Assembly: GCA_017505525.1 (NCBI GenBank)
Contig: JAFVPB010000011.1
Location: 1-64,000 of the forward strand
DNA: 64,000 bases
From: Clostridia bacterium
GTDB taxonomy: Bacteria; Bacillota; Clostridia; UMGS1883
Direction: 5' to 3'
Positions 1-64,000 of this stretch are shown piece by piece (the stretch's first letter is position 1; the number at the start of each line of letters is the position of its first letter). The translations under genes were made by a program, and so were the position numbers. Below the pieces are notes generated by a model. That model searched no databases, had not been told where the DNA came from, and saw only the letters and a program-made list of their open reading frames with translations.

Positions 1-300
1 CAAAGCAGACGATGCTTCGTTTTGCTTAAAAGCAAAACTTAAGCACTATGCTTTATTTTTCCTTCTCCCCAAAAAGCATTGTCTGCTTTTCGGGGTCCCC
101 GAAAGTCGCAAGACTTTAAGGGGGAAAGGAGCAAACGAGCGATAAGTTTAGGTTTGATACAAACCTAAACCCAAGCGAGCCTTGCGACGCGCGAGAGGCG
201 AAGTTTGTTCGTAGCAAAAAGGCTTATTTAAAAAGGAAAATCGAATAGAATGAGATTTTCAACCATAATCAAAAAGCACATTATTTAAACCCGTTTTATC
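1..300. other. Structured non-coding stretch with nested inverted repeats
   Basis: No convincing gene lies here. The DNA is rich in inverted repeats: a 16-base arm near positions 2-18 is repeated inverted at about 74-90 with one mismatch; GTTTTGCTT/AAGCAAAAC lies between them; TTTCGGGG and CCCCGAAA form a palindrome near 88-105; AAAGTC-GCAA-GACTTT forms a hairpin with a GNRA-type tetraloop; and GTTTAGGTTTG (146-156) pairs with CAAACCTAAAC (160-170). Nested arms of this kind suggest a structured RNA or a decayed dispersed repeat. The left side is cut by the window edge, so the full extent is unknown. Confidence 0.45.
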
Positions 301-357
301 CTTAATCTTCTTTGCCTTTTTGCGTTCTGGAGGATTTAAACATCCCCTTCTGTTTTT

Positions 358-531
358 TTACTCTGCAGGGTTAGGTGCAGCCACAGGACATGTACCTGCA
401 CAAGCACCACACTCGATGCAAGCGTCAGCATCTATAACGTACTTGCCGTCTGCTTCGCTGATGCACTCTACAGGACAAGCTCCTGCGCAAGCGCCGCAAG
501 CGATACAATCATCATTAATAATGTAAGCCAT
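358..531 (-). CDS. Small 2[4Fe-4S] ferredoxin
   Basis: This 57-residue protein is a clostridial-type ferredoxin, a soluble one-electron carrier. It has two classical motifs, CIACGACAGACP (from residue 9) and CIECGACAGTCP (from residue 38), each giving three closely spaced cysteines and a remote Cys-Pro, enough for two [4Fe-4S] clusters. The start ATG follows an AAAGAGGTG ribosome binding site on the minus strand, and the stop TAA is at 358-360. The gene diverges from dusB and seems monocistronic. Likely partners are low-potential anaerobic enzymes such as pyruvate:ferredoxin oxidoreductase, none of which is in the window. The family assignment is very secure; the redox partner is unknown. Confidence 0.95.
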   Translation of the reverse strand: MAYIINDDCIACGACAGACPVECISEADGKYVIDADACIECGACAGTCPVAAPNPAE

Positions 532-563
532 TTATTACACCTCTTTCCATCCTTAATATCTTC

Positions 564-591
564 ATTTTAGCATAAAAATGCTAAATTTCAA
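564..591 (-). promoter_or_regulatory. Ferredoxin promoter with a palindrome in its spacer
   Basis: On the minus strand TTGAAA (86-91 of the 500s block, i.e. 586-591) and TAAAAT (564-569) are separated by 16 bases. The spacer and part of the -10 are covered by a perfect palindrome, TTTAGCAT-AAAA-ATGCTAAA (566-585), which looks like an operator for a dimeric repressor. The regulator is unknown. Confidence 0.5.
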
Positions 592-620
592 TAGTTTTTT
601 TAAATTTTGTTTGTTTTTGC

Positions 621-649
621 TTGAATATGGCACAGAATTTCTATATAAT
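621..649 (+). promoter_or_regulatory. Sigma-A-type promoter for dusB-proBAC
   Basis: TTGAAT (621-626), a 17-base spacer and a perfect TATAAT (644-649) lie 30 bases before the dusB start. This is the only clear promoter before dusB, so it may drive dusB and the closely spaced proB-proA-proC. Confidence 0.65.
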
Positions 650-678
650 AAACTTAAATTAGAATGGGGTATTATTAT

Positions 679-1626
679 ATGATTCAGATAGGAAATATAA
701 AGCTTAAAAACAATATATTTCTTGCGCCAATGGCAGGAGTTACCGACCTTGCTTTCAGAATAATATGCGATAAATTCGGCGCAGGACTTTCATATACGGA
801 AATGGTCAGTGCGAAAGCCCTCTCTTTTTCCGATAAGAAAACGCGTCGCCTTATGGAAACGGAAAATCTGCCAACGGCAGTGCAGATTTTCGGAAGCGAA
901 AGCGAAATTATATCTCAGATGATACCGAAAATTGAATCACAAGGTCTTTTTGTCGATATAAATATGGGATGCCCCGCCCCTAAAATAGTGAACAACGGCG
1001 AAGGCTCGGCACTTATGCGCGATTTAGAAAAAGCCGAAAAAATAATAGATGCGGCAGTTCGCGTCGCAACAAAGCCTGTAACCGTAAAAATGCGCGCAGG
1101 CTGGGACGAGGGAAGTAAAAACGCCGTAGAGCTTGCCCGTATTGCTGAAAAATGCGGCGCAAGCGCCGTAACCGTGCACGGAAGAACGCGTGAGCAGTTC
1201 TACAGCGGAAAGGCAGACCGCGAAATTATAAGAAAGGTTTGCGAAAATGTTACTATTCCCGTAATTGCAAATGGCGACGTATTCTCCGCCGAAGACGGAG
1301 CTTCGCTTCTTCGCGAAACGGGTGCCGCTGCCGTAATGGTAGGGCGAGGTGCACAGGGAAACCCCTGGATTTTCAAACAAATGTGCGAACTTTTCGAGCT
1401 TGGCAAAGTGGAAACCTATCCCTCTCAGGAAGAAAGAATAAATCAGGCTATCGACCATATAGAGCTTATGTGCTCGCTAAAAGGCGAATATATAGGAATA
1501 CGCGAAGCGCGCAAGCACGCATCGTGGTATATAAAAGGGATGAAAGGTGCGGCATCACTCCGCAACGAAATAAATACCGCCACAACCCTTGAACAAATGA
1601 AAAATACTTTACTTAAGATGATATAG
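679..1626 (+). CDS. dusB: tRNA-dihydrouridine synthase DusB
   Basis: This FMN enzyme reduces uridines in the tRNA D-loop to dihydrouridine. The 315-residue protein starts with the family motif APMAGVTD, has NMGCPAPKI with the catalytic Cys98, then TVHGRTREQFYSG and VPVIANGD-like flavin-barrel motifs (IPVIANGDV), and VMVGRGAQGNPWIF. I place the start at 679 rather than the in-frame ATG at 664, because GGGGT at 667-670 is a suitable ribosome binding site for 679, and the upstream ATG has none. It is followed after 10 bases by proB. DusB is typical of this length (about 320). Confidence 0.93.
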   Translation: MIQIGNIKLKNNIFLAPMAGVTDLAFRIICDKFGAGLSYTEMVSAKALSFSDKKTRRLMETENLPTAVQIFGSESEIISQMIPKIESQGLFVDINMGCPAPKIVNNGEGSALMRDLEKAEKIIDAAVRVATKPVTVKMRAGWDEGSKNAVELARIAEKCGASAVTVHGRTREQFYSGKADREIIRKVCENVTIPVIANGDVFSAEDGASLLRETGAAAVMVGRGAQGNPWIFKQMCELFELGKVETYPSQEERINQAIDHIELMCSLKGEYIGIREARKHASWYIKGMKGAASLRNEINTATTLEQMKNTLLKMI

Positions 1627-1636
1627 GAGGAACGTT

Positions 1637-2407
1637 ATGCGAATAGTAGTTAAAGTGGGAACAAGCACTCTTGCTCACGAAACGGGATGCCTTAATATAA
1701 GGCACGTTGAGGAGCTTTGCAAGGTGCTCAGCGATTTAAAAAATGCAGGGGAAGAAATCATTCTTGTTTCATCAGGCGCTATAGGAATGGGCGTTGGAAA
1801 GCTTTCACTCGGGCATCGGCCTAAGGATATGGAAACGAAGCAGGCGGCTGCCGCAGTGGGTCAGTGCGAGCTTATGTATACATACGACAAGCTCTTTTCT
1901 GAATATAACCACACAGTTGCACAGCTTCTTATCACCGCACCTGATATGGAAGATAGCCGGCGCCACACTAATTTCAACAATACTATAAACCGTCTTTTAT
2001 CGCTTAATGTTCTCCCCGTTATAAACGAGAACGATACCGTGGCAACAGAAGAAATCTCGGTAGGAGACAACGATACCTTAAGCGCTATCGTAGCCTGCAG
2101 TTGCAAGGCAGACCTGCTTATTCTTCTTTCTGATATCGACGGGCTTTATACAAGCGATCCCCGCATAGACAAGAACGCCGTTTTAATTGAAGAAGTTAAC
2201 GAAATAACTCCCGAAATTATTGCCCTTGCAGGAGGAAAAGGCTCCGATTTAGGCACAGGCGGAATGGCTACTAAAATCCGTGCCGCACAGCTTTGCAATG
2301 AAAATGGAATTGATCTGATAATTGCCAACGGCTCAAATCCCTCACTTCTCTACGATATATTAGACGGCAAAAAAATAGGCACAAAATTTATCGGAAGGAA
2401 AAATTAA
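1637..2407 (+). CDS. proB: Glutamate 5-kinase, short form without PUA domain
   Basis: ProB phosphorylates glutamate to gamma-glutamyl phosphate, the first step of proline synthesis. The 256-residue protein has the amino-acid kinase fold: VVKVGTSTL at the N-terminus, [21 protein letters not shown]-like VGDNDTLSA and GTGGMATKI. It stops after the kinase domain, so the C-terminal PUA domain of the roughly 370-residue forms is absent. A strong AGGAGG site precedes the ATG. proA begins two bases after its stop, so the two proteins, which act in sequence on an unstable intermediate, are translationally coupled. Confidence 0.95.
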
Positions 2408-2408
2408 T

Positions 2409-3638
2409 ATGCAGACTATCGAAATTTTAGAAAATGCGCGCAGCGCTAAAAAAGATGCAATGCTTCTTTCTTCCGCAAAGAAAAACGAAGCACTCAACGC
2501 TATGGCAGAAAGCCTTATAAAAAACACAGATAAAATTCTTTCTGCAAATAAAAAAGATGTGGAGAAAGCGCAGGGAATTATTTCTTCTGTTATGATAGAC
2601 CGCCTTTTGCTTTCTGAAGACAGAATTAAAGCTATGGCAAACGGTGTTCTCGAGGTGGCGGTTTTACCCGACCCTGTGGGAAGTATTCTCTCGCAAACAA
2701 TGCGCCCGAACGGACTTATCATAGAAAAAACCTCTGTTCCCATCGGCGTTGTTGCAATCATATACGAAAGCCGCCCCAATGTTACAAGCGATGCGGCGGC
2801 ACTCGCACTCAAAAGCGGAAACGTGTGTGTTCTCCGTAGCGGAAAGGAAGCCTACGAAAGTGCGCGCGCCATTGTGGATGCTCTTCGCGAAGGGCTTAAA
2901 GAGTGCGGTTTGTGTGAAAATCTGATTAATTTAATTGATGATACCTCGCGCCAGAGCGCAACCGACCTTATGCAAGGCGTTGGCTATGTCGACCTTCTTA
3001 TTCCGCGCGGCGGCGCAGGGCTTATAAAGGCTTGTGTTGAAAACGCAAAAGTTCCTTGCATACAAACGGGAACGGGAATTTGCCATATCTATGTTGACGA
3101 AAGCGCCGATTTTGATATGGCACTCGATATTATCGAAAACGCTAAAACAAGCCGCCCCTCCGTTTGTAATGCGGCAGAGGTATGCCTTGTAAACGAAAAG
3201 ATTGCTCCCGCTTTTCTTCCTTTATTAAAGGAAAGATTATCAAAAGTGGAATTAAGGTGCGACGAGGCGGCTTATTCAATAATAGGTGGCACAAAAGCTT
3301 CGGAAACTGATTTCGATACAGAATTTCTCGATTATATTTTAGCAGTTAAAGTAGCTCGGGGCATCGAAGAAGCAATCGGGCATATATCAGCTCACTCTAC
3401 GGGGCACAGCGAAAGCATAATTACAAAAAGCGAAGAAAATGCAAGGTTGTTCACAACGCTTATCGATAGCTCATCTGTGTATGTAAACGCTTCAACCCGC
3501 TTTACCGATGGTGGAGAATTCGGGCTTGGATGCGAAATGGGAATTTCAACGCAGAAGCTTCACGCACGCGGTCCAATGGGGCTTTGCGAGCTTACAACCT
3601 ATAAATATATAATAAAAGGAAACGGACAGATAAGATAG
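2409..3638 (+). CDS. proA: Gamma-glutamyl phosphate reductase
   Basis: ProA reduces gamma-glutamyl phosphate with NADPH to glutamate semialdehyde, which cyclises to pyrroline-5-carboxylate. The 409-residue protein shows aldehyde dehydrogenase superfamily features: [14 protein letters not shown] (the family signature), [15 protein letters not shown], the [12 protein letters not shown] motif, and the catalytic cysteine in [14 protein letters not shown]. The C-terminus has the ProA-typical [17 protein letters not shown] and HARGPMGL. Length matches the family. It sits between proB and proC in a tight operon. Confidence 0.96.
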
Positions 3639-3653
3639 AAAGGGCTGATAAAA

Positions 3654-4454
3654 ATGTTTAAAGTTGGTTTTATCGGATGCGGAAATATGGGCGGTGCACT
3701 TCTTCGTGCAGTGGCAAAAAGCATTGGCGGAGAAAATGTTCTTGCTTTTGACCCAAACGAAGAAAAGCTTGATGCTGTTTCAAAGGAAACAGGTGCAGAA
3801 AAGGCAACACTTGAAAAAGTTTCACTTGAAGCAAAATATATTTTTATGGGAGTAAAGCCACAGATTTTTAAAGATGTGCTCTCGGGCATTCTTCCCTATT
3901 TAAAAGAAAGAAAAGATAAATTTATTCTTGTTTCTATGGCAGCAGGCGTTTCAATCGCATTTATAAAGGAAATTGCAGGCGATATAAGAGTGATAAGAAT
4001 TATGCCAAACACACCTTGCAGCATAGGAAAAGGCGTTGTTCTCGTTTCTCCCGACGAAACAGTAACTGATTCCGAAACAAAAGAATTTCAGGCAGTGATG
4101 GGGAATGCAGGTATGACGGATGTTATCCCCGAAGGATTAATCGATGCCGCAGGATGCGTTTCCGGGTGCGGACCTGCGTTTGTGTATATGTTTATCGAGG
4201 CAATGGCTGATGGCGGTGTTCTTTGCGGACTTCCGCGCGATAAAGCGATTAAATATGCGGCGCAAACAGTGTGCGGTGCAGCACAGATGGTGCTTTCAGA
4301 AAACAAAAATCCCGAAGAACTTAAAGATGCTGTGTGCTCGCCCGGTGGCACAACTATTGAAGGCGTGCGCGCACTTGAGAAGGGCGGCCTTCGTTCAAGT
4401 GCACAGGAGGCAGTGATAGCTGCATACGAGAAAACTCTCAAACTAAAAGCTTGA
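3654..4454 (+). CDS. proC: Pyrroline-5-carboxylate reductase
   Basis: ProC catalyses the last step of proline synthesis, reducing pyrroline-5-carboxylate with NAD(P)H. The 266-residue protein starts with a Rossmann glycine motif, VGFIGCGNMGGALL, then IFMGVKPQ, VRIMPNTPCSIGKG, the ISGCGPAF-like VSGCGPAFVYMFIEA and SPGGTTIEGVRALE near the C-terminus, all family signatures. An AAAGGGCTGATAAAA leader provides the binding site. With proB and proA it gives a complete glutamate-to-proline route. No terminator with a clear T-run follows before the next promoter at 4492. Confidence 0.96.
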   Translation: MFKVGFIGCGNMGGALLRAVAKSIGGENVLAFDPNEEKLDAVSKETGAEKATLEKVSLEAKYIFMGVKPQIFKDVLSGILPYLKERKDKFILVSMAAGVSIAFIKEIAGDIRVIRIMPNTPCSIGKGVVLVSPDETVTDSETKEFQAVMGNAGMTDVIPEGLIDAAGCVSGCGPAFVYMFIEAMADGGVLCGLPRDKAIKYAAQTVCGAAQMVLSENKNPEELKDAVCSPGGTTIEGVRALEKGGLRSSAQEAVIAAYEKTLKLKA

Positions 4455-4491
4455 TCAAATGGCGCGCAATTTCCAATATTATAAAAAACTC

Positions 4492-4520
4492 TTGCATTTT
4501 TATGCAACAGGATTTATAAT
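4492..4520 (+). promoter_or_regulatory. Promoter with an ARG-box-like palindrome over the -35
   Basis: TTGCAT (4492-4497) and a perfect TATAAT (4515-4520) are 17 bases apart. The -35 lies in a perfect palindrome, TTGCAT-TTTT-ATGCAA (4492-4507). Its pattern TGCAT-4 A/T-ATGCA fits the ArgR operator consensus (TGNAT-W4-ATNCA). ArgR bound here would block RNA polymerase, so the transporter behind it would be repressed by arginine. The ArgR link is inferred from the motif only. Confidence 0.6.
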
Positions 4521-4556
4521 GTTAACGTAATTAAAAATTTTTGGAGGTTACATATT

Positions 4557-5324
4557 ATGAAAAAGATTTTATCACTCATTCTTGTGCTCGCTCTTTCTGT
4601 GTGCGTGTTTGCCGCTTGCGGAGAGAAAGCAGAAAATGCAGAAACAAACAAGCTTGTAATGGCTACAAACGCAGAATTCCCACCATATGAATTCTATGAT
4701 GGAGAAACTGTTGTAGGTATCGATGCGGAAATTGCAGCTGCAATCGCAGAAAAGCTTGGTATGGAGCTTGAAATTGTCGACACAGCTTTCGATTCAATCA
4801 TCCCCGCAATCGTTGCAGGCAAGTATGATATCGGTATGGCTGGTATGACAGTTACAGACGAAAGACTTGAAGAGGTTAATTTCTCAGATAGCTATGCTAC
4901 AGGCGTTCAGGTTGTTATAGTTAAGGAAGACAGCGAAATCACAACTGTTGACGACCTTACAGGCGACAAGAACTACACAATCGGCGTTCAGACAGGTACA
5001 ACAGGCGACCTTTATTCTACATGGGACATCGAAGACGCAGGTCTTGGCACAGTTTCACGTTTCAACAAGGGCGCAGATGCTGTTGAAGCACTTAAAATCG
5101 GTAAGGTTGACTGCGTAATCATCGACAACGAGCCCGCTAAGGCATTTGTTGCAGATGCAGAAGGCCTTAAGATTCTTGATACTGCTTATGCAGAAGAGCA
5201 GTACGCTATCGCTATTTCAAAGGACAACACAGAGCTTCTTGAAAAAATCAACACAGCTCTTAAAGAACTCACTGCAGATGGCACAATCCAGACTATTGTT
5301 GATAAGTACATAAGCGCAAAATAA
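4557..5324 (+). CDS. Polar amino-acid ABC transporter, substrate-binding lipoprotein
   Basis: This 255-residue protein is the extracellular binding component of an amino-acid importer (family 3 solute-binding proteins). A signal peptide with lipobox VFAAC places lipidated Cys21 at the membrane. The mature part has MATNAEFPPYEF, VVGIDAEIAAAIAEKLG, the AGMTVTDERLEEVNFSDSY motif that contacts ligand alpha-groups, and VGVQTGTTG-type IGVQTGTTGD. A good GGAGG site precedes the ATG. The permease and ATPase genes follow. The ARG-box-like operator suggests a basic amino acid as ligand, but the sequence alone does not settle the substrate. Confidence 0.9.
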   Translation: MKKILSLILVLALSVCVFAACGEKAENAETNKLVMATNAEFPPYEFYDGETVVGIDAEIAAAIAEKLGMELEIVDTAFDSIIPAIVAGKYDIGMAGMTVTDERLEEVNFSDSYATGVQVVIVKEDSEITTVDDLTGDKNYTIGVQTGTTGDLYSTWDIEDAGLGTVSRFNKGADAVEALKIGKVDCVIIDNEPAKAFVADAEGLKILDTAYAEEQYAIAISKDNTELLEKINTALKELTADGTIQTIVDKYISAK

Positions 5325-5348
5325 TCTGTTTACTTATAACATATAAAT

Positions 5349-5379
5349 TCAAGGGAGCAGGTACAACCCGCTCCCTTGA
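5349..5379 (+). other. Stem-loop between binding-protein and permease genes
   Basis: A perfect 10-base stem, TCAAGGGAGC/GCTCCCTTGA, encloses an 11-base loop. No T-run follows, so it is not an intrinsic terminator. Such hairpins commonly stabilise the upstream binding-protein message so that it is made in excess over the membrane components. Confidence 0.6.
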
Positions 5380-5412
5380 AATCATTTTCAGTCAGAAAGG
5401 CTGTGACGACCA

Positions 5413-6141
5413 ATGGCAGAGTTTTTTGCTACTCTTAAATCAGACTTTATAAAGTGTTTTGTCACAAAAAATCGTTGGACTTTTATTACGGAAGGTCTTT
5501 CAACCACCCTTAAAATTACGCTTCTCTCCTGTATTATGGGTATTGTAATTGGTCTTATACTTGCTATCGTGCGAAGCACTTATGATAAAAACTATAAAGA
5601 AATGCACGGCGGAATAGGAAAATCACTTCTTGCCGTAGCTAATTTCATCGCAAACATCTATCTTACTGTTATCCGCGGAACACCCGTTGTTGTTCAGCTT
5701 ATGATTATGTATTACATCATTTTCGCAGCCTCTGACAACGGCGTTCTTGTTGCAGTATCGGCATTCGGTATAAATTCCGGCGCATACGTTGCCGAGATTT
5801 TCCGTAGCGGAATTATGAGCATTGACAATGGTCAGTTTGAAGCCGGTCGTTCTCTTGGCTTTGGCTATATTCAGACGATGCTTTTCATTGTATTTCCGCA
5901 GGCATTTAAAAGCGTTCTTCCCGCACTTGCAAACGAATTTATCGTGCTTCTTAAAGAAACTTCCGTTGCGGGCTACGTTGCTATCCAAGACCTTACAAAA
6001 GGCGGCGACATCATCCGTGGTGCAACGTACGAAACATTTATGCCACTTCTTGCCGTTGCAGGAATATATCTTGTTATGGTAATTTTCTTCACCAAGCTTG
6101 TAAACATTCTCGAAAGGAGGCTGCGTAAGAGTGAACGATAA
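5413..6141 (+). CDS. Polar amino-acid ABC transporter, permease
   Basis: This 242-residue membrane protein is the His/Glu/Gln/Arg-type permease of the importer. Hydrophobic segments are seen at about residues 30-55, 72-100, 100-125 and 205-230. The EAA coupling loop is [45 protein letters not shown], which docks onto the ATPase. The motif [12 protein letters not shown] is typical of the family. The N-terminus has a roughly 25-residue cytosolic extension. It overlaps the ATPase gene by 11 bases, so translation is coupled. Confidence 0.93.
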
Positions 6142-6871
6142 TATAATCAAAGTTTGTGGTCTTAAAAAGCATTTCGTCGGTGGCACAGTAAAGGCTCTTG
6201 ATGGAATCGACCTTGAAATCAAACGCGGAGAGGTTATTGTTATTATCGGGCCAAGCGGTTGCGGTAAGTCAACATTCTTGCGTTCTCTTAATCTTCTTGA
6301 AAAGCCTACTTCAGGAAATATTTTCTTTAACGGAGTGGATATTAACGACCCTAAGGTCGATATAAACACACACCGTCAGAAGATGGGAATGGTTTTTCAG
6401 CAATTTAACCTTTTCCCCCATCTTTCAATCCGGAAAAACATTACTCTTGCTCCTATAAAGCTTCTCAAAAAACCGAAAGAAACTGCAGAAAAAGAAGCAA
6501 TGTCCCTTTTAAAAAGAGTTGGCCTTGAAGATCGTGCAGAGGCTTATCCCTCGCAGCTTTCCGGCGGACAGAAGCAAAGAATAGCCATCGTCCGTGCACT
6601 TGCAATGGACCCCGAGGTAATGCTCTTTGACGAACCCACAAGCGCACTCGACCCCGAAATGGTTGGGGAAGTGCTCGATGTTATGAAAGAGCTTGCACAA
6701 GAGGGAATGACCATGGCTGTTGTAACTCACGAAATGGGATTTGCAAAGGAAGTTGCCGATCGGGTAATATTTATGGATGGCGGTAAAATCGAAGAAATGG
6801 GCACACCCGAAGAAATTTTCGGAAACCCCAAAAGCCCAAGATTACGTGATTTCTTAGGTAAAGTTTTATAA
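6131..6871 (+). CDS. Polar amino-acid ABC transporter, ATPase
   Basis: This 246-residue protein powers the importer. It has Walker [11 protein letters not shown]-loop [16 protein letters not shown] signature LSGGQKQR, Walker [13 protein letters not shown] and the switch histidine in VVTHEMGFA, all as in GlnQ/ArtP-type ATPases. It begins with GTG at 6131 inside the permease gene, after an AAAGGAGG site at 6113-6120. Translation starting there uses a different frame from the permease tail. The gene ends the operon; a bidirectional terminator follows at 6926. Confidence 0.95.
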
Positions 6872-6925
6872 TTTCCAAACTCATATCGCAGGGCGTGACG
6901 ACTCGGCACGCCACTTAAAAAGCTC

Positions 6926-6961
6926 AAAAAATAGTGTAGAATTATTTTCTACACTATTTTT
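6926..6961. terminator. Bidirectional intrinsic terminator
   Basis: TAGTGTAGA (6932-6940) pairs with TCTACACTA (6948-6956). Six A residues precede the stem and five T residues follow, so it works on both strands, for the transporter operon and for convergent ypeB. Confidence 0.9.
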
Positions 6962-6996
6962 CTTTTGGGAGATAGAAGAAATCCCCCCCTTTTCTG

Positions 6997-8319
6997 TTAC
7001 ACCGCAAGAGTTCCACTCTTGTTCTCAAGCAGTATCTGCATATCTTCAATAAATCCCGTCTGCGTGTTAACATAAACAAGGAAATGCCGTTTTCCCACAA
7101 TTCCTCTTATCTGATAGCAACACGCCTCTTTTCCGTCTTCAAGAGGAATTATCGCCATAGTAACGCTTTCAATTTTAAGCGACTTATTCACTTTACCAAG
7201 TGCCTCTTCCTTTGTTATAACGGGCGCGGGAATATCGCGGTACTGATGATTCATAATATATCCCCGGCTTTCAAAGCCTGTTACCTCACCGTTATCAAGC
7301 GAAACCTTAACCTTAACAAGATCGGGAAATACCATATACTCATCCTGATAATAGGCAAAATTAAACACAACGCTGCCATCAAGATTTTCATAATAGCTTT
7401 CGCGCATATCGGGGTATCCGTTTTCGCTTAAAAACTTTTTTGCATATTCCTTTGCCTGTTTAATTGAAATTTTTTTCTCATCTGTTGCTCTGTCTTTCAT
7501 ATATAAAAGAAGCGCCCCACCCTCTTTTGTGAATTCAACAGTTACATTTTCAGCCTCTATACTATATGATGGAAGCTTTCCCTCTATTTTATTTACTCTG
7601 CTTTTATTTTTCCCGATAAATTTTTTTGCAAGCTTTTCTGCGTGCGTTTGCGTAATTTTAGGCTTCCCTTTCACAAAAACAGCCTCTTTAAGATTTAAGT
7701 GCTGCGAAAACGGGCCATCGTAAATAAGCGAGGGATAATCATGAAATTCTTCTTCAAGATTCTGCATTTCCATAGAAACTCTACTTGTCTTATTCATCAT
7801 ATTTTTAAGTCTGCCCGAATTATTGCTGAAAGTTATGTTTCCATCGTTTATTCCCGCAAGCATTTCATCAAGGCCATTTTTCAGCTGCGAGGCATACTCA
7901 GTAAGCCTTTTTAAAGTATCGTATTCTTTTTCGCTTATTTCTTCGCCGCGCAAAGCTTTTCTTGAAATACTGTTTGAATATTCGCCCACCTGTGATAAAA
8001 ATTCCGATGTTTTTTCAAGCTGAATATTTTCAAGCGGCAAAAGCGCAAGATTTGCTTTTGCCGCACTTGCCTGGCGGTAAAGCTCTGAAGAAAGCATTGA
8101 AATCTGCCTGGGAGTTTTTGCTATCTGCCCTTTTAAAAGCGATATTTCTAGGTCGTCTACATACTCGGTAAGCTCTGAAAAAACTCTGTTGTATTCAAGT
8201 TCGCGGCTATACTCAAGCTTGCGCGCCTTATTATACTGATAAACCCCGAACACCGTAACTAAACAAAGCGTTACCGAAAGTACCACATAGGATTTTTTGC
8301 CTTTTAACATATCAAACAT
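6997..8319 (-). CDS. ypeB: Germination protein YpeB
   Basis: YpeB is a membrane-anchored protein of the spore that stabilises the cortex-lytic enzyme SleB in Bacillus. This 440-residue protein has one N-terminal transmembrane helix (about residues 9-28), a helical region with repeated EYNRVFSELTEYVDDLE-type heptads, and C-terminal PepSY-like domains beginning at ITQTHAEKLAKKFI and ISIKQAKEYAKKFLSENG. Length matches B. subtilis YpeB (about 450). It is transcribed alone and no sleB lies beside it. Its presence supports a spore-forming host. Confidence 0.88.
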   Translation of the reverse strand: MFDMLKGKKSYVVLSVTLCLVTVFGVYQYNKARKLEYSRELEYNRVFSELTEYVDDLEISLLKGQIAKTPRQISMLSSELYRQASAAKANLALLPLENIQLEKTSEFLSQVGEYSNSISRKALRGEEISEKEYDTLKRLTEYASQLKNGLDEMLAGINDGNITFSNNSGRLKNMMNKTSRVSMEMQNLEEEFHDYPSLIYDGPFSQHLNLKEAVFVKGKPKITQTHAEKLAKKFIGKNKSRVNKIEGKLPSYSIEAENVTVEFTKEGGALLLYMKDRATDEKKISIKQAKEYAKKFLSENGYPDMRESYYENLDGSVVFNFAYYQDEYMVFPDLVKVKVSLDNGEVTGFESRGYIMNHQYRDIPAPVITKEEALGKVNKSLKIESVTMAIIPLEDGKEACCYQIRGIVGKRHFLVYVNTQTGFIEDMQILLENKSGTLAV

Positions 8320-8371
8320 AAATTCACCTCTGTTTTTAAAATCTGCAAATGGTAAAATATTATTCTTTCTA

Positions 8372-8400
8372 TTGAAAATTTTTTATTTTGTTGATATAAT
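8372..8400 (+). promoter_or_regulatory. Promoter of the phosphoglycerate mutase-like gene
   Basis: TTGAAA (8372-8377), a 17-base spacer and perfect TATAAT (8395-8400) lie 33 bases before the start codon. Confidence 0.7.
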
Positions 8401-8433
8401 ACTTTTACCAGCTTGGATTTAAGGAGAGATACT

Positions 8434-9636
8434 ATGAAACACGTTATAATTCTTGCCGACGGTTGCGCAGATTTGCCTCTTGAAATACTTGGCGGGCTTA
8501 CTCCGCTTGAAAAGAGCAACACCCCGAATATGGACGAATTTGCCGCAAACGGTCAGCTTTATTTTATAAAAACAGTTCCCGATGGAATGAAGCCGGGAAG
8601 CGACGTTGCAAACCTTTCTGCTATGGGCTATAATCCGCTTGATTGCTACACAGGTCGTTCTCCGCTTGAAGCCGCAAGCATCGGCGTTACCTTAACAGAT
8701 ACTCAAACGGCTTTTCGTGCAAACCTTGTAACGCTTTCAGATGAAGAAAATTACGAAGATAAAACTATGCTCGATTATTCATCGGGCGAAATTTCCACAG
8801 AAGAAAGTCGTGCTTTGATTAAAGATATTGAAGAAAAGCTTGGCGGGGGCGACATTCATTTTTACGGTGGCGTAAGCTACCGTCACCTTTTCGTGTGGGA
8901 TAATGCTCCCGAAAAATTTAATCTTACCCCTCCGCACGATATTTCCGACCGTAAGATTAAAGAATATCTTCCAGATAACCCAAAAATTTTAGAGCTTATG
9001 AAAAAAAGTGAAGAAATTCTTAAAAATCATCCAATAAATAAAAAGCGTGTGGAAATGGGCAAAAATCCCGCCACATCACTCTGGATGTGGGGCGAGGGCA
9101 AAAGGCCGTCTCTTCAGATTTTTAAAGACCTTTATAACAAAAACTGCACTGCAATCAGCGCAGTTGACCTTATCAAGGGAATAGCAATCCTTGCAGGAAT
9201 GAAAAGCATTGATGTTGAGGGTGCAACGGGCAATATCCACACAAATTTCGATGGTAAGGCAAAAGCTGCAGCCGATGCACTTTTAAAAGATAATGCCGAT
9301 ATTGTTTATGTTCATCTTGAAGCACCCGATGAATGCGGTCATCAGGGAGATGCTCTCGGTAAAACAAAAAGCCTTGAAATAATCGACGAAAAAATTATTT
9401 CCTACATAAGAGCACGCCTTGAAGAAGCCGGCGAAGATTATGCCTTTATGGTTATGCCCGACCATCCAACGCCTGTTTCAATAAAAACTCATTCAAGCGA
9501 AAAAGTTCCGTGCGTAATATATAAAAAGGGCGATAATAAAAACAATCCCTATCGTTTCACCGAAAGCTTTGCAAAAGAATATGGAACGGTTATTGAAAAC
9601 GGCCATGATATTATGAAAATTTTTCTCGAATATTAA
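8434..9636 (+). CDS. ApgM-type cofactor-independent phosphoglycerate mutase / proposed homoserine kinase
   Basis: This 400-residue protein belongs to the alkaline-phosphatase superfamily branch that holds archaeal-type phosphoglycerate mutase and a sister group proposed to be homoserine kinase. It begins VIILADGCADLPLE, has the metal/phosphoserine region GMKPGSDVANLSAMGYNP and GRSPLEAASIGV, a central KGIAILAGM segment, VYVHLEAPDECGHQGD and MPDHPTPVSIKTHS with metal-binding Asp/His. I start at 8434 because AAGGAGAG lies just upstream; the in-frame upstream codons have no such site. Motifs cannot separate the two activities, and no threonine genes flank it. A terminator follows. Confidence 0.8.
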   Translation: MKHVIILADGCADLPLEILGGLTPLEKSNTPNMDEFAANGQLYFIKTVPDGMKPGSDVANLSAMGYNPLDCYTGRSPLEAASIGVTLTDTQTAFRANLVTLSDEENYEDKTMLDYSSGEISTEESRALIKDIEEKLGGGDIHFYGGVSYRHLFVWDNAPEKFNLTPPHDISDRKIKEYLPDNPKILELMKKSEEILKNHPINKKRVEMGKNPATSLWMWGEGKRPSLQIFKDLYNKNCTAISAVDLIKGIAILAGMKSIDVEGATGNIHTNFDGKAKAAADALLKDNADIVYVHLEAPDECGHQGDALGKTKSLEIIDEKIISYIRARLEEAGEDYAFMVMPDHPTPVSIKTHSSEKVPCVIYKKGDNKNNPYRFTESFAKEYGTVIENGHDIMKIFLEY

Positions 9637-9651
9637 GGTTTAATAATTTAT

Positions 9652-9685
9652 AAAATAGAAAGAGTCAAACTCTTTCTATTTTTTT
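9652..9685 (+). terminator. Intrinsic terminator
   Basis: A perfect stem AATAGAAAGAG (9654-9664)/CTCTTTCTATT (9670-9680) with a 5-base loop is followed by a T-run to 9685. Confidence 0.9.
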
Positions 9686-9702
9686 CTTTAAGGAGAAATA
9701 TT

Positions 9703-10749
9703 ATGGACAAAAGCCTTTTTTCTATGCTGAAAAGCCTCTCGGTAAATATAATTATTTTTTCAATTCCCGTTGTTGGTATTATTTATCTGTTTCCTTTTAT
9801 TTTTAAGCTTATTTCCCCTTTTTTACTGGCGTTTATTTTGTATTCACTTTCAAAACCACTAAATCATTTTCTCCGCCGTTTTCATTTTAATCCATCGCTT
9901 TCCGCACTGTTCTCGCTTTTAATTGTTGCATCTGTTTTTTGTTATGTTGTGTGGCTCATTTTTTCCTCTGCAATTTCCGAGCTTCAGGGGCTATCTCTTC
10001 ATCTTTCCGATATCTATACCTCTGCAACCAAAACCGTTCAAAGCGTTACAACAAGGCTCTCTTCAATCGATATTTTTTCAAAAAAGGTTATTTCCCCTCA
10101 AATTACGCAAAGTCTTCTTTCGCAGTTTTCAAAATTTATCACGTCGTTTACCGCTTCTCTTTTAGGCTATGCAAAAAATGTTGCAGGTATATTCGTGGTT
10201 GTGTTTACCTCTTTTTTCATATGTTTTTTTATGCTTAAGGATAAAAATCTTATTATTTCTTTCTTAAAAAATTCTCTCAGCAAAAACATTTACGAAGCAT
10301 TAATCAAAACTAAGAAAACAACCTTTTCTGTTGCAGGAAAATACCTTAAAGCTCAGCTTTTAATGGTTTTTACCACGTTTTTACTGCTTCTTATCGGGTT
10401 TTTTATTCTGAAAGTGGAATACACACTTCTTTTAGCCTTTCTTATATCGCTTGTTGATGCAATTCCCGTTTTGGGAACAGGCACAATATTAATTCCATGG
10501 GCGGTAATATCGCTTATTTCAAAAAATTCTGCTTTGGGGTGGGGGCTTTTATCTCTTTACGGAGTTTGCGCCCTCACAAGGCAGATTGCCGAGCCTAAAA
10601 TTATAGGAAACAAGCTTGGAATCCATCCTCTTATTTCAATTATTTCAATTTATATCGGGGTACAGCTTTTCGGTTTGTGGGGGCTTATTATCGGCCCCAT
10701 ATCCGCCGTTTTATTAAAAAATTTTCTGCCTGATAAAAATTTCCGCTAA
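9703..10749 (+). CDS. AI-2E family membrane protein, YtvI-like
   Basis: This 348-residue polytopic protein has about seven to eight hydrophobic segments (near residues 12-60, 65-85, 150-185, 215-290 and 300-335) and the family motifs SLVDAIPVLGTGTILIPWAV and EPKIIGNKLGIHPLISIISIYIGVQLFGLWGLIIGP. Those motifs define the AI-2E/UPF0118 transporter family. The length and gene context (Clostridia) fit the sporulation-associated branch YtvI, whose substrate is not known. AAGGAG precedes the start. It is preceded by a terminator and followed by an independent promoter, so it probably forms its own unit or reads into the next genes. Confidence 0.8.
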   Translation: MDKSLFSMLKSLSVNIIIFSIPVVGIIYLFPFIFKLISPFLLAFILYSLSKPLNHFLRRFHFNPSLSALFSLLIVASVFCYVVWLIFSSAISELQGLSLHLSDIYTSATKTVQSVTTRLSSIDIFSKKVISPQITQSLLSQFSKFITSFTASLLGYAKNVAGIFVVVFTSFFICFFMLKDKNLIISFLKNSLSKNIYEALIKTKKTTFSVAGKYLKAQLLMVFTTFLLLLIGFFILKVEYTLLLAFLISLVDAIPVLGTGTILIPWAVISLISKNSALGWGLLSLYGVCALTRQIAEPKIIGNKLGIHPLISIISIYIGVQLFGLWGLIIGPISAVLLKNFLPDKNFR

Positions 10750-10766
10750 ATTTTACGAACATTTGT

Positions 10767-10795
10767 TTGCTTTTTCTATGTTTTTATGCTATAGT
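10767..10795 (+). promoter_or_regulatory. Promoter of the radical SAM/DUF4130 pair
   Basis: TTGCTT (10767-10772), a 17-base spacer and TATAGT (10790-10795). Transcription would begin near 10802, which excludes translation starts at 10767 and 10800 and supports GTG 10818. Confidence 0.6.
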
Positions 10796-10817
10796 AAATA
10801 TGAAAGGGCGTGAAAAC

Positions 10818-12128
10818 GTGGATATTAACGAAAAACTTAAAATTCTTGCCGACAGTGCAAAATACGATGCTTCGTGTTCCTCCAGCGGAAGTGAACGTTC
10901 TTCTTTTGGCTCGTTTGGTGCTCCCACTGCTGCGGGATGCTGCCATGCTTTCTCGAGCGATGGAAGATGTATTTCGCTTTTAAAAATTCTCTATACCAAC
11001 TACTGCATAAACGATTGCAAGTATTGCCACAACCGTTCTTCAAACGATATTCCGCGTGCAACCTTTACGCCCAAAGAAATCGCCACTCTCTGCATTGAAT
11101 TCTACAGAAGAAATTATATTGAGGGGCTTTTCTTGAGCAGTGGAATAATAAAATCTCCCGATTACACAGCCGAAAGGCTACTCGAAACGCTGCGTCTTTT
11201 ACGCTACGAGTATAAATTCAATGGCTATATCCACGTTAAAGCAATTCCCGGTGCTTCTCCCGAATTAACGCGCGCTCTTGGGCTTCTTGCCGACAGAATG
11301 AGCGCGAATATAGAACTCCCAAGCGAAACAAGTCTTAAAATTCTTGCTCCGCAGAAAACAAGAGAATCAGTTCTTTCCCCAATCAGGCTTATAAAAAACG
11401 GAATTGAGGAAAGCCGCGATAAAACGCTATCTTTAAGGCGTGCGCCAAGCTTTGTTCCCGCAGGGCAAAGCACACAAATGATAATAGGCGCCACAAAAGA
11501 AAACGATTATCAGATACTGAAGCTTACAGAGGGACTTTATAAGAAATTCAGCCTTAAAAGAGTGTATTTTTCGGCATATATCCCCGTCGGCAACCACCCG
11601 ATTTTACCAAAGGATATTTCTCCGCCACTTCTTCGCGAGCACCGATTATATCAGGCAGACTGGCTTTTACGGTTTTACGGTTTTTCTGCATCCGAAATCC
11701 TCAGCGAGAAAAATCCCGTGCTCGACCCTCTTTTAGACCCTAAATGCAACTGGGCAATGAATAATCTTCATCTGTTTCCCATTGAAATAAACACCGCACC
11801 TTACGAAATGCTTTTAAGGGTTCCGGGAATAGGTGTTGTTTGTGCGCGCAGAATTATTGCCGCCCGCAGAGAAGCATCTCTTGATTTCGAGGCATTAAAA
11901 AAACTTCGCGTAGTATTAAAACGTGCCGCTTACTTTATTACCTGCAAGGGAAAATATATGTACCCCGTATTAAAAACGAACTATGATTTTATTTATAATT
12001 CACTATGTGCGGGAAGCCCTATGATTGCCGAGGTTAAAAGGCACGAACAATTATCGCTTTTTTCCTCATTTGATTCACTTTTACCGCCGCCCGCAGAAAA
12101 AATAACTTCTGTTACAGGTCAGTTCTAG
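10818..12128 (+). CDS. Putative DNA modification/repair radical SAM protein
   Basis: This roughly 436-residue protein is a radical SAM enzyme: C63-x3-C67-x2-C70 in NYCINDCKYCHNRSS binds the [4Fe-4S] cluster that cleaves S-adenosylmethionine. The barrel region includes GLFLSSGI, VKAIPGA and ANIELPSE. The C-terminus carries a helix-hairpin-helix DNA-binding motif, LLRVPGIGVVCARRIIAARR. This architecture, with the DUF4130 gene next door, fits the family annotated as a putative DNA modification/repair radical SAM protein linked to a uracil-DNA-glycosylase-like partner. The substrate is unknown. I choose GTG 10818, after GAAAGGGCG, because the promoter makes earlier starts impossible. Confidence 0.85.
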   Translation: MDINEKLKILADSAKYDASCSSSGSERSSFGSFGAPTAAGCCHAFSSDGRCISLLKILYTNYCINDCKYCHNRSSNDIPRATFTPKEIATLCIEFYRRNYIEGLFLSSGIIKSPDYTAERLLETLRLLRYEYKFNGYIHVKAIPGASPELTRALGLLADRMSANIELPSETSLKILAPQKTRESVLSPIRLIKNGIEESRDKTLSLRRAPSFVPAGQSTQMIIGATKENDYQILKLTEGLYKKFSLKRVYFSAYIPVGNHPILPKDISPPLLREHRLYQADWLLRFYGFSASEILSEKNPVLDPLLDPKCNWAMNNLHLFPIEINTAPYEMLLRVPGIGVVCARRIIAARREASLDFEALKKLRVVLKRAAYFITCKGKYMYPVLKTNYDFIYNSLCAGSPMIAEVKRHEQLSLFSSFDSLLPPPAEKITSVTGQF

Positions 12129-12182
12129 AGAAAGCAGCCGAAACCAGCACAAAACGGCAGATTTTCGGCAAAGGAGGTTACT

Positions 12183-12950
12183 ATGGCTTTTGATTCAGTT
12201 TTTGAAGATAAACAAATTCATTATACTTACGATGGCTCGTTTGAGGGACTTTTATGCGTTATACACAAAGCAGTGTATTCGCGCACCATTCCCGCAAATA
12301 TCACAAGCGAAAAAGGTTTGCAGCTTTCACTGAATTCATTATACGTTCACGTCCCCACAGAAAAGGAAAAAGCCTTAAAAGTACTTGATGCTATGAAAAA
12401 ACATGCCGGAAATTTTGGTTCTAAAAGGCTTTATTACGTATTTCTAAGTGATGCACCCAATAAAGATATGATAATCTACAAATATCTTATGCTCGCCTTT
12501 AAAAACGGCACTAAAATAAACAACGCACTTTCACAGCTTACAGTGTGCGAGGCATTTAAGATTTGTGAAAATGTTTCACGTGAAACAGAAAAGTTTCGTC
12601 AGTTCACAAGGTTTTGTGTTATGGAAGGCGGCGTGCAGTATGCCAGAATCACCCCAAAGAACGAAATTCTTCCCATTTTAATGCCCTTTTTTGTGAATCG
12701 GCTAAGAATAATACCATTTGTTATTCACGACCTCACGCACGACCTTTGCGCCGTTTACGATACTAATAAATGGTACATCACAACATCGGAGGGTATTTCT
12801 CCGCCCGATTTTTCGCTTGGCGAAAAGGCGGTGCAAAGGCAGTGGAAAACTTTTTTTAATGCAATATCCATAAAAGAAAGGATAAATACCGAGTTGCAAA
12901 AACAAAATATGCCATCGCGCTATTTTAAAGATGTATGGTCAGTAAAATAA
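12183..12950 (+). CDS. DUF4130 protein, partner of the radical SAM enzyme
   Basis: This 255-residue protein has the N-terminal pattern YTYDGSFEGLLCVIHKAV typical of DUF4130, the probable DNA-metabolism protein always found with the preceding radical SAM family. In some bacteria it is fused to a uracil-DNA glycosylase domain; here it ends with AVQRQWKTFFNAISIKERINTELQKQNMPSRYFKDVW, a typical non-fused end. A strong AAAGGAGG site precedes the ATG, 54 bases after the enzyme gene. The biochemical role is unknown; joint action on DNA is inferred from the conserved pairing. A complete parS site lies inside the reading frame at 12572. Confidence 0.8.
   Translation: MAFDSVFEDKQIHYTYDGSFEGLLCVIHKAVYSRTIPANITSEKGLQLSLNSLYVHVPTEKEKALKVLDAMKKHAGNFGSKRLYYVFLSDAPNKDMIIYKYLMLAFKNGTKINNALSQLTVCEAFKICENVSRETEKFRQFTRFCVMEGGVQYARITPKNEILPILMPFFVNRLRIIPFVIHDLTHDLCAVYDTNKWYITTSEGISPPDFSLGEKAVQRQWKTFFNAISIKERINTELQKQNMPSRYFKDVWSVK
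12572..12587. promoter_or_regulatory. parS site inside the DUF4130 gene
   Basis: The 16-base palindrome TGTTTCACGTGAAACA is the exact consensus parS bound by Spo0J/ParB. It is read as part of codons for N-V-S-R-E-T in the DUF4130 protein. It lies 11 kb from dnaA, within the usual origin-proximal zone for ParB loading. Confidence 0.92.
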
Positions 12951-12972
12951 GCTAACAATCGTTAAAACATCT

Positions 12973-13004
12973 GTAGGGGAGGATCTCTGTGCCCTCCCGC
13001 AAAA
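12973..13004 (+). repeat. Dispersed 32-base intergenic repeat, copy 1
   Basis: The unit begins GTAGGG, has GG and CC arms around a variable centre and ends CCCGCAAAA. A second copy with the same frame of 32 bases is at 17050-17081 on the opposite strand. Ends match while the centre differs, with the inner G/C arms remaining able to pair. Confidence 0.6.
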
Positions 13005-13008
13005 AAGC

Positions 13009-13041
13009 AAAACGGAGCAGTGATATTCACTGCTCCGTTTT
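13009..13041. terminator. Bidirectional terminator between DUF4130 gene and serS
   Basis: A perfect 15-base stem, AAAACGGAGCAGTGA/TCACTGCTCCGTTTT, has a 3-base loop (13024-13026). A-rich and T-rich flanks allow it to stop transcription from both sides of this convergent pair. Confidence 0.88.
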
Positions 13042-13060
13042 ATATATTTATAATATTCTT

Positions 13061-14332
13061 TTACTTTATAACTTTTCTTCCACCAAGATACGGAACAAGC
13101 ACATCGGGAACTGTTACGCTGCCGTCTTCGTTCTGGTAGTTTTCAATAATAGCTGCAACAGTTCTTCCAACTGCCACGCCACTGCCGTTAAGTGTGTGCA
13201 CAAACTGTGCTTTGTCGCCTGCAGCATCCTTAAACTTGATGTTAGCTCTTCTTGCCTGGAAATCTTCAAAGTTACTGCAAGAAGAAATCTCAACGTATCT
13301 GTTGTAAGATGGCATCCAAACCTCTATATCATACTTCTTGGCAGCAGTAAAACCAAGGTCGCCTATGCATATTTTAACAACTCTGTAGGGAAGACCAAGT
13401 CCCTGAAGAACCTTTTCTGCATCGTTTGTAAGCTTTTCAAGTTCTTCATAGGAATTTTCAGGCTTAGCAAACTTAACAAGCTCAACTTTGTTGAACTGAT
13501 GCTGACGAATAAGACCGCGTGTATCTCTTCCGGCGCTTCCTGCCTCTGCACGGAAGCACGCAGTGTAGGCAACGTGCTTAATGGGAAGCTTTGAACCGTC
13601 AAGAATCTGTTCGCGATACATATTTGTAACGGGAACTTCCGCAGTAGGAACAAGGAAATAATCGGTATCTGCCACTTTGAAAGCATCTTCTTCAAATTTA
13701 GGAAGCTGACCTGTTCCAATCATTGAATTTCTGTGAACCATAAAAGGGGGAAATACTTCTGTGTAGCCGTTTTCTTCTGTGTGAGTGTCAAGATAATAGT
13801 TAATTACGGCTCTTTCAAGCTTTGCACCTAAGTCCTTATACACCGTAAAACGTGCACCTGTAATTTTAGCGGCAGTATCAGGGTCAAGAATACCAAGGTC
13901 TTTACCAATGTCCCAGTGTGCCTTGGGTTCAAAACCAAACTTTTTAGGTTCGCCAAACTTTCTTATTTCCACGTTATCCTCGTCTGTGTCGCCATCAGGA
14001 ACGTCGTCCGAGGGAATATTCGGGATGGTGAGCATCATTTTATTAAGCTCTTCTTCTGTTTCTCTTACCTTTCCGTCGAGGTCCTTAACCTTTTCCGAAA
14101 TTTCTTTCATTTCAGCAAGCACACTTGAAACATCCTTGCCCTCTTTTTTCATAGCAGGAATAAGCTTTGTAACCTCGTTCTGCTTTGCCTTAAGGTTTTC
14201 AACCTCAAAAAGAAGCTCGCGGCGTTTATCATCAAGCGCAATAACTGCGTCAATATCAACGTTTTCCTTTCTTCTTCCAAGGGCTTTTTTAACTTTTTCC
14301 GTTTCAGTTCTGATTAATTTAAGGTCTAACAT
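13061..14332 (-). CDS. serS: Seryl-tRNA synthetase
   Basis: SerS charges tRNA-Ser (and tRNA-Sec) with serine. The 423-residue protein has the N-terminal coiled-coil arm (about residues 27-100, rich in [18 protein letters not shown]-type heptads) that grips the tRNA long arm, and the class II core: motif 2 [29 protein letters not shown] and motif 3 [20 protein letters not shown]. Length is standard. It is co-directional with spo0J, 45 bases downstream of it, and no T-box leader is visible between them. Confidence 0.97.
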
Positions 14333-14377
14333 CCTTTTTTACTTCCTTTCGTTATCTATATAGTAAAATTATAATTC

Positions 14378-15226
14378 TTATTTCAAAAGCTCGTCAACAA
14401 GCCTTGTAAGGTCTGCCACCGAATAATACTCTATTTCGATTTTGCCTTTTTTTGCGCCTTTTATCCTTATTTTCGAGCCAAATTTTTCCGAAAGTTGCTT
14501 TTCCACATCGGGATACACACTTTCTTTTTCCTTTTTCTTAGGGGTTTTCTTATCTGCAAGCCCCGTTTTAACAAGCTGTTCCGTTTGCCTTACATTCATT
14601 TCGTAGGATATAATCCTTCTTGCCATCTCAATTCTCGTTTTACCTTCAGGCGCGGAAAGAAGCGCTCTTGCATGCCCCACAGATAGCTCGCCCATTGTTA
14701 AAAGGTCTTTTATCTCGTCTTCAAGCGAGAGAAGTCTGAGCATGTTCGCTATATTACTGCGGCTTTTGCCAACTCTTTCACTAACGGCATCCTGCGTCAT
14801 TCCAAATTTTTCCATCAGGGTTTTATATCCTGCGGCTTCTTCTATAGGATTAAGGTCTTCACGCTGAAGGTTTTCAATTAAAGCAACCTCTGCAATCTGT
14901 ATTTCGTCGTACGTGCGCACTATTGCGGGCATTTCCGTAAGATTTGCAAGCTTTGCCGCCCTCCATCTTCTTTCACCCGCGATGATGCTGTAGTAACCGT
15001 TTTTTCCCTCTGTAACTATAATAGGTTGAATAATACCGTGTTCCGAAATAGAGGCCGAAAGCGCCTGTAATTGCTCTCTGTCGAAAACTTTACGTGGCTG
15101 GTCGCGTCTTGGCTCGATAAGGCTTGTTTTTATCATTTTTATCTCGTCTTTTGCCTCATCTTCTTCAATTTGCTCTGCCGTTTGGGAGAAAAGGGCATCA
15201 AGCCCCTGACCTAAAACTCTTTTCAC
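14378..15226 (-). CDS. parB: Chromosome-partitioning protein ParB (Spo0J)
   Basis: This 282-residue protein is the ParB CTPase clamp that loads at parS and spreads to organise the origin region. It has the N-terminal GLGQGLDALF-like segment (GQGLDALFSQ) that touches ParA, the CTP-binding boxes QPIIV and AGERRWRAAKLA, ENLQREDLNPIEEA, and the helix-turn-helix TQDAVSERVGKSRSNIANMLRLL. The C-terminal dimerisation domain follows a lysine-rich linker. The start is GTG, overlapping the soj stop by four bases (CTGTGA), with GGGAGGCG as binding site. Confidence 0.95.
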   Translation of the reverse strand: MKRVLGQGLDALFSQTAEQIEEDEAKDEIKMIKTSLIEPRRDQPRKVFDREQLQALSASISEHGIIQPIIVTEGKNGYYSIIAGERRWRAAKLANLTEMPAIVRTYDEIQIAEVALIENLQREDLNPIEEAAGYKTLMEKFGMTQDAVSERVGKSRSNIANMLRLLSLEDEIKDLLTMGELSVGHARALLSAPEGKTRIEMARRIISYEMNVRQTEQLVKTGLADKKTPKKKEKESVYPDVEKQLSEKFGSKIRIKGAKKGKIEIEYYSVADLTRLVDELLK

Positions 15227-16002
15227 AGTGCTTCGCCTCCCTCAATTTTTTCTGCGATCTCGCGCGCAAGCATCATATAGCTTTCTGCTCCGCGCGATGA
15301 TTCATCGTAATATATAACGGGGCGTCCGAATCCCGGAGCCTCTCCAAGTCTTATATTTCTTGGAATTATTGTGCTGTATACCTTTTCGGGGAAAAACCTC
15401 TTAACCTCGTCAACTACCTGTATTGCAAGGTTTGTACGCGCATCATACATGGTCATTACTATTCCCTCTATATATAAATCTGGGTTAAGCGCCTTTTTAA
15501 CTCTCTTGATTGTTTCCACAAGCTGACTAACTCCCTCAAGCGCGTAAAACTCGCACTGAATAGGAATAATAATACTATCTGCCGCCACCATTGTGTTAAT
15601 AGTAATAAGTCCGAGCGACGGCGGTGTATCTATAAAAATATAATCATAATTGTCTTTTATTGGAGCAATTGATTCCTTAAGCCTGTTTTCACGCCCCATC
15701 ACGCTGATCAAATCTATTTCTGCGCCTGAAAGTTCAATGTTTGAGGGGCAAACAAAAAGATTTTCGTAAGGTGTTTCTATTGCCACGTTTCCCATATTTT
15801 CCTCATTAATAAGGCAATCATAAACGGTCTTTTCACATCTGCGCTTATTTATTCCAAGTCCACTTGTGGAATTTCCCTGTGGATCTATATCTATAAGAAG
15901 AATTCTTTTTCCAAGCTTTGCAAGGCACGCGGCAAGATTAACTGCCGTTGTGGTTTTTCCCACTCCACCTTTTTGGTTTGCTATTGCAATAATTTTGCCC
16001 AT
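15223..16002 (-). CDS. soj: ParA-type ATPase Soj
   Basis: Soj is the ParA ATPase that works with Spo0J in origin segregation and regulates DnaA. The 259-residue protein begins MGKIIAIANQKGGVGKTTTAVNLAA with the deviant Walker A lysine, then ILLIDIDPQGNSTSGLG, FIDTPPSLGLITIN and PIQCEFYALEGVSQL. The longer open frame to 16074 is not the gene: AAAAAGGAGGAAGCAT lies directly before ATG 16002, and the extra codons run through the parS palindrome. A -10-like TATAAT on the minus strand (16033-16038) sits between parS and the start. Confidence 0.96.
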   Translation of the reverse strand: MGKIIAIANQKGGVGKTTTAVNLAACLAKLGKRILLIDIDPQGNSTSGLGINKRRCEKTVYDCLINEENMGNVAIETPYENLFVCPSNIELSGAEIDLISVMGRENRLKESIAPIKDNYDYIFIDTPPSLGLITINTMVAADSIIIPIQCEFYALEGVSQLVETIKRVKKALNPDLYIEGIVMTMYDARTNLAIQVVDEVKRFFPEKVYSTIIPRNIRLGEAPGFGRPVIYYDESSRGAESYMMLAREIAEKIEGGEAL

Positions 16003-16047
16003 ATGCTTCCTCCTTTTTCGTGCTTTTTTCCTATTATAGCACAAAAA

Positions 16048-16063
16048 TGTTTCACGTGAAACA
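16048..16063. promoter_or_regulatory. parS site in the soj promoter region
   Basis: A second perfect TGTTTCACGTGAAACA. It lies 10 bases upstream of the soj TATAAT (16033-16038, minus strand), where the -35 would be, so Spo0J loading could repress its own operon. Confidence 0.95.
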
Positions 16064-16081
16064 TTTTTTTGCATTTTTTAT

Positions 16082-16115
16082 AAAAAAACGCCATATTTTT
16101 TACAAATACGGCGTT
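16082..16115 (-). terminator. Terminator of the noc-like gene
   Basis: On the minus strand AACGCCGTATTT pairs with AAATATGGCGTT (one mismatch) and is followed by a run of seven T. It separates noc from soj, so soj needs its own promoter. Confidence 0.85.
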
Positions 16116-16120
16116 AACGC

Positions 16121-16918
16121 TCAGTTTTTATATATTTTAAACACAAATTCACTGTATTTATCGCATTCTTTTTCCTCCATTTTCACCTTTGCTCCGCTTT
16201 TTTTTAGAATTTCCACGGTTTTATCAAGAGTGTTTTTGTAAACAGAAAGCCTTTCTCTGAAACTCACAATGTTTTTTTGCAAACTTTCTTTCAACGGCTC
16301 ATTTTTTATCATTGCTGCAATTTCATTTTTAACTTTTGTGCATAATTTTGAATATGTAAGTTCAGCATTTACGATTTCGTCAATAATATCAAGTTGCTTT
16401 TTCTCATCATGAACCTTCAAAAGTTCCCGGGCATATTTTTCAGAAATATCATTTTCCTCTATTTTATATCTTACGGCTTCGCTAAGATTCAATAATTGTA
16501 TTTTTTCGTTAATTCTTTCGTTGCTTACTGAAAGATTTCTCTGAAGTTTATCTTTTTTAATTCTATGATACGCCATAAGATTATAGTATCCTTCTGCTTC
16601 TTCCACAATGCTGAGGTTTTCTCTTTGTATATTTTCAATCATTGAAAGCTCTGCACACTCTGCGTCGCCCACCCTCACAATAATTGCCGGAACCTCAGTT
16701 AATCCTGCAATAGAAGCTGCTCTGATGCGCCTTTGCCCGCATATAATTTCGTATCCTGTTATACTTCCCCTTAGAATAACGGGTGATAATACACCGTTTA
16801 TTTTAATTGATTCTGCTAATTCAAAAAGAGCCTTTCTTTCAAAAGAACGTCTAATCTGATAAGGGTTTGGATATATGTCTTTTATTTTTACAAATTTAAT
16901 CTTTTGCGAAAATCTCAT
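16121..16918 (-). CDS. Noc-like ParB paralogue
   Basis: This 265-residue protein is a second ParB-family protein in the genomic position of noc in B. subtilis (rsmG-noc-soj-spo0J). It has IYPNPYQIRRSFE, the box-II region ITGYEIICGQRRIRAASIAGL, MIENIQRENLSIVEEAEGYY and a helix-turn-helix near ISEKYARELLKV. The usual GERR of the nucleotide pocket reads GQRR, a Glu-to-Gln change. Noc proteins bind their own palindrome and link DNA to the membrane to block division over the nucleoid. N-terminal amphipathic character is not obvious here, so the Noc role is inferred mainly from position. It has its own terminator. Confidence 0.7.
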   Translation of the reverse strand: MRFSQKIKFVKIKDIYPNPYQIRRSFERKALFELAESIKINGVLSPVILRGSITGYEIICGQRRIRAASIAGLTEVPAIIVRVGDAECAELSMIENIQRENLSIVEEAEGYYNLMAYHRIKKDKLQRNLSVSNERINEKIQLLNLSEAVRYKIEENDISEKYARELLKVHDEKKQLDIIDEIVNAELTYSKLCTKVKNEIAAMIKNEPLKESLQKNIVSFRERLSVYKNTLDKTVEILKKSGAKVKMEEKECDKYSEFVFKIYKN

Positions 16919-17049
16919 TTATTACGCCTCCTATTAATATATATTATACCATTTCGGCGCTTTTAAAGATATATAAAGTTTTCGCCTTATGCTGACTAAA
17001 AACAACAAAAAAAGAGATGTAATAAAACAACTCCTTTTTATAATCACCG

Positions 17050-17081
17050 TTTTGCGGGCGGTCGTGAACGCCCGTCCCTAC
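17050..17081 (-). repeat. Dispersed 32-base intergenic repeat, copy 2
   Basis: On the minus strand this reads GTAGGGACGG ... CCGCCCGCAAAA and aligns without gaps to copy 1 at 12973-13004. The outer bases are the same, the centre differs. Confidence 0.6.
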
Positions 17082-17138
17082 AAATTTATAAAATTATAAT
17101 TTTGCTTGTGGTTGACCTACTTTTTCTACGGTCTGAAG

Positions 17139-17161
17139 AGATGATAAAATCATCTTTTTTT
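17139..17161 (+). terminator. Orphan plus-strand terminator
   Basis: AGATGAT (17139-17145), loop AAA, ATCATCT (17149-17155) and T-run to 17161. On the minus strand no T-run follows it, so it does not serve rsmG well. Confidence 0.6.
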
Positions 17162-17163
17162 AA

Positions 17164-17868
17164 TTATTTCAGCGGTTCTTTTGCAGGTTTTCCCGCTTTT
17201 CTTGGGTATGCAGCAGGTGTTTTCTCAACTTTTTCTATAATTACCAGTGTGTGATTAATTCCTGATGGAAGAGTTATTTCCTTAACCTCTCGTACTTGAC
17301 CGCCAAGCTTTTTAATTGCAGGTTTTGCATTATTTACCTCATCAGATGGGGAATTACCTTTAAGCGCAACAAAAAATCCTCCAACTTTAACAAAAGGAAG
17401 AGCATATTCGCTGAGAACTGCTAAATCAGCCACTGCTCGAGCTGTTGCGACATCAAATTTTTCTCTGTAGTCTTTAATTCTGCCTCCCTCTTCTGCTCTT
17501 GAATGCACTGCTTTAATTTTCTTAAGCTTTAACTTTTCAATAACCGTATTTAAAAAACCAATTCGCTTATTTAAGGAATCAAGCATTACAACATCTATAT
17601 CTTTTCTGGCTATTTTAACAGGGAGAGAGGGGAATCCTGCTCCTGCACCTATATCTATCATACTGGCATTTTCTTTAAGCTTATCGCTTAATAAAAGTGT
17701 GATTGAATCAAGAAAATGCTTTTCATCTATTTCGTTTTTATCAGTTATAGCCGTTAAATTCATAACCTTATTGTATTCAACCAGAAGATTTGCATATTCA
17801 TCAAGCTGATTTATCATTTCATCACTTAATTCTATGCCGAATTTTATAGCTTCTTCTTTAAGATTCAC
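17164..17868 (-). CDS. rsmG: 16S rRNA (guanine527-N7)-methyltransferase RsmG
   Basis: RsmG (GidB) methylates G527 of 16S rRNA with S-adenosylmethionine. The 234-residue protein has [24 protein letters not shown], the SAM-binding [21 protein letters not shown], and [32 protein letters not shown], all family signatures. Its start overlaps mnmG by 11 bases. The C-terminal tail ([18 protein letters not shown]) is typical. Confidence 0.96.
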
Positions 17869-19732
17869 TGTTTTTTACCTCCGTAGCAAGATAAATAAGT
17901 AAAACACCAATATCTGCAGGACTTACACCGCTTATTCTACTTGCTCGCCCTATGCTTTCGGGGCGCATTTTCTCAAGTTTCTGACGGGCTTCTATCCTTA
18001 GTCCGTAAACCTTTGAGTAATCTATATTTTCAGGTATGCGCTTCTTCTCGTTTTTCTTGAATTTTTCAACCTGTTCGTACTGCCTTTTTATATATCCTTC
18101 ATATTTAATCTCTATTTCAGCCTGTTGCCAGTGAAGTTTTTTCATTTCAGGTCTGTTTTTATCGAATGGTGCAAGCTCCTCATAATTCAATTCAGGTCTG
18201 CGAATAAGCTCGGCAAGTTTTATTCCTGTAGAAAGGGGTGTGCTGCCCTTTTTTTCTAAAAATTCGTTGATTTCTTTTGACGGAGGAATATTTGTAGCCT
18301 TAATTCTTTCTATTTCAGCTTCAATTTCTTTTCTTTTTTCCAAATATTTCCAATATCTTTCGTCAGAAATCAAACCAATGTTATGTCCTTTTTCTGTAAG
18401 CCTTAAATCGGCATTATCCTGTCTTAATAAAAGTCTGTATTCCGCTCTTGATGTAAGCATACGGTAAGGCTCGTTTGTTCCCTTTGTTACAAGGTCGTCA
18501 ATTAAAACTCCGATATAGGCTTCACTACGGTCAAGTACAAGCATTTCTTTTCCTAAAATACCCATAGATGCATTAATTCCTGCAATAAGTCCCTGTGCAG
18601 CCGCTTCCTCATATCCACTTGTTCCGTTAAACTGTCCTGCACCGAAAAGCCCCTTAATCTCTCTGAATTCAAGGGTGGGGTTAAGCTGAAGTGGGTCGCA
18701 GCAATCGTATTCAATTGCATATGCACTTCGCATTATTTCCACGTTTTCAAGGCCCTCCATGGTTTTAAGCATGGAAAGCTGAACATCTTCGGGAAGGCTT
18801 GTGCTCATTCCCTGCAAATACATTTCGTGTGTGCCCTCTCCCATAGGCTCTATAAAAACCTGATGTCGCTCTTTATCGGCAAAACGCACAACCTTATCTT
18901 CAATAGAAGGGCAATATCTTGGTCCAACACCGTCAATCAATCCGTTAAAAAGAGGACTGCGATGCAAATTATCCTTAATTATTTTATGTGTTTCAAGATT
19001 TGTGTATGTAACATAGCAGCAAACCTTATTTTCTTCTTTTTCTTCTGTTTCAAATGAAAACGGCACAATTTCTTCATCGCCATACTGCTTTTCAAGTGTT
19101 TCAAAGTTAATACTTCTTTCATGAACTCGTGTGGGGGTACCCGTTTTAAAACGCATCATACTCACGCCAAGTTTTTCAAGACTTTCACTCAATCCGTTTG
19201 AAGGAAAGAGACCATCAGGGCCTCCGCTGTAGGAGCATTCTCCTATAATTATTTTTCCCTCAAGATATGTTCCCGTTGAAATTATGACAGCCTTTGCGGT
19301 AAATTTTGTTCCTGTGTGAATGGTTAAAACGTATAAATCATCATCTTTTTCCACAGTTTTAACCTCTGCCTGTCTTATATAAAGGTTTTCCTGTTCTTCA
19401 AGACGCTTTTTCATTTCCATCTGGTATGCACGTCTGTCTGCCTGGGCACGCAAAGAATGCACTGCAGGTCCTTTGCCTAAATTAAGCATCCTCGTCTGCA
19501 GTTTTGTTTTGTCGGCAACTTTTGCCATTTCTCCTCCAAGGGCATCAATTTCGCGTACAAGATGACCTTTTGCAGTTCCTCCTATACTTGGATTACACGG
19601 CATATTTGCAATAGAATCAAGGTTAATTGTTATAATTACCGTTTTCATTCCCAGGCGTGCTGCTGCAAGTGCTGCTTCACATCCGGCATGTCCTGCGCCT
19701 ATTACTGCCACATCAAAATTAAAATTATCCAT
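17858..19732 (-). CDS. mnmG: tRNA uridine-5-carboxymethylaminomethyl modification enzyme MnmG
   Basis: MnmG (GidA) with MnmE installs the carboxymethylaminomethyl group at U34 of several tRNAs, using FAD, NADH and a folate. The 624-residue protein has FAD motif [24 protein letters not shown], the family signatures [21 protein letters not shown] and [31 protein letters not shown]-like [29 protein letters not shown] and [18 protein letters not shown]. Length is standard. It lies 10 bases after mnmE. Confidence 0.97.
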
Positions 19733-19742
19733 TTAAATCACC

Positions 19743-21065
19743 TTACTTGCCCAAACAAAACTTTTCAAAAATTCTGTTTACCGTTTCCTGATTTACACTT
19801 ATTCCTTCAGCTTCTCCCAAATAAGAAACTGCACTTTCTATATCAATTGATGCAAGATCGCTGAAAAATCCTTCTCCCACTGTTTTTATAGCCTTATCAA
19901 TGCTTTCTTCAGCTCTTACAACAGCTTCAAACTGCCTTTCATTTGCAATAAAAGCTGTGCTTTCCGTGTTATCGGTTATTTCTGATATTTTTTTCTTGAT
20001 AATATCTATTCCAAAATTATTTTTTGCGCTTATTCCCACAAATCCATCTTTGCTTTGCGGTGAAATATCAGTTTTATTTTCTACAAGAATATGTGGTTTT
20101 TCTTTAATTCTTTCAATTATATCTTCTTCCTCAGGTGTGAGATTTCTTCCCGATTCCGTTACAAATATACATATATCTGCACTTTTTATATAATCAAATG
20201 ATTTTTCCACACCTATATTTTCCACAACATCGCTGCTTTCTCTTATTCCTGCAGTATCGCCAAATTTAACGGGAATTCCATCTATATCTATAAAATCTTC
20301 AACCACATCTCTCGTTGTGCCGGCAATATCTGTTACAATAGCTTTTTTTCTTTCCAAAAGAGCATTCAAAAGCGAGCTTTTTCCCGTATTGGGAATTCCG
20401 CAGATGGCACAAACAATTCCCTGATTTAAGGCTTCTCCTCGTCTTGCACTCATTCTTAATTTATTAAGTTCTTTTTTTGCATCCTGAAGTTTTAAAAGAA
20501 AATCTCCACCGGCAAAAGTATCAATATCCTCTTCCGGAAAATCACTTGCAACTCCTACTGCTGCCAAAAGGTCTAAAAGAGTATTTCTTATTTCTATAAT
20601 AGGTTTTGTAATACCACCCTCAAGCCTGTTAACTGCGGCATAAAGAGCCTTATCGGTTTTAGATTCTATAATATCGTGAACTGCCTCTGCCTGAGTAAGG
20701 CTTACCTTTCCGTTAAGAAATGCCCTTTTGGTGAATTCACCTTTTTGTGCAACAGATGCACCGTTTTTAACAAGCTCGTCTATAATTCTTTCCACACTTA
20801 CCATACTTCCGTGGCAGCTTATTTCGCACACATTTTCTCCTGTAAAAGAGTTTGGAGCACGAAAAACAGAAACAAGGCATTCATCAATATTATTTACTCC
20901 ATCTGTTGCGCTGCCGTAAACAATTGTGTATCCCTTTGCCTCTTCTATGCTTTTTTTTGATTTAATTACCGATGCAGTAATTTTAAGAGCATCGTCGCCG
21001 CTTACTCTTATTACTGCAATACCCCCTTTTCCGCGGGGAGTAGAAAGTGCACAAATGGTATTCAT
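19743..21065 (-). CDS. mnmE: tRNA modification GTPase MnmE
   Basis: MnmE (TrmE) is the GTPase partner of MnmG. The 440-residue protein has the N-terminal formyl-folate-binding domain (TICALSTPRGKGGIAVIRVSG), a helical domain, an inserted G domain with GIPNTGKSSLLNALL, DIAGTTRD, DTAGIRES and NKTD, and the C-terminal CLGK whose cysteine is diagnostic (CxGK). I start at 21065, where MNTICALS begins after AAAAGGAAG; the frame open further upstream lacks family similarity. Confidence 0.96.
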   Translation of the reverse strand: MNTICALSTPRGKGGIAVIRVSGDDALKITASVIKSKKSIEEAKGYTIVYGSATDGVNNIDECLVSVFRAPNSFTGENVCEISCHGSMVSVERIIDELVKNGASVAQKGEFTKRAFLNGKVSLTQAEAVHDIIESKTDKALYAAVNRLEGGITKPIIEIRNTLLDLLAAVGVASDFPEEDIDTFAGGDFLLKLQDAKKELNKLRMSARRGEALNQGIVCAICGIPNTGKSSLLNALLERKKAIVTDIAGTTRDVVEDFIDIDGIPVKFGDTAGIRESSDVVENIGVEKSFDYIKSADICIFVTESGRNLTPEEEDIIERIKEKPHILVENKTDISPQSKDGFVGISAKNNFGIDIIKKKISEITDNTESTAFIANERQFEAVVRAEESIDKAIKTVGEGFFSDLASIDIESAVSYLGEAEGISVNQETVNRIFEKFCLGK

Positions 21066-21081
21066 ATAATTACTTCCTTTT

Positions 21082-21116
21082 AAAAATGAAATCAAGCGAG
21101 GAAATTCCCCGCTTGA
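21082..21116 (-). terminator. Hairpin between jag and mnmE
   Basis: TCAAGCGGGG pairs with CCTCGCTTGA around a 5-base loop (one wobble) and is followed on the minus strand by ATTTCATTTTT. It may attenuate transcription from jag into mnmE. Confidence 0.55.
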
Positions 21117-21156
21117 ATATCTGTAAGTATAATTATGTGCGCGAGTACAATCCCTT

Positions 21157-21849
21157 TTACTCTGTTTTAAGTTCGTTTTCCTTACGGTTATAACGATACT
21201 TTGAAACATATTCCTCGCCATATTCTTTTTTCTTTGTTGTTATAACAACGCATCTGTTAGGTTCTTGTCCTGTTGAATATGTTGTTACATTTCTATAATT
21301 TTGAAGAGCAGAGTGGATAATTCTTCTCTCGTTAGGATTCATAGGTTCAAGAGTAACATTTCTTCTTGTTTTAAGGCACATATTAGCCATTCTTTTTGCA
21401 AGCTTTTTAAGAGTTTCTTCTCTTTTTTCTCTGTAGTTTTCAGTGTCAAGAGTTACTCTTATATATTCTTTTTCATCTTTATTTACAACAAGTGATGTAA
21501 GATACTGAATAGCATCGAGTGTATCTCCGCGTCTTCCTATAATTTTTCCAACGCTTTCACTATCGCCTACTATTTCAATTTTAACTGTTTCGTCTTCGTA
21601 TGATCCTTTTAATACTGCATCTATTCCAAGACTTTTTATAACTTTTTCAAGATATTCTTCTGCTTTTTTAAGAGGAGATTCCTCATACTTTATTCTTACA
21701 ACAGCATCCTCCGAGCCGATGCCCAAAATTCCACGCTTTCCTTCGCTTACAACCTCGATTTCAACCTCTTCTTTAGTAACATTAAGTTCGCTGAGTGCTG
21801 CACTTACTGCTTCGTCGATGGTTTTTCCACTTTTTTCTATTATTTTCAT
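21157..21849 (-). CDS. jag: RNA-binding protein Jag (KhpB), SpoIIIJ-associated
   Basis: Jag/KhpB is an RNA-binding regulator of cell division and wall synthesis, named from its link with SpoIIIJ. The 230-residue protein has the Jag-N domain (MKIIEKSGKTIDEAVSAALSELNVTKEEVEIEVVSEGKRG), a KH-II domain with the IIGRRGDTLDAIQYL RNA-binding loop, and an R3H domain (MNPNERRIIHSALQNYRNVTTYSTGQEPNRCVVI) with the conserved Arg and His. One base separates its start from the yidC stop, as in most Firmicutes. Confidence 0.95.
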   Translation of the reverse strand: MKIIEKSGKTIDEAVSAALSELNVTKEEVEIEVVSEGKRGILGIGSEDAVVRIKYEESPLKKAEEYLEKVIKSLGIDAVLKGSYEDETVKIEIVGDSESVGKIIGRRGDTLDAIQYLTSLVVNKDEKEYIRVTLDTENYREKREETLKKLAKRMANMCLKTRRNVTLEPMNPNERRIIHSALQNYRNVTTYSTGQEPNRCVVITTKKKEYGEEYVSKYRYNRKENELKTE

Positions 21850-21850
21850 T

Positions 21851-22681
21851 TTATTTATTTCCTTTCAAAGCCATTTCTTTTTCTATAGATTTTTTTATTA
21901 AATCGTTAATGACGGTTTGCTGAATTAATTGAAATGCCGTTGAAACGAACCAGTAAAGAGACATTCCTGCAGGCATAATATAAGTGAAATAAGCCGTCAT
22001 AACAGGCATTATCATCATCATTGAATTACCCATAGATGCAGCTTGCTGATTGCTTCCCTGTGTAGCTGCCATCTGTTTTTTAGAAAGAAGTGATGAACCC
22101 ACTGTTGCAAGAGTTGCTAAAACAGGGAATATCCACAAACGCCAATCTCCCACATTTCCCTTAAGCATCTGTGTAAGATCAATTCCAAAGAAATCAAAAT
22201 TTATCGGAGTTTTTCCAAATTCATTTATAATTATTTCTTTAACTTTATCCATTCCGCAAAGTGTTACCTGATAAGTTCCCACTCTTGCACCAACAGATTC
22301 CATAATATGAGCTATCTGTTCCTTAGAAAGCTGAAGAATATACTGAAGCGGGTCGTAAACAACGCGGATAAATCCAAAAAGAACAAACATCTGCACAATA
22401 AGTGGCAAACATCCACCCATAGGATTAACTCCATGCTTTGTATAAAGCTTTTGAAGTTCAATACTCATTTTTTGTTTGTCATTTTTATATTTTTCTTGTA
22501 TTTTAGCCATTTCAGGCTGAATCATCTGTGTTTTTGTTGTACTCTTCTGCGACATTATTGTAAGAGGAATAGTCGCAATTCTGATTAAAATAGTTACTAT
22601 AATAAGAGTTAAACCGTAATTTTGAATTAATTCATAAATAGGCCTTATAATATAGCCCAGAGGTTTAGCAAAAATATACAT
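21851..22681 (-). CDS. yidC: Membrane protein insertase YidC (SpoIIIJ)
   Basis: YidC inserts membrane proteins with or without SecYEG; the Bacillus SpoIIIJ form is needed for sporulation stage III. The 276-residue protein has an N-terminal membrane segment, the core TLIIVTILIRIATIPLTIMSQKSTTKTQMIQPEMAKIQEKYKNDKQKM with conserved positive Arg in the groove, NPMGGCLPLIVQMFVLFGF, a large soluble-side insert of about residues 125-180, and YWFVSTAFQLIQQTVIN at the end. The start is 22681, with AAGGAG upstream. Confidence 0.94.
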   Translation of the reverse strand: MYIFAKPLGYIIRPIYELIQNYGLTLIIVTILIRIATIPLTIMSQKSTTKTQMIQPEMAKIQEKYKNDKQKMSIELQKLYTKHGVNPMGGCLPLIVQMFVLFGFIRVVYDPLQYILQLSKEQIAHIMESVGARVGTYQVTLCGMDKVKEIIINEFGKTPINFDFFGIDLTQMLKGNVGDWRLWIFPVLATLATVGSSLLSKKQMAATQGSNQQAASMGNSMMMIMPVMTAYFTYIMPAGMSLYWFVSTAFQLIQQTVINDLIKKSIEKEMALKGNK

Positions 22682-22700
22682 TTTTATTCTCCTTATCCTG

Positions 22701-22910
22701 TTATGGAACGGGGTCATATCCTCCCTTACAGAAAGGATTGCACCTCAAAATTCTTTTTACAGACAAATAAAGCCCCTTTATAAAACCGTATTTTCTCAAT
22801 GCCTCGATGGCATATTCAGAACAAGTCGGCATAAAGCGGCAGCATGGTTTTTTTATAGGAGAAATATATCTTCTATAAAGCATTATAATCTTTATTAAAA
22901 CATTTTTCAT
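22701..22910 (-). CDS. yidD: Membrane protein insertion efficiency factor YidD
   Basis: YidD is a small peripheral membrane protein that aids YidC-dependent insertion. The 69-residue protein has the family hallmark [58 protein letters not shown], with the conserved CRFxPTCSEYA and RCNPF motifs. It overlaps the end of rnpA by 38 bases in another frame. Confidence 0.96.
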
Positions 22911-23235
22911 CCTTTTTTATTTCCGTTTCCATAAGTGCTTTTTTTAAATCTAATCCAATTTCGCTAAAATTTGAAAACGCCGCGGCTGTACGTGCAACTA
23001 TAACAATGTCATAACCCTGATTTAATTCAAAAAGGCGATAGTTCTCCCTTATTAATCTTCTGATCCTGTTTCTTACAACTGCATTTCCAACTTTTGAAGA
23101 AACAGTTATACCAAGTCTGTTATAGTTAAATCTGTTTTTACGGTAATATAAAACTATCCTTTTTTTTACAACAGATTTTCCTCTGTAATATAGTCTTTTA
23201 AAGTCGCTGTTTTCTTTAATTGAAATTATCTTCAT
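22873..23235 (-). CDS. rnpA: Ribonuclease P protein component
   Basis: RnpA is the protein subunit of RNase P, which matures tRNA 5' ends. The 120-residue protein has the conserved [13 protein letters not shown] and the RNR signature [19 protein letters not shown] with the basic helix that binds the RNA, then [11 protein letters not shown]. Length is standard. It is co-transcribed with rpmH, whose stop lies 27 bases upstream. Confidence 0.96.
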
Positions 23236-23250
23236 AATTTTTTAGAAGCA

Positions 23251-23277
23251 GTTCTTTCTGCATTACGCAGAAAGAAC
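23251..23277 (-). other. Hairpin over the rpmH stop codon
   Basis: A perfect 11-base inverted repeat, GTTCTTTCTGC/GCAGAAAGAAC, with a 5-base loop. The upstream arm is the last codons of rpmH and the loop contains its TAA stop. No T-run follows, so it may be a processing or stability element between rpmH and rnpA. Confidence 0.6.
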
Positions 23278-23397
23278 GCGTCTACCTCTTCTGCGGCGCC
23301 TGCTGAGCACCTTTCTACCATTGGCTGTACTCATTCTTTTTCTGAAACCATGATCCTTTTTTCTTTTTCTAACGTTTGGCTGATATGTTCTGAGCAT
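23263..23397 (-). CDS. rpmH: 50S ribosomal protein L34
   Basis: This 44-residue basic protein is bL34 of the large ribosomal subunit. The sequence starts [18 protein letters not shown], then [17 protein letters not shown], the universally conserved L34 pattern. It is the first gene left of the origin, directed away from dnaA, as in nearly all Firmicutes. An AAGGAGGTG-type site precedes the ATG. Confidence 0.98.
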
Positions 23398-23741
23398 TTA
23401 TTACACCTCCTTATATATATACCCTTTAACAGGGCACTTTTACCTACTATATCATAACGATACCACCCTAGTATACATAAAGTTAGTATTTTTGTCAACA
23501 ATTATTTTTATTTACACGTTTTTTTTTAAATTTTTTGTTGAAATTTTCCACGGCATTTGTTATAATATAAGCTATAATACGGGTATAATGTGCACATAAA
23601 AAAACCAGTTGTTTTTTTATAACAATTTATTAACAGAAATTATGACCTGTTTTGTCGAATTTATAGGTTATTAACAGTGTTTTTAACAGCATTGTTAAAA
23701 ACTTTTTAAACTTTATTAACTAAACAAAGGAATGTTATTTT
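23398..23741. other. Origin-region DNA between rpmH and dnaA
   Basis: This very AT-rich 344-base gap lies where gene direction switches from minus to plus. It contains DnaA-box-like nonamers TTATTAACA at 23627-23635 and 23668-23676, TTTTTAACA at 23680-23688 and its inverse at 23693-23701, and TTATTAACT at 23713-23721. They match the standard TTATCCACA at seven of nine positions, with differences at positions 5 and 6. No box with the standard sequence was found. The region also has the dnaA promoter. It is the most probable oriC, together with the gap after dnaA. Confidence 0.75.
23538..23566 (+). promoter_or_regulatory. dnaA promoter
   Basis: TTGAAA (23538-23543), a 17-base spacer and TATAAT (23561-23566). 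The predicted transcript has a leader of about 170 bases that contains the DnaA-box-like nonamers, which would allow DnaA autoregulation. Confidence 0.7.
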
Positions 23742-25043
23742 ATGAACTCAGAATTAAATAAAATGTGGCAGGAATGTTTATCAATTCTTGAAAATGAGGT
23801 TTCATCTGTATCTTTTAACACCTGGATTAAAGATATTGTACCAATCAGTGCAGACGGTTTAACAATAACTCTTTCAGTTGAATCTTCAATTAAAAAGAAT
23901 ATGGTTGAAAAACTTTATGGTGATCTTTTAAAAAATACTATTCTTGAAATTACTGGAAAAGGTTACGACATAAATATAATTGTTGCCCAGGAAATTTTTA
24001 AAGAAGAAAAAAAACCTGAACCAAAAAGTTATTATTCAAAATATACTTTTGATAATTTCGTTGTTGGTAATTCAAACAGATTTGCCCAATCGGCAGCTTT
24101 GGCTGTAGCTGAAGCACCTTCTTATGCATATAATCCATTATTTCTTTATGGAGGAGTAGGACTTGGAAAAACCCATCTTATGCATGCTATAGGAAATTAC
24201 ATACTTCAGAATAATCCCGAGGCTAAAATACTTTTTTTAAGTGCAGAAAAATTTACAACTGAATTAATAGAAGCACTCCGTGATAATAAAACTCAGGAAT
24301 TCAGAAACAAATACAGAAATATTGATGTTTTACTTGTTGATGATATTCAGTTTATTGCAGGAAAAAGTGCAACAGAAGAAGAATTTTTCCACACCTTTAA
24401 CACTCTTCACGAAGCTAATAAACAGATTGTTCTTACAAGCGACCGTCCTCCTCGTGAAATAAAAACACTTGAAGAAAGACTTCGCTCACGTTTTGAATGG
24501 GGACTTATCTGTGATATTCAGCCACCCGATTTTGAAACACGTATGGCAATATTAAGTAAAAAAGCAAAAGATGAAAACATATCAATAAGTGATGAAATTA
24601 TAGAATATATTGCTCAAAATGTTAAATCAAATATTCGTGAACTTGAGGGAGTTTTCAACCGTGTTGTTGCTTACCGCGGTTTAATAAAAAAAGAAATAAC
24701 TCTTGATCTTGTTATTGAAACATTAAAAGATTATGGTGAAACAAGCTCTCGTTCTTTAACTCCCGAATATATAATTGAATATTGCGCTAATTTCTACAAT
24801 GTTAAAAAAGAAGATATTTATTCTGAAAAGCGTAATAAAGAAATTGTCTTTGCACGTCAGGTTTGCCTTTACATAATACGTGAATTAACAGACTACTCAT
24901 TAACTAAAATAGGACTTATATTTGGAAAAGATCATGCAACTGTTCTTTATGCTATAAAAAAACTTACTAATATAATGGAAAGCGATTTAAGCATAAAAAT
25001 AAGCATTGAAAGTCTTATGAAAGATATAAGCGATCAAAAGTAA
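23742..25043 (+). CDS. dnaA: Chromosomal replication initiator DnaA
   Basis: DnaA is the AAA+ initiator that melts oriC. The 433-residue protein has domain I (about 1-75), a short linker, the ATPase YNPLFLYGGVGLGKTHLMHAIGN, VLLVDDIQFIAGKSATEEEFFHTFN and LTSDRPPREIKTLEERLRSRFEWGL, and domain IV with helix-turn-helix. The DNA-reading motif, usually DHTTV, is D397-H-A-T-V here (Thr to Ala at 399), in LIFGKDHATVLYAIKKL. The change matches, and may explain, the non-standard box sequences on both sides of the gene. Confidence 0.97.
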   Translation: MNSELNKMWQECLSILENEVSSVSFNTWIKDIVPISADGLTITLSVESSIKKNMVEKLYGDLLKNTILEITGKGYDINIIVAQEIFKEEKKPEPKSYYSKYTFDNFVVGNSNRFAQSAALAVAEAPSYAYNPLFLYGGVGLGKTHLMHAIGNYILQNNPEAKILFLSAEKFTTELIEALRDNKTQEFRNKYRNIDVLLVDDIQFIAGKSATEEEFFHTFNTLHEANKQIVLTSDRPPREIKTLEERLRSRFEWGLICDIQPPDFETRMAILSKKAKDENISISDEIIEYIAQNVKSNIRELEGVFNRVVAYRGLIKKEITLDLVIETLKDYGETSSRSLTPEYIIEYCANFYNVKKEDIYSEKRNKEIVFARQVCLYIIRELTDYSLTKIGLIFGKDHATVLYAIKKLTNIMESDLSIKISIESLMKDISDQK

Positions 25044-25212
25044 TTAACATTTTATTGTTAATTAACAATTTTAAAAATAAGTTTTTAAAATTTTAAACAA
25101 TTTAATTAACAGTCATTATCACTATATATAAAGCCATTTATAAAGGATATTAACATATTTAACATTACTACTACTTATATAAATAATAATTATATTATTA
25201 TTATAAAAGAGA
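25044..25212. other. AT-rich origin DNA between dnaA and dnaN
   Basis: Nearly all A/T. It has TAATTAACA at 25041-25049, 25059-25067 and 25103-25111, the inverse at 25056-25064 (making the palindrome TTGTTAATTAACAA) and ATATTAACA at 25147-25155. The shared core TTAACA is the same as upstream of dnaA, so this is a likely second part of a bipartite origin or the unwinding region. Confidence 0.6.
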
Positions 25213-25224
25213 TTGGAGATTATT

Positions 25225-26322
25225 ATGAAATTTTATTGTGATTCAAAAAAATTATCAGAAGCTATTAATATTGTAAGTAAGGCAGTAAGCGTTAAGTCGC
25301 CGGTTGCTCATTTAGAAGGAATACTTTTAATTGCAAAAGGAGGAATATTAACTCTTATTTCAAATAATCTTGAAATTTCAATTAAAACATCCATCAGTTC
25401 TAATATAAGCGAAGAAGGAAGCATTGTATTAAACTGTAAGATGTTTTCAGATATTATAAGAAAACTTCCTGATGATGTTTGTGAAGTATCAGTTAATGAA
25501 AAAAATAATGTTACAATAAAATGTTTAAATGCAGATTATAAAATTGTTGGATTGAATGCAGAAGAATTTCCGCAGATGCCACAGGTAGAAATAAAAAATT
25601 CTATCACACTTTCAAGTAAGGTATTAAAAGAAATAATTTCAAAAACTCTTTTTGCAGTAAGCCTTGATAATGCAAGAAAAATTTTAACAGGTTCTCTTTA
25701 TGAAATAGAAGACGGAACTTTAACTGTTGCAGCAGTCGACGGATACAGGCTTGCACTAACAAAAAAAGAAGTTAATACAGACAGTGATTCTAAATTTATA
25801 ATTCCAGGAAAAACACAGGGTGAGCTTTTAAAAATTATAAGCGGAAATGAAGATGAAGATATTAAAATATCTTTCAGTGATAATTATGCTCTTATTGAGG
25901 GAGAGGGTGTGATATTTACATCACGTCTTATTGAGGGAGAATTTTTTGCCTACAGGAATACAATTCCTGCAGAATCAAAATATATTGTAAAAATTGATTG
26001 TTATAATTTCTTAAAAGCAATAGAACGTGTTGAACCAATTATTGATGAAGTAAGTAAAAACTGCGTAAAGTTCAGATTTGAAAACGGCAGAGTTAATATT
26101 AAGTGTGAAACTGTTTTAGGTGTTGTGAATGATGTTTGCGAATGTGAATATTATGGAGATGAAATTGAAATAGGATTTAACTATAAATATCTTCACGATG
26201 CAGTTTCAAGATGCGAGGGAGAAGAAATAGAATTAAAAATGAATTCTCCTTTTAATCCTCTTATAATTAATTCAGTTGATGATGATAAATCATTATTTAT
26301 GGTTTTACCTGTAAGAATATAA
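25225..26322 (+). CDS. dnaN: DNA polymerase III subunit beta (sliding clamp)
   Basis: DnaN forms the ring that tethers polymerase III to DNA. The 365-residue protein has the three-fold clamp architecture: MKFYCDSKKLSEAINIVSKAV at the N-terminus, domain 2 with TVAAVDGYRLALTKKEV, domain 3 and the conserved C-terminal pocket end LFMVLPVRI (VLPVR). I start at ATG 25225 behind a TTGGAGAT binding site; the TTG 12 bases earlier is part of that site. Confidence 0.97.
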   Translation: MKFYCDSKKLSEAINIVSKAVSVKSPVAHLEGILLIAKGGILTLISNNLEISIKTSISSNISEEGSIVLNCKMFSDIIRKLPDDVCEVSVNEKNNVTIKCLNADYKIVGLNAEEFPQMPQVEIKNSITLSSKVLKEIISKTLFAVSLDNARKILTGSLYEIEDGTLTVAAVDGYRLALTKKEVNTDSDSKFIIPGKTQGELLKIISGNEDEDIKISFSDNYALIEGEGVIFTSRLIEGEFFAYRNTIPAESKYIVKIDCYNFLKAIERVEPIIDEVSKNCVKFRFENGRVNIKCETVLGVVNDVCECEYYGDEIEIGFNYKYLHDAVSRCEGEEIELKMNSPFNPLIINSVDDDKSLFMVLPVRI

Positions 26323-26323
26323 A

Positions 26324-26383
26324 GATGATGGCAGTGCCATCATCTCGCAATTAAAGTTTTCTCAAGAAAACATTTAATTGCGA
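26324..26383. other. Two strong hairpins after dnaN
   Basis: GATGATGGC/GCCATCATC (26324-26344) has a 3-base loop and directly follows the dnaN stop. TCGCAATTAAA/TTTAATTGCGA with inner TTTTCT/AGAAAA follows (26345-26383). There is no long T-run. They may end or process the dnaN message. Confidence 0.6.
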
Positions 26384-26386
26384 AAA

Positions 26387-26502
26387 AAGGGCTTGCCTAC
26401 GCACCGCTCACCGCGGTAGCCCTTGTAAGGTGTTAAAATCGAGGTACACGCCCCCGATTTTAACAAATTTTACCATTAAGGGGAATCCCCTTAACAATCC
26501 CC
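26387..26502 (+). repeat. Structured intergenic repeat, copy A (dnaN-yaaA)
   Basis: About 100 bases, best conserved at 26405-26502, are repeated at 30049-30145. Predicted stems are AAGGGCT/AGCCCTT (26387-26393/26418-26424), GTTAAAATCG/CGATTTTAAC (26432-26441/26455-26464) and TTAAGGGG/CCCCTTAA (26476-26483/26487-26494). Several differences between the copies keep the pairing. Confidence 0.75.
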
Positions 26503-26541
26503 TGAAAGAATTTTGTTATATAAATAAAAAGAGGAATAATT

Positions 26542-26745
26542 ATGAAAGTACAAATTAAAACAGAATATATAAAGCTTGATCAACTTTTAAAATATATGGG
26601 TGTGGCTGAAAACGGAAGCCATGCTAAAGAAATTATTTTAGATGAAGAAGTAAAGGTAAACGGCGAAGTTTGCACAATGCGTGGAAAAAAGCTTTATAAA
26701 AATGATGTAATAAGTGTTTTTGACGAGGAATTTGAAATAGAATGA
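26542..26745 (+). CDS. yaaA: S4-domain RNA-binding protein YaaA
   Basis: This 67-residue protein is an S4-type RNA-binding module: IKLDQLLKYMGVAENGSHAKEIILDEEVKVNGEVCTMRGKKLYKNDVI is the S4 pattern. In Firmicutes it always lies between dnaN and recF; its RNA target is unknown, though a ribosome-associated role has been suggested for relatives. It overlaps recF by four bases (ATGA), so translation is coupled. GAGGAAT precedes its ATG. Confidence 0.9.
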   Translation: MKVQIKTEYIKLDQLLKYMGVAENGSHAKEIILDEEVKVNGEVCTMRGKKLYKNDVISVFDEEFEIE

Positions 26746-27797
26746 AAATTTCTGAGATAAAATTATATAATTTTAGAAATTACGAAAACGAAAAAATTAA
26801 TTTTTCAGAAGGAACTAATATAATATATGGTGATAATGGTATGGGAAAAACAAACATACTTGAGGCAATATATTATTTTTCCTATGGAAGAAGTTTTCGT
26901 ACAAATGGCAGAGAAATTATAAAAGATGGTGAAAAAGAAGCAAAAATAAATCTTTCGTTTGAGAAAAACGAAAGATTGTATGATGGAAAAATAAAATTTC
27001 TTTCCGGTAATAAGAAAGAAATTTTATTAAACGATATTGAATTAAATAAGACAAGCCAGCTTCTTGGAAATTTTCTATGTGTGTTGTTTACCCCTGATGA
27101 ACTTAGGATTATAAAAGGGATGCCTGAAATAAGAAGAAAATTCTGCGACAGTGCAATTATGCTCTTGCGCCCGAATTATATTAAGGAATTAATAAGGTAC
27201 CGAAATATTTTAAATCAGAAAACAGCGCTTTTAAAATCGCGGCGATACGATACTTTATCCGTCTGGAATGAAAAACTTTGCGAAAGCGGAGAAAAAATTA
27301 TGAAAATGCGCGAAAGCTACATCGAAAGAGTAAAAGTAAAAGCGCAGAATCTTCAAAAAGAAATAACAGATGAAAAAGAAATTTTAAATATAATTTATAC
27401 CCCCTCTGTGAAAAAAGGGGAAAATTATTTTGAAAAGCTGTGTGAATACACAGAAAAAGAAAAAGAAAATATGTTTTGTTTAGTGGGGCCGCACCGCGAT
27501 GAAATTATATTTGAAATTAATGGGAAAAATGCAAAAAATTATGCAAGTCAGGGGCAGATAAGAACAGCTGTGCTTTGTTTAAAGCTTGCACAGATGGAAA
27601 TAATAAAAGAAGAAACAGATGAATTTCCCGTTCTTCTTTTAGATGATATTTTATCGGAACTTGATAAAAAAAGGCGTGAATTTTTAATATCGAAAATAAA
27701 GGACAAGCAAATTATTATAACCTGTACCGATATTGAGAATTCCATCGTAGATGAAAAATCAAATATTATAAATATTAAAGATGGAAGAATGATTTAA
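26742..27797 (+). CDS. recF: DNA replication and repair protein RecF
   Basis: RecF loads RecA at gaps with RecO and RecR. The 351-residue SMC-like ATPase has the Walker A NIIYGDNGMGKTNILEAIYYFSYGRSFR, FTPDELRIIKGMPEIRRKFCD, the ABC signature region YASQGQIRTAVLCLKLAQ and the Walker B FPVLLLDDILSELDKKRREFL. Length is standard. Confidence 0.96.
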   Translation: MKISEIKLYNFRNYENEKINFSEGTNIIYGDNGMGKTNILEAIYYFSYGRSFRTNGREIIKDGEKEAKINLSFEKNERLYDGKIKFLSGNKKEILLNDIELNKTSQLLGNFLCVLFTPDELRIIKGMPEIRRKFCDSAIMLLRPNYIKELIRYRNILNQKTALLKSRRYDTLSVWNEKLCESGEKIMKMRESYIERVKVKAQNLQKEITDEKEILNIIYTPSVKKGENYFEKLCEYTEKEKENMFCLVGPHRDEIIFEINGKNAKNYASQGQIRTAVLCLKLAQMEIIKEETDEFPVLLLDDILSELDKKRREFLISKIKDKQIIITCTDIENSIVDEKSNIINIKDGRMI

Positions 27798-27798
27798 T

Positions 27799-28071
27799 AT
27801 GTTTTTGCATATTGGAGAAGGAAAAATAATAAATAAAAAAAATATTATAGGAGTATTCGATCTTGAAACTGCATCGGTAAGTAAAAGAACGCAGGATTTT
27901 TTCAAGAAAAGCGAAAAAAAGGGAATTGTTACAACAATTTGCGATGAAATTCCAAAAACCTTTGTAGTTTGTGAAAACAAAAAACAAGAGGATTTATATA
28001 TAACTCAGCTATCAAGTCAAACTCTTTTTAAAAGAGCAGAAAGGAATGAAGAATTTGGAACAGAAAACTAA
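27799..28071 (+). CDS. remB: DUF370 regulator RemB (YaaB)
   Basis: This 90-residue protein matches RemB/Yaa[36 protein letters not shown] followed by SIIITDKGKIYFS-like [14 protein letters not shown]. The DUF370 family includes RemA, a DNA-binding regulator of biofilm matrix genes in Bacillus; the role of RemB is less clear. The gene starts one base after the recF stop and overlaps gyrB by 26 bases. Confidence 0.88.
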
Positions 28072-29992
28072 TGTTTCTTACGACGAAAATCAAATACAGG
28101 TATTGGAGGGTCTTGAAGCGGTACGTAAGCGCCCGGGTATGTACATAGGTTCAACATCAGCGCGAGGTCTTCATCATCTTGTTTACGAAATAGTGGATAA
28201 CAGTATAGATGAAGCACTGGCAGGATACTGTACTAAAATATCTGTAACTCTCAACAGTGATAATAGTGTAACTGTTGAAGATAATGGTCGTGGTATTCCT
28301 CACGGAATTCATCCTAAAATGGGAATAAGCACAATCGACGTTATTTTTACTGTTCTTCACGCCGGCGGTAAATTTGGAGGCGGCGGGTATAAGGTGTCGG
28401 GTGGCTTGCACGGTGTTGGCGCAAGTGTTGTTAATGCGCTTTCAACAAAACTTGAGGTTGAGGTTCACGATGGGGAAAATATTTGGCGACAGAGCTATAA
28501 AAGAGGCGTTCCTCAGGGAGAAGTTAAGGTAGACGGAAAAACCGACAGAACGGGAACAAAAATCACTTTCTGGGCAGATGGCGAAATATTTGAAGAAACA
28601 GTATATGATTATGATATTTTATTAAAAAGGCTTCGTGAACAGGCATTTCTTAACGGCGGTATAAAAATAGTATTTAAAGACGACCGAGAAGAAAAAAGAG
28701 AAGAAACTCTTCATTACGAGGGTGGTATAAAGAATTTCGTTTCTTATCTTTTGAATGAAAAGAAAATGAGAAAAGATACACTTAGCGAAATTCACGAAGA
28801 AATTATATATGTAAGCGGAGAAAAAAACGGCTCTATGGCAGAGGTTGCGCTCGGCTGGAATAATGGATACGACGAGGTTATTGAATCGTTTGCAAATAAT
28901 ATTTCAACCACAGAGGGCGGTACCCACGAAACAGGTTTCAAGGCCGCACTTACAAAAGTACTTTTTGAATATGGAAAAAAATATAAGCTTATAAAAGAAA
29001 ATGAAGAACTCACAGGTGAAGATGCCCGTGAAGGTCTTATCGCTGTAATTTCAGTTAAATTGGAAGAACCACAGTTTGAAGGGCAAACAAAAACAAAGCT
29101 TGGAAATTCTGAAATGCGTGGTCTTGTGGAAAATATGCTTAAAGAAAAACTGGCAGATTTTCTTGAAGAAAACCCAAATGTGGGAAAATCTATTATTGAA
29201 AAAGCACTTATGGCTTCCCGTGCAAGACTTGCAGCAAGAAGAGCAAGAGAGGCTACAAGAAAGACTCCTCTTGGTTCATCAACTCTTCCAGGTAAGCTTA
29301 CAGATTGTATTGTAAAAGACCCCACAATGACAGAAATCTATATCGTCGAGGGTGATAGCGCCGGCGGTAGTGCAAAAAGTGGTAGAGATAGTAAATATCA
29401 GGCAATTCTTCCTCTTTGGGGTAAGATGCTGAATGTTGAAAAAGCAAGAGAAGATAAGGTTTACGGAAATGATAAGCTTACTCCTGTAATTCAGGCGTTA
29501 GGCACAGGAATAGGCACTGAATTCAATCTTGAAAAATTAAGATATGATAAGGTTATTATAATGGCCGATGCCGATGTCGACGGTGCTCATATCCAAACAC
29601 TTCTTCTCACATTCTTCTTCAGATTTATGCGTGAGCTTGTTGAAACAGGCCATATTTACCTTGCAAAACCTCCTCTTTATAAGGTTTCAAGAGGTAAGAG
29701 AAGTGAAGTTGCCTTCTCTGATGAAGAACGCGACAGACTCAGTGAAGAATTTAAAAACGGTGATCCAAATGCAAAGGTAGATATCAGCCGTTATAAGGGT
29801 CTTGGTGAAATGGACCCCGAAGAACTTTGGGAAACAACAATGGATCCAAAGAGCAGAATTCTTCTTAAAGTTACTCTTGAAGATGCGCAGAAAGCAGACG
29901 AAATTTTCAGTATTCTGATGGGTGATGAGGTAGAACCAAGACGTCAGTTTATTGAAGATAACGCTCAGTATGTTACTAATCTGGATGTATAA
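28046..29992 (+). CDS. gyrB: DNA gyrase subunit B
   Basis: GyrB holds the ATPase of the supercoiling enzyme gyrase. The 648-residue protein has the GHKL fold ([60 protein letters not shown]), the transducer domain and the Toprim domain [14 protein letters not shown] and [18 protein letters not shown]. The C-terminus is the short Gram-positive form. ATG 28046 is annotated, but AAAGGA sits right against it, so TTG 28055, nine bases from the site, may be the real start. Confidence 0.96.
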
Positions 29993-30040
29993 CGTACTTT
30001 CAAAGTTAAAATTTTCTGCGAAAATATTTTGCTTAAAATA

Positions 30041-30159
30041 AAGGGACTCGCACACCGCGGTAGCCCCTGCAAGGAGTTAAAAACGAGGTATATGCCCCCG
30101 TTTTAACAGATTTTATTGTCAAGGGTAAAACCCTTAACAAACCCCATATCCTTTTGGGG
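30041..30159 (+). repeat. Structured intergenic repeat, copy B (gyrB-gyrA)
   Basis: This copy aligns with copy A from CGCACACCGCGGTAGCCC (30049) to CAAACCCC (30145), about four of five bases identical by eye. The stems are kept: GTTAAAAACG/CGTTTTAAC (30076-30085/30099-30107) with a bulge, and AAGGGT/ACCCTT (30121-30126/30130-30135) in place of AAGGGG/CCCCTT. An extra CCCC/GGGG hairpin at 30142-30159 lies just upstream of the gyrA binding site. Confidence 0.75.
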
Positions 30160-30179
30160 TACGAAAGGAATTAAATAAT

Positions 30180-32708
30180 ATGGCTAAAAATAAAAAATAC
30201 GAAGATTCCCATTTCGAGGAATATTTTGATACTCAAACCATTTTAAATATTGATATTGAAGACAGAATGAAAGAGGCTTTCATCGACTACGCGATGAGCG
30301 TTATCGTAAGCCGTGCACTTCCCGATGTTCGAGACGGTCTTAAACCTGTACACAGAAGAATTTTATATTCTATGTACGAGGAAAATCTCACTCACGATAA
30401 GCCCTACTTCAAATCGGCTACCACAGTTGGTAACGTTATCGGTAGGTATCATCCTCATGGTGATGCCTCTGTTTACGATGCTCTTGTAAGAATGGCGCAG
30501 GATTTCTCTATGCGTTACCCCCTTATAGAAGGACACGGTAACTTCGGTAGTGTGGACGGCGATCCGCCTGCTGCATACCGTTACACAGAAGCAAGAATGA
30601 GCAAACTTTCAAATGTACTTCTTGAAAATATTGAAAAGGACACAGTTGACTTTGCTCCAAACTTCGATGAAAAGAGAAAAGAGCCAACAATTCTTCCCAC
30701 AAGAATTCCCACTCTTTTAGTAAACGGCAGCTCGGGTATTGCCGTTGGTATGGCAACAAACATACCTCCACATAATCTTACTGAAGTACTTAACGGTGCA
30801 ATGGCACAAATAGATAACCCCGAAATCACAGTTGAAGAACTTATGGAACATATTCAGGGTCCTGATTTCCCCACAAGTGCCACTATTATGGGCAGAAGTG
30901 GTATCCGCAGTGCATACAACACAGGTCGCGGTAAAATAGTTATCCGTGCAAAGGCAGAAATTGAGGAGCACAAGGATGGTACAAGCTCTATCATCGTAAC
31001 AGAGCTTCCCTATCAGGTTAACAAGAAAATGCTTGTGGAATCTATTGCGGCACTTGTTAAGGAAAAGAAAATTGAAGGACTTTCAGATATCGACGACCAT
31101 TCATCCGACCGTGTTGGTATCCGTCTTGAAATTTTCCTCAAGCGCGATGCAAATCCTCAGGTTGTGCTTAATCAGCTTTATAAATATACCCGTCTGCAAG
31201 ACAGCTTCAGTGTAAACCTTCTTGCAATATGCGACGGAAAGCCCAAAACAATGGGCCTTAAGGAAGTTCTTGATAACTTTATCACATTCCAGAAGGAAAT
31301 AGTTACAAGAAGAATAAAGTTTGACAAGGTAAAAGCAGAAGCAAGAATGCATATTCTCGAAGGTCTGCGTATTGCACTTGCAAATATAGACGAAGTAATA
31401 GAAGTAATCAGAAATTCATACGACGATGCCAAGGAAAACCTTATGGCACGCTTCGGCTTCTCCGAAATTCAGGCACAAAGCGTACTTGATATGCGTCTTG
31501 CACAGCTTCAGCGACTCAATGGCGAGAAAATTGATGACGAATACAACGAACTCACCGCCAGGGTGGAAGAATATATTGCAATTCTCGGAGATGAAGCTCT
31601 TCTTCTTGTTCAGATTAAGAAAGAGCTTACTGAAATCCGCGATAAATTCGGCGACGAAAGAAGAACAAATATTGAAAATGTTATGACTGAAATAGACATC
31701 GAAGACCTTATTGAGGAAGAGGAAAGTGTAATAACTCTCACGAATGCAGGTTATATTAAGCGTATACCTGCTTCCACTTATGCGAGTCAGAATCGCGGAG
31801 GAAAGGGAGTTAAAGGACTTTCAACAAAAGAAGAAGACTTTGTTGAAAAGATTATTGTGGCATCAACTCACGATAATATGCTCTTCTTCTCAAACAAGGG
31901 AAGAATGTATCGTCTTAAGGGATATCAGATTCCCGAAGCAGGCAGACAGGCAAAAGGCTCAGCAATAATTAACCTTCTTCCGGTTGATAAAGACGAAAAG
32001 ATTACGGCATTTATTGCTCTTCGTGAATTTGAAGAAGACAAATATCTTCTTATGTGTACACGTAACGGTGTTATAAAGAAAACGCTTGTAACAGATTACG
32101 ATACGTCAAGAAAAGGCGGAATTATAGCTATTTCTCTTGACGAAGGTGATGAATTAATAAAGGTTGAACTTACAAACGGTGAAAACGAAATTATTATCGG
32201 TACACACGATGGTATGGCTATCCGCTTCAACGAAAAAGATGTTCGTTCCATGGGCAGAGTAACACGCGGTGTTAAGGCAATAAATTTAAGAAATGACGAC
32301 TTTGTTATTGGAATGTGCCTTGCACTCAGCGATACCGAACTTCTTGCAGTAACGGAAAAAGGTTATGGAAAGAGAACAGATATTTCAGAATACAGAGTTC
32401 AGTCGCGTGGCGGTGTGGGTATTAAGACTTATAAGTGCAGCGATGTAACAGGTAAGGTTGTGGGAATCTATTCCGTAACTGATAACGACGATATAATGCT
32501 TATCACATCGGAAGGCATTATAATCAGAATTCCTGCTTCGGGCATCAGCACAATCGGCAGAAGCACCAAGGGTGTGCGCCTTATGAGATTGAATGAGGGT
32601 GTTAATGTTGTTTCCGTTGGAAAAACCGACCACGAAGAAGCAGAAGAATCCGAAGAAACCGAAGAAACAACAGAAAACACAGAGACAGCAGAAATCACAG
32701 AGAAATAA
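30180..32708 (+). CDS. gyrA: DNA gyrase subunit A
   Basis: GyrA cuts and rejoins DNA in gyrase. The 842-residue protein has the breakage-reunion domain (IDYAMSVIVSRALPDVRDGLKPVHRRILYSM, HPHGDASVYDALVRMAQ, AAYRYTEARM with the catalytic Tyr), a coiled coil, and the C-terminal DNA-wrapping propeller with the diagnostic GyrA box NRGGKGVKG. The quinolone-contact serine of E. coli (S83) is Ala96 here, while the acidic partner is retained (Asp100). An acidic Glu/Thr-rich tail of about 25 residues ends the protein. Confidence 0.97.
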   Translation: MAKNKKYEDSHFEEYFDTQTILNIDIEDRMKEAFIDYAMSVIVSRALPDVRDGLKPVHRRILYSMYEENLTHDKPYFKSATTVGNVIGRYHPHGDASVYDALVRMAQDFSMRYPLIEGHGNFGSVDGDPPAAYRYTEARMSKLSNVLLENIEKDTVDFAPNFDEKRKEPTILPTRIPTLLVNGSSGIAVGMATNIPPHNLTEVLNGAMAQIDNPEITVEELMEHIQGPDFPTSATIMGRSGIRSAYNTGRGKIVIRAKAEIEEHKDGTSSIIVTELPYQVNKKMLVESIAALVKEKKIEGLSDIDDHSSDRVGIRLEIFLKRDANPQVVLNQLYKYTRLQDSFSVNLLAICDGKPKTMGLKEVLDNFITFQKEIVTRRIKFDKVKAEARMHILEGLRIALANIDEVIEVIRNSYDDAKENLMARFGFSEIQAQSVLDMRLAQLQRLNGEKIDDEYNELTARVEEYIAILGDEALLLVQIKKELTEIRDKFGDERRTNIENVMTEIDIEDLIEEEESVITLTNAGYIKRIPASTYASQNRGGKGVKGLSTKEEDFVEKIIVASTHDNMLFFSNKGRMYRLKGYQIPEAGRQAKGSAIINLLPVDKDEKITAFIALREFEEDKYLLMCTRNGVIKKTLVTDYDTSRKGGIIAISLDEGDELIKVELTNGENEIIIGTHDGMAIRFNEKDVRSMGRVTRGVKAINLRNDDFVIGMCLALSDTELLAVTEKGYGKRTDISEYRVQSRGGVGIKTYKCSDVTGKVVGIYSVTDNDDIMLITSEGIIIRIPASGISTIGRSTKGVRLMRLNEGVNVVSVGKTDHEEAEESEETEETTENTETAEITEK

Positions 32709-32726
32709 AGGTGAAGAGGTGATTTT

Positions 32727-33518
32727 ATGAATGAAAAAGATAAAACCGTTGAATTTAGTCCTGTAAAAGATGTGAATAAGGAAAGAGTAAGCCGCAATGC
32801 ATCGGATGTTTACAGCAGTGCAAGAAAAAATTCTTATGGAAAGGCCCCGCAAAATAAATCGGATGATAATAATGGCCTTATCTATTTTGCAATATTTTTA
32901 ACAGTGGCTCTTATTATTGCAATTGTTGTTGGAATAATTATTATAACAAATACAAATTCCATGGATAAAGGAAACGAGCCGCAAGAAAATATTGTTATTC
33001 CCGTGGAGGATGACATCCCGGAAGTAGAACCGGAAGAAGAGCCTGTAAAAGAAGAAAATGATTATAATATAATTTTCTATGGAGAAACAGTGAAAAAAAG
33101 CGGAAATAATTATACTGTTGCCGCAGATCTTTACGATGCATCGTTAAAAAGAGTAGGAAGCAGAAAGATAACTATTACTCCCGATACCGTTATAAGAGAA
33201 AGTGGAAAAAGAATGTCGGCAGAGGGCTTTGTGTATACTATAGAAAGCCTTACGGGAGAGATGATATCGGTAGAAGGAAAAATAAGAGAAAAAGATAATG
33301 TGGCCCTTACACTTTCATACGATGGCTCGTTCAGAGAGGAAATGGAAGAACCTGAAGAATCTGAAGAGCCAGAAGAAATTGTAGAGGAAGAAATTCCAAA
33401 AGAAGAATCAACTACTCCGCCACCAGAACAAGGGGGAGAAACGGAACCGCCCAAAACTCAGGAGCCATCAGCGGGAGAAGAACAACCTCCCCAGGAAACA
33501 ATAGCGGAGCAAAACTAA
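32727..33518 (+). CDS. Membrane-anchored acidic protein of unknown function
   Basis: I do not recognise this 263-residue protein. It has a hydrophilic N-terminal cytosolic part (residues 1-50), one transmembrane helix (about 51-75, LIYFAIFLTVALIIAIVVGIII), a Glu/Pro-rich linker (VEDDIPEVEPEEEPVKEE), a compact domain of about 100 residues (DYNIIFYGETVKKSGNNYTVAADLYDA to VALTLSYDGSF), and a Glu/Pro/Thr/Gln-rich tail resembling a cell-wall spacer. It begins 18 bases after gyrA with AAAGGTGAAGAGGTG and is probably translated from the same message. Cell-surface location is inferred from the topology. Confidence 0.7.
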   Translation: MNEKDKTVEFSPVKDVNKERVSRNASDVYSSARKNSYGKAPQNKSDDNNGLIYFAIFLTVALIIAIVVGIIIITNTNSMDKGNEPQENIVIPVEDDIPEVEPEEEPVKEENDYNIIFYGETVKKSGNNYTVAADLYDASLKRVGSRKITITPDTVIRESGKRMSAEGFVYTIESLTGEMISVEGKIREKDNVALTLSYDGSFREEMEEPEESEEPEEIVEEEIPKEESTTPPPEQGGETEPPKTQEPSAGEEQPPQETIAEQN

Positions 33519-33524
33519 ATTTTA

Positions 33525-33553
33525 TTGACAATGCCTTTTATATTTGGTATAAT
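33525..33553 (+). promoter_or_regulatory. Consensus promoter of the met transporter leader
   Basis: A perfect TTGACA (33525-33530) and perfect TATAAT (33548-33553) with the optimal 17-base spacer, the strongest-looking promoter in the window. Transcription would start near 33560. Confidence 0.9.
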
Positions 33554-33589
33554 TCAAATAATTTATAAGGAAATAAGAGGGGCGACGGA

Positions 33590-33682
33590 ATGAGAAATAA
33601 TCATCATTGTAAAATCAATATGATGATGTGTATGCCATTTTATATGTGCGCTGTTTGTTGTGCAATAAAAAGTCGCTTATAA
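33590..33682 (+). CDS. Met/Cys-rich leader peptide of metNIQ
   Basis: This 30-codon frame starts 36 bases after the -10, behind AAGAGGGGCGACGGA. It encodes MRNNHHCKIN, then MMMCMPFYMC, then AVCCAIKSRL. Six Met and five Cys residues make up 11 of 30, with three consecutive AUG codons at 11-13, Cys at 14, Met at 15 and a second cluster of Met19, Cys20, Cys23 and Cys24. Such regulatory-codon runs are the mark of an attenuator leader peptide. Ribosomes that stall on Met or Cys codons would leave the antiterminator segment at 33672-33678 free, while those reaching the stop at 33680-33682 would cover it. A small metal-binding protein is the main alternative reading. Frame and codon runs are seen directly; the mechanism is inferred. 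Confidence 0.7.
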   Translation: MRNNHHCKINMMMCMPFYMCAVCCAIKSRL

Positions 33683-33708
33683 AAATACTGTTATTTACGG
33701 GAAGCGAC
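33672..33708 (+). promoter_or_regulatory. Candidate antiterminator of the met leader
   Basis: GTCGCTT (33672-33678), in the last leader codons, is complementary to AAGCGAC (33702-33708). The latter overlaps the ascending arm and loop of the terminator (ACGGGAAGC, 33697-33705), so the two structures exclude each other. GCGAC at 33582-33586, beside the leader ribosome binding site, can also pair with GTCGC and could act as a third alternative. Confidence 0.6.
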
Positions 33709-33725
33709 ATAAGCTTCCCGTTTTT
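33697..33725 (+). terminator. Attenuator terminator before metN
   Basis: ACGGGAAGC (33697-33705) pairs with GCTTCCCGT (33713-33721) around a 7-base loop, followed by five T. It lies 33 bases before metN, between the leader peptide and the transporter operon, and would stop transcription unless the antiterminator forms. Confidence 0.88.
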
Positions 33726-33758
33726 GTTTAAATCTTGATGATTTAAAGAGGTGATTAA

Positions 33759-34745
33759 ATGATTGAACTTAGAAATATTACAAAGGTTTTTAAAACCTTA
33801 AATGGCGATATTGCTGCACTTAAGGATATAAATCTAACTATAAAAGACGGCGAAATTTTTGGTATTATAGGACTATCGGGTGCAGGGAAAAGCACTCTTG
33901 TGAGATGCATAAATCTGCTTGAGAAACCTACCTTGGGCGAAGTTTTAATTGATGGGTGCAATCTTTGCGAGGTTTCTAAAAAAGAGCTTCTTAAAATACG
34001 CCGTTCAATAGGAATGATATTTCAGGGATTTAATCTTTTAGAGCAGAGAAATGTGCTTAAAAATGTGTGCTATCCTATGGAAATAGCGGGAATTAACAAA
34101 AAAGACGCAATAGAAAGAGCGCGGGAACTTTTAGAGCTTGTAGGTCTTTCCGACAGGGAAAAATCCTATCCCTCTCAGCTTTCGGGCGGGCAGAAGCAGC
34201 GCGTTGCAATAGCACGTGCTCTTGCTACAAAACCGCAGTATCTTCTGTGCGACGAGGCTACAAGCGCACTCGATCCAAGTACCACAGAGCAAATTCTTGA
34301 TTTATTAAAGCATATTAATAAAACCCTTGGCGTAACTATTATTGTTATAACGCATGAAATGAAAATAGTTGAAAAAGTGTGTGATATGGTGGCAGTGATT
34401 GATAAAGGCCAGATTGCAGAAAAAGGAAATGTTAAAGATGTATTCTCAAATCCGCAATCGGAAATTGCAAAAGGGCTTATTCTTCCTAAAAGAACAGTTC
34501 TTCCCGAAAACAGAAAAAATACAATAAGAATAATTTTCGACGGAGAAAAAACAATAAAACCTTTAATTTCAGATATGATTTTATCACTTAAACTGCCAGT
34601 AAACATAATGTTTGCCGATACAACCGATATCGAGGGAATTTCCCGTGGGCATATGATACTCGAAATTCCCGAAAATACCGAAGACAGCGAAAAAATCTTT
34701 AACTGGCTTGAAGAAAAAGAAATTACATATTATAAGGAGGGATAA
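33759..34745 (+). CDS. metN: Methionine ABC transporter, ATPase
   Basis: MetN drives uptake of methionine. The 328-residue protein has Walker A GLSGAGKST, Q-loop MIFQGFNLLEQRNV, signature LSGGQKQR, Walker B YLLCDEATSALD and a switch His in VITHEMKIV. The C-terminal 75 residues (IRIIFDGEKTIKPLISDMILSLKLPVNIMFAD and following) form a NIL domain, the regulatory ligand-binding module that inhibits transport when methionine is plentiful in the cell. Spacing to metI is two bases. AGAGGTG is its binding site. The substrate could include related sulfur amino acids. Confidence 0.94.
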   Translation: MIELRNITKVFKTLNGDIAALKDINLTIKDGEIFGIIGLSGAGKSTLVRCINLLEKPTLGEVLIDGCNLCEVSKKELLKIRRSIGMIFQGFNLLEQRNVLKNVCYPMEIAGINKKDAIERARELLELVGLSDREKSYPSQLSGGQKQRVAIARALATKPQYLLCDEATSALDPSTTEQILDLLKHINKTLGVTIIVITHEMKIVEKVCDMVAVIDKGQIAEKGNVKDVFSNPQSEIAKGLILPKRTVLPENRKNTIRIIFDGEKTIKPLISDMILSLKLPVNIMFADTTDIEGISRGHMILEIPENTEDSEKIFNWLEEKEITYYKEG

Positions 34746-34747
34746 GA

Positions 34748-35425
34748 ATGTTTTCAGATATGCTTGTTAGCCTTGTGGAGAAGGGCATTTTACAAATGGG
34801 TATATGGGAAACAATTTATATGACGCTTATCTCCACCTTTTTTGCTTACGTTTTGGGACTTCCTCTGGGTATTCTTTTATGTGTTACGGATAAAGAGGGA
34901 ATTTATCCCATTACAGCATTAAATAAAATTTTAGGCGTTATTGTAAACATTTTCAGAAGCATACCCTTTATTCTTTTGATGATAGCCGTACTTCCTGCGG
35001 CAAAGATTGTAGTGGGAACAAGTATGGGAAACAGGGCAATGATATTTACGTTGATTATTGCTGCTGCACCATATGTTGCACGAATGGTAGAATCGTCTGT
35101 AAAAGAAGTGGACAAGGGGATTATTGAAGCGGCACATTCAATGGGAACTCCATCTTTTAAGATTATTTACAAGGTTTTAATTCCCGAAGCAAAGCCCTCG
35201 CTTATTACGGGTGGAATTATTTCTATGGTAACAATACTTGGCTATTCTGCTATGGCAGGAACAATCGGCGGAACAGGTCTCGGGCAGATTGCTATAAGCT
35301 ATGGCTACCAAAGATTTCAAAATGATATTATCTGGGTTTGCGTTATCCTTACAATTATTATAGTTCAGATAATTCAGGAAATAGGAAACAGAGTAGCAAG
35401 AAAAACTGATAAAAGAATTAATTAA
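34748..35425 (+). CDS. metI: Methionine ABC transporter, permease
   Basis: MetI is the membrane channel of the transporter. The 225-residue protein has about five transmembrane segments (near residues 20-45, 55-85, 90-110, 155-175 and 190-212), the family motifs WETIYMTLISTFFAYVLGLPLG and NIFRSIPFILLMIA, and the coupling loop VEDVDKGIIEAAHSMGTPSFKIIYKVLIPEAKP-like EVDKGIIEAAHSMG. AAGGAGGG precedes the start. Confidence 0.94.
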   Translation: MFSDMLVSLVEKGILQMGIWETIYMTLISTFFAYVLGLPLGILLCVTDKEGIYPITALNKILGVIVNIFRSIPFILLMIAVLPAAKIVVGTSMGNRAMIFTLIIAAAPYVARMVESSVKEVDKGIIEAAHSMGTPSFKIIYKVLIPEAKPSLITGGIISMVTILGYSAMAGTIGGTGLGQIAISYGYQRFQNDIIWVCVILTIIIVQIIQEIGNRVARKTDKRIN

Positions 35426-35451
35426 ATTTAATACATAAAGGAGATTGAATT

Positions 35452-36297
35452 ATGAAAAGAATCACATCAATTTTACTCGCACTCACATTTGTTTTTGCAG
35501 TTTTCGCTTTTTCAGGCTGCTCAAACAATGAAAATCAAATTGCAGTAAATCAAAAAGAAACAACTATTACCGTTGGTGCAAGCTCAACACCTCATGCAGA
35601 AATTCTCGAGGTTGTGAAAGAAGAGCTTAAAGAAAAGGGCTACACATTAAACATTGCTATATACGATGATTATGTTCTTCCAAACTCTTCTCTTGAGGGT
35701 GGAGCACTTGAAGCTAACTATTTTCAGCATAAGCCGTATCTTGATAGCTTCAACGAAGCAAACGGAACGACGCTTGTTTCTGCCGCAGCTATTCATTACG
35801 AGCCATTCGGAATCTATGGCAAGGACATAGCAAAGCTTGAAGAACTTAAAAAAGGCGCTACAATCATTATCCCTGCCGACGATAGTAACGAAACACGCGC
35901 ACTTTTACTTCTTCAGCAGGAAGGTTTAATCACACTTCCCGCAGGAGCAAACGCACGTGCGGGAGTTACAACTCTTGATATAGTTGATGCTAAGGGTTAC
36001 AAAATCACTCCTGTTCAGGCAGATACTGTTGCAGCTCAGCTTAACAACTCAGATGCAGGTACAATTGCTGTAATTAACGGAAACTATGCAATTCAGGCAG
36101 GACTTAAAGTTAAAGATGCTTTAGCTCTTGAAGATGCAAGTGGAGATGCGGCAACAACGTATGCAAATATTATTGCAGTAAGAAAAGAAGATAAAAATAG
36201 CGACAAAACCAAAGCTCTTGTAGAAGCGCTTAAAACAGAAAAGGTTAAAAAGTTTATCGAAGAACAGTTTGAAGGCGCAGTAGTGCCAATGTTTTAA
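35452..36297 (+). CDS. metQ: Methionine ABC transporter, substrate-binding lipoprotein
   Basis: MetQ (NlpA family) captures the ligand outside the cell. The 281-residue protein has a lipoprotein signal peptide with lipobox FSGC (lipidated Cys23), then the NlpA pattern ITVGASSTPHAEILEVVKEELKEKGY, ANYFQHKPYLDSFNEANGTTLV, AIHYEPFGIYGKDIAKLEEL, IIPADDSNETRALLLLQQEGLI and INGNYAIQAGL. These are the usual contacts of the family. AAAGGAG precedes the ATG. It ends the attenuator-controlled operon. Confidence 0.94.
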   Translation: MKRITSILLALTFVFAVFAFSGCSNNENQIAVNQKETTITVGASSTPHAEILEVVKEELKEKGYTLNIAIYDDYVLPNSSLEGGALEANYFQHKPYLDSFNEANGTTLVSAAAIHYEPFGIYGKDIAKLEELKKGATIIIPADDSNETRALLLLQQEGLITLPAGANARAGVTTLDIVDAKGYKITPVQADTVAAQLNNSDAGTIAVINGNYAIQAGLKVKDALALEDASGDAATTYANIIAVRKEDKNSDKTKALVEALKTEKVKKFIEEQFEGAVVPMF

Positions 36298-36343
36298 TTA
36301 AAAAAACAACCCTCTATGAGGCGTGTTCGTAAGGACAGTTTTA

Positions 36344-36371
36344 AAGGCTATGCAAAAATGCATAGCCTTTC
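36344..36371. terminator. Terminator-like hairpin between metQ and GRE activase
   Basis: A perfect 12-base stem, AAAGGCTATGCA/TGCATAGCCTTT, with an AAAA loop. The T-run is short (TTTCTT), so the efficiency is uncertain. It separates two convergent operons. Confidence 0.7.
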
Positions 36372-36375
36372 TTAA

Positions 36376-37188
36376 TTATATATTGAATATTTTTTTGTAT
36401 TTTTCTATATTTTCTTTTTCGGGGATTGCATATGCAAAGCATTTCATACCAAGTGCTTCATATTTATGCTCTCCCATTTTATGATAGGGTAAAATTTCAA
36501 TGTAACTGTAGTGGATATCCTTTAGAAATTCGGATATTTTTATTATTTCCTCAATATCATCATTAAACCCTGTTACCACCGGTATTCTTATTATAATGTC
36601 ACCTTTAAATTTATCCGAAAGTTTTTTCAGATTTTCTAAAATAAGCTCATTTGTAATCCCCGTTCCTGTTTTATGCAATTGTTCTGAAAAACACTTTACA
36701 TCGTAAAGGAACAAATCGGTACAGGACATTATCTTTTCAAAATAATGCCACGGCACATTACCTGCCGTATCAACAGCCGTATGTATACCATTTTCTTTGC
36801 ATTTTTTTAAGATTTCTACAAGAAAATCAATTTGCAGCATGCATTCCCCGCCTGAAAATGTAACTCCGCCACCTGATGTTTCATAAAATGTTTTATCCTT
36901 AATTATCTCACTTAAAACTTCCTGAACAGTGTATTCTCTGCCGCAGATTTCTTTTGCATCGTTCAAACAGAAAAACTTTTCATTATCCACAGATAAATCT
37001 GCACATCTGCCGCAACCGGTGCACTTATTTTGGTAAAATAGTATTTCTTTTTTAAAATTCTGACTTTCAGGATTATGACACCACTTACATCTTAAGTTAC
37101 AACCTTTGAAAAACACAGTCGTGCGGATGCCGGGACCGTCCACAAATGAATTTCGCTCAATATCAAAAAATGTCGCTGTTTTTATCAA
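36376..37188 (-). CDS. Glycyl radical enzyme activating protein
   Basis: This radical SAM activase installs the glycyl radical in the enzyme encoded at 38255-40378. The 270-residue protein begins TFFDIERNSFVDGPGIRTTVFFKGC, has the cluster motif C30-NLR-C34-KW-C37, an extra cysteine group C56-TG-C59-GR-C62 and C74 as in activases with an auxiliary ferredoxin-like insert, GGGVTFSGGECMLQ and AVDTAGNV. The insert is shorter than the two-cluster form. The start is TTG behind GAGGAGG. It is the last gene of a four-gene operon. Confidence 0.93.
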   Translation of the reverse strand: MIKTATFFDIERNSFVDGPGIRTTVFFKGCNLRCKWCHNPESQNFKKEILFYQNKCTGCGRCADLSVDNEKFFCLNDAKEICGREYTVQEVLSEIIKDKTFYETSGGGVTFSGGECMLQIDFLVEILKKCKENGIHTAVDTAGNVPWHYFEKIMSCTDLFLYDVKCFSEQLHKTGTGITNELILENLKKLSDKFKGDIIIRIPVVTGFNDDIEEIIKISEFLKDIHYSYIEILPYHKMGEHKYEALGMKCFAYAIPEKENIEKYKKIFNI

Positions 37189-37208
37189 TTAGCCTAAACC
37201 TCCTCAAA

Positions 37209-38240
37209 TCAATAGAAGTCTTTAAAAAATTCATTGTAGATGTCACCGGGTATATTTATTTTATACTTTTCAAAGCTTATTTTTAAAATATTATCTGCAT
37301 GAACAGGAATAGCATATATATCTCCGTTTGGAGCTATTGCACCGCCTGCATAGTGCACTTTTTCTTTTTCGCTTAGTGAATAGTATTTTTTAAGTTCACC
37401 GGTAAGCGGATTAAACTCCCATACATCTCCGGTGTATCCGGGCAGACTGTAGAGTTTCCCGTTAATGCCATTTTTTGTGCCGTACGCTCTGATTATGCAG
37501 TCCTCATGTAATATGGATACTGTATCAGTTGATGTATCTATTTTTACAAGACCCCCTCCCACCGCACGGAAACCGTATATGTTTCCATCAGCTGCAACAA
37601 CAGGATTAAAAGCCATACACGGAATCGGCATGCCTACAGATTCTGTTTTTTCCGTTTTTAAATCCATTTTAATAACACAAAAATCCTTTTCAGGTATAAA
37701 ATAAGCATACCCGTTCGGGTGAATGACGCTTCCGCAGTAACGCGCATTTGCTCCGTTATTAATTTGAATTTTTTTACACGTTTTATTTTTAATATCCCAC
37801 TTTAATATATGGTCGGAATTTCTTGGCGGCTGATAGATAATTCCCTCATTTGTGCACACACCGCCGTAATGATGCTCCTTTTCATACTTAAAATCACAAG
37901 GAATTTTTTCAGACGAGTTTGTTTCAGGGCAATATTTTAATAAACTGTTTTCAGTACGGGAAAATGCATATAAATCATTATCATATATACAACCGCCCGT
38001 CCATTTAAAATCGCTTTTATCAAAATCCCCCACGAAATCCATTTTGTTATTTAAAATATTATATATAAGCATTTTTTCCGAACTGTTAACTATCGAGTAT
38101 AAGTTTCCGTTTAAAATTTGCCCTCCCACATATTGAAAGCTGTTTTGCTTTTCTGTCAGAGGAATATACTTAAACTCAGGAGTTAAATCCTTATTTTCAT
38201 TAACAAAGCTCATATATTCGTCAAATAATTTTTTTGTCAT
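37209..38240 (-). CDS. Cytosolic beta-propeller protein of unknown function
   Basis: This 343-residue protein consists of repeated blades of about 45 residues with the pattern G-x-I/L-Y-x(9-12)-I-L-K-x-D, for example GGQILNGNLYSIVNSSEKMLIY, GGCIYDNDLYAFSRTENSLLKY, GGVCTNEGIIYQPPRNSDHILKWD, GSVIHPNGYAYFIPEKDFCVIKMD and GGAIAPNGDIYAIPVHADNILKI. At least six are visible, so a six- or seven-bladed propeller is likely. There is no signal peptide. It lies between a glycyl radical enzyme and its activase, an unusual place, and may be a lyase or isomerase acting on the same substrate, or a scaffold. I start at 38240 after AAAGGTG. Confidence 0.7.
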   Translation of the reverse strand: MTKKLFDEYMSFVNENKDLTPEFKYIPLTEKQNSFQYVGGQILNGNLYSIVNSSEKMLIYNILNNKMDFVGDFDKSDFKWTGGCIYDNDLYAFSRTENSLLKYCPETNSSEKIPCDFKYEKEHHYGGVCTNEGIIYQPPRNSDHILKWDIKNKTCKKIQINNGANARYCGSVIHPNGYAYFIPEKDFCVIKMDLKTEKTESVGMPIPCMAFNPVVAADGNIYGFRAVGGGLVKIDTSTDTVSILHEDCIIRAYGTKNGINGKLYSLPGYTGDVWEFNPLTGELKKYYSLSEKEKVHYAGGAIAPNGDIYAIPVHADNILKISFEKYKINIPGDIYNEFFKDFY

Positions 38241-38254
38241 TCTGATCACCTTTT

Positions 38255-40378
38255 TTAGTGTGTATGTTTCGTTCTGTCAATTATTTCATCCTGCAAGCCT
38301 TCATTCAAAAATACAAAGTAATCTGAAAAGCCTGAAACTCTTACTCTTAAATTTTTGTAGTTGTCAGGAGTTTTTTGCGCGTTTATCAAATCCTCTTTTG
38401 AAACATATGTAAGCTGAAAATGGGTGCCGCCATTTTTAAAGTAGGTTTCAAACAACGAAACAAGTTTGTTAAAATACTCATCATTTTTAATAAGCTGTTC
38501 CTCTAACAAAACATTGGTAACGCTCGGACCTGTCAGCACTGCATCCGGATCGCATTTTGCAACGGAATTTAAAAGCGCTGTAATGCCTTTTCTGTCCTTA
38601 CTTTTGGTTTGACCAATACCGAAGTTTATCATATCGCCCGAAAATCTTCCGTCGGGAGTGGCTTTCGTGGCGTTTCCGAAAAACTTATGATGTTCATTGT
38701 ATCCGACAAGATTGCCGAAAAGCCACTTTTTCCCGAGATAATTTTCGGTGTTGTTCCATTTACCGATACTTTTAAATAACCTCGTTGCAATTTCGTTTGA
38801 AAAGTCGTCGTCATTGCCGAAGAAATTGCCTTTTTTGAGAATCAGAGTTCTTAACTGTTCATAGCCACTCCAATTGTTTTTAAGAGCATCTATGAGTTCC
38901 GGCATAGTAATTATTTTTTCGTCATAAACAAATTGCTTTGTGACGGAAAGAGAATCTATTACATTAGACAGCCCTATCGGCAATCCGACAGCAATATATC
39001 TTGTAAGTCCGCCCTGAGTACAGCTTTTTGCATTTTCGATACAACCTTCAAGGAAAATGTTACTCACTATGTTACAATCCCGGCTTCTTATATCCTGAAA
39101 CCCTTTGCTGATTCTTTCCGCTTCCTGCAAATCGCTAAACAGTTCTTCTTCATATATTTTGTAAAATTCATCAAAATCTTTGGCTTGGGTAATATCGTGA
39201 TGTCTTTTGTAAAATGTATTTTCTACAGAACGGACAATGTTCATCGGGTCAAAACCAAAAACCATTCCGCCCGGAAGTGCAAGCTCGTTGCATCCCATCA
39301 TTGTGTAATTTACAGCCTCTTTATACGAAAGCCCCGTATATTCCATAAGACCCTTTAATCTTGGCTCGTCATTTACAAAAGCAATTCTTTTGTTTGCATC
39401 CTTTCTTTCGCAATCCAACATATACCTGAGTACATCGGTTGGGGTTTTCTTTGTCCAGCGCAGAGAAATCTGAGGAATCCATGTTGGTAGCTCCATAAGG
39501 GCATCAACAATCAGTTTTGAAAGGTCGTTAAAGCCGTCCTCGCCATCTTCTGTATATCCTCCGATACAAAAGTGCGATTCTCCTCCGCGGTAAAAACGGT
39601 CGGACGAGATGTTAATTCTTGCCTGAAGCATTAAAAATAGCTCCTGCAGATATTCTTTAGCTTTCTCCGGGCTTAACGCTCCGCTTTCCACGTCATTTTT
39701 GTAGTATGGATATAAATATCGGTCAATCAGACCTATACTATCCGGGATGAAAGGATAGCAAAAATACAGACAAAGAACCGCTTCATAAAAATTCTCTGCA
39801 GGCTTTTCGGGAACCCTGCTTAAGCCTTCGGATAATTTTTCAAGATTATCTTTGTACTCGGGATTAACGGTTTCTTTGGCTTTTTCAAGCGCCTTTTTCG
39901 AACCTTTTTCTGCCCGTGCTATGATGGCATTGCACAAATCGGTTTGTGTTTGCAAAAACTCCAAAGCCCTTTCGTCATCCTTGTGGGAAAGTCTGGATTT
40001 TTCTATCTCCTCTTTTATCCCGGCAAGTCCGCGTTTTATAATTTTCTCAAAATCGCCAACCGAATGTTGCCATTCAAAAGTCAATAAATTATCAACCGGT
40101 TTATTGTAAAAATTCCGCATGGCAGTCTGGAAATTCTGGTGTCCTTTCCGATGAAATATATCTCCCTCCACACTGTCGTCAAATCTCATAAGTCCTGTGA
40201 AGCAGGATTCCTCCAGAATCATTATATCCTGATTTGCAATATACTCACAAACCCTTTTGCCTGTCATTTTTACAGGCGATAGAAACAAATCTGTCCTGTC
40301 ATATTCTGTTTTTACAGGGTCAACCCACATCTCACCCTTAACAGTCTTTTCTGTCAGGATTTTTATTCTTTCATTCAT
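38255..40378 (-). CDS. Glycyl radical enzyme, pyruvate formate-lyase superfamily
   Basis: This 707-residue enzyme has the two hallmarks of the superfamily: a C-terminal RVSGFSDYF with the radical glycine (about residue 683), and an active-site cysteine in YTMMGCNELALPGG (about 363) followed by Glu two positions later. The G-C-x-E pattern is that of dehydratases and related eliminases, not of pyruvate formate-lyase itself, which has paired cysteines. It is shorter than most dehydratases (about 780-850). The substrate is unknown; neighbours (short-chain dehydrogenase, AraC regulator, sugar-acid genes) suggest a carbohydrate or polyol. I start at 40378, after GGGGGTG. Confidence 0.88.
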   Translation of the reverse strand: MNERIKILTEKTVKGEMWVDPVKTEYDRTDLFLSPVKMTGKRVCEYIANQDIMILEESCFTGLMRFDDSVEGDIFHRKGHQNFQTAMRNFYNKPVDNLLTFEWQHSVGDFEKIIKRGLAGIKEEIEKSRLSHKDDERALEFLQTQTDLCNAIIARAEKGSKKALEKAKETVNPEYKDNLEKLSEGLSRVPEKPAENFYEAVLCLYFCYPFIPDSIGLIDRYLYPYYKNDVESGALSPEKAKEYLQELFLMLQARINISSDRFYRGGESHFCIGGYTEDGEDGFNDLSKLIVDALMELPTWIPQISLRWTKKTPTDVLRYMLDCERKDANKRIAFVNDEPRLKGLMEYTGLSYKEAVNYTMMGCNELALPGGMVFGFDPMNIVRSVENTFYKRHHDITQAKDFDEFYKIYEEELFSDLQEAERISKGFQDIRSRDCNIVSNIFLEGCIENAKSCTQGGLTRYIAVGLPIGLSNVIDSLSVTKQFVYDEKIITMPELIDALKNNWSGYEQLRTLILKKGNFFGNDDDFSNEIATRLFKSIGKWNNTENYLGKKWLFGNLVGYNEHHKFFGNATKATPDGRFSGDMINFGIGQTKSKDRKGITALLNSVAKCDPDAVLTGPSVTNVLLEEQLIKNDEYFNKLVSLFETYFKNGGTHFQLTYVSKEDLINAQKTPDNYKNLRVRVSGFSDYFVFLNEGLQDEIIDRTKHTH

Positions 40379-40393
40379 AATATACACCCCCTG

Positions 40394-41134
40394 TCAGCGA
40401 ATTGCATATGCACCGTCTAAAACTACCGTTTCTCCGCAAACCATTTCTGCTTCTTTGCTCAAAAGGTACATTGCCAGACTTGCAATCTCTTTGGTTGTCG
40501 CAAATCTTCCGAACGGGATGCGGTCGTGCTCCATCGGATCTCCCTCGTGCCAGTTGTTCATTTCGGTTGCAACTGGTCCGGGTGCGATTCCGTTTATTGT
40601 AATTCCGTCATTTGCGAACATTTTGCCCCAACCTCTTGTAAGTCCTGTTGCAGCAATTTTTGATGCACTGTATGCTCCGTAAACGGGCTCGCATCCCGCT
40701 ACGGAAGTTATGTTCAGTATATTTCCTTTTATGCCGTTATCAAGCATATATTTTACTGCAGACTGCATTGTAAAAAATATGGAGCTTGTGTTTGTCTTCA
40801 TAACAGATTCCCACTCATTAACAGTAGTTTCTAAAAGTGTTTTTTTGTTCCATTCATTGCGCTGAGCAAATATACCTGCGTTATTTACAACTATATCAAG
40901 ACCACCCATAAGCGCCGCGGCTTCGCTGATTTTACTGTCAGCTATTTCAACTTTAGAAGCATCCCAGGCCATCGGAAGAACATTTCCCTCCATTTTTTCT
41001 GCTGCTTGTTGCAGAGTTTCAATGTTTCTTCCTGTGATTACAATACTGCAGCCGTTTTTTGCAAGCTCTTTCGCTATTGCAAAACCTATACCCCTGCTTG
41101 CTCCTGTAACGATTGCTTTATTTCCTTTTAGCAT
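40394..41134 (-). CDS. Short-chain dehydrogenase/reductase
   Basis: This 246-residue NAD(P)-dependent oxidoreductase has the cofactor motif TGASRGIGFAIA, NNAGIF, the catalytic Ser in NITSVAGC and Y-x3-K in YGAYSASKIAATGL. It ends with the family-typical GETVVLDGAYAIR. The start is ATG 41134, preceded by GGAGGTG; the ATG at 41149 lies upstream of that site. It is the first gene of the glycyl radical operon and probably oxidises or reduces a hydroxyl of the substrate or product. Confidence 0.88.
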   Translation of the reverse strand: MLKGNKAIVTGASRGIGFAIAKELAKNGCSIVITGRNIETLQQAAEKMEGNVLPMAWDASKVEIADSKISEAAALMGGLDIVVNNAGIFAQRNEWNKKTLLETTVNEWESVMKTNTSSIFFTMQSAVKYMLDNGIKGNILNITSVAGCEPVYGAYSASKIAATGLTRGWGKMFANDGITINGIAPGPVATEMNNWHEGDPMEHDRIPFGRFATTKEIASLAMYLLSKEAEMVCGETVVLDGAYAIR

Positions 41135-41157
41135 ATCAAACACCTCCATTTTTTCAT

Positions 41158-41163
41158 ATTATA
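41158..41163 (-). promoter_or_regulatory. -10 element of the glycyl radical operon
   Basis: TATAAT on the minus strand, 24 bases before the dehydrogenase start, with no good -35 (TTTCAT at 17 bases). A promoter with a strong -10 and poor -35 fits activation by the divergent AraC-type protein. Confidence 0.45.
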
Positions 41164-41229
41164 GCAAATACAAATATTAAATGAAATGTTTATATTGTCT
41201 TATTTTTGTTGAAAAAGGACATTTTTCTG

Positions 41230-41257
41230 TTGCCATTTTTTTAATGTGTGGTATAAT
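41230..41257 (+). promoter_or_regulatory. Promoter of the AraC-type gene at 41281
   Basis: TTGCCA (41230-41235), 16-base spacer, TATAAT (41252-41257), followed by AAGGAGGGG and the start codon. Confidence 0.65.
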
Positions 41258-41280
41258 TAAAAATTAAGGAGGGGAAAATT

Positions 41281-42081
41281 ATGAACAATATTTTTAACTA
41301 TCAACTCTCTGATAACAGCATTGTTTTTACTGATACACTGAAAAAAGGTTCCCCATATATTGCTAAAACTCCAAGAAACCACGAAAGTATTTTCTTTGTT
41401 ACAAACGGAACTTTGTTGTATGAAAATGGGGATATGAAAGAGGTTATAGAGACAGGTCAGGTTGGATACATTGCAAGAGGATCATCAGATAAAAGCTCGG
41501 CGTATTTATGTGATGATGTTTCATATGTAGCTGTTAACTTTTCGTTTGATAAAGAAAACTATTTGCCCGAAAAAACACTTCCGTTTAAAACGCTTTGCTC
41601 TAAGGGGCTTGTTTATAATTATGAAAAGCTATTTAAGGATGCATTGAATCATTATATTTTGAAAATGCCGGGATATAACACAATATGTAACGGTCTTATT
41701 ATGCAAATAATAGGTTGTTTGTATAATGAATATAATACCGATGTTACAAAATATGCAAAAATACAACGTATAGAGGCAGGAATAGAGTATTTGAACAAAC
41801 ACTATGATTCTCCGGAATTAAAAATAAGTGATCTGGCAGAAAAAGCATATATGAGTGAAAAACATTTCCGACGAGTTTTTTTCGATATATATAATCAAAC
41901 TCCTTATACTTATTTACAAAAAATTCGTATAAATAAAGCAGAAATTTTATTATTATACACATCAAAAAATATATCGGATATTGCTCTGCAATGTGGATTC
42001 TGTGATATTTACAGCTTTAGCCATTGTTTTAAAAAACATACTGGAATTTCTCCATCTAAATACAGAGCAGCCCATATATGA
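41281..42081 (+). CDS. AraC-family transcriptional regulator
   Basis: This 266-residue protein has an N-terminal cupin-like sensing domain (about residues 20-110, TPRNHESIFFVTNGTLLYENGDMKEVIETGQVGYIARG) and a C-terminal pair of helix-turn-helix motifs (LKISDLAEKAYMSEKHFRRVFFDIYNQTPYTYLQKIRINKAEILL and ISDIALQCGFCDIYSFSHCFKKHTGISPSKYR). It is divergent from the glycyl radical operon and is the likely local activator, sensing a sugar-like ligand. Confidence 0.9.
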   Translation: MNNIFNYQLSDNSIVFTDTLKKGSPYIAKTPRNHESIFFVTNGTLLYENGDMKEVIETGQVGYIARGSSDKSSAYLCDDVSYVAVNFSFDKENYLPEKTLPFKTLCSKGLVYNYEKLFKDALNHYILKMPGYNTICNGLIMQIIGCLYNEYNTDVTKYAKIQRIEAGIEYLNKHYDSPELKISDLAEKAYMSEKHFRRVFFDIYNQTPYTYLQKIRINKAEILLLYTSKNISDIALQCGFCDIYSFSHCFKKHTGISPSKYRAAHI

Positions 42082-42191
42082 TTTGTGTCCGGTTGCTGTA
42101 ACGAGCAGGGAAGATGTGTACCATCTTCCAAATTTTTAGGATATCCTAAGACCTTTATAAAAACGGTCGATTCGTGAATCTCCTCTACGAC

Positions 42192-42225
42192 AAAAGGCTG
42201 AACGATTGATTTCGTTCAGCCTTTT
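42192..42225. terminator. Bidirectional terminator between the two AraC genes
   Basis: AAAAGGCTGAACGA (42192-42205) pairs perfectly with TCGTTCAGCCTTTT (42212-42225) around a 6-base loop. The genes on both sides converge on it. The rest of the gap 42082-42269 has no other feature seen. Confidence 0.9.
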
Positions 42226-42269
42226 AAATTACTATCCTTAAGAACATTTCGCATACGGGTTGTTTTTTA

Positions 42270-43088
42270 TTATTTAAAATACATACTTTCTTCAGATAAC
42301 ATTTTGTCGTCGGCAGGGGATTTCAAAAACATCTTTTTATAAGCCTTATAAAAAGACGAATAATCACTAAAACCGCATTCTTTATAAATTTTAGTTGGAT
42401 TTTCCCCCTGATAAATCAGTTTGCGTGCATATATCATCCTTTTTTCTGTTATATATTTATGCACAGAAACGCCAAGCTCGTTTTTAAAATACTGAAACAA
42501 CGTGGGCTTTGATACACACATTTCCTTTGCAATATCTTCTACATGGATAACAGAGGTATATCTTTCTTCTATAAAAGCAATACACCGTGAAATCAGCTGT
42601 TCTTTTTCCCTGAAGCGAGGGAGAGTGGCATTTGAAATATCAAACCCTATTTCTGCAAGCAAGGAAAGAAATGTGCCGTAAAGAAAAACTTTTGCACTTT
42701 CCTTTTCAGAACTACAAATCACATCACACATTCTGTTTAATAGATGGCGTATGTTAACGTTAACATTTTTTATAATTCTGATTTGCGACATAGCAGAGGG
42801 AAGAATATCTTTAATGATTTCTGAATCGGGAAAATTTATCACGAATCTTACGTATTGATTTTGCTCCCTTATATGGAATTTGTGATACATTTCCTTAGGA
42901 ATTACCAAAAGAGTTCCCGAAGAGAGGTCTTCTTTAAAATCTGCCGACAAAAAAGTTGCATTGCCGTCTATGTAATACAATATTTCATGAAATGGGTGAA
43001 TTTCATTGCCTCTTTGCAGGGAACGCCCCCGCGCATACCTGAATGATATTTGGTTGTAATCTGCTTTTTCTTCAAAAAAATTATTCAT
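42270..43088 (-). CDS. AraC-family transcriptional regulator
   Basis: This second AraC-type protein has an N-terminal cupin domain (RGNEIHPFHEILYYIDGNATFLSADFKEDLSSGTLLVIPKEMYHKFHI) and a C-terminal DNA-binding domain (IHVEDIAKEMCVSKPTLFQYFKNELGVSVHKYITEKRMIYARKLI and PTKIYKECGFSDYSSFYKAYKKMFLKSP). It is divergent from the GH2 operon and is its likely regulator. The start is uncertain: ATG 43088 (272 residues) matches the domain, but no binding site is visible there; the frame stays open to 43151 without a better one. A TTGCAA-17-TATGGT promoter just before 43088 would make the message nearly leaderless. Confidence 0.82.
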   Translation of the reverse strand: MNNFFEEKADYNQISFRYARGRSLQRGNEIHPFHEILYYIDGNATFLSADFKEDLSSGTLLVIPKEMYHKFHIREQNQYVRFVINFPDSEIIKDILPSAMSQIRIIKNVNVNIRHLLNRMCDVICSSEKESAKVFLYGTFLSLLAEIGFDISNATLPRFREKEQLISRCIAFIEERYTSVIHVEDIAKEMCVSKPTLFQYFKNELGVSVHKYITEKRMIYARKLIYQGENPTKIYKECGFSDYSSFYKAYKKMFLKSPADDKMLSEESMYFK

Positions 43089-43212
43089 AAAATAACCATA
43101 ACATACTTTTATAGTTTTTGCAATATAAATATATTTTTTTTCAATATACATTTCAAAAAGTATATGATAAACTCTTTTTATAGATTGATATAACTTAAAG
43201 GAGTAGTTTTAT

Positions 43213-46038
43213 ATGGATCAGTTTGCACAGATAGCCGCAAATGGTATAGGAGGCAGAATGGAGCTTCTTGAAATGCAGAATCCGCAGGAATTTAGTGAAA
43301 ATGTAGTTGCTTTAAAGGATACGCTGGATTTTCCAATTAAAACCAATGCTAAAATGTCGTCAAAAAAAGAGCTGATGGAAGAGCTTGAAAAAATGAAGAA
43401 AAAATACAGTTGCTTTTTGGAAAACCATGCGCCATCATGTGTGAATTTACGCAAAAGAATTGATGTAAAGAATTTTATCTGCGATGGTAAAAAAGTGGAT
43501 ATTCCAGAATATGGCGGACCTATGGGTGCAGCTAAAAAAACATATATAAAGGAAATAGAAATTCCGCAGATTAAAGAGGGGCAGACTGCATTTATACATT
43601 TTAACGGAGCAGATTACAGGGCGGTTGTGTATTTAAACAACACCTTTATAGGTGAGCATGAGGGCTTTTTTTCCCCTTTTGAATTTGAGATAACAGAAAT
43701 TGTTAAAAACGGAGAAAACACCATTAAGGTTGAGCTTTTCAATGATTATATATTCCGCGGAAACGGGCTTAACGGCACTCCAAGACTTGAGGGGGATAAA
43801 CTCTATGCCGCAACAGGCTTAGGTTGGGATGATCCCGAGGAGGGTTGGCATCATTGTCCTGCAGGAATGGGGATTTTTGATGATGTATATATTGAAATAA
43901 GAAACGAAATTCATATATCCGATATTTTTGTGCGTCCCCTTAAAAATAAGGCGGAGCTTTGGATAGAGGTTGAAAGTAAATCTTATCAGAACATAAATGC
44001 AGAGATTGTTTTTTCGGTGTATGGGCAGAATTTTAAGGAAACAGTTTTTGAAAACAAAAGGTACATTCCCGAAACCGTGCAAAAGGTTGGAATGGGTGAT
44101 ACTTTAACGGAAGCTGCGTGGAGCAAAACTCTGGGAAAAGGCATTTCTATGCCTCTTAAACACGGAAAAAACCTTTATAAGATACCATTTGAAATGAAAA
44201 ACGCAAAATTGTGGGAGCTTGAAACGCCCTATCTTTACAATATACAGGCATCGGTTGTTGTGGATGGAGAGGTAACTGATTCCAAATCCCAGCATTTTGG
44301 AATGCGCGAATTTACTCAGGATATTGATAGCGAAATAAAGGGTATGTTCTATCTGAACGGAAGAAAAATCCGCTTGCGCGGTGCCAACACAATGGGATTT
44401 GAGCAGCAGGATGTAATGAGAGGCGATACAGAGCAGCTGATTGAGGATATTTTGCTTGCAAAAATCTGCAATATGAATTTTTTAAGATTGACCCAGCGCC
44501 CCGTTCAGGATAAGGTGTATGAATATTGCGACAAGCTTGGGCTTATGACACAAAGCGACCTGCCTCTTTTTGGATGTATGCGCAGATTTAAAGTCCCCGA
44601 AGGAATCCGTCAGGCAGAAGAAACGGAAAGAATTATAAGAAAGCACCCATGCAACGTGGTTTTAACCTACATCAACGAGCCTTTTCCCAATGCGCAGAAT
44701 TCACCTCACCGACATTTGGAAAGATTTGAGCTTGAAAACTTTTTCGCCTGCTGTGATTTAATTGTAAAGCAATCAAATCCCGATCGTGTGATTAAGCACG
44801 TAGACGGAGATTACGATCCACCCACAGAAAGTATGCCGGATAATCATTGTTATCCTATGTGGTACAACGGCCACGGAATAGATATCGGAAAGCTTCATCG
44901 TGGATACTGGCTTCCCGTTCTTCCGAAATGGTACTATGGTTGTGGCGAGTATGGAGCAGAGGGGTTGGATTCGCTTGAGGTTATGGAAAAATTTTATCCA
45001 AAGGAATGGATGGCAGAGCCGTTTGATCCGAAAAATATTGTAAGGGCACAAACGGGAGATTTCCACTACTTCTTTTATGAAACACCCGAAGGACTTGAAA
45101 ACTGGATAGAAAAAAGCCAGGAACATCAGGCGCTTGCAACAAAAATGATGACAGAGGCATTCCGGCGCAACAACCGAATGGTTTCAAATGCCATACACCT
45201 GTTTATAGATGCGTGGCCGAGCGGTTGGATGAAAACAATAATGGATTGTCTCAGAAATCCCAAAAAGGCATATTTTGCTTATCGCGATAGCCTTTCTCCT
45301 ATAATGCTTTCTCTTCGTACAGACCGTTTTACATATGTGATGGGAGAAACGGCGGAAATTGAAATATATCTCTGCAACGATACAAACAAAGAAGAAGAAT
45401 ATACCCTGGTGTGCGAGCTTTATGACGGAAGCGGTAAATTAATAAAGAAAAACGAAGAAAAGGTATATTCAAACGATTGCAGTTCAAAATATGTTGCAAC
45501 GGCACAATTCAGCGTAAATACAAATTCCGACAGGGAAAGTGTTACGTTAAAGGCTATTTTAATGGATATTAACAACAATGTAGTTAATTATTCAGAACAG
45601 AAATGTGAATATTTTGCAGATTGCAAAATAGAAGAAAATGATAATATTGTGCTGATAGAAAAGCTTAGTGCAGGAGTATACGAGATAGCAGGGGAGACGG
45701 TTGTTGTAAAAGAATGCGGAATGCATCCGCTTCATTTTGCATCAAGAAACTCAAACCATAGCGCAGTAGAGGAGTTTGAGTCAAGGGATTTTGCATATTG
45801 GTATAATAAAGAAGCCGATATGATAACGCCCATTATGAATGCAACTTTCACGGCAGAGGGCTTTACGCCTGTTATCACAAGCGGAAACAAAAACAACGAT
45901 GGAGTGTGGGAAAAAGTATTGGCCGTTGCAGAAAAATATTACGAGGGGAAGCGCTATGTGATTTGTCAGCTTGATTTAAGGTGTGAAAATCCTGTTGCAA
46001 AAAGATTTAAAAGGAATTTGTTGAAAGGCAATATTTAA
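43213..46038 (+). CDS. Glycoside hydrolase family 2 enzyme
   Basis: This 941-residue protein has the GH2 order: jelly-roll sugar-binding domain (about 95-230, with FIHFNGADYRAVVYLNNTFIGEHEGFFSPFEFEIT), immunoglobulin-like domain, a TIM barrel (about 370-650) with the acid/base pair N-E489 in LTYINEP and a nucleophile candidate E579 in GCGEYGAEG, and C-terminal beta domains. There is no signal peptide, so it acts in the cytosol on imported oligosaccharides. The N-K pair that grips the carboxylate in beta-glucuronidases is not evident, so the specificity is open. It heads a four-gene operon. Confidence 0.88.
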   Translation: MDQFAQIAANGIGGRMELLEMQNPQEFSENVVALKDTLDFPIKTNAKMSSKKELMEELEKMKKKYSCFLENHAPSCVNLRKRIDVKNFICDGKKVDIPEYGGPMGAAKKTYIKEIEIPQIKEGQTAFIHFNGADYRAVVYLNNTFIGEHEGFFSPFEFEITEIVKNGENTIKVELFNDYIFRGNGLNGTPRLEGDKLYAATGLGWDDPEEGWHHCPAGMGIFDDVYIEIRNEIHISDIFVRPLKNKAELWIEVESKSYQNINAEIVFSVYGQNFKETVFENKRYIPETVQKVGMGDTLTEAAWSKTLGKGISMPLKHGKNLYKIPFEMKNAKLWELETPYLYNIQASVVVDGEVTDSKSQHFGMREFTQDIDSEIKGMFYLNGRKIRLRGANTMGFEQQDVMRGDTEQLIEDILLAKICNMNFLRLTQRPVQDKVYEYCDKLGLMTQSDLPLFGCMRRFKVPEGIRQAEETERIIRKHPCNVVLTYINEPFPNAQNSPHRHLERFELENFFACCDLIVKQSNPDRVIKHVDGDYDPPTESMPDNHCYPMWYNGHGIDIGKLHRGYWLPVLPKWYYGCGEYGAEGLDSLEVMEKFYPKEWMAEPFDPKNIVRAQTGDFHYFFYETPEGLENWIEKSQEHQALATKMMTEAFRRNNRMVSNAIHLFIDAWPSGWMKTIMDCLRNPKKAYFAYRDSLSPIMLSLRTDRFTYVMGETAEIEIYLCNDTNKEEEYTLVCELYDGSGKLIKKNEEKVYSNDCSSKYVATAQFSVNTNSDRESVTLKAILMDINNNVVNYSEQKCEYFADCKIEENDNIVLIEKLSAGVYEIAGETVVVKECGMHPLHFASRNSNHSAVEEFESRDFAYWYNKEADMITPIMNATFTAEGFTPVITSGNKNNDGVWEKVLAVAEKYYEGKRYVICQLDLRCENPVAKRFKRNLLKGNI

Positions 46039-46055
46039 ACGGGGAGCGAAATAAA

Positions 46056-47189
46056 GTGCTTGTAACTGATAAAGAAAAATTATTATTTTATTATACAGAA
46101 AAAAGAATGTGGCAGGGGATTCCCTCTGTTGAAGTAACAAAAAGCGGAAGAATTTTTGCCACGTTTTACAGCGGAAATATAAAAGAAACATTTGGGAATT
46201 TCTGTGTTTTGGTAAAAAGTAATGATGGCGGAAAAACTTTTACAGAGCCTGTTGCAGCAGCCGATGCAGGAAAAAAGGCAAGGTGCTTCGATAGTTGCCT
46301 GTGGATAGATCCTTTGGGAAGATTGTGGTTTATATGGAGTGCGATGCCTGAACTTATGGTATACGCAACAATATGCGACAATCCCGATAAAGAAACTCTT
46401 TCGTGGAGAGAACCTTTTAAAATCGGATATGGAATTATGATGAATAAACCTACCGTAGCTTCTGATGGATCGTGGCTCTTTCCGATTGCAGTGTGGAAAA
46501 AAGAAAGTGTAGCACTTCTCGGAGAAGAATTCGATAATAAAAATATTGAAGAAAGATTAGCTTTTGTATACAAAACAGCAGACAACGGAAAAAGCTTTGT
46601 TAAAACCGGCGGTGTGGATGCCGACGAGAGAACTTTCGACGAGCATATGCTGCTCGAGAAAAATGACGGAAGCTTAAAAATGTTTGTTAGAACAAGCTAT
46701 GGAATATGCGAAAGCACTTCTGAAGACGGAGGCTATACGTGGACAAATGGATCAAACAGTAAATTGATATCTCCAAATTCCAGATTTTTTATAAGACGGC
46801 TTAAATCGGGGAGAGTGCTCCTTATAAGCAATAATGACAGTGAAGAGAGAAAAAATCTTACGGCATTTCTATCAGATGATGATTGCGCGTCCTGGAAATG
46901 GAGTATATGCCTTGACGAAAGAAATTTCGTTTCTTATCCCGATGCCGCAGAGGGCGAAGACGGGTATATTTATATAGTATACGACCGCGAAAGAGGCTCG
47001 GTGTGTAAGAGCCTAGAAGAGCTTCTTGAAAACAACAGAGAAATCCTTCTCGCAAAAATTTCGGAGGAAGATATTATTGCGGGAAAACTTGTGTGCCCCG
47101 AAAGCAGGGAAAAAATTGTGATAAGCAAGCTTTCGGGCTACAATGGTGATCTTGTATACTTATATGAAAATAAAGGTGGGGGGAACTGA
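46056..47189 (+). CDS. Sialidase-fold (BNR repeat) protein
   Basis: This 377-residue protein has the Asp-box repeats of the six-bladed sialidase fold: VKSNDGGKTF, KTADNGKSF, TSEDGGYTW and LSDDDCASWKW. It has no signal peptide, so it is cytosolic, unlike secreted sialidases. The conserved arginine triad of GH33 could not be confirmed by eye; proteins of this type are also found among uronic-acid hydrolases and lyases. It starts with GTG behind GGGGAGCG, 17 bases after the GH2 gene. Sugar processing with its neighbours is inferred. Confidence 0.75.
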   Translation: MLVTDKEKLLFYYTEKRMWQGIPSVEVTKSGRIFATFYSGNIKETFGNFCVLVKSNDGGKTFTEPVAAADAGKKARCFDSCLWIDPLGRLWFIWSAMPELMVYATICDNPDKETLSWREPFKIGYGIMMNKPTVASDGSWLFPIAVWKKESVALLGEEFDNKNIEERLAFVYKTADNGKSFVKTGGVDADERTFDEHMLLEKNDGSLKMFVRTSYGICESTSEDGGYTWTNGSNSKLISPNSRFFIRRLKSGRVLLISNNDSEERKNLTAFLSDDDCASWKWSICLDERNFVSYPDAAEGEDGYIYIVYDRERGSVCKSLEELLENNREILLAKISEEDIIAGKLVCPESREKIVISKLSGYNGDLVYLYENKGGGN

Positions 47190-47191
47190 AA

Positions 47192-47845
47192 ATGAAAAGT
47201 GCAATAATAAATGAAATTATAAAAAACAAAATAATAGTAATTGTAAGAGGTGTGGAAAAAGAAAAATTAATACCGCTTGCAACAGCAATGTATAACGGCG
47301 GGATAAGGCTAATTGAATTAACTTACAGTGCCGACGGCAAAGTGAGCGACAGCGAAACGGCTTCTTGCATTAATATGCTTTCTGAAGAATTTGAGGGAAA
47401 AATGATAATTGGTGCAGGAACTGTTTTAAATGAAAAACAAGTTGAACTTACAAAGAACGCAGGCGGGAAATTTATAATATCGCCCGATACAAATGAGGCT
47501 GTTATAAAAAAGACGGCTTCGATGGGAATGGTTTCTATCCCCGGAGCGCTTACGCCCACGGAAATTCAAACGGCTCATAGCTACGGGGCAGATTTTGTTA
47601 AATTATTCCCTATTACAAGCATGGGAAGTGGATATGTGAAAGCCATTAAAGCACCTCTTTCACATATCAGACTGCTTGCCGTAGGCGGAATTGATGAAAA
47701 TAATATGAAGGATTACCTTAAATCAGGGATAAATGGCTTTGGAATAGGCTCAAACATTGTTGATAAGAAGATGATAGAAGCACAAGATTATTCTGCTATA
47801 GAAAAACTTGCTAAAAAATATGTAAAGGCGGTTGAGAAAAAATGA
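47192..47845 (+). CDS. KDPG/KDPGal-type aldolase
   Basis: This 217-residue class I aldolase splits 2-dehydro-3-deoxy-6-phosphogluconate or -galactonate to pyruvate and glyceraldehyde 3-phosphate. Signatures are IVIVRGVEKEKLIPLATAMYNGGIRLIELTY, the phosphate-binding GAGTVLNEKQVE and the Schiff-base lysine in DFVKLFPITSMG, with LLAVGGIDENN. The adjacent kinase gene suggests KDPGal (DgoA-like) as substrate. It overlaps the kinase gene by four bases. Confidence 0.9.
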   Translation: MKSAIINEIIKNKIIVIVRGVEKEKLIPLATAMYNGGIRLIELTYSADGKVSDSETASCINMLSEEFEGKMIIGAGTVLNEKQVELTKNAGGKFIISPDTNEAVIKKTASMGMVSIPGALTPTEIQTAHSYGADFVKLFPITSMGSGYVKAIKAPLSHIRLLAVGGIDENNMKDYLKSGINGFGIGSNIVDKKMIEAQDYSAIEKLAKKYVKAVEKK

Positions 47846-48780
47846 GCTTTTATATAACTATTGATGGTGGCACAACAAATACGCGAATTAATCTTGTTAA
47901 AGACAATAATGTTGTTGATGCAATAAAAATAAATGTTGGTGCAAAAAAGGGCATCGATGGGAAAACACTTTTAATTGCAGAAATTAAAAGTGCCATTGAA
48001 GAAGTATTAAGTAAAAATAATTTGCAGGAAAGCAATATTCACCGCATATTGGCTTCGGGGATGCTTACTTCAGAATTTGGTCTTTGCAACCTTGAACATA
48101 TAAAAACACCTGCAGGAATAAAGGAACTTCACAATAGTATGTATGAAACACAGCTTGAAGAAATATCGTCAATTCCCTTTGTTTTTGTGAGGGGCGTTAA
48201 AACAGACGGAAACGACATTGCAAGCATCGACATAATGCGTGGCGAAGAGACAGAGCTTATGGGAATTATTAATAATGAGTATGCCGACTGTATGTATGTT
48301 CTTCCCGGCTCTCATTCCAAACTTATAAAAACTGATAAAGAAGGAAGAATAATCGATTTTACAACAATGCTTACAGGCGAAATGATATCTGCACTTTCAG
48401 AAAATACCATTTTAAAAGATGCAGTTGATTTAAACGGCGCTGCATTGGATTGCGAGTATCTTTTAAAAGGTTATGATTTTTCAAAAGAAAATGGATTTAA
48501 TAAAGCTCTTTTTAAGGTAAGAATTTTAAAAAGTATTTTTGCTTTGGAAAAGGAAAAAATCTACAGCTTCTTTCTGGGGGCGGTTCTTTGTGATGAAATT
48601 AAAGAAATTATAAAAAGCGATGCCAAAACCATAGTCATTGGTGGAAGAAATCAAATAAAAAATGCTATGAATGAAATTTTGAAACAAAAAGCCAATAAGG
48701 TCGTCAGAATAATAGCAGATTCCGAGGTGGATAAATCTGTAATTCTTGGAATAATAAAAATTTACGAAGAAAAGCTTTAA
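47842..48780 (+). CDS. dgoK: 2-dehydro-3-deoxygalactonokinase
   Basis: DgoK phosphorylates 2-dehydro-3-deoxygalactonate, the step before the aldolase. The 312-residue protein has YITIDGGTTNTRINLV (phosphate-1 motif of the ASKHA fold), ILASGMLTSEFGL, VRGVKTDG, DIMRGEETELMG, LPGSHSKLIKTDKEG and MLTGEMISALSENTIL, which define the DgoK family. A shared ATGA junction couples it to the aldolase. Together they convert a sugar acid into pyruvate and glyceraldehyde 3-phosphate. Confidence 0.92.
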   Translation: MSFYITIDGGTTNTRINLVKDNNVVDAIKINVGAKKGIDGKTLLIAEIKSAIEEVLSKNNLQESNIHRILASGMLTSEFGLCNLEHIKTPAGIKELHNSMYETQLEEISSIPFVFVRGVKTDGNDIASIDIMRGEETELMGIINNEYADCMYVLPGSHSKLIKTDKEGRIIDFTTMLTGEMISALSENTILKDAVDLNGAALDCEYLLKGYDFSKENGFNKALFKVRILKSIFALEKEKIYSFFLGAVLCDEIKEIIKSDAKTIVIGGRNQIKNAMNEILKQKANKVVRIIADSEVDKSVILGIIKIYEEKL

Positions 48781-48857
48781 TAAAAAACGTATATAATGGT
48801 GTTTCCGTCTAATTTTGCTGCGGCAATTCGGCTTTGTCTGCTTAGATTTGTGAAATA

Positions 48858-48887
48858 AAAAACCACAACCAAACGGTTGTGGTTTTT
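48858..48887. terminator. Terminator after dgoK
   Basis: AAAAACCACAACC (48858-48870) pairs with GGTTGTGGTTTTT (48875-48887) around AAAC. The core CCACAACC/GGTTGTGG is also that of the rpsI terminator at 54653, which suggests the two became separated by insertion of the element between them. Confidence 0.88.
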
Positions 48888-48897
48888 CTGTATGTTC

Positions 48898-48928
48898 TGT
48901 AAGATATAAAAGTTATCTCTTTGAGTTC
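48898..48928. repeat. Left attachment-site-like repeat
   Basis: It starts TGTAAGATA and has TTATCTCTTTG at the position where the rpsI copy (54685-54715) has TTATCTTTTGC. About 19 of 31 positions match without gaps. On the minus strand it contains codons S-K-R-stop, the invariant end of ribosomal protein S9. Confidence 0.5.
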
Positions 48929-49050
48929 TATAGAGAGTGTCTGATATTGTTATAAATCACCTGAAAACGCCTTAAACAGTAGGTTTTGTATAACCTATTG
49001 TTTATTTTTTTGCCGTAATGTATGTATTCTCTGAAGTTTTCAATATCGTG

Positions 49051-49071
49051 TTGTGGCAAATTTGTGGCAAA
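49051..49071 (+). repeat. Arm-type repeat, left end
   Basis: Two direct copies of TTGTGGCAAA, 11 bases apart. The same 21 bases occur in the same orientation at 54623-54643. Tandem short repeats inside both ends are typical binding sites for the N-terminal arm domain of tyrosine integrases. Confidence 0.75.
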
Positions 49072-49082
49072 CTCTTTACACA

Positions 49083-50114
49083 TTAACAATCAGCTTCATT
49101 GTAAGCAGAAGTATCTTTTAATCGTTTAAGTTCCAGGTCGAAATCTGATTCTATTTTTTGGGTCTTGTTAAACGTTTCATATTCCTGTCCTGCCTTTTCC
49201 AATGCCTGCCTTCGAGAAATTTTGCCGTGATCTTTTAATATCTGATATCTGCGGAAAGACAGAAATTCATTGATGCTTTCAGCAAACTCTGTCATTGTAA
49301 AGGTGTTTTCTCTTTCTATTAAATCTTCTATGTAGTCAAAATAACCTGAGACCGTACGTTCCAGACGAGAGATTTCTTTTTCTGTCAAATAATTTTTTGC
49401 AATCACAACATCTGATTTTAATATTCTACCATCCGGAGCATTTTTCCATGTAGTAAGCCCCATATGCTCTTTGTTGCTATCTGCGTTTGTGTAAATGATT
49501 TCAGCAGCAGTTTGTCCGGTTATCGCGTAATGAAATTTATTTTGTACCATAGCATAAAATTCGTGTGTGATTTGCGCAGTTTTATCATAATCGATACTGC
49601 ATTCTGCGAAGATATCCGTAATCTGTTGCCAAATACGTCGCTCACTCGCTCTGATGGAACGAACGCGCTCTAACAATTCACGGAAATAATCTTTACCAAA
49701 GGCTGCTTTTCCTTGCTTTAAACGCTCATCATCCAAGGCAAAACCTTTAATCATATATTCTTTTAAAACACCTGTTGCCCAAATACGAAACTGTGTTGCT
49801 CGACGAGAATTAACTCGATATCCTACGGAAATAATTGCATCAATATTATAGAAATTTGTTTCCTTGGTTTGCGTTTTATCTGGAATTGCCCCATGGACAG
49901 TGGTTGTTTCCATTTTGGAAACAACCACTTGTTCGTCCAATTCGCCTTCATCAAATATGTTTTTTAAGTGCTTACTAATTGCCGGAACTTGCACATCAAA
50001 CAATTCTGCCATTGCCTTTTGAGTAAGCCAGATAGTTTCGTCTTTAATTACCGCATTGACAGAGACATCGCCCTCTGCGGATTGATAAATCAAAAAGTGA
50101 AAATCATTTTTCAT
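49083..50114 (-). CDS. RhuM family protein
   Basis: This 343-residue protein matches the RhuM (virulence-associated) family found on many mobile elements: VNAVIKDETIWLTQKAMAELFDVQVPAISKHLKNIFDEGEL is a helix-turn-helix-like N-terminus, followed by NFYNIDAIISVGYRVNSRRATQFRIWATGVLKEYMIKGFALDDERL and the C-terminal Fic-like TNADSNKEHMGLTTWKNAPDG segment. Its biochemical role is unknown; abundance on islands suggests defence or element maintenance. The start at 50114 follows AAAGGTT. Confidence 0.88.
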   Translation of the reverse strand: MKNDFHFLIYQSAEGDVSVNAVIKDETIWLTQKAMAELFDVQVPAISKHLKNIFDEGELDEQVVVSKMETTTVHGAIPDKTQTKETNFYNIDAIISVGYRVNSRRATQFRIWATGVLKEYMIKGFALDDERLKQGKAAFGKDYFRELLERVRSIRASERRIWQQITDIFAECSIDYDKTAQITHEFYAMVQNKFHYAITGQTAAEIIYTNADSNKEHMGLTTWKNAPDGRILKSDVVIAKNYLTEKEISRLERTVSGYFDYIEDLIERENTFTMTEFAESINEFLSFRRYQILKDHGKISRRQALEKAGQEYETFNKTQKIESDFDLELKRLKDTSAYNEADC

Positions 50115-50376
50115 TCTTATAACCTTTCTATGTGAAACTTTAATAATCAAAATTTGTAAATGACGACTATAAATTCACCATAGTATCAATTGTTCTTGTT
50201 TGATTATATCATATAGTTTATTAAAAAGCAATAAACCTCATATAAAATGATTTACGGTAAATTTTCAAAAGAATATACCTCAAACTGCTTTGCATTGTGG
50301 CAACTTTGTATATGTAATAAAGTGCTTTTCATTATTTGTCAAGAATAACTTCGGATTGTGTTGTTTATATTAGCTT

Positions 50377-51450
50377 TCAATCACACCATTCCTCATACAG
50401 CTCCAATGGAGTTGGAATATATCCATAATCAAACAACTTTACAACTTCGGTTGTGGCGGTTACATAACTGGTGTCTATATTAGTGAGCATCCAAAGCATA
50501 CGGTTAAAGACCTTTTTGTTCATACATTTTTTGTACATTGAAATTGCCTTTGCTGCACTTCTGAAATGGTTGGAATACTCTATAAATTCTTTTAGCAGCT
50601 CTGCGTTTTCAGGTTTGTATTCTCCCATTTCAATTCTTTTCAAAGCCCCTGAAAGAGTGCAGATTTTTCCGTCGTTACATATTCTTGAAAGATAGTATCT
50701 GAATAAGTAATCTCCGATTTCTGTAGAAGCGTTCATAAAATCATTAATGCTTTTCAGTTTGTATTTCTTTTTTAGTTCACTCACTTTACCTTCCATACAA
50801 CGAATTTCCATACGCACTACGTTTTCAGCTTTCTTTATTTCTGATTTGGGAAAGATGGTTTTATTTTTGCCCTTTTGCTCTTTAATCATCTGTCGCTGTT
50901 TGTTATATATAGAGATTGCAACATAGTGGTCATTGTATACTGTAAAATCATCCTTCATAGGCTTTGTTCTCTTTGCCTTTTTATCGTATGTTTCATATAG
51001 CTGTAGATGATTCGGAACATTTGCTCGCTTCATTGTTTTTATATAAGCCTTTACCTGCTCCTGGTTGTCAAGTTCTGCATTAATACAAAAGTCAATTCTT
51101 CTCATTTTGCATTCCTTGAGAGTAGGAAGCATCTTGCATTTATAGTGGAGAAGAGAATCCACTTCTTTTTCTAATTCTTCATAATTGTCTGTATCAAAAA
51201 GCCCGACAAAGTCATCATTATCTATGACTCGTCGGGCTGATATTCTATATATGATATTGTAGGTAAAATAGTCTTTCTTTCGGGTTATAAACATTTTAAT
51301 CAGAATGCCTTTATCAGAAATTCCCCAATAGCTCATTCCGTTTGATGCTTTTGCCCATTTGGATGGGTCCGCATTTTTAAGCTTCTCTTGGATGAAATAG
51401 TACTCATCTCCGGGAACAGTGCAAGTTACTTCAAATGTATGTATAGTCAT
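50377..51450 (-). CDS. Putative replication initiator / MobT-like relaxase
   Basis: This 357-residue protein is not firmly recognised. It has KMRRIDFCINAELDNQEQVKAYIKTM, like the RxDxAxD strand of the Rep_trans family, and a later YVAISIYNKQRQM that resembles the catalytic YxxxYDK region. Length fits that family (330-400), which includes both plasmid initiators and the MobT relaxases of Tn916-like elements. Position on a small integrase-bearing element supports a role in replication or mobilisation. A GGAGG site precedes the ATG. Confidence 0.45.
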   Translation of the reverse strand: MTIHTFEVTCTVPGDEYYFIQEKLKNADPSKWAKASNGMSYWGISDKGILIKMFITRKKDYFTYNIIYRISARRVIDNDDFVGLFDTDNYEELEKEVDSLLHYKCKMLPTLKECKMRRIDFCINAELDNQEQVKAYIKTMKRANVPNHLQLYETYDKKAKRTKPMKDDFTVYNDHYVAISIYNKQRQMIKEQKGKNKTIFPKSEIKKAENVVRMEIRCMEGKVSELKKKYKLKSINDFMNASTEIGDYLFRYYLSRICNDGKICTLSGALKRIEMGEYKPENAELLKEFIEYSNHFRSAAKAISMYKKCMNKKVFNRMLWMLTNIDTSYVTATTEVVKLFDYGYIPTPLELYEEWCD

Positions 51451-51516
51451 TGTAAATACCTCCGTGAATTAATTTGTATTAATATATTTTATACGCATTT
51501 TTATTTATGTAATAGT

Positions 51517-51873
51517 ATGATTTATAACGGTATTTATAAAATACATAAAGACGGCGCAGACAAAATTCATACAAAGGAAAAAATTTACGATTATATCTGG
51601 GTTGGAGAAGGAGTTAAGAGCATAGATAGTGTTCGTGAGCGTACAAAGGTTTACGAGCCGTATGTTGTGCCTGATTTTAATTTCAAAACTGATAATGAGG
51701 CCGAAAGATATTTGAATACTATGCTTAACTACTATAAAGGGTTGTGCTTAAAGGCCGCTAATTGCAAAATAAATTTTAAAGATGGTACATATTATATGAT
51801 GAAGTCGGAGAACCGGGACTTTGAACTATCAAGTATTTATCTAAACTATAACTCAAATAACTTCGAAACATAG
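51517..51873 (+). CDS. Hypothetical protein of the element
   Basis: An open frame of 118 residues beginning MIYNGIYKIHKDGADKIHTKEKIYDYIWVGEG and ending SSIYLNYNSNNFET. No family is recognised. It has no strong ribosome binding site, and its frame is open further upstream to 51388 over the Rep gene start. It is divergent from the Rep gene and ends 312 bases before the excisionase gene. It may be a real accessory gene, but evidence is limited to its length and mixed amino-acid composition. Confidence 0.4.
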   Translation: MIYNGIYKIHKDGADKIHTKEKIYDYIWVGEGVKSIDSVRERTKVYEPYVVPDFNFKTDNEAERYLNTMLNYYKGLCLKAANCKINFKDGTYYMMKSENRDFELSSIYLNYNSNNFET

Positions 51874-52184
51874 AAAGGAGGTGCGAAACCCGCATAAAAT
51901 ATAGAGTTTTAGGCTTCGAAGTTCCGTAATATTTTAATGTTTTAAACTTCGAAAATGCCTTTGGAGATTGAGACAATAAACTGCCTACAACTGTAAGCGA
52001 GGCAAGGATAAAATATCGGGAAAATAACTTGATATCAAGTTAAGGTAATCTAACAATCCGGTGGCGCAATTGCCATCGGGAATTACACCGCAGAGGAGGT
52101 GGAAACACCCTTGGGTATATAGACGTAATTCGCCGTACTATATACGAAGAGGATAGCGAAAATATATTTTGTGAGGTAAACAAT
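51874..52184 (+). other. Leader region of the excisionase gene
   Basis: This 311-base gap has no gene of normal size. It holds AAAGGAGGTG close after the previous stop, the palindrome CTTGATATCAAG near 52030-52041, a second AGGAGGTGG near 52094, and GTATATAG/CTATATAC (52115-52122/52138-52145). Such features could form regulatory RNA or excision-protein binding sites. Confidence 0.4.
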
Positions 52185-52370
52185 ATGGAAAAAACTATGC
52201 CAAAAATGATGACAGTAAGACAAATAGCAAAAACGGGACTTCTCCCGGAGAATACAATAAGAGTAATGCTCAAAAACGGGCAGATACAAGCCGTGTATTC
52301 CGGCAAAAAGGCTCTCATAAACTTTGATAATTTATGTGATTATCTAAGAACTTTGACCGTTACAGCATAA
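52185..52370 (+). CDS. Excisionase-like helix-turn-helix protein
   Basis: This 61-residue protein has a winged-helix excisionase pattern: MTVRQIAKTGLLPENTIRVMLKNGQIQAVYSGKKALINFDNLCDYL. In Tn916-like elements a small protein of this kind directs the integrase to excise. It lies 12 bases upstream of the integrase gene, as usual, with GTGAGGT as binding site. Confidence 0.82.
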   Translation: MEKTMPKMMTVRQIAKTGLLPENTIRVMLKNGQIQAVYSGKKALINFDNLCDYLRTLTVTA

Positions 52371-52382
52371 GGGGGACTAATA

Positions 52383-53561
52383 ATGGCACAGAAAATAAGG
52401 AAAGTTGCCCCTGGTATCAGGAAAAGGGGCAATACATATGAGTTTAATGTGTCAGCAGGCTACGATGGGGCAGGAAAGCATATCCGACATTACGGAACCT
52501 TTACTGCTCCTGAGGGAGTCTCAGAAACCAAGGCTGACAGACTGGCTATGGAAGCTTATGTTGAGTTTTCCTGCAAGGCCAGGGGAAATAAATCATTTGG
52601 AGAAAATATGCGTTTTAACCAGCTGTGTGAGATTTATTTCAGGGAGTATGCCCCAAATAAACTTAAGCGGGTTACAATAGAACACTACAAGTCAAATGTA
52701 AGAAATCATATTGCACCTGTTTTTGGAAATAGGAAGCTCAAGGATATTGAGACTTCTGATGTGTCGGCTTTTCTTACAGGACTTAAGTGCAAACCTCTCA
52801 CGGCAAATAAGATAAAAATTGTATTTCATAGTATATTGAAATACGCTGTGAGTCAGAAGTACATTGACAATAATCCGTGTAGTGGAGCAATATGGAAAGA
52901 AAGTACAGAAAGAGAGTATGGAAAGATAGAAAATGTATTAAATCTACAGCAATCGCAAAAGCTAATGTTATTGCTAGAGGAATATAGTGCTTTTAATACT
53001 ATAGTAAAACTACTGCTGCTTACGGGGATGAGATCCGGAGAATGTCTCGGCTTACGATGGAGTTCAATTAATTTTGATAACAAAACCATTTTTATTGACA
53101 AAACTTTGTCTTACGCAGAGAATGAATGGTTTCTTTCTGTGCCGAAAACAGAGAGAAGTACAAGAACTATAGCTATTGATGATAAAGCTATAGAAATCCT
53201 GAAAAAACATAAGGAGGAGCAGGACAAGCAAAAGGAAATTGTTGGGGCAGCGTGGCATCATCCCGAACTAGTATTCACAAGCTGTACAGGTCATTGGTAC
53301 GACAGAAGCTTGCTCAATGCTCAGTTCAGACGTTTTGTGAATAAGCATAGGGAAGAATTGAAGCTTGAACATAATCTGACAATTCATGGGTTAAGGCATA
53401 CAAATGCGGCATTACTACTTTTTTCAGGAGAATCTATCGAGAATATCTCAGCACATTTGGGTCATGCGAGTTCTGACATTACATCCCGTGTGTATGCCCA
53501 TATGTACGCAGAAGTGAAAGTAAGAATGGCAAAGACCGTTTCAAGCGCTTTGTTTGGGTGA
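52383..53561 (+). CDS. int: Tyrosine recombinase, Tn916-type integrase
   Basis: This 392-residue enzyme integrates and excises the element. It has an N-terminal arm-binding region (about 1-60, RKRGNTYEFNVSAGYDGAGKHIRHYGTF), a SAM-like core-binding domain (70-170), and the catalytic domain with R217 in LTGMRSGECLGLRW, K255 in VPKTERSTRTI, H335-x2-R338 in IHGLRHTNAALLL, H361 in HLGHASSDIT and Y371 in RVYAHM. All catalytic residues are present, so it should be active. A hairpin directly follows the stop. Confidence 0.95.
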   Translation: MAQKIRKVAPGIRKRGNTYEFNVSAGYDGAGKHIRHYGTFTAPEGVSETKADRLAMEAYVEFSCKARGNKSFGENMRFNQLCEIYFREYAPNKLKRVTIEHYKSNVRNHIAPVFGNRKLKDIETSDVSAFLTGLKCKPLTANKIKIVFHSILKYAVSQKYIDNNPCSGAIWKESTEREYGKIENVLNLQQSQKLMLLLEEYSAFNTIVKLLLLTGMRSGECLGLRWSSINFDNKTIFIDKTLSYAENEWFLSVPKTERSTRTIAIDDKAIEILKKHKEEQDKQKEIVGAAWHHPELVFTSCTGHWYDRSLLNAQFRRFVNKHREELKLEHNLTIHGLRHTNAALLLFSGESIENISAHLGHASSDITSRVYAHMYAEVKVRMAKTVSSALFG

Positions 53562-53563
53562 AA

Positions 53564-53608
53564 TATAACAATACCCCGAATGTTCTATTCATTCGGGGTA
53601 TTGTTATA
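53564..53608. terminator. 19-base hairpin between int and DUF5677 gene
   Basis: TATAACAATACCCCGAATG (53564-53582) pairs perfectly with the segment 53590-53608. The second arm is also the last codons of the DUF5677 gene. It probably ends transcription from both convergent genes, though T-runs are short. Confidence 0.8.
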
Positions 53609-54595
53609 TCTATCTGCAGCATCAAAACTATTAATTGCTTTATCGCTTAGTTTACGCAGCAAAAGTAATAACAAGTTGTTATATTCTCCATCAAAAACAG
53701 AAAAAGCTAGTCTATTTATATTATATAAACAGCCCAATGCATTTGAAGCGGGTTTTAAAAATCCAACGGCACTACCATCGATATATATTTGCTTGTTGTC
53801 TTGTCTTTTGTCCCAATATCCAAAGATACCTGTACTAGAAATATGAAGCATTTGATTTGATATTCTATATTCTTCTATCCAATCTGCATATGTATTTCCA
53901 TCAGATTTATGCTCTAAACGAGTTTTATCCAATTCGCTATTTACATATGTTTGTAAATCTTCAAATGAATATTTACGATGTTTAGGGATAACTTTGTCGC
54001 TCTTCGCCCAACTGTACTGGTTTTTTGGATTGTTGTGGTTGATAAATTTTTTAGCCATATTATTGTCGTGTCTTGAAATATATTCCATAATAATCCACAT
54101 TTCATATAAGGTTCTCCATCTGGCGACAGCACCGTGTGGAAACCCATTTTTTAACAAACATAAAATTTCTTTTGAGGTTCTAATTGCAACTCCATTAAAT
54201 ATTTTAAATAAAATCGCTAAATCTTTTGAATTAGACTTTTCATATTCCTCGTAGCTGAGCTCATAATATTCGTCGCAAATATCAGCGAGCAAATTTAAAT
54301 ATAAATCAAATAAGAAAAATGCCTCGCCATATATATCATTTATGTGACTTAAAAAGTGTTCTTTGCATCTTAGCGCGGTCGTATTTTGTGCATGTGAGTC
54401 GTTGATGTAATCGTTAAGTATAGCTGAAGTAAACATATCGAAATTTTGGACGTAATCAACCGTAAATTCTTCGTTGCCAAAATAATCCTCTATTTGAGCT
54501 TGATTGCATTTGTTTCTTTTAAGAGAAACCAGTTTTTCGTTTATATACCGTTCTTTCTCAAGTTTAAATATATTATAAAATTTCTTGTCTTTCAT
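53585..54595 (-). CDS. DUF5677 protein, probable cargo
   Basis: This 336-residue protein has the DUF5677 signature around FPHGAVARWRTLYEMWIIMEYISRHDNNMAKKFINH, followed by YADWIEEYRISNQMLHISSTGIFGYW. It is predicted helical and cytosolic, and its function is unknown. Relatives occur scattered on mobile elements. It stands at the right end of the element, transcribed towards int, in the usual cargo position. Its last codons form half of the hairpin at 53564-53608. Confidence 0.7.
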   Translation of the reverse strand: MKDKKFYNIFKLEKERYINEKLVSLKRNKCNQAQIEDYFGNEEFTVDYVQNFDMFTSAILNDYINDSHAQNTTALRCKEHFLSHINDIYGEAFFLFDLYLNLLADICDEYYELSYEEYEKSNSKDLAILFKIFNGVAIRTSKEILCLLKNGFPHGAVARWRTLYEMWIIMEYISRHDNNMAKKFINHNNPKNQYSWAKSDKVIPKHRKYSFEDLQTYVNSELDKTRLEHKSDGNTYADWIEEYRISNQMLHISSTGIFGYWDKRQDNKQIYIDGSAVGFLKPASNALGCLYNINRLAFSVFDGEYNNLLLLLLRKLSDKAINSFDAADRYNNTPNE

Positions 54596-54622
54596 ATGTT
54601 ATGTACCTTTTCAATTTATGAC

Positions 54623-54643
54623 TTGTGGCAAATTTGTGGCAAA
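54623..54643 (+). repeat. Arm-type repeat, right end
   Basis: Identical to 49051-49071 over 21 bases, same orientation, two copies of TTGTGGCAAA. Confidence 0.75.
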
Positions 54644-54652
54644 ATGGGTAAA

Positions 54653-54687
54653 ACAAATCCCACAAACCGCTTGGTTGTGGGATTTGT
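54653..54687 (-). terminator. Terminator of rplM-rpsI
   Basis: ACAAATCCCACAA (54653-54665) pairs with TTGTGGGATTTGT (54675-54687). On the minus strand TTTTACCC follows. The inner bases ACC/GGT extend the stem. Confidence 0.85.
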
Positions 54688-54715
54688 AAGATAAAGTCTT
54701 TATCTTTTGCTGAAC
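54685..54715. repeat. Right attachment-site-like repeat at the rpsI 3' end
   Basis: The rpsI counterpart of the 48898-48928 repeat, beginning TGTAAGATA and containing the last codons (F-S-K-R-stop) of rpsI on the minus strand. Confidence 0.5.
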
Positions 54716-55095
54716 TGAGGTGCACGACGAGCTGCCTTTAAGCCGTACTTCTTTCTTTCCTTCATACGAGGATCACGTGTAAGGTAACCAGCCTGCTTAA
54801 GAGTAGGACGGTAAGCTTCTTCATCTACTTTAAGAAGAGCTCTTGCTATACCGTGACGGATAGCACCTGCCTGACCTGTGAAACCGCCGCCCTTAACGTT
54901 ACAGATAACATCAAAGCTACCATCTGTTTTTGTAGCTACGAGGGGCTGACGAAGGATAACCTTAAGTGTTTCAAGACCAAAATAATCGTCTATGTTTCTT
55001 TTGTTGATTGTAATCTCGCCTTTTCCGGGAATAAGGCGAACACGAGCAACAGATTTCTTTCTTCTACCTGTACCAAAATACTGTGTAACTGCCAT
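54700..55095 (-). CDS. rpsI: 30S ribosomal protein S9
   Basis: This 131-residue protein is uS9, which contacts the P-site tRNA by its C-terminal tail. It begins [33 protein letters not shown], has [20 protein letters not shown] and ends with the invariant RRAPQFSKR. It follows rplM by 15 bases, as in most bacteria. The 3' end is the insertion point of the element downstream. Confidence 0.98.
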
Positions 55096-55110
55096 TTAAT
55101 TCACCCTCCC

Positions 55111-55548
55111 TTATTTAATATCGCGAGTCCAAACCTCGGGCTTCTGAGCCTCGTGGTTGTGTTCGCTGCCTTTGTAAACTCTGAGTCTTGTAAGAGCTGA
55201 TCTACCGATTGTTGTATCGGGAATCATACCCTTGATTGCAAGGAACATTGCTCTGTCGGAATTCTTTTCCATCATATCCTTTGCACTAACAGTCTTAAGA
55301 CCGCCAATCCAGCCTGTATGACGATAGTAATTCTTCTGGTTAAGCTTGTTTCCTGTAAAAATTGCCTTGTCGCAGTTGAGAACGATAACATGGTCGCCGC
55401 AGTCAACATGTGGTGTAAAAGTTACTTTTTCCTTACCGCGGAGAATGCTTGCAGCAGCAGCAGCTACTCTGCCGACGCTTTTTCCGGATGCATCTATGAT
55501 ATACCATTTTCTCTGAACCTGACCGGCCTTTTCCATATAGGTCTTCAT
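55111..55548 (-). CDS. rplM: 50S ribosomal protein L13
   Basis: This 145-residue protein is uL13, an early assembly protein of the large subunit. It has [72 protein letters not shown] and [31 protein letters not shown], all conserved. GGAGGT lies before its start, after a leader of about 45 bases that might allow feedback control. Confidence 0.98.
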
Positions 55549-55595
55549 TCGGAATCTACCTCCATCAATTTAATTTTTTATTTTCAGCAAGAGTT

Positions 55596-55624
55596 ATTGT
55601 AATATAAGTGCGCGCATTTGTCAA
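55596..55624 (-). promoter_or_regulatory. Promoter of rplM-rpsI
   Basis: On the minus strand TTGACA (55619-55624), a 17-base spacer and TACAAT (55596-55601). Confidence 0.7.
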
Positions 55625-55660
55625 CACTTTTTTTGAAAAAAATTAATTTAACATTAGCTT

Positions 55661-55700
55661 TCTTTAAAATGCTCGCGTTTTCTTTAAAATGCTCGCGTTT
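55661..55700. repeat. Exact tandem duplication of 20 bases
   Basis: TCTTTAAAATGCTCGCGTTT occurs at 55661-55680 and again at 55681-55700, in the gap between rplM and the divergent ttcA-like gene, before the promoter of the latter. Confidence 0.85.
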
Positions 55701-55727
55701 TCTCACTTTCCAAATTAAAAAAATTTA

Positions 55728-55756
55728 TTGATAAAAACACTTTTTTATTGTATAAT
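55728..55756 (+). promoter_or_regulatory. Promoter of the TtcA-like gene
   Basis: TTGATA (55728-55733), 17-base spacer, TATAAT (55751-55756). Confidence 0.7.
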
Positions 55757-55777
55757 TGGAGAAAATGAGGTGTGTTT

Positions 55778-56491
55778 ATGCAAAAACTACTTAGCTTCAC
55801 GCGTCGCGCAATCGACGATTACAATATGATAAATGAAAACGACCATATAACGGTTGGCGTTTCGGGCGGGAAAGACAGCCTGGCGCTTCTTTACGGACTG
55901 GCAAAGCTTAGGGTTTTTTACCCAAAACCGTTCAAACTTTCTGCCGTTACGCTTGATATGGGTTTTGGAATGGATTTTACTCCCGTAGAGAGGCTTTGCG
56001 ACGAACTGGGCGTGGAATACATCCTTAAGCATACAGATATTGCCGATATCATATTTAATATAAGGAAGGAATCCAATCCCTGCTCGCTTTGTGCGAAAAT
56101 GCGTAGAGGGGCGCTTCACGATGCGGCTCTTGAAACAGGAAGCCACAAGGTGGCGCTTGGCCATCATCAGGACGATGCGCTTGAAACGTTTATGCTTTCG
56201 CTGATTTACGAGGGGAGAATAAATTGTTTTTCTCCTGTAACATATCTCGACAGAAAAGATATCACCCTTATACGCCCGATGATTTATGCGCCTGAAAATT
56301 TTATTATCGGTGTGGCAAAGAAGTATGAATTCCCTGTGGTAAGAAACCGTTGTCCCGAGGATAAGCGGAGCAAAAGGGAATATGTTAAAAATCTTATAAA
56401 ATCTCTTGAAAAGGAAAACCCCGGGTTTAAAACAAGGCTTTTCACTGCCATTGAGGGCGGAAAAGTGGGAGGTTTTGGAGAATTTTTGTGA
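55778..56491 (+). CDS. TtcA/TtuA-type tRNA thiolation protein
   Basis: This 237-residue PP-loop ATPase belongs to the group that adds sulfur to tRNA bases, including TtcA (2-thiocytidine-32). It has the PP-loop VGVSGGKDSLALLYGLAKL, the cluster-ligand CxxC motif in NPCSLCAKMRRGAL, GHHQDDALETFMLSLIYEGRI and a later cysteine in VRNRCPED. The three cysteines could hold an Fe-S cluster. Exact target base is not settled. I start at ATG 55778, after GAGGTG, rather than the GTG two codons upstream. Confidence 0.85.
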   Translation: MQKLLSFTRRAIDDYNMINENDHITVGVSGGKDSLALLYGLAKLRVFYPKPFKLSAVTLDMGFGMDFTPVERLCDELGVEYILKHTDIADIIFNIRKESNPCSLCAKMRRGALHDAALETGSHKVALGHHQDDALETFMLSLIYEGRINCFSPVTYLDRKDITLIRPMIYAPENFIIGVAKKYEFPVVRNRCPEDKRSKREYVKNLIKSLEKENPGFKTRLFTAIEGGKVGGFGEFL

Positions 56492-56522
56492 TAAATATTT
56501 GTTAAAGAATTATGAACTTGTA

Positions 56523-56551
56523 TTGACAAATAATACCATAAGTGATAATCT
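56523..56551 (+). promoter_or_regulatory. htpG promoter
   Basis: A perfect TTGACA (56523-56528), 17-base spacer and a weak TAATCT (56546-56551). The start point would fall in the CIRCE element. Confidence 0.6.
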
Positions 56552-56554
56552 ATA

Positions 56555-56581
56555 TTAGCACTCTGAGAATGAGAGTGCTAA
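56555..56581. promoter_or_regulatory. CIRCE operator of htpG
   Basis: TTAGCACTC (56555-56563), a 9-base spacer, GAGTGCTAA (56573-56581): an exact match to the HrcA operator. HrcA bound here would repress htpG until heat or misfolded protein titrates GroE. Confidence 0.96.
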
Positions 56582-56599
56582 AGAAAGGAAGTTTTAATT

Positions 56600-58492
56600 A
56601 TGGCAAAAAAACAATTCAAAGCAGAATCCAAGCGTCTGCTCGATATGATGATTAACTCGATATACACTCACAAAGAGATTTTTTTAAGAGAAATCATCTC
56701 GAACTCTTCAGACGCACTCGATAAGCTTTGCTATAAATCGCTTACGGAGGAGGGCGTGGGTGTATCTCGCGATGATTTATTTATAAAAATCACAATTGAT
56801 AAGGAAAACCGCGTTATTAAAGTAAGCGACAACGGTATCGGTATGACGGAGGAAGAGCTTGAAAAGAACCTTGGCGTTATTGCTCAAAGCGGCTCGCTCC
56901 ATTTCAAAAACGATATGGAAAAGAAAGAAGAAATAGATATTATCGGTCAGTTCGGTGTTGGTTTCTACAGTGCCTTTATGGTAAGTGAAAAGGTAACCGT
57001 TGTTACAAAAGCTTACGGAAGTGAGCAGGCTTATGTGTGGGAATCTGACGGGTCGGACGGATACACAATAAAGGAAACAGTAAAAGACGGCGTGGGAACA
57101 GATATATATATGAAGATAAAGGCAGACAGTGAAGAAGAAAAATACAGCGACTATCTTGAAACATATATGCTTCGCGGGCTTATCAAAAAGTATTCTGATT
57201 ATATCCGCTATCCTATTAAGATGGATATTGAAAAATCAAGAAAAGTTGAAAAACCCGATAGTGAAGCTCCCGAATACGAAAAGTATATAGAGGAAGAAAC
57301 TATCAACAGTATGGTTCCTATCTGGCTTTTAGGAAAAGACAAGGTAACAGAGGAAGAGCTTAACCGCTTTTATAAGGAAAAGTATTTCGATTCTAGCGAC
57401 CCTGCACTTGTAATCCGCGCAGACGTTGAGGGAAGCTTTTCATACAAGGCGCTTTTATTCATTCCCTCGAGCACCCCTATGGGATACTACACAAACGAAT
57501 ATAAAAAGGGTCTTGAGCTTTATTCATCAGGCGTTATGATAATGGATAGCTGTGAAGATATTATCCCCGAGCATTTCCGCTTTGTAAAAGGCGTGGTTGA
57601 TTCGCAGGATTTATCGCTTAATATTTCGCGCGAAATGCTTCAGCACGACAGACAGCTTAAAGCAATCTGCACCAATATTGAAAAGAAAATCAAGCAGGAA
57701 TTAAAGAAGCTTTTAACAAACGACCCTGAAAACTACGAAAAGTTCTGGAAGAGCTTCGGGCTTCAGCTTAAATACGGTATGGTATCGGACTATGGCGCAC
57801 ACCGCGAGCTTCTTCGTGATTTGCTTCTTTATTATTCTTCGCGCGATAAAAAGATGCTCACACTTGAGCGCTATATTGAAACAATGCCCGAAGACCAGAA
57901 ATATATCTACTACGCTTGCGGAGATACCATTTCAAAGATTGATAATCTTCCTCAAACAGAGCAGATTAAAGACAAAGGCTATTCAATCCTTTATATGACA
58001 GACGAGGTTGATGAATTTGTTGTAAGTATTATCGGAGAAATCGACGGAAAGCAGTTTAAATCGGTTAACGATAAGGATTTGGGGATTGAAAGCGAAGAGG
58101 AAAAATCAGATACCGACGATAAGCAGGAAGAAAACAAGGTAATGCTTGATTACCTTCGTGATGCACTCGACGGCAAGGTAACGGCAGTAAGGCTTTCTCA
58201 CAAGCTTAAGAGCCATCCTGTGTGCCTTTCAACCGATGGCGAGGTCAGCCTTGAAATGGAAAAATATTTTGCAACAATCCCAGGCGACCATCCCGAAATC
58301 AAGGCACAGCGCGTGCTTGAAATCAACCCCACTCACAAGGCATTCTATATGCTTTGCGATACATGGCAGCTCGATAAAGACAGATGCGCAAAATTAGGCA
58401 AGCTTCTTTACGACCAGGCACTTTTAATTGCCGATATGCCGCTTGAGGACCCAAGCGAATATACAAACCTTTTCTGGGAACTTATTATATAA
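56600..58492 (+). CDS. htpG: Molecular chaperone HtpG (Hsp90)
   Basis: HtpG is the bacterial Hsp90. The 630-residue protein has the GHKL ATPase: FLREIISNSSDALDKLCY, VSDNGIGMTEEELEKNLGVIAQSG and GQFGVGFYSAFMVSEKV, the middle domain with GVVDSQDLSLNISREMLQHD (the catalytic arginine loop), and the C-terminal dimerisation domain. No ER or charged-linker extension is present. It is controlled by the CIRCE site upstream; in Bacillus htpG is not in the HrcA class, so this regulation is a lineage feature. The RHH gene follows after 22 bases. Confidence 0.97.
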   Translation: MAKKQFKAESKRLLDMMINSIYTHKEIFLREIISNSSDALDKLCYKSLTEEGVGVSRDDLFIKITIDKENRVIKVSDNGIGMTEEELEKNLGVIAQSGSLHFKNDMEKKEEIDIIGQFGVGFYSAFMVSEKVTVVTKAYGSEQAYVWESDGSDGYTIKETVKDGVGTDIYMKIKADSEEEKYSDYLETYMLRGLIKKYSDYIRYPIKMDIEKSRKVEKPDSEAPEYEKYIEEETINSMVPIWLLGKDKVTEEELNRFYKEKYFDSSDPALVIRADVEGSFSYKALLFIPSSTPMGYYTNEYKKGLELYSSGVMIMDSCEDIIPEHFRFVKGVVDSQDLSLNISREMLQHDRQLKAICTNIEKKIKQELKKLLTNDPENYEKFWKSFGLQLKYGMVSDYGAHRELLRDLLLYYSSRDKKMLTLERYIETMPEDQKYIYYACGDTISKIDNLPQTEQIKDKGYSILYMTDEVDEFVVSIIGEIDGKQFKSVNDKDLGIESEEEKSDTDDKQEENKVMLDYLRDALDGKVTAVRLSHKLKSHPVCLSTDGEVSLEMEKYFATIPGDHPEIKAQRVLEINPTHKAFYMLCDTWQLDKDRCAKLGKLLYDQALLIADMPLEDPSEYTNLFWELII

Positions 58493-58514
58493 ATTAACGA
58501 AGGGAAGATGAATT

Positions 58515-58754
58515 ATGCCGCTTAGCGAAGCACGTAAAAGAGCAAACGCAAAATACAACCAGAAGGCATACGACAGAATTGAAGTTAAAGTGAAAAAAGG
58601 CAGAAAAGAGGAAATCCGCGAATTTGCTGAATCTCAGGGCGAAAGCATAAACGCTTTTATTAACCGAGCTATAGCCGAGGCAATGGGCGAAGCCGAGAGG
58701 AAGCAGGCTGTGAAGCAGAGAAGAAGAAGCGATATCTCGGTAGAACTTCTTTAA
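58515..58754 (+). CDS. Ribbon-helix-helix protein
   Basis: This 79-residue basic protein has an Arc-type pattern: AYDRIEVKVKKGRKEEIREFAESQGESINAFINRAIAEAM, a strand followed by two helices. Such proteins are DNA-binding repressors or antitoxins; no toxin gene is adjacent. It follows htpG by 22 bases and may share its message. GGGAAG precedes the start. Confidence 0.8.
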   Translation: MPLSEARKRANAKYNQKAYDRIEVKVKKGRKEEIREFAESQGESINAFINRAIAEAMGEAERKQAVKQRRRSDISVELL

Positions 58755-58798
58755 GAAACAGGGGAGGTTTAAAAAAATTAAACCTCCTCATCATAAAT

Positions 58799-58875
58799 GC
58801 GCCTGTAGCTCAGTTGGATAGAGTGTCAGACTCCGACTCTGAAGGTCGTGCGTTCGAATCGCATCAGGCGTACCA
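58799..58875 (+). tRNA. tRNA-Arg (anticodon CCG)
   Basis: A 77-base cloverleaf: acceptor GCGCCTG pairs with CAGGCGT (one G-U), D-loop with AGCTCAGTTGGATAGAG, anticodon stem TCAGA/TCTGA with loop CTCCGAC giving anticodon CCG (codon CGG), T-loop GTTCGAATC, and an encoded CCA end. A terminator follows three bases later. Confidence 0.96.
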
Positions 58876-58877
58876 CG

Positions 58878-58912
58878 AAAAAAGCGTACTGAATTTTTCA
58901 GTACGCTTTTTT
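58878..58912 (+). terminator. Terminator after tRNA-Arg
   Basis: A perfect 16-base stem, AAAAAAGCGTACTGAA/TTCAGTACGCTTTTTT, with a 3-base loop. Confidence 0.93.
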
Positions 58913-58997
58913 CAGCGATATAAATCAAATAAAATTTTTACATTTTACAGAAATTTTTACTTTTTACAATGGTTTTCAGGGAAATTCATTTGCCGTA

Positions 58998-59026
58998 TTG
59001 ACAAATCATCTTTCAGTAGATAATAT
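58998..59026 (+). promoter_or_regulatory. Promoter of the amidohydrolase gene
   Basis: TTGACA (58998-59003), 17-base spacer, TAATAT (59021-59026). Confidence 0.6.
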
Positions 59027-59059
59027 AAGTGTGAAAACATCTTTAAGGAGGAGAATAAG

Positions 59060-60085
59060 ATGGCGTGGTTCGTAAAAATGGATAGTTCCTGGAAAAATAC
59101 AGAGTATGAAAAAAAGGTTTTTGAATATATGCACAAGCGAATCCCCGATAAGGTTTTTGATGCACACTCTCACTTATCTAAATTCGAGATTGAGGGATTC
59201 ACAGAAGAAAATGTATTTACAGAGTCGATTCGTGCAACGGAATCTGTTATAGGTGAGGGTAAACTCAAAGGCGGGCTTACTATGGGTAATCCGTTCGACA
59301 GATATACCCCAGAAGAGTATGAAGACGACAGACTGTTTTCCTGCGAAAATGCAAACAAGTACGAGGGATTTGTAACAGGTCTTCTTGTAAGGCCTACAGA
59401 CAAGCCTGAAGAAGTGGAAGAATGGCTAAAAAAATATCCGCGTATTGTAGCTCTTAAGCCGTACCGCAATTTTGCAAAAGGTCTTGTTGAAAATATTAAC
59501 GAGGCAGATATTCTTACATTTGCACCCGAGTGGATGTGGGAACTTGCCGAAAAGTGGAATCTTGTGGTTGTGCTTCATATATCCCACGACAATCGTATGC
59601 TCTCTAGCGAAAAGAATATGGAGCAGATTCCCTACATATGCAAAAAATATCCAAAGGCAACAATGCAGCTTGCTCACTGTGCAATGGGGCACAATCCGTA
59701 TATGTTTAAAAACGGATTAAAATGCCTTGAAGGGCTTGATAATGTGTGGCTCGACACATCGGGAATATGCGATGCCCTTACGCTTATCTACACGTTCCGC
59801 GATTTCGACAGGAAAAAGATTATGTATGGCTCGGACGGTTACAACTATGGCCATAATATGATGGGTAAGTGCTTTGGAGTGGGCGAAACGCTTTCTTGCC
59901 GCTATACGGGAAGCTTGCTTCCGGGCGTGGATGAACCGCCGTATCTTTTTAAAGGACTTAACACAATGACAGAAAGCCTTATAGCGCACTTTGCTGCAGG
60001 CGACGTGGTTGGACTTAGCGAAAATGAATACGAAGATATATTCTATAACAATGCGGCTAATCTTTTCTACAATAAAGTAAGATAA
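59060..60085 (+). CDS. Amidohydrolase-family metal-dependent enzyme
   Basis: This 341-residue protein has the metal-binding pattern of the amidohydrolase_2 family: FDAHSHLSKF (HxH on strand 1), ALKPYRNF with a Lys, VLHISHDN, QLAHCAMG and MYGSDGYNYG (Asp on strand 8). Members hydrolyse or decarboxylate small acids; a decarboxylase or lactonase role is possible. The substrate is unknown and the gene stands alone. AAGGAGG precedes the start. A strong bidirectional terminator follows. Confidence 0.82.
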   Translation: MAWFVKMDSSWKNTEYEKKVFEYMHKRIPDKVFDAHSHLSKFEIEGFTEENVFTESIRATESVIGEGKLKGGLTMGNPFDRYTPEEYEDDRLFSCENANKYEGFVTGLLVRPTDKPEEVEEWLKKYPRIVALKPYRNFAKGLVENINEADILTFAPEWMWELAEKWNLVVVLHISHDNRMLSSEKNMEQIPYICKKYPKATMQLAHCAMGHNPYMFKNGLKCLEGLDNVWLDTSGICDALTLIYTFRDFDRKKIMYGSDGYNYGHNMMGKCFGVGETLSCRYTGSLLPGVDEPPYLFKGLNTMTESLIAHFAAGDVVGLSENEYEDIFYNNAANLFYNKVR

Positions 60086-60125
60086 AAAAAGGATGTTTAA
60101 AACAAAAGTTTTAAACATCCTTTTT
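60086..60125. terminator. Bidirectional terminator
   Basis: An 18-base perfect stem (60086-60103/60108-60125) with an AAAA loop, flanked by A- and T-runs, between convergent genes. Confidence 0.93.
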
Positions 60126-60155
60126 ATCGTTTGGGCATTTTAAATATCCCCGGAA

Positions 60156-61367
60156 TTATTTGGTTACCAAAACACGTGTATAAAGCGGAGTAACGGTTGA
60201 AAGCCAGTTAATATCTTCAGGTCTCAGGCGTACGCAACCATGCGAAATTTTCACGCCAACGCGGTTATCATACGGTACACCGTTGTATTTAATAAGTGTT
60301 GAGTGGATGGCATATCCCCTGTAGAAGCGCATTATAGGTCCGCAGTAGTAGTTTGAATAAGTCCATCTTGTCTGATACTGATGATATTCAAACGAGCCCT
60401 CAACAGTTGGGGTGTTGGGTGCGCCTATTGCACAGGGCACTGATTTAACAAGTGTCCAGTTTTTATTTGAACCCTTGAAGAGACTAACCTCAAAATTAGA
60501 TTTGCTTACCCAAATAAGATAATCTGTGCGGCTTGTGATATCGCGGCTGTTTACATATTCCTCTTTCTGATAATTTTCAGAATAAGCTGAGGCAGTAAGA
60601 GAAATCACACGTGTGTATTCATCTTCGGATTCCAAAGAGTAGTTGCATGCAAAATATGTTGCAACCTTTGAAAGTGGAACAAACGGACTTCCGTTGATTT
60701 CAAAAGACGGTATATCAAGGTTTAAAGCTTCATTTCCGATAACGGCATACACATCGTTTAAATAGAATGTTGCCGAGTAGCCTTTTTTATAGGAAGTAAG
60801 TGTAAAATATGGCTTTTCTGCTTCGAAATTCTTTGTGCATTTAATACCAAGCACGTCCAGAAGATCTGTGGTTACATATACCTCGTTATCTGTAAGGCAA
60901 TGGTAATAAAGAGTTTTATCATTTCCTCTTACCTTGATAACGGCTTCTTTGTTGAAGGCGGGCTTATATGCCATATAAAAGCTTGTCTGATTAATTAAAG
61001 CACCGTTTTCATCGGGATAAGAAAATGTTTCAAGCGTGTGTGTGCTTCCCTCTGCACCGCAGAAAACAAGAGATTCGTTTTCATTTGCAAGAGAAAGCGT
61101 GAATTTTGTTCCGATTGCATATGCGGGAACATTAAATGTTGTTTCATAATATCTTGTGCCACGCTTAACACTTATCGTTTTTGTATCAAGAAGAGTTGCA
61201 CCGCTTTCATCATAAAGATTGAGAGTAGCATCGTCTTCAATCACTGTGGGGATTTCGCCTGCATCAAAATGCACTTTAACGGTTGAAAAAACTTCGCCCT
61301 CTGCCATAGCGGTAAAAGGAAGAACCATTAAAAGCACTAAGAGAATCGCGACTATACCTTTTTTCAT
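60156..61367 (-). CDS. Secreted L,D-transpeptidase
   Basis: This 403-residue protein has an N-terminal signal peptide (cleavage probably after TAMA, residue 22) and a C-terminal YkuD catalytic domain: AIGAPNTPTVEGSFEYHQYQTRW, AIHSTLIKYNGVPYDNRVGVKISHGCVRL with the catalytic His and Cys in SHGCVR. Between them is a copper amine oxidase-like domain (about 190-265, LLDVLGIKCTKN and SPFVPLSKVATYFA), a wall-binding module of clostridia. It cross-links peptidoglycan through 3-3 bonds outside the cell. The gene is monocistronic. Confidence 0.9.
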   Translation of the reverse strand: MKKGIVAILLVLLMVLPFTAMAEGEVFSTVKVHFDAGEIPTVIEDDATLNLYDESGATLLDTKTISVKRGTRYYETTFNVPAYAIGTKFTLSLANENESLVFCGAEGSTHTLETFSYPDENGALINQTSFYMAYKPAFNKEAVIKVRGNDKTLYYHCLTDNEVYVTTDLLDVLGIKCTKNFEAEKPYFTLTSYKKGYSATFYLNDVYAVIGNEALNLDIPSFEINGSPFVPLSKVATYFACNYSLESEDEYTRVISLTASAYSENYQKEEYVNSRDITSRTDYLIWVSKSNFEVSLFKGSNKNWTLVKSVPCAIGAPNTPTVEGSFEYHQYQTRWTYSNYYCGPIMRFYRGYAIHSTLIKYNGVPYDNRVGVKISHGCVRLRPEDINWLSTVTPLYTRVLVTK

Positions 61368-61529
61368 AAAAACACCTCGTTTAACTGATTATGTTACTAT
61401 TATACATTTCAGGAAAGGAATAGTCAACAGAGGAAAATGGAAAATATTATCATTTTTCGCTTTTAAATTTGCTTTTTTTGAAAAAATATGATAAAATAGT
61501 TATATCTGTATGTAACGGAGGAAATGAAA

Positions 61530-63719
61530 ATGAACGAAGAAAACATTTCTTTAACGCACCAGGGTATAACCGAAACTCTTGAAAAAAACTATATGCCCTA
61601 TGCGATGAGTGTGATAATATCGCGTGCAATCCCCGAAATAGATGGGTTTAAGCCGTCCCACAGAAAGCTTTTATACACAATGTATAAAATGGGACTGTTA
61701 AACGGTGGCAGAACGAAAAGTGCCAACGTTGTGGGACAGACCATGCGCCTTAACCCGCATGGTGATGCCGCAATTTATGAAACAATGGTGCGCCTCACTG
61801 AGGGTAATATGGCACTTTTGCACCCTCTTGTAGATTCAAAGGGTAACTTTGGCCGTCAGTATAGCCGCGATATGGCTTATGCTGCATCAAGATACACCGA
61901 AGTAAAGCTGATGCCTGTGTGCGGGGAAATATTTGGAGATATTGATAAAAACACAGTTGATTTTATCGATAACTACGATGGCACTATGAAAGAGCCGCAG
62001 CTTCTTCCCACTGCATTTCCAAACATTCTTGTAAATCCAAATCAGGGTATTGCAGTTGGTATGGCAAGCAATATCGCAAGCTTTAACCTCCGCGAAGTAT
62101 GTAATGCTACAATAGCATATATGAAAGATAAAAACTGCGATATTTCTGAATTTATCAAGGGCCCCGATTTTTCAACGGGCGGGTATCTTATAAAGGATGA
62201 CGAGGCGCTTGCAAAAATATATGAAACGGGCCGCGGAAGCATTAAAATCCGCGCAAAATATGTTTACGATAAAAAGAACAACGTAATTGAAATTACGAAT
62301 ATACCCTACACAACAACGGTTGAGGCAATTATAGAAAAGATTGTTGAACTGATTAAAACAGGAAAAATGCGCGACTTAAACGATGTGCGCGACGAAACCG
62401 ATAAAACAGGTCTTAAGCTTACATTTGAGCTTAAGCGAGGAGTCGACCCCGAAAAATTAATGGCACGTCTTTTCAAGATGACGCCTCTTGAAGATTCTTT
62501 CGGCTGTAACTTCAACGTGCTGATTAACGGCGAACCTCAGGTGCTTGGCGTGAGAGCGCTTTTAGGCCACTGGGTTAATTTCCGTATGGATTGTATACGC
62601 CGCCGCGTACTTTTCGATATTGAAAAGAAATCGGCACGCTTAGAGCTTTTACAGGGCCTTGAAAAAATACTTCTGGACATCGATAAGGCAATTCATATTG
62701 TTCGCAACACTCCCGATGATTCGATGGTAGTGCCAAACCTTATGGAAGGCTTTGGAATAAATAAAACACAGGCAGAATTTGTTGCGGAAATAAAGCTTCG
62801 TAATCTTAATAAGGATTATATCGTTAAGAGAATTGCTGAAATTGAAAACCTTATAGCCGAGATTGACGACCTTAAGAAAACTGCTGAAAGTGATGCAAGG
62901 ATTAAGAAGATAATTTCAAAACAGCTTGGCGAAATCGCAGAAAAATACGGAAAAGACCGCCTTACAGAGGTTGTCGAGTCCGACGGCGAGAGCGAGAACA
63001 TTGAAGCTGTGCAGATAGAAGACTATAATGTGCGAGTATTTATGACGAGGGATAACTACTTTAAGAAAATCACTCTTGTTTCGCTTCGTGCAGCTGCCGA
63101 ACAAAAGCTTAAAGAGGGCGACGTTATGCTTTGCGAGGCTGAAGCTACTAATAAAATGGATATGCTTTTCTTCTCGGACAAGCAGAATGTGTATAAAATG
63201 CGCCTTTACGATATACAGGACACAAAGGCGAGTGCTCTTGGTGATTATATACCGAATATAATCGAAATGGAGCCTGATGAAAAGATTGTTTATGCAACGC
63301 CCGCGTATAACTACGGAGGATTTATGCTCTTTGCGTTTAAATCGGGTAAGGTTGCAAAAATCGATATGAAGAGCTACGAAACGAAAACAAACCGTAAACG
63401 CCTTACGGGTGCATACGGAAAAGGCGACCTTGTAAGCATTCTTTATGTTCCTGAAGACCGCGAGGTTGCTCTTTTATCAAATATTGACAAGTGCGTTGTG
63501 TTTAACACTAAAGATATTCTCACAAAAACAAGCCGTTCATCTCAGGGCGTGCAGGTAATGACGATGAGGCGCAAATCTCTTCTTAAAAAGATGGACTTTC
63601 CTGAAAAATGCTTGAAGAGTGTGGAGGGCTATCAGGCACGTGCTATTCCATCTTCGGGATATTATCTTAAGGATGAAGACAGTGCCACAGTTCAGCTTTC
63701 ACTATTTGAAAAAGGATGA
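61530..63719 (+). CDS. ParC/GyrA-like type IIA topoisomerase subunit A
   Basis: This 729-residue protein has the topoisomerase A core: PYAMSVIISRAIPEIDGFKPSHRKLLYTMYKMGL, NPHGDAAIYETMVRLTEGN and AASRYTEVKLM with the catalytic Tyr, and a C-terminal propeller. The typical GyrA box is lacking, so it is ParC-like. The residue matching the quinolone-contact Ser80 is Ala80. No GyrB/ParE-type partner is adjacent in the window. It is diverged from gyrA at 30180. I start at ATG 61530, eight bases after GGAGG; the ATG at 61524 is too close to that site. Confidence 0.85.
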   Translation: MNEENISLTHQGITETLEKNYMPYAMSVIISRAIPEIDGFKPSHRKLLYTMYKMGLLNGGRTKSANVVGQTMRLNPHGDAAIYETMVRLTEGNMALLHPLVDSKGNFGRQYSRDMAYAASRYTEVKLMPVCGEIFGDIDKNTVDFIDNYDGTMKEPQLLPTAFPNILVNPNQGIAVGMASNIASFNLREVCNATIAYMKDKNCDISEFIKGPDFSTGGYLIKDDEALAKIYETGRGSIKIRAKYVYDKKNNVIEITNIPYTTTVEAIIEKIVELIKTGKMRDLNDVRDETDKTGLKLTFELKRGVDPEKLMARLFKMTPLEDSFGCNFNVLINGEPQVLGVRALLGHWVNFRMDCIRRRVLFDIEKKSARLELLQGLEKILLDIDKAIHIVRNTPDDSMVVPNLMEGFGINKTQAEFVAEIKLRNLNKDYIVKRIAEIENLIAEIDDLKKTAESDARIKKIISKQLGEIAEKYGKDRLTEVVESDGESENIEAVQIEDYNVRVFMTRDNYFKKITLVSLRAAAEQKLKEGDVMLCEAEATNKMDMLFFSDKQNVYKMRLYDIQDTKASALGDYIPNIIEMEPDEKIVYATPAYNYGGFMLFAFKSGKVAKIDMKSYETKTNRKRLTGAYGKGDLVSILYVPEDREVALLSNIDKCVVFNTKDILTKTSRSSQGVQVMTMRRKSLLKKMDFPEKCLKSVEGYQARAIPSSGYYLKDEDSATVQLSLFEKG

Positions 63720-63724
63720 TTTAA

Positions 63725-64000
63725 TTGATATATTTGGATAATTCCGCCACAACTCCGCTTGCCCCCGAGGTTATCGAAGCATTCACAAGCTATATGAATA
63801 CAAGCTTTGGAAACCCCTCGAGCCGCCACGCGCTGGGGCTTGAGGCATCAAAGATTGTTTCCTCGGCACGCGCAAAGGTGGCAAAAGCGATTGGGTGCGG
63901 AGCCGATGAGGTGTATTTCACCTCGGGCGGCACAGAGGGCGACAATATTGCAATCCTCGGTGCAGCAAACATTAAAAAAGGAAAAAGAATTGTTACAACG
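63725..64000 (+). CDS. Cysteine desulfurase (NifS/IscS-like), 5' part
   Basis: The first 92 codons of a class V aminotransferase: MIYLDNSATTPLAPEVIEAF, GNPSSRHALGLEASKIVSSARAKVAKAIG and EVYFTSGGTEGDNIAILGAA, the NifS N-terminal pattern with the pyridoxal phosphate-binding site starts. The enzyme removes sulfur from cysteine for Fe-S clusters or tRNA thiolation. The start is TTG 63725 after AAAGGATG, six bases past the topoisomerase stop. The gene runs off the right edge of the window. Confidence 0.93.
   Translation, partial: MIYLDNSATTPLAPEVIEAFTSYMNTSFGNPSSRHALGLEASKIVSSARAKVAKAIGCGADEVYFTSGGTEGDNIAILGAANIKKGKRIVTT

Follow-up and report, generated by a model that had tools for sequence, protein, structure and literature searches.

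A variant DnaA box with A at position 6 at the replication origin of an uncultured genus of Clostridia

Among the closest described systems is the classical DnaA box (TTATCCACA, consensus TTWTNCACA) in a bipartite oriC of the B. subtilis type with its basal unwinding system. The classical box carries C at position 6 (C6), whereas the boxes described here carry A (A6). Table 1 of PMC4285127 lists only C6 forms among the high-affinity nonamers, as well as a 12-mer for Thermotoga, and a study on C. difficile used TTWTNCACA as consensus (PMC7561715). Among the mollicutes, TTATTAACA has been predicted as DnaA box in Mycoplasma hominis, M. mobile, and M. arthritidis (PMC2751442), and TT(T/A)TCAACA is given as a mollicute motif (PMC3322544), while classical boxes are described upstream of dnaA in M. 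bovis (PMC4351888). One cyanobacterial origin is reported to carry one TTATCAACA (PMC4674748), and the boxes of Epsilonproteobacteria show a TTCAC core with T at position 5 (T5), which the authors link to residues 435, 438, and 439 of DnaA (PMC5043019). The locus presented here, from an uncultured clostridial genus, shows the usual rpmH-dnaA-dnaN order of a chromosomal origin and is an ordinary origin with a real box variant.

Layout of the origin and reality of its boxes

In the window, which is the whole 64-kb stretch of DNA that was analysed, rnpA and rpmH are followed by dnaA (23742..25043, + strand, 433 amino acids), dnaN (25225..26322, + strand, with the ATG at 25225), and recF/gyrB, with all names except DnaA taken from gene order and sequence. 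The product of the dnaA open reading frame belongs to the family NCBIfam TIGR00362, as judged from a score of 537.4 bits over residues 9-429 (cutoff 343.9), and the cumulative GC skew has its minimum, i.e., its turning point, at this gene. On the upstream side, TTATTAACA followed by G occurs at 23627..23635 (+) and again at 23668..23676 (+; box A, identified in the alignment with sister genera), box B (TTTTTAACA followed by G; 23680..23688, +) starts 12 bp past box A, and TTTTTAACA is found in inverted orientation at 23693..23701 (-). On the downstream side, a box-like TAATTAACA overlaps the dnaA stop codon (25041..25049, +), and the palindrome TTGTTAATTAACAA (25055..25068) consists of two overlapping inverted copies of TAATTAACA (25056-25064, -, and 25059-25067, +); this palindrome is kept across the genus as CTGTTAATTAACAG, and its version in the sister genus g4 is CTGTGGATTAACAT. 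A further TAATTAACA followed by G (25103..25111, +) precedes a tandem pair composed of ATATTAACA (25147..25155, +; its counterpart in locus L083 is TTATTAACA) and TATTTAACA (25156..25164, +), next to which lies the DnaA-trio-like repeat TACTACTACTTATA (25166..25179, +; 3'-GAT-5' on the other strand) and then AT-rich DNA until dnaN.

Box clusters flank dnaA on both sides at the GC-skew minimum, as in bipartite firmicute origins, and the arrangement of a basal unwinding system, with tandem boxes 10-13 bp ahead of DnaA-trios, is likewise found: the spacing between the first tandem box (25147) and the trios (from 25166) is about 10 bp in the window, and the published spacings peak at 10-13 bp (PMC8287927). 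In all four genus loci that reach the dnaN side, TACTACTA-type trios come after a tandem pair of boxes, and repeats similar to TACTACTACTTATA occur in loci of g1, g2, g3, g5, and f3. As judged from the sequence, gene order, GC-skew minimum, and the tandem pair beside trio-like repeats identify the region as a bipartite oriC whose box has changed to approximately TTWTYAACA(G). DnaA would bind the TTWTYAACA sites as ordinary boxes through its domain IV, and the tandem pair and trios before dnaN would represent the place where it opens the duplex. A separate feature of the window is a GC-richer, inverted-repeat-like stretch at 26330-26500, between dnaN and an S4-domain gene in otherwise AT-rich surroundings, which is possibly a mobile repeat or a terminator.

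The initial annotation had reported that TTATTAACA, TTTTTAACA, and TAATTAACA recur on both sides of dnaA, that the classical TTATCCACA is missing there, and that DnaA reads DHATV with Ala399; all of this is borne out. Ten TTAACA-type nonamers lie inside the two flanking gaps or at their margins. The pattern TWWTYAACA occurs four times in the upstream gap compared to 0.38 times in dinucleotide shuffles (a fraction of 0.0005 of 2000 shuffles reaches four) and four times in the downstream gap compared to 0.21 (0 of 2000 reach four), while 136 other, overlapping 340-bp windows of the stretch with a GC content of at most 0.30 contain it 0.05 times on average and once at most. Neither classical C6 boxes nor the TTCAC core of the epsilonproteobacterial type are present, since TTWTNCACA occurs in neither dnaA gap; TTATCCACA itself is absent from both and found only once in the window (36983), with 41 copies in the 2.4-Mb genome compared to 43 of the reversed-pattern control. 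The DHATV motif comprises residues 397-401 (24930..24944, +), equivalent to residues 433-437 of the E. coli protein, whose numbering is used below. The suggested genome-wide count revealed no excess of the nonamer across the genome (55 copies of TTATTAACA vs. 72 of the reversed control), so the box signal is a local one. Decamer counts are uninformative in this respect because both TTWTYAACAG (85 vs. 14 reversed) and TTWTCCACAG (29 vs. 2 reversed, indicating that C6 decamers have not been purged) exceed the reversed control, which can be biased by codon usage.

Outside the origin, four TTWTYAACAG decamers occur within 97 bp (G000:C13:52491-52587, corresponding to L234:2992-3089) in an AT-rich gap of 736 bp that precedes a ptsI-like gene, where shuffles predict 0.03 and 0 of 2000 reach four. 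This looks like a putative DnaA-box cluster outside oriC, and it was not seen at the only homologue found in the family (L240).

The box in the genus, its sister genera, and the class

Five of the seven genomes of the genus yielded a dnaA gene (none was found in G002 and G005 at 1e-60), and the respective loci, among them L001 from goat rectum, L002 from roe deer colon, L003, and L083, encode DnaA proteins of 65-72% identity. Their gaps contain 28 A6 and no C6 boxes of the pattern TTWTNNACA, with L001 represented without most of its downstream gap, and 52 A6 and 5 C6 boxes if a looser pattern is applied. This conservation over five species is stronger evidence than the density in the window. 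The common form is TTWTYAACA, with A at position 6, mostly T or C at position 5, and often a following G. By sequence comparison, the box has changed from C to A at position 6 at the level of the genus.

The change can be followed site by site in the family, of which 17 of 21 genomes yielded dnaA. The sister genera g2, g4, and g5 have retained C6 boxes alongside A6 boxes in the same gaps. In an alignment of the 150 bp directly preceding dnaA, at the site homologous to box A at 23668, the sister genera mostly still carry TTTTCCACAG: C6 is found in both g5 loci, the single g4 locus, and five of eight g2 loci, whereas A6 is found in the other three g2 loci and all five of g1; the g3 locus shows neither a C6 nor an A6 box in this alignment. 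The next box is already A6 in most sister genera. The C6 boxes at homologous sites and their partial replacement in g2 indicate that the change was gradual on the DNA side, and a C-to-A drift that appears to be half-way in g2 would have run to completion in the genus.

Residues and boxes were further read at 223 dnaA loci, consisting of a set of 80 loci that includes L001-L003, the window plus L083, 19 additional loci of the order, and 122 of the class. The latter were taken from 153 matching genomes outside the order, of which 31 were left out, as were L082, L084, and L085 (duplicates of L001, L002, and L003) and L086-L092 (not dnaA); the truncated L014 was omitted from residue counts and tree, and genomes with fewer than two (or three) boxes from the tests so marked. 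Near-identical loci such as L011/L020 and L049-L051 were kept, so that plain counts are not independent. In 194 loci with Asp433 outside the genus, the variable base of TTATC-N-ACA is C in 375 cases, A in 174, T in 11, and G in 4, while a Markov model predicts 3.9 cases of A, so that A regularly occurs as the second base at this position in Clostridia and related bacteria. The density of A6 boxes in the gaps is 3.50 per kb, compared to 0.67 per kb for the reversed-pattern control, and shorter flanks gave the same survey result.

Box position 6 appears to covary with residue 433 of DnaA, and not with residue 435. With seven further loci beyond the 223 included and the wider pattern TTWTNNACA applied, Asp433 is accompanied by 889 C6 and 499 A6 boxes outside the five genus loci (194 loci, a ratio of 64:36, with hardly any G or T) and by 0 C6 and 28 A6 within them, His433 by 35 C6 and 6 A6 (10 loci), Asn433 by 13 C6 and 27 A6 (14 loci), Ser433 by 1 C6 and 15 A6 (2 loci), and Thr433 by 0 C6 and 18 A6 (3 loci). 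The median A6 share is 1.00 for Asn, Ser, or Thr433 (16 loci) vs. 0.35 for Asp433 (182 loci), with a p value of 1.5e-7 uncorrected for kinship. A tree of domain III (FastTree, starred branches) yielded six independent pairs for these three residues, with 3.2 changes in the same direction, 0 opposite, and 2.8 unchanged (median p 0.25), in a test of low power that predates the seven extra loci; His433 gave no trend (0.5 same and 0.6 opposite of 7 pairs), and the Asn433 group is mixed, with L191, L172, and L258 retaining C6. The tree-controlled result for residue 433 is suggestive only. On the same tree, the state of having only A6 boxes, seen in 12 of 190 loci, requires at least seven changes. 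Among the individual groups, L108-L111, which belong to family f3 within the order, exhibit the motif KHHTT, in which Asp433 is replaced by His, together with 22 C6 and 1 A6 boxes, and L208 and L210 (f27) and L259-L261 (f39) combine Thr or Ser433 with boxes of the form TTWT(G/A/C)AACA (1 C6 and 33 A6 in total). In the open-licence literature, no paper was found that treats position 6 as C or A or connects it with residue 433.

DnaA and the possible causes of the change

The DnaA of the genus has conserved Asp433, His434, Thr436, and Arg399, the last of which corresponds to the minor-groove contact of E. coli DnaA; in three loci of g3 and g5 (L093, L094, and L096), the equivalent Arg of the basic loop reads Gln (STSQK). 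Residue 435 is Ala in three and Ser in two of the five species, which share the same box type. Ahead of DHATV, the turn of the helix-turn-helix (HTH) reads FGK compared to FGGR/K in solved DnaA structures and is one residue shorter, leaving a gap against 1J1V and 8BTG. The fold is ordinary, as an AF2 model of domain IV (pLDDT 96) superposes with DNA-bound 1J1V and 3PVP at an rmsd of 1.0 Å.

The proposal of the initial annotation that protein and box changed together stands in so far as the box changed genus-wide and A6 boxes are common to all five species, but residue 435 of DHATV is probably not the partner on the protein side. On that proposal, loss of the Thr435 side chain (to Ala or Ser) removed a contact and selected TTATTAACA-type boxes. 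Thr435 reportedly confers sequence-specific binding, according to the title of a 1997 paper by Sutton and Kaguni. Ala435 loci overall contain 6 C6 and 27 A6 boxes, compared to 585 and 323 in Thr435 loci, the three Ala435 species of the genus mostly have T at position 5 while the Ser435 species L003 mostly has C, and variation of residue 435 is paired with T5 boxes in Epsilonproteobacteria (PMC5043019). However, three of the seven Ala435 loci belong to the genus itself, two members of which have Ser435, whereas L032 (2 C6, 1 A6) and L067 (4 C6, 6 A6) outside it combine Ala435 with C6 boxes, a combination that the initial annotation had itself named as speaking against its proposal. Origins containing only A6 boxes also occur with Thr435 (L145) or Ser435 (L042, L076, and L231), and five independent tree pairs for Ala435 gave 0.7 same, 0 opposite, and 4.3 without difference, albeit at low power. 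Ala435 as sole determinant was rejected because of Ser435 in the genus, the outside cases, and the tree pairs, and selection of the boxes via residue 435 in general is quite unlikely. The loss of one residue from the HTH turn (FGGR/KDH shortened to FGKDH), which might shift the recognition helix and re-specify the box, at first looked like the true partner, as it is present in all five DnaA proteins of the genus and absent from those of E. coli, B. subtilis, and Aquifex. It was dropped because the sister genera g2, g3, and g5 and family f3 have it as well, and C6 boxes are clearly in use in g2, g5, and f3; tree-controlled pairs are balanced (1.1 same, 0.9 opposite), and the deletion-bearing model superposes well as stated above, making this explanation very improbable. 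For H439Y, another candidate partner, the tree-controlled pairs (1.0 same, 1.6 opposite) gave no link.

A shift of DnaA preference to A6 by several interface residues acting together (435, 423, 439, and the basic loop), with the origin following, would be consistent with the large variation of domain IV interface residues within the family and with the lack of any C6 among 28 boxes. Yet no residue of the recognition helix is both constant in the genus and missing from the C6-using sisters, and such a shift is considered unlikely. That the nonamers arose by chance in AT-rich DNA, or serve a regulator other than DnaA, would fit the AT-richness of both gaps and the genome-wide counts of TTATTAACA, but is contradicted by the shuffles, the other AT-rich windows, the conservation in the genus, the homology to C6 sites, and the adjacency to the trios, and is regarded as extremely improbable.

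The preferred explanation, with an estimated probability of about 0.6, is that the boxes of the genus drifted from C6 to A6 inside a set that its DnaA is predicted to have tolerated already. Besides the conservation in five species, the homologous C6 sites, and the survey counts, the ordinary fold of domain IV, the GC-skew minimum at dnaA, and the four-decamer cluster outside oriC speak for this reading. Cytosine and adenine each expose an amino group on the major-groove side, so that an aspartate could accept either. Asp433, which the covariation suggests as the residue at base pair 6, may thus read both bases, and C6 boxes could have been replaced by A6 one by one with no required change of the protein; a literature search on which bases Asp433 contacts returned no paper. 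Base composition alone does not account for the change, as the A6 share does not track the GC content of dnaA (Spearman -0.05, p 0.54; 172 Asp433 loci with at least three boxes outside the genus). Counting against drift, the total absence of C6 from the 28 boxes of five species goes beyond what passive tolerance would give with the 64:36 mixture of the other Asp433 loci, so that preference may have shifted. In addition, C6 decamers persist genome-wide (the 29 TTWTCCACAG copies), and the looser pattern still yields 5 C6 boxes next to the 52 A6. Extended to the whole survey, the tentative picture, held at somewhat less than even odds, would be that residue 433 sets position 6 (Asp accepting C or A, His requiring C, Asn preferring A, and Ser or Thr taking A only), that origins with only A6 arose at least seven times among the surveyed loci, and that the genus got there while keeping Asp433, through changes within the range of boxes that its DnaA could already read.

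Comparison with known origins

Origin predictors search for TTATCCACA-like sites, and if A6 nonamers are full boxes in many Clostridia, both oriC prediction and box counts will need a wider consensus. The family also supplies paired natural variants, with the same site as C6 or A6 and with residue 433 or 435 changed, for studying the evolution of DnaA specificity. Compared to the classical box in the B. subtilis-type origin, the locus is alike in gene order, boxes flanking dnaA, a tandem pair about 10 bp before the trios, and box positions 4 and 7-9. The Epsilonproteobacteria likewise possess a lineage-wide box variant, as described in PMC5043019, but have kept C6 and changed position 5 instead. 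A phylum-level search, intended to add mollicute loci as a test of convergence, brought none that could be identified as such. The TTATTAACA-type boxes are already in print for mycoplasmas, and those described here are a real further variant: the mollicutes share the identical nonamer beside dnaA and the same rnpA-rpmH-dnaA-dnaN order (PMC2751442; PMC3322544), but they represent a distant lineage for which these sources predict the motif from one or two boxes, whereas the clostridial variant is supported by its conservation in five species and by a homologous C6 site in the sister genera.
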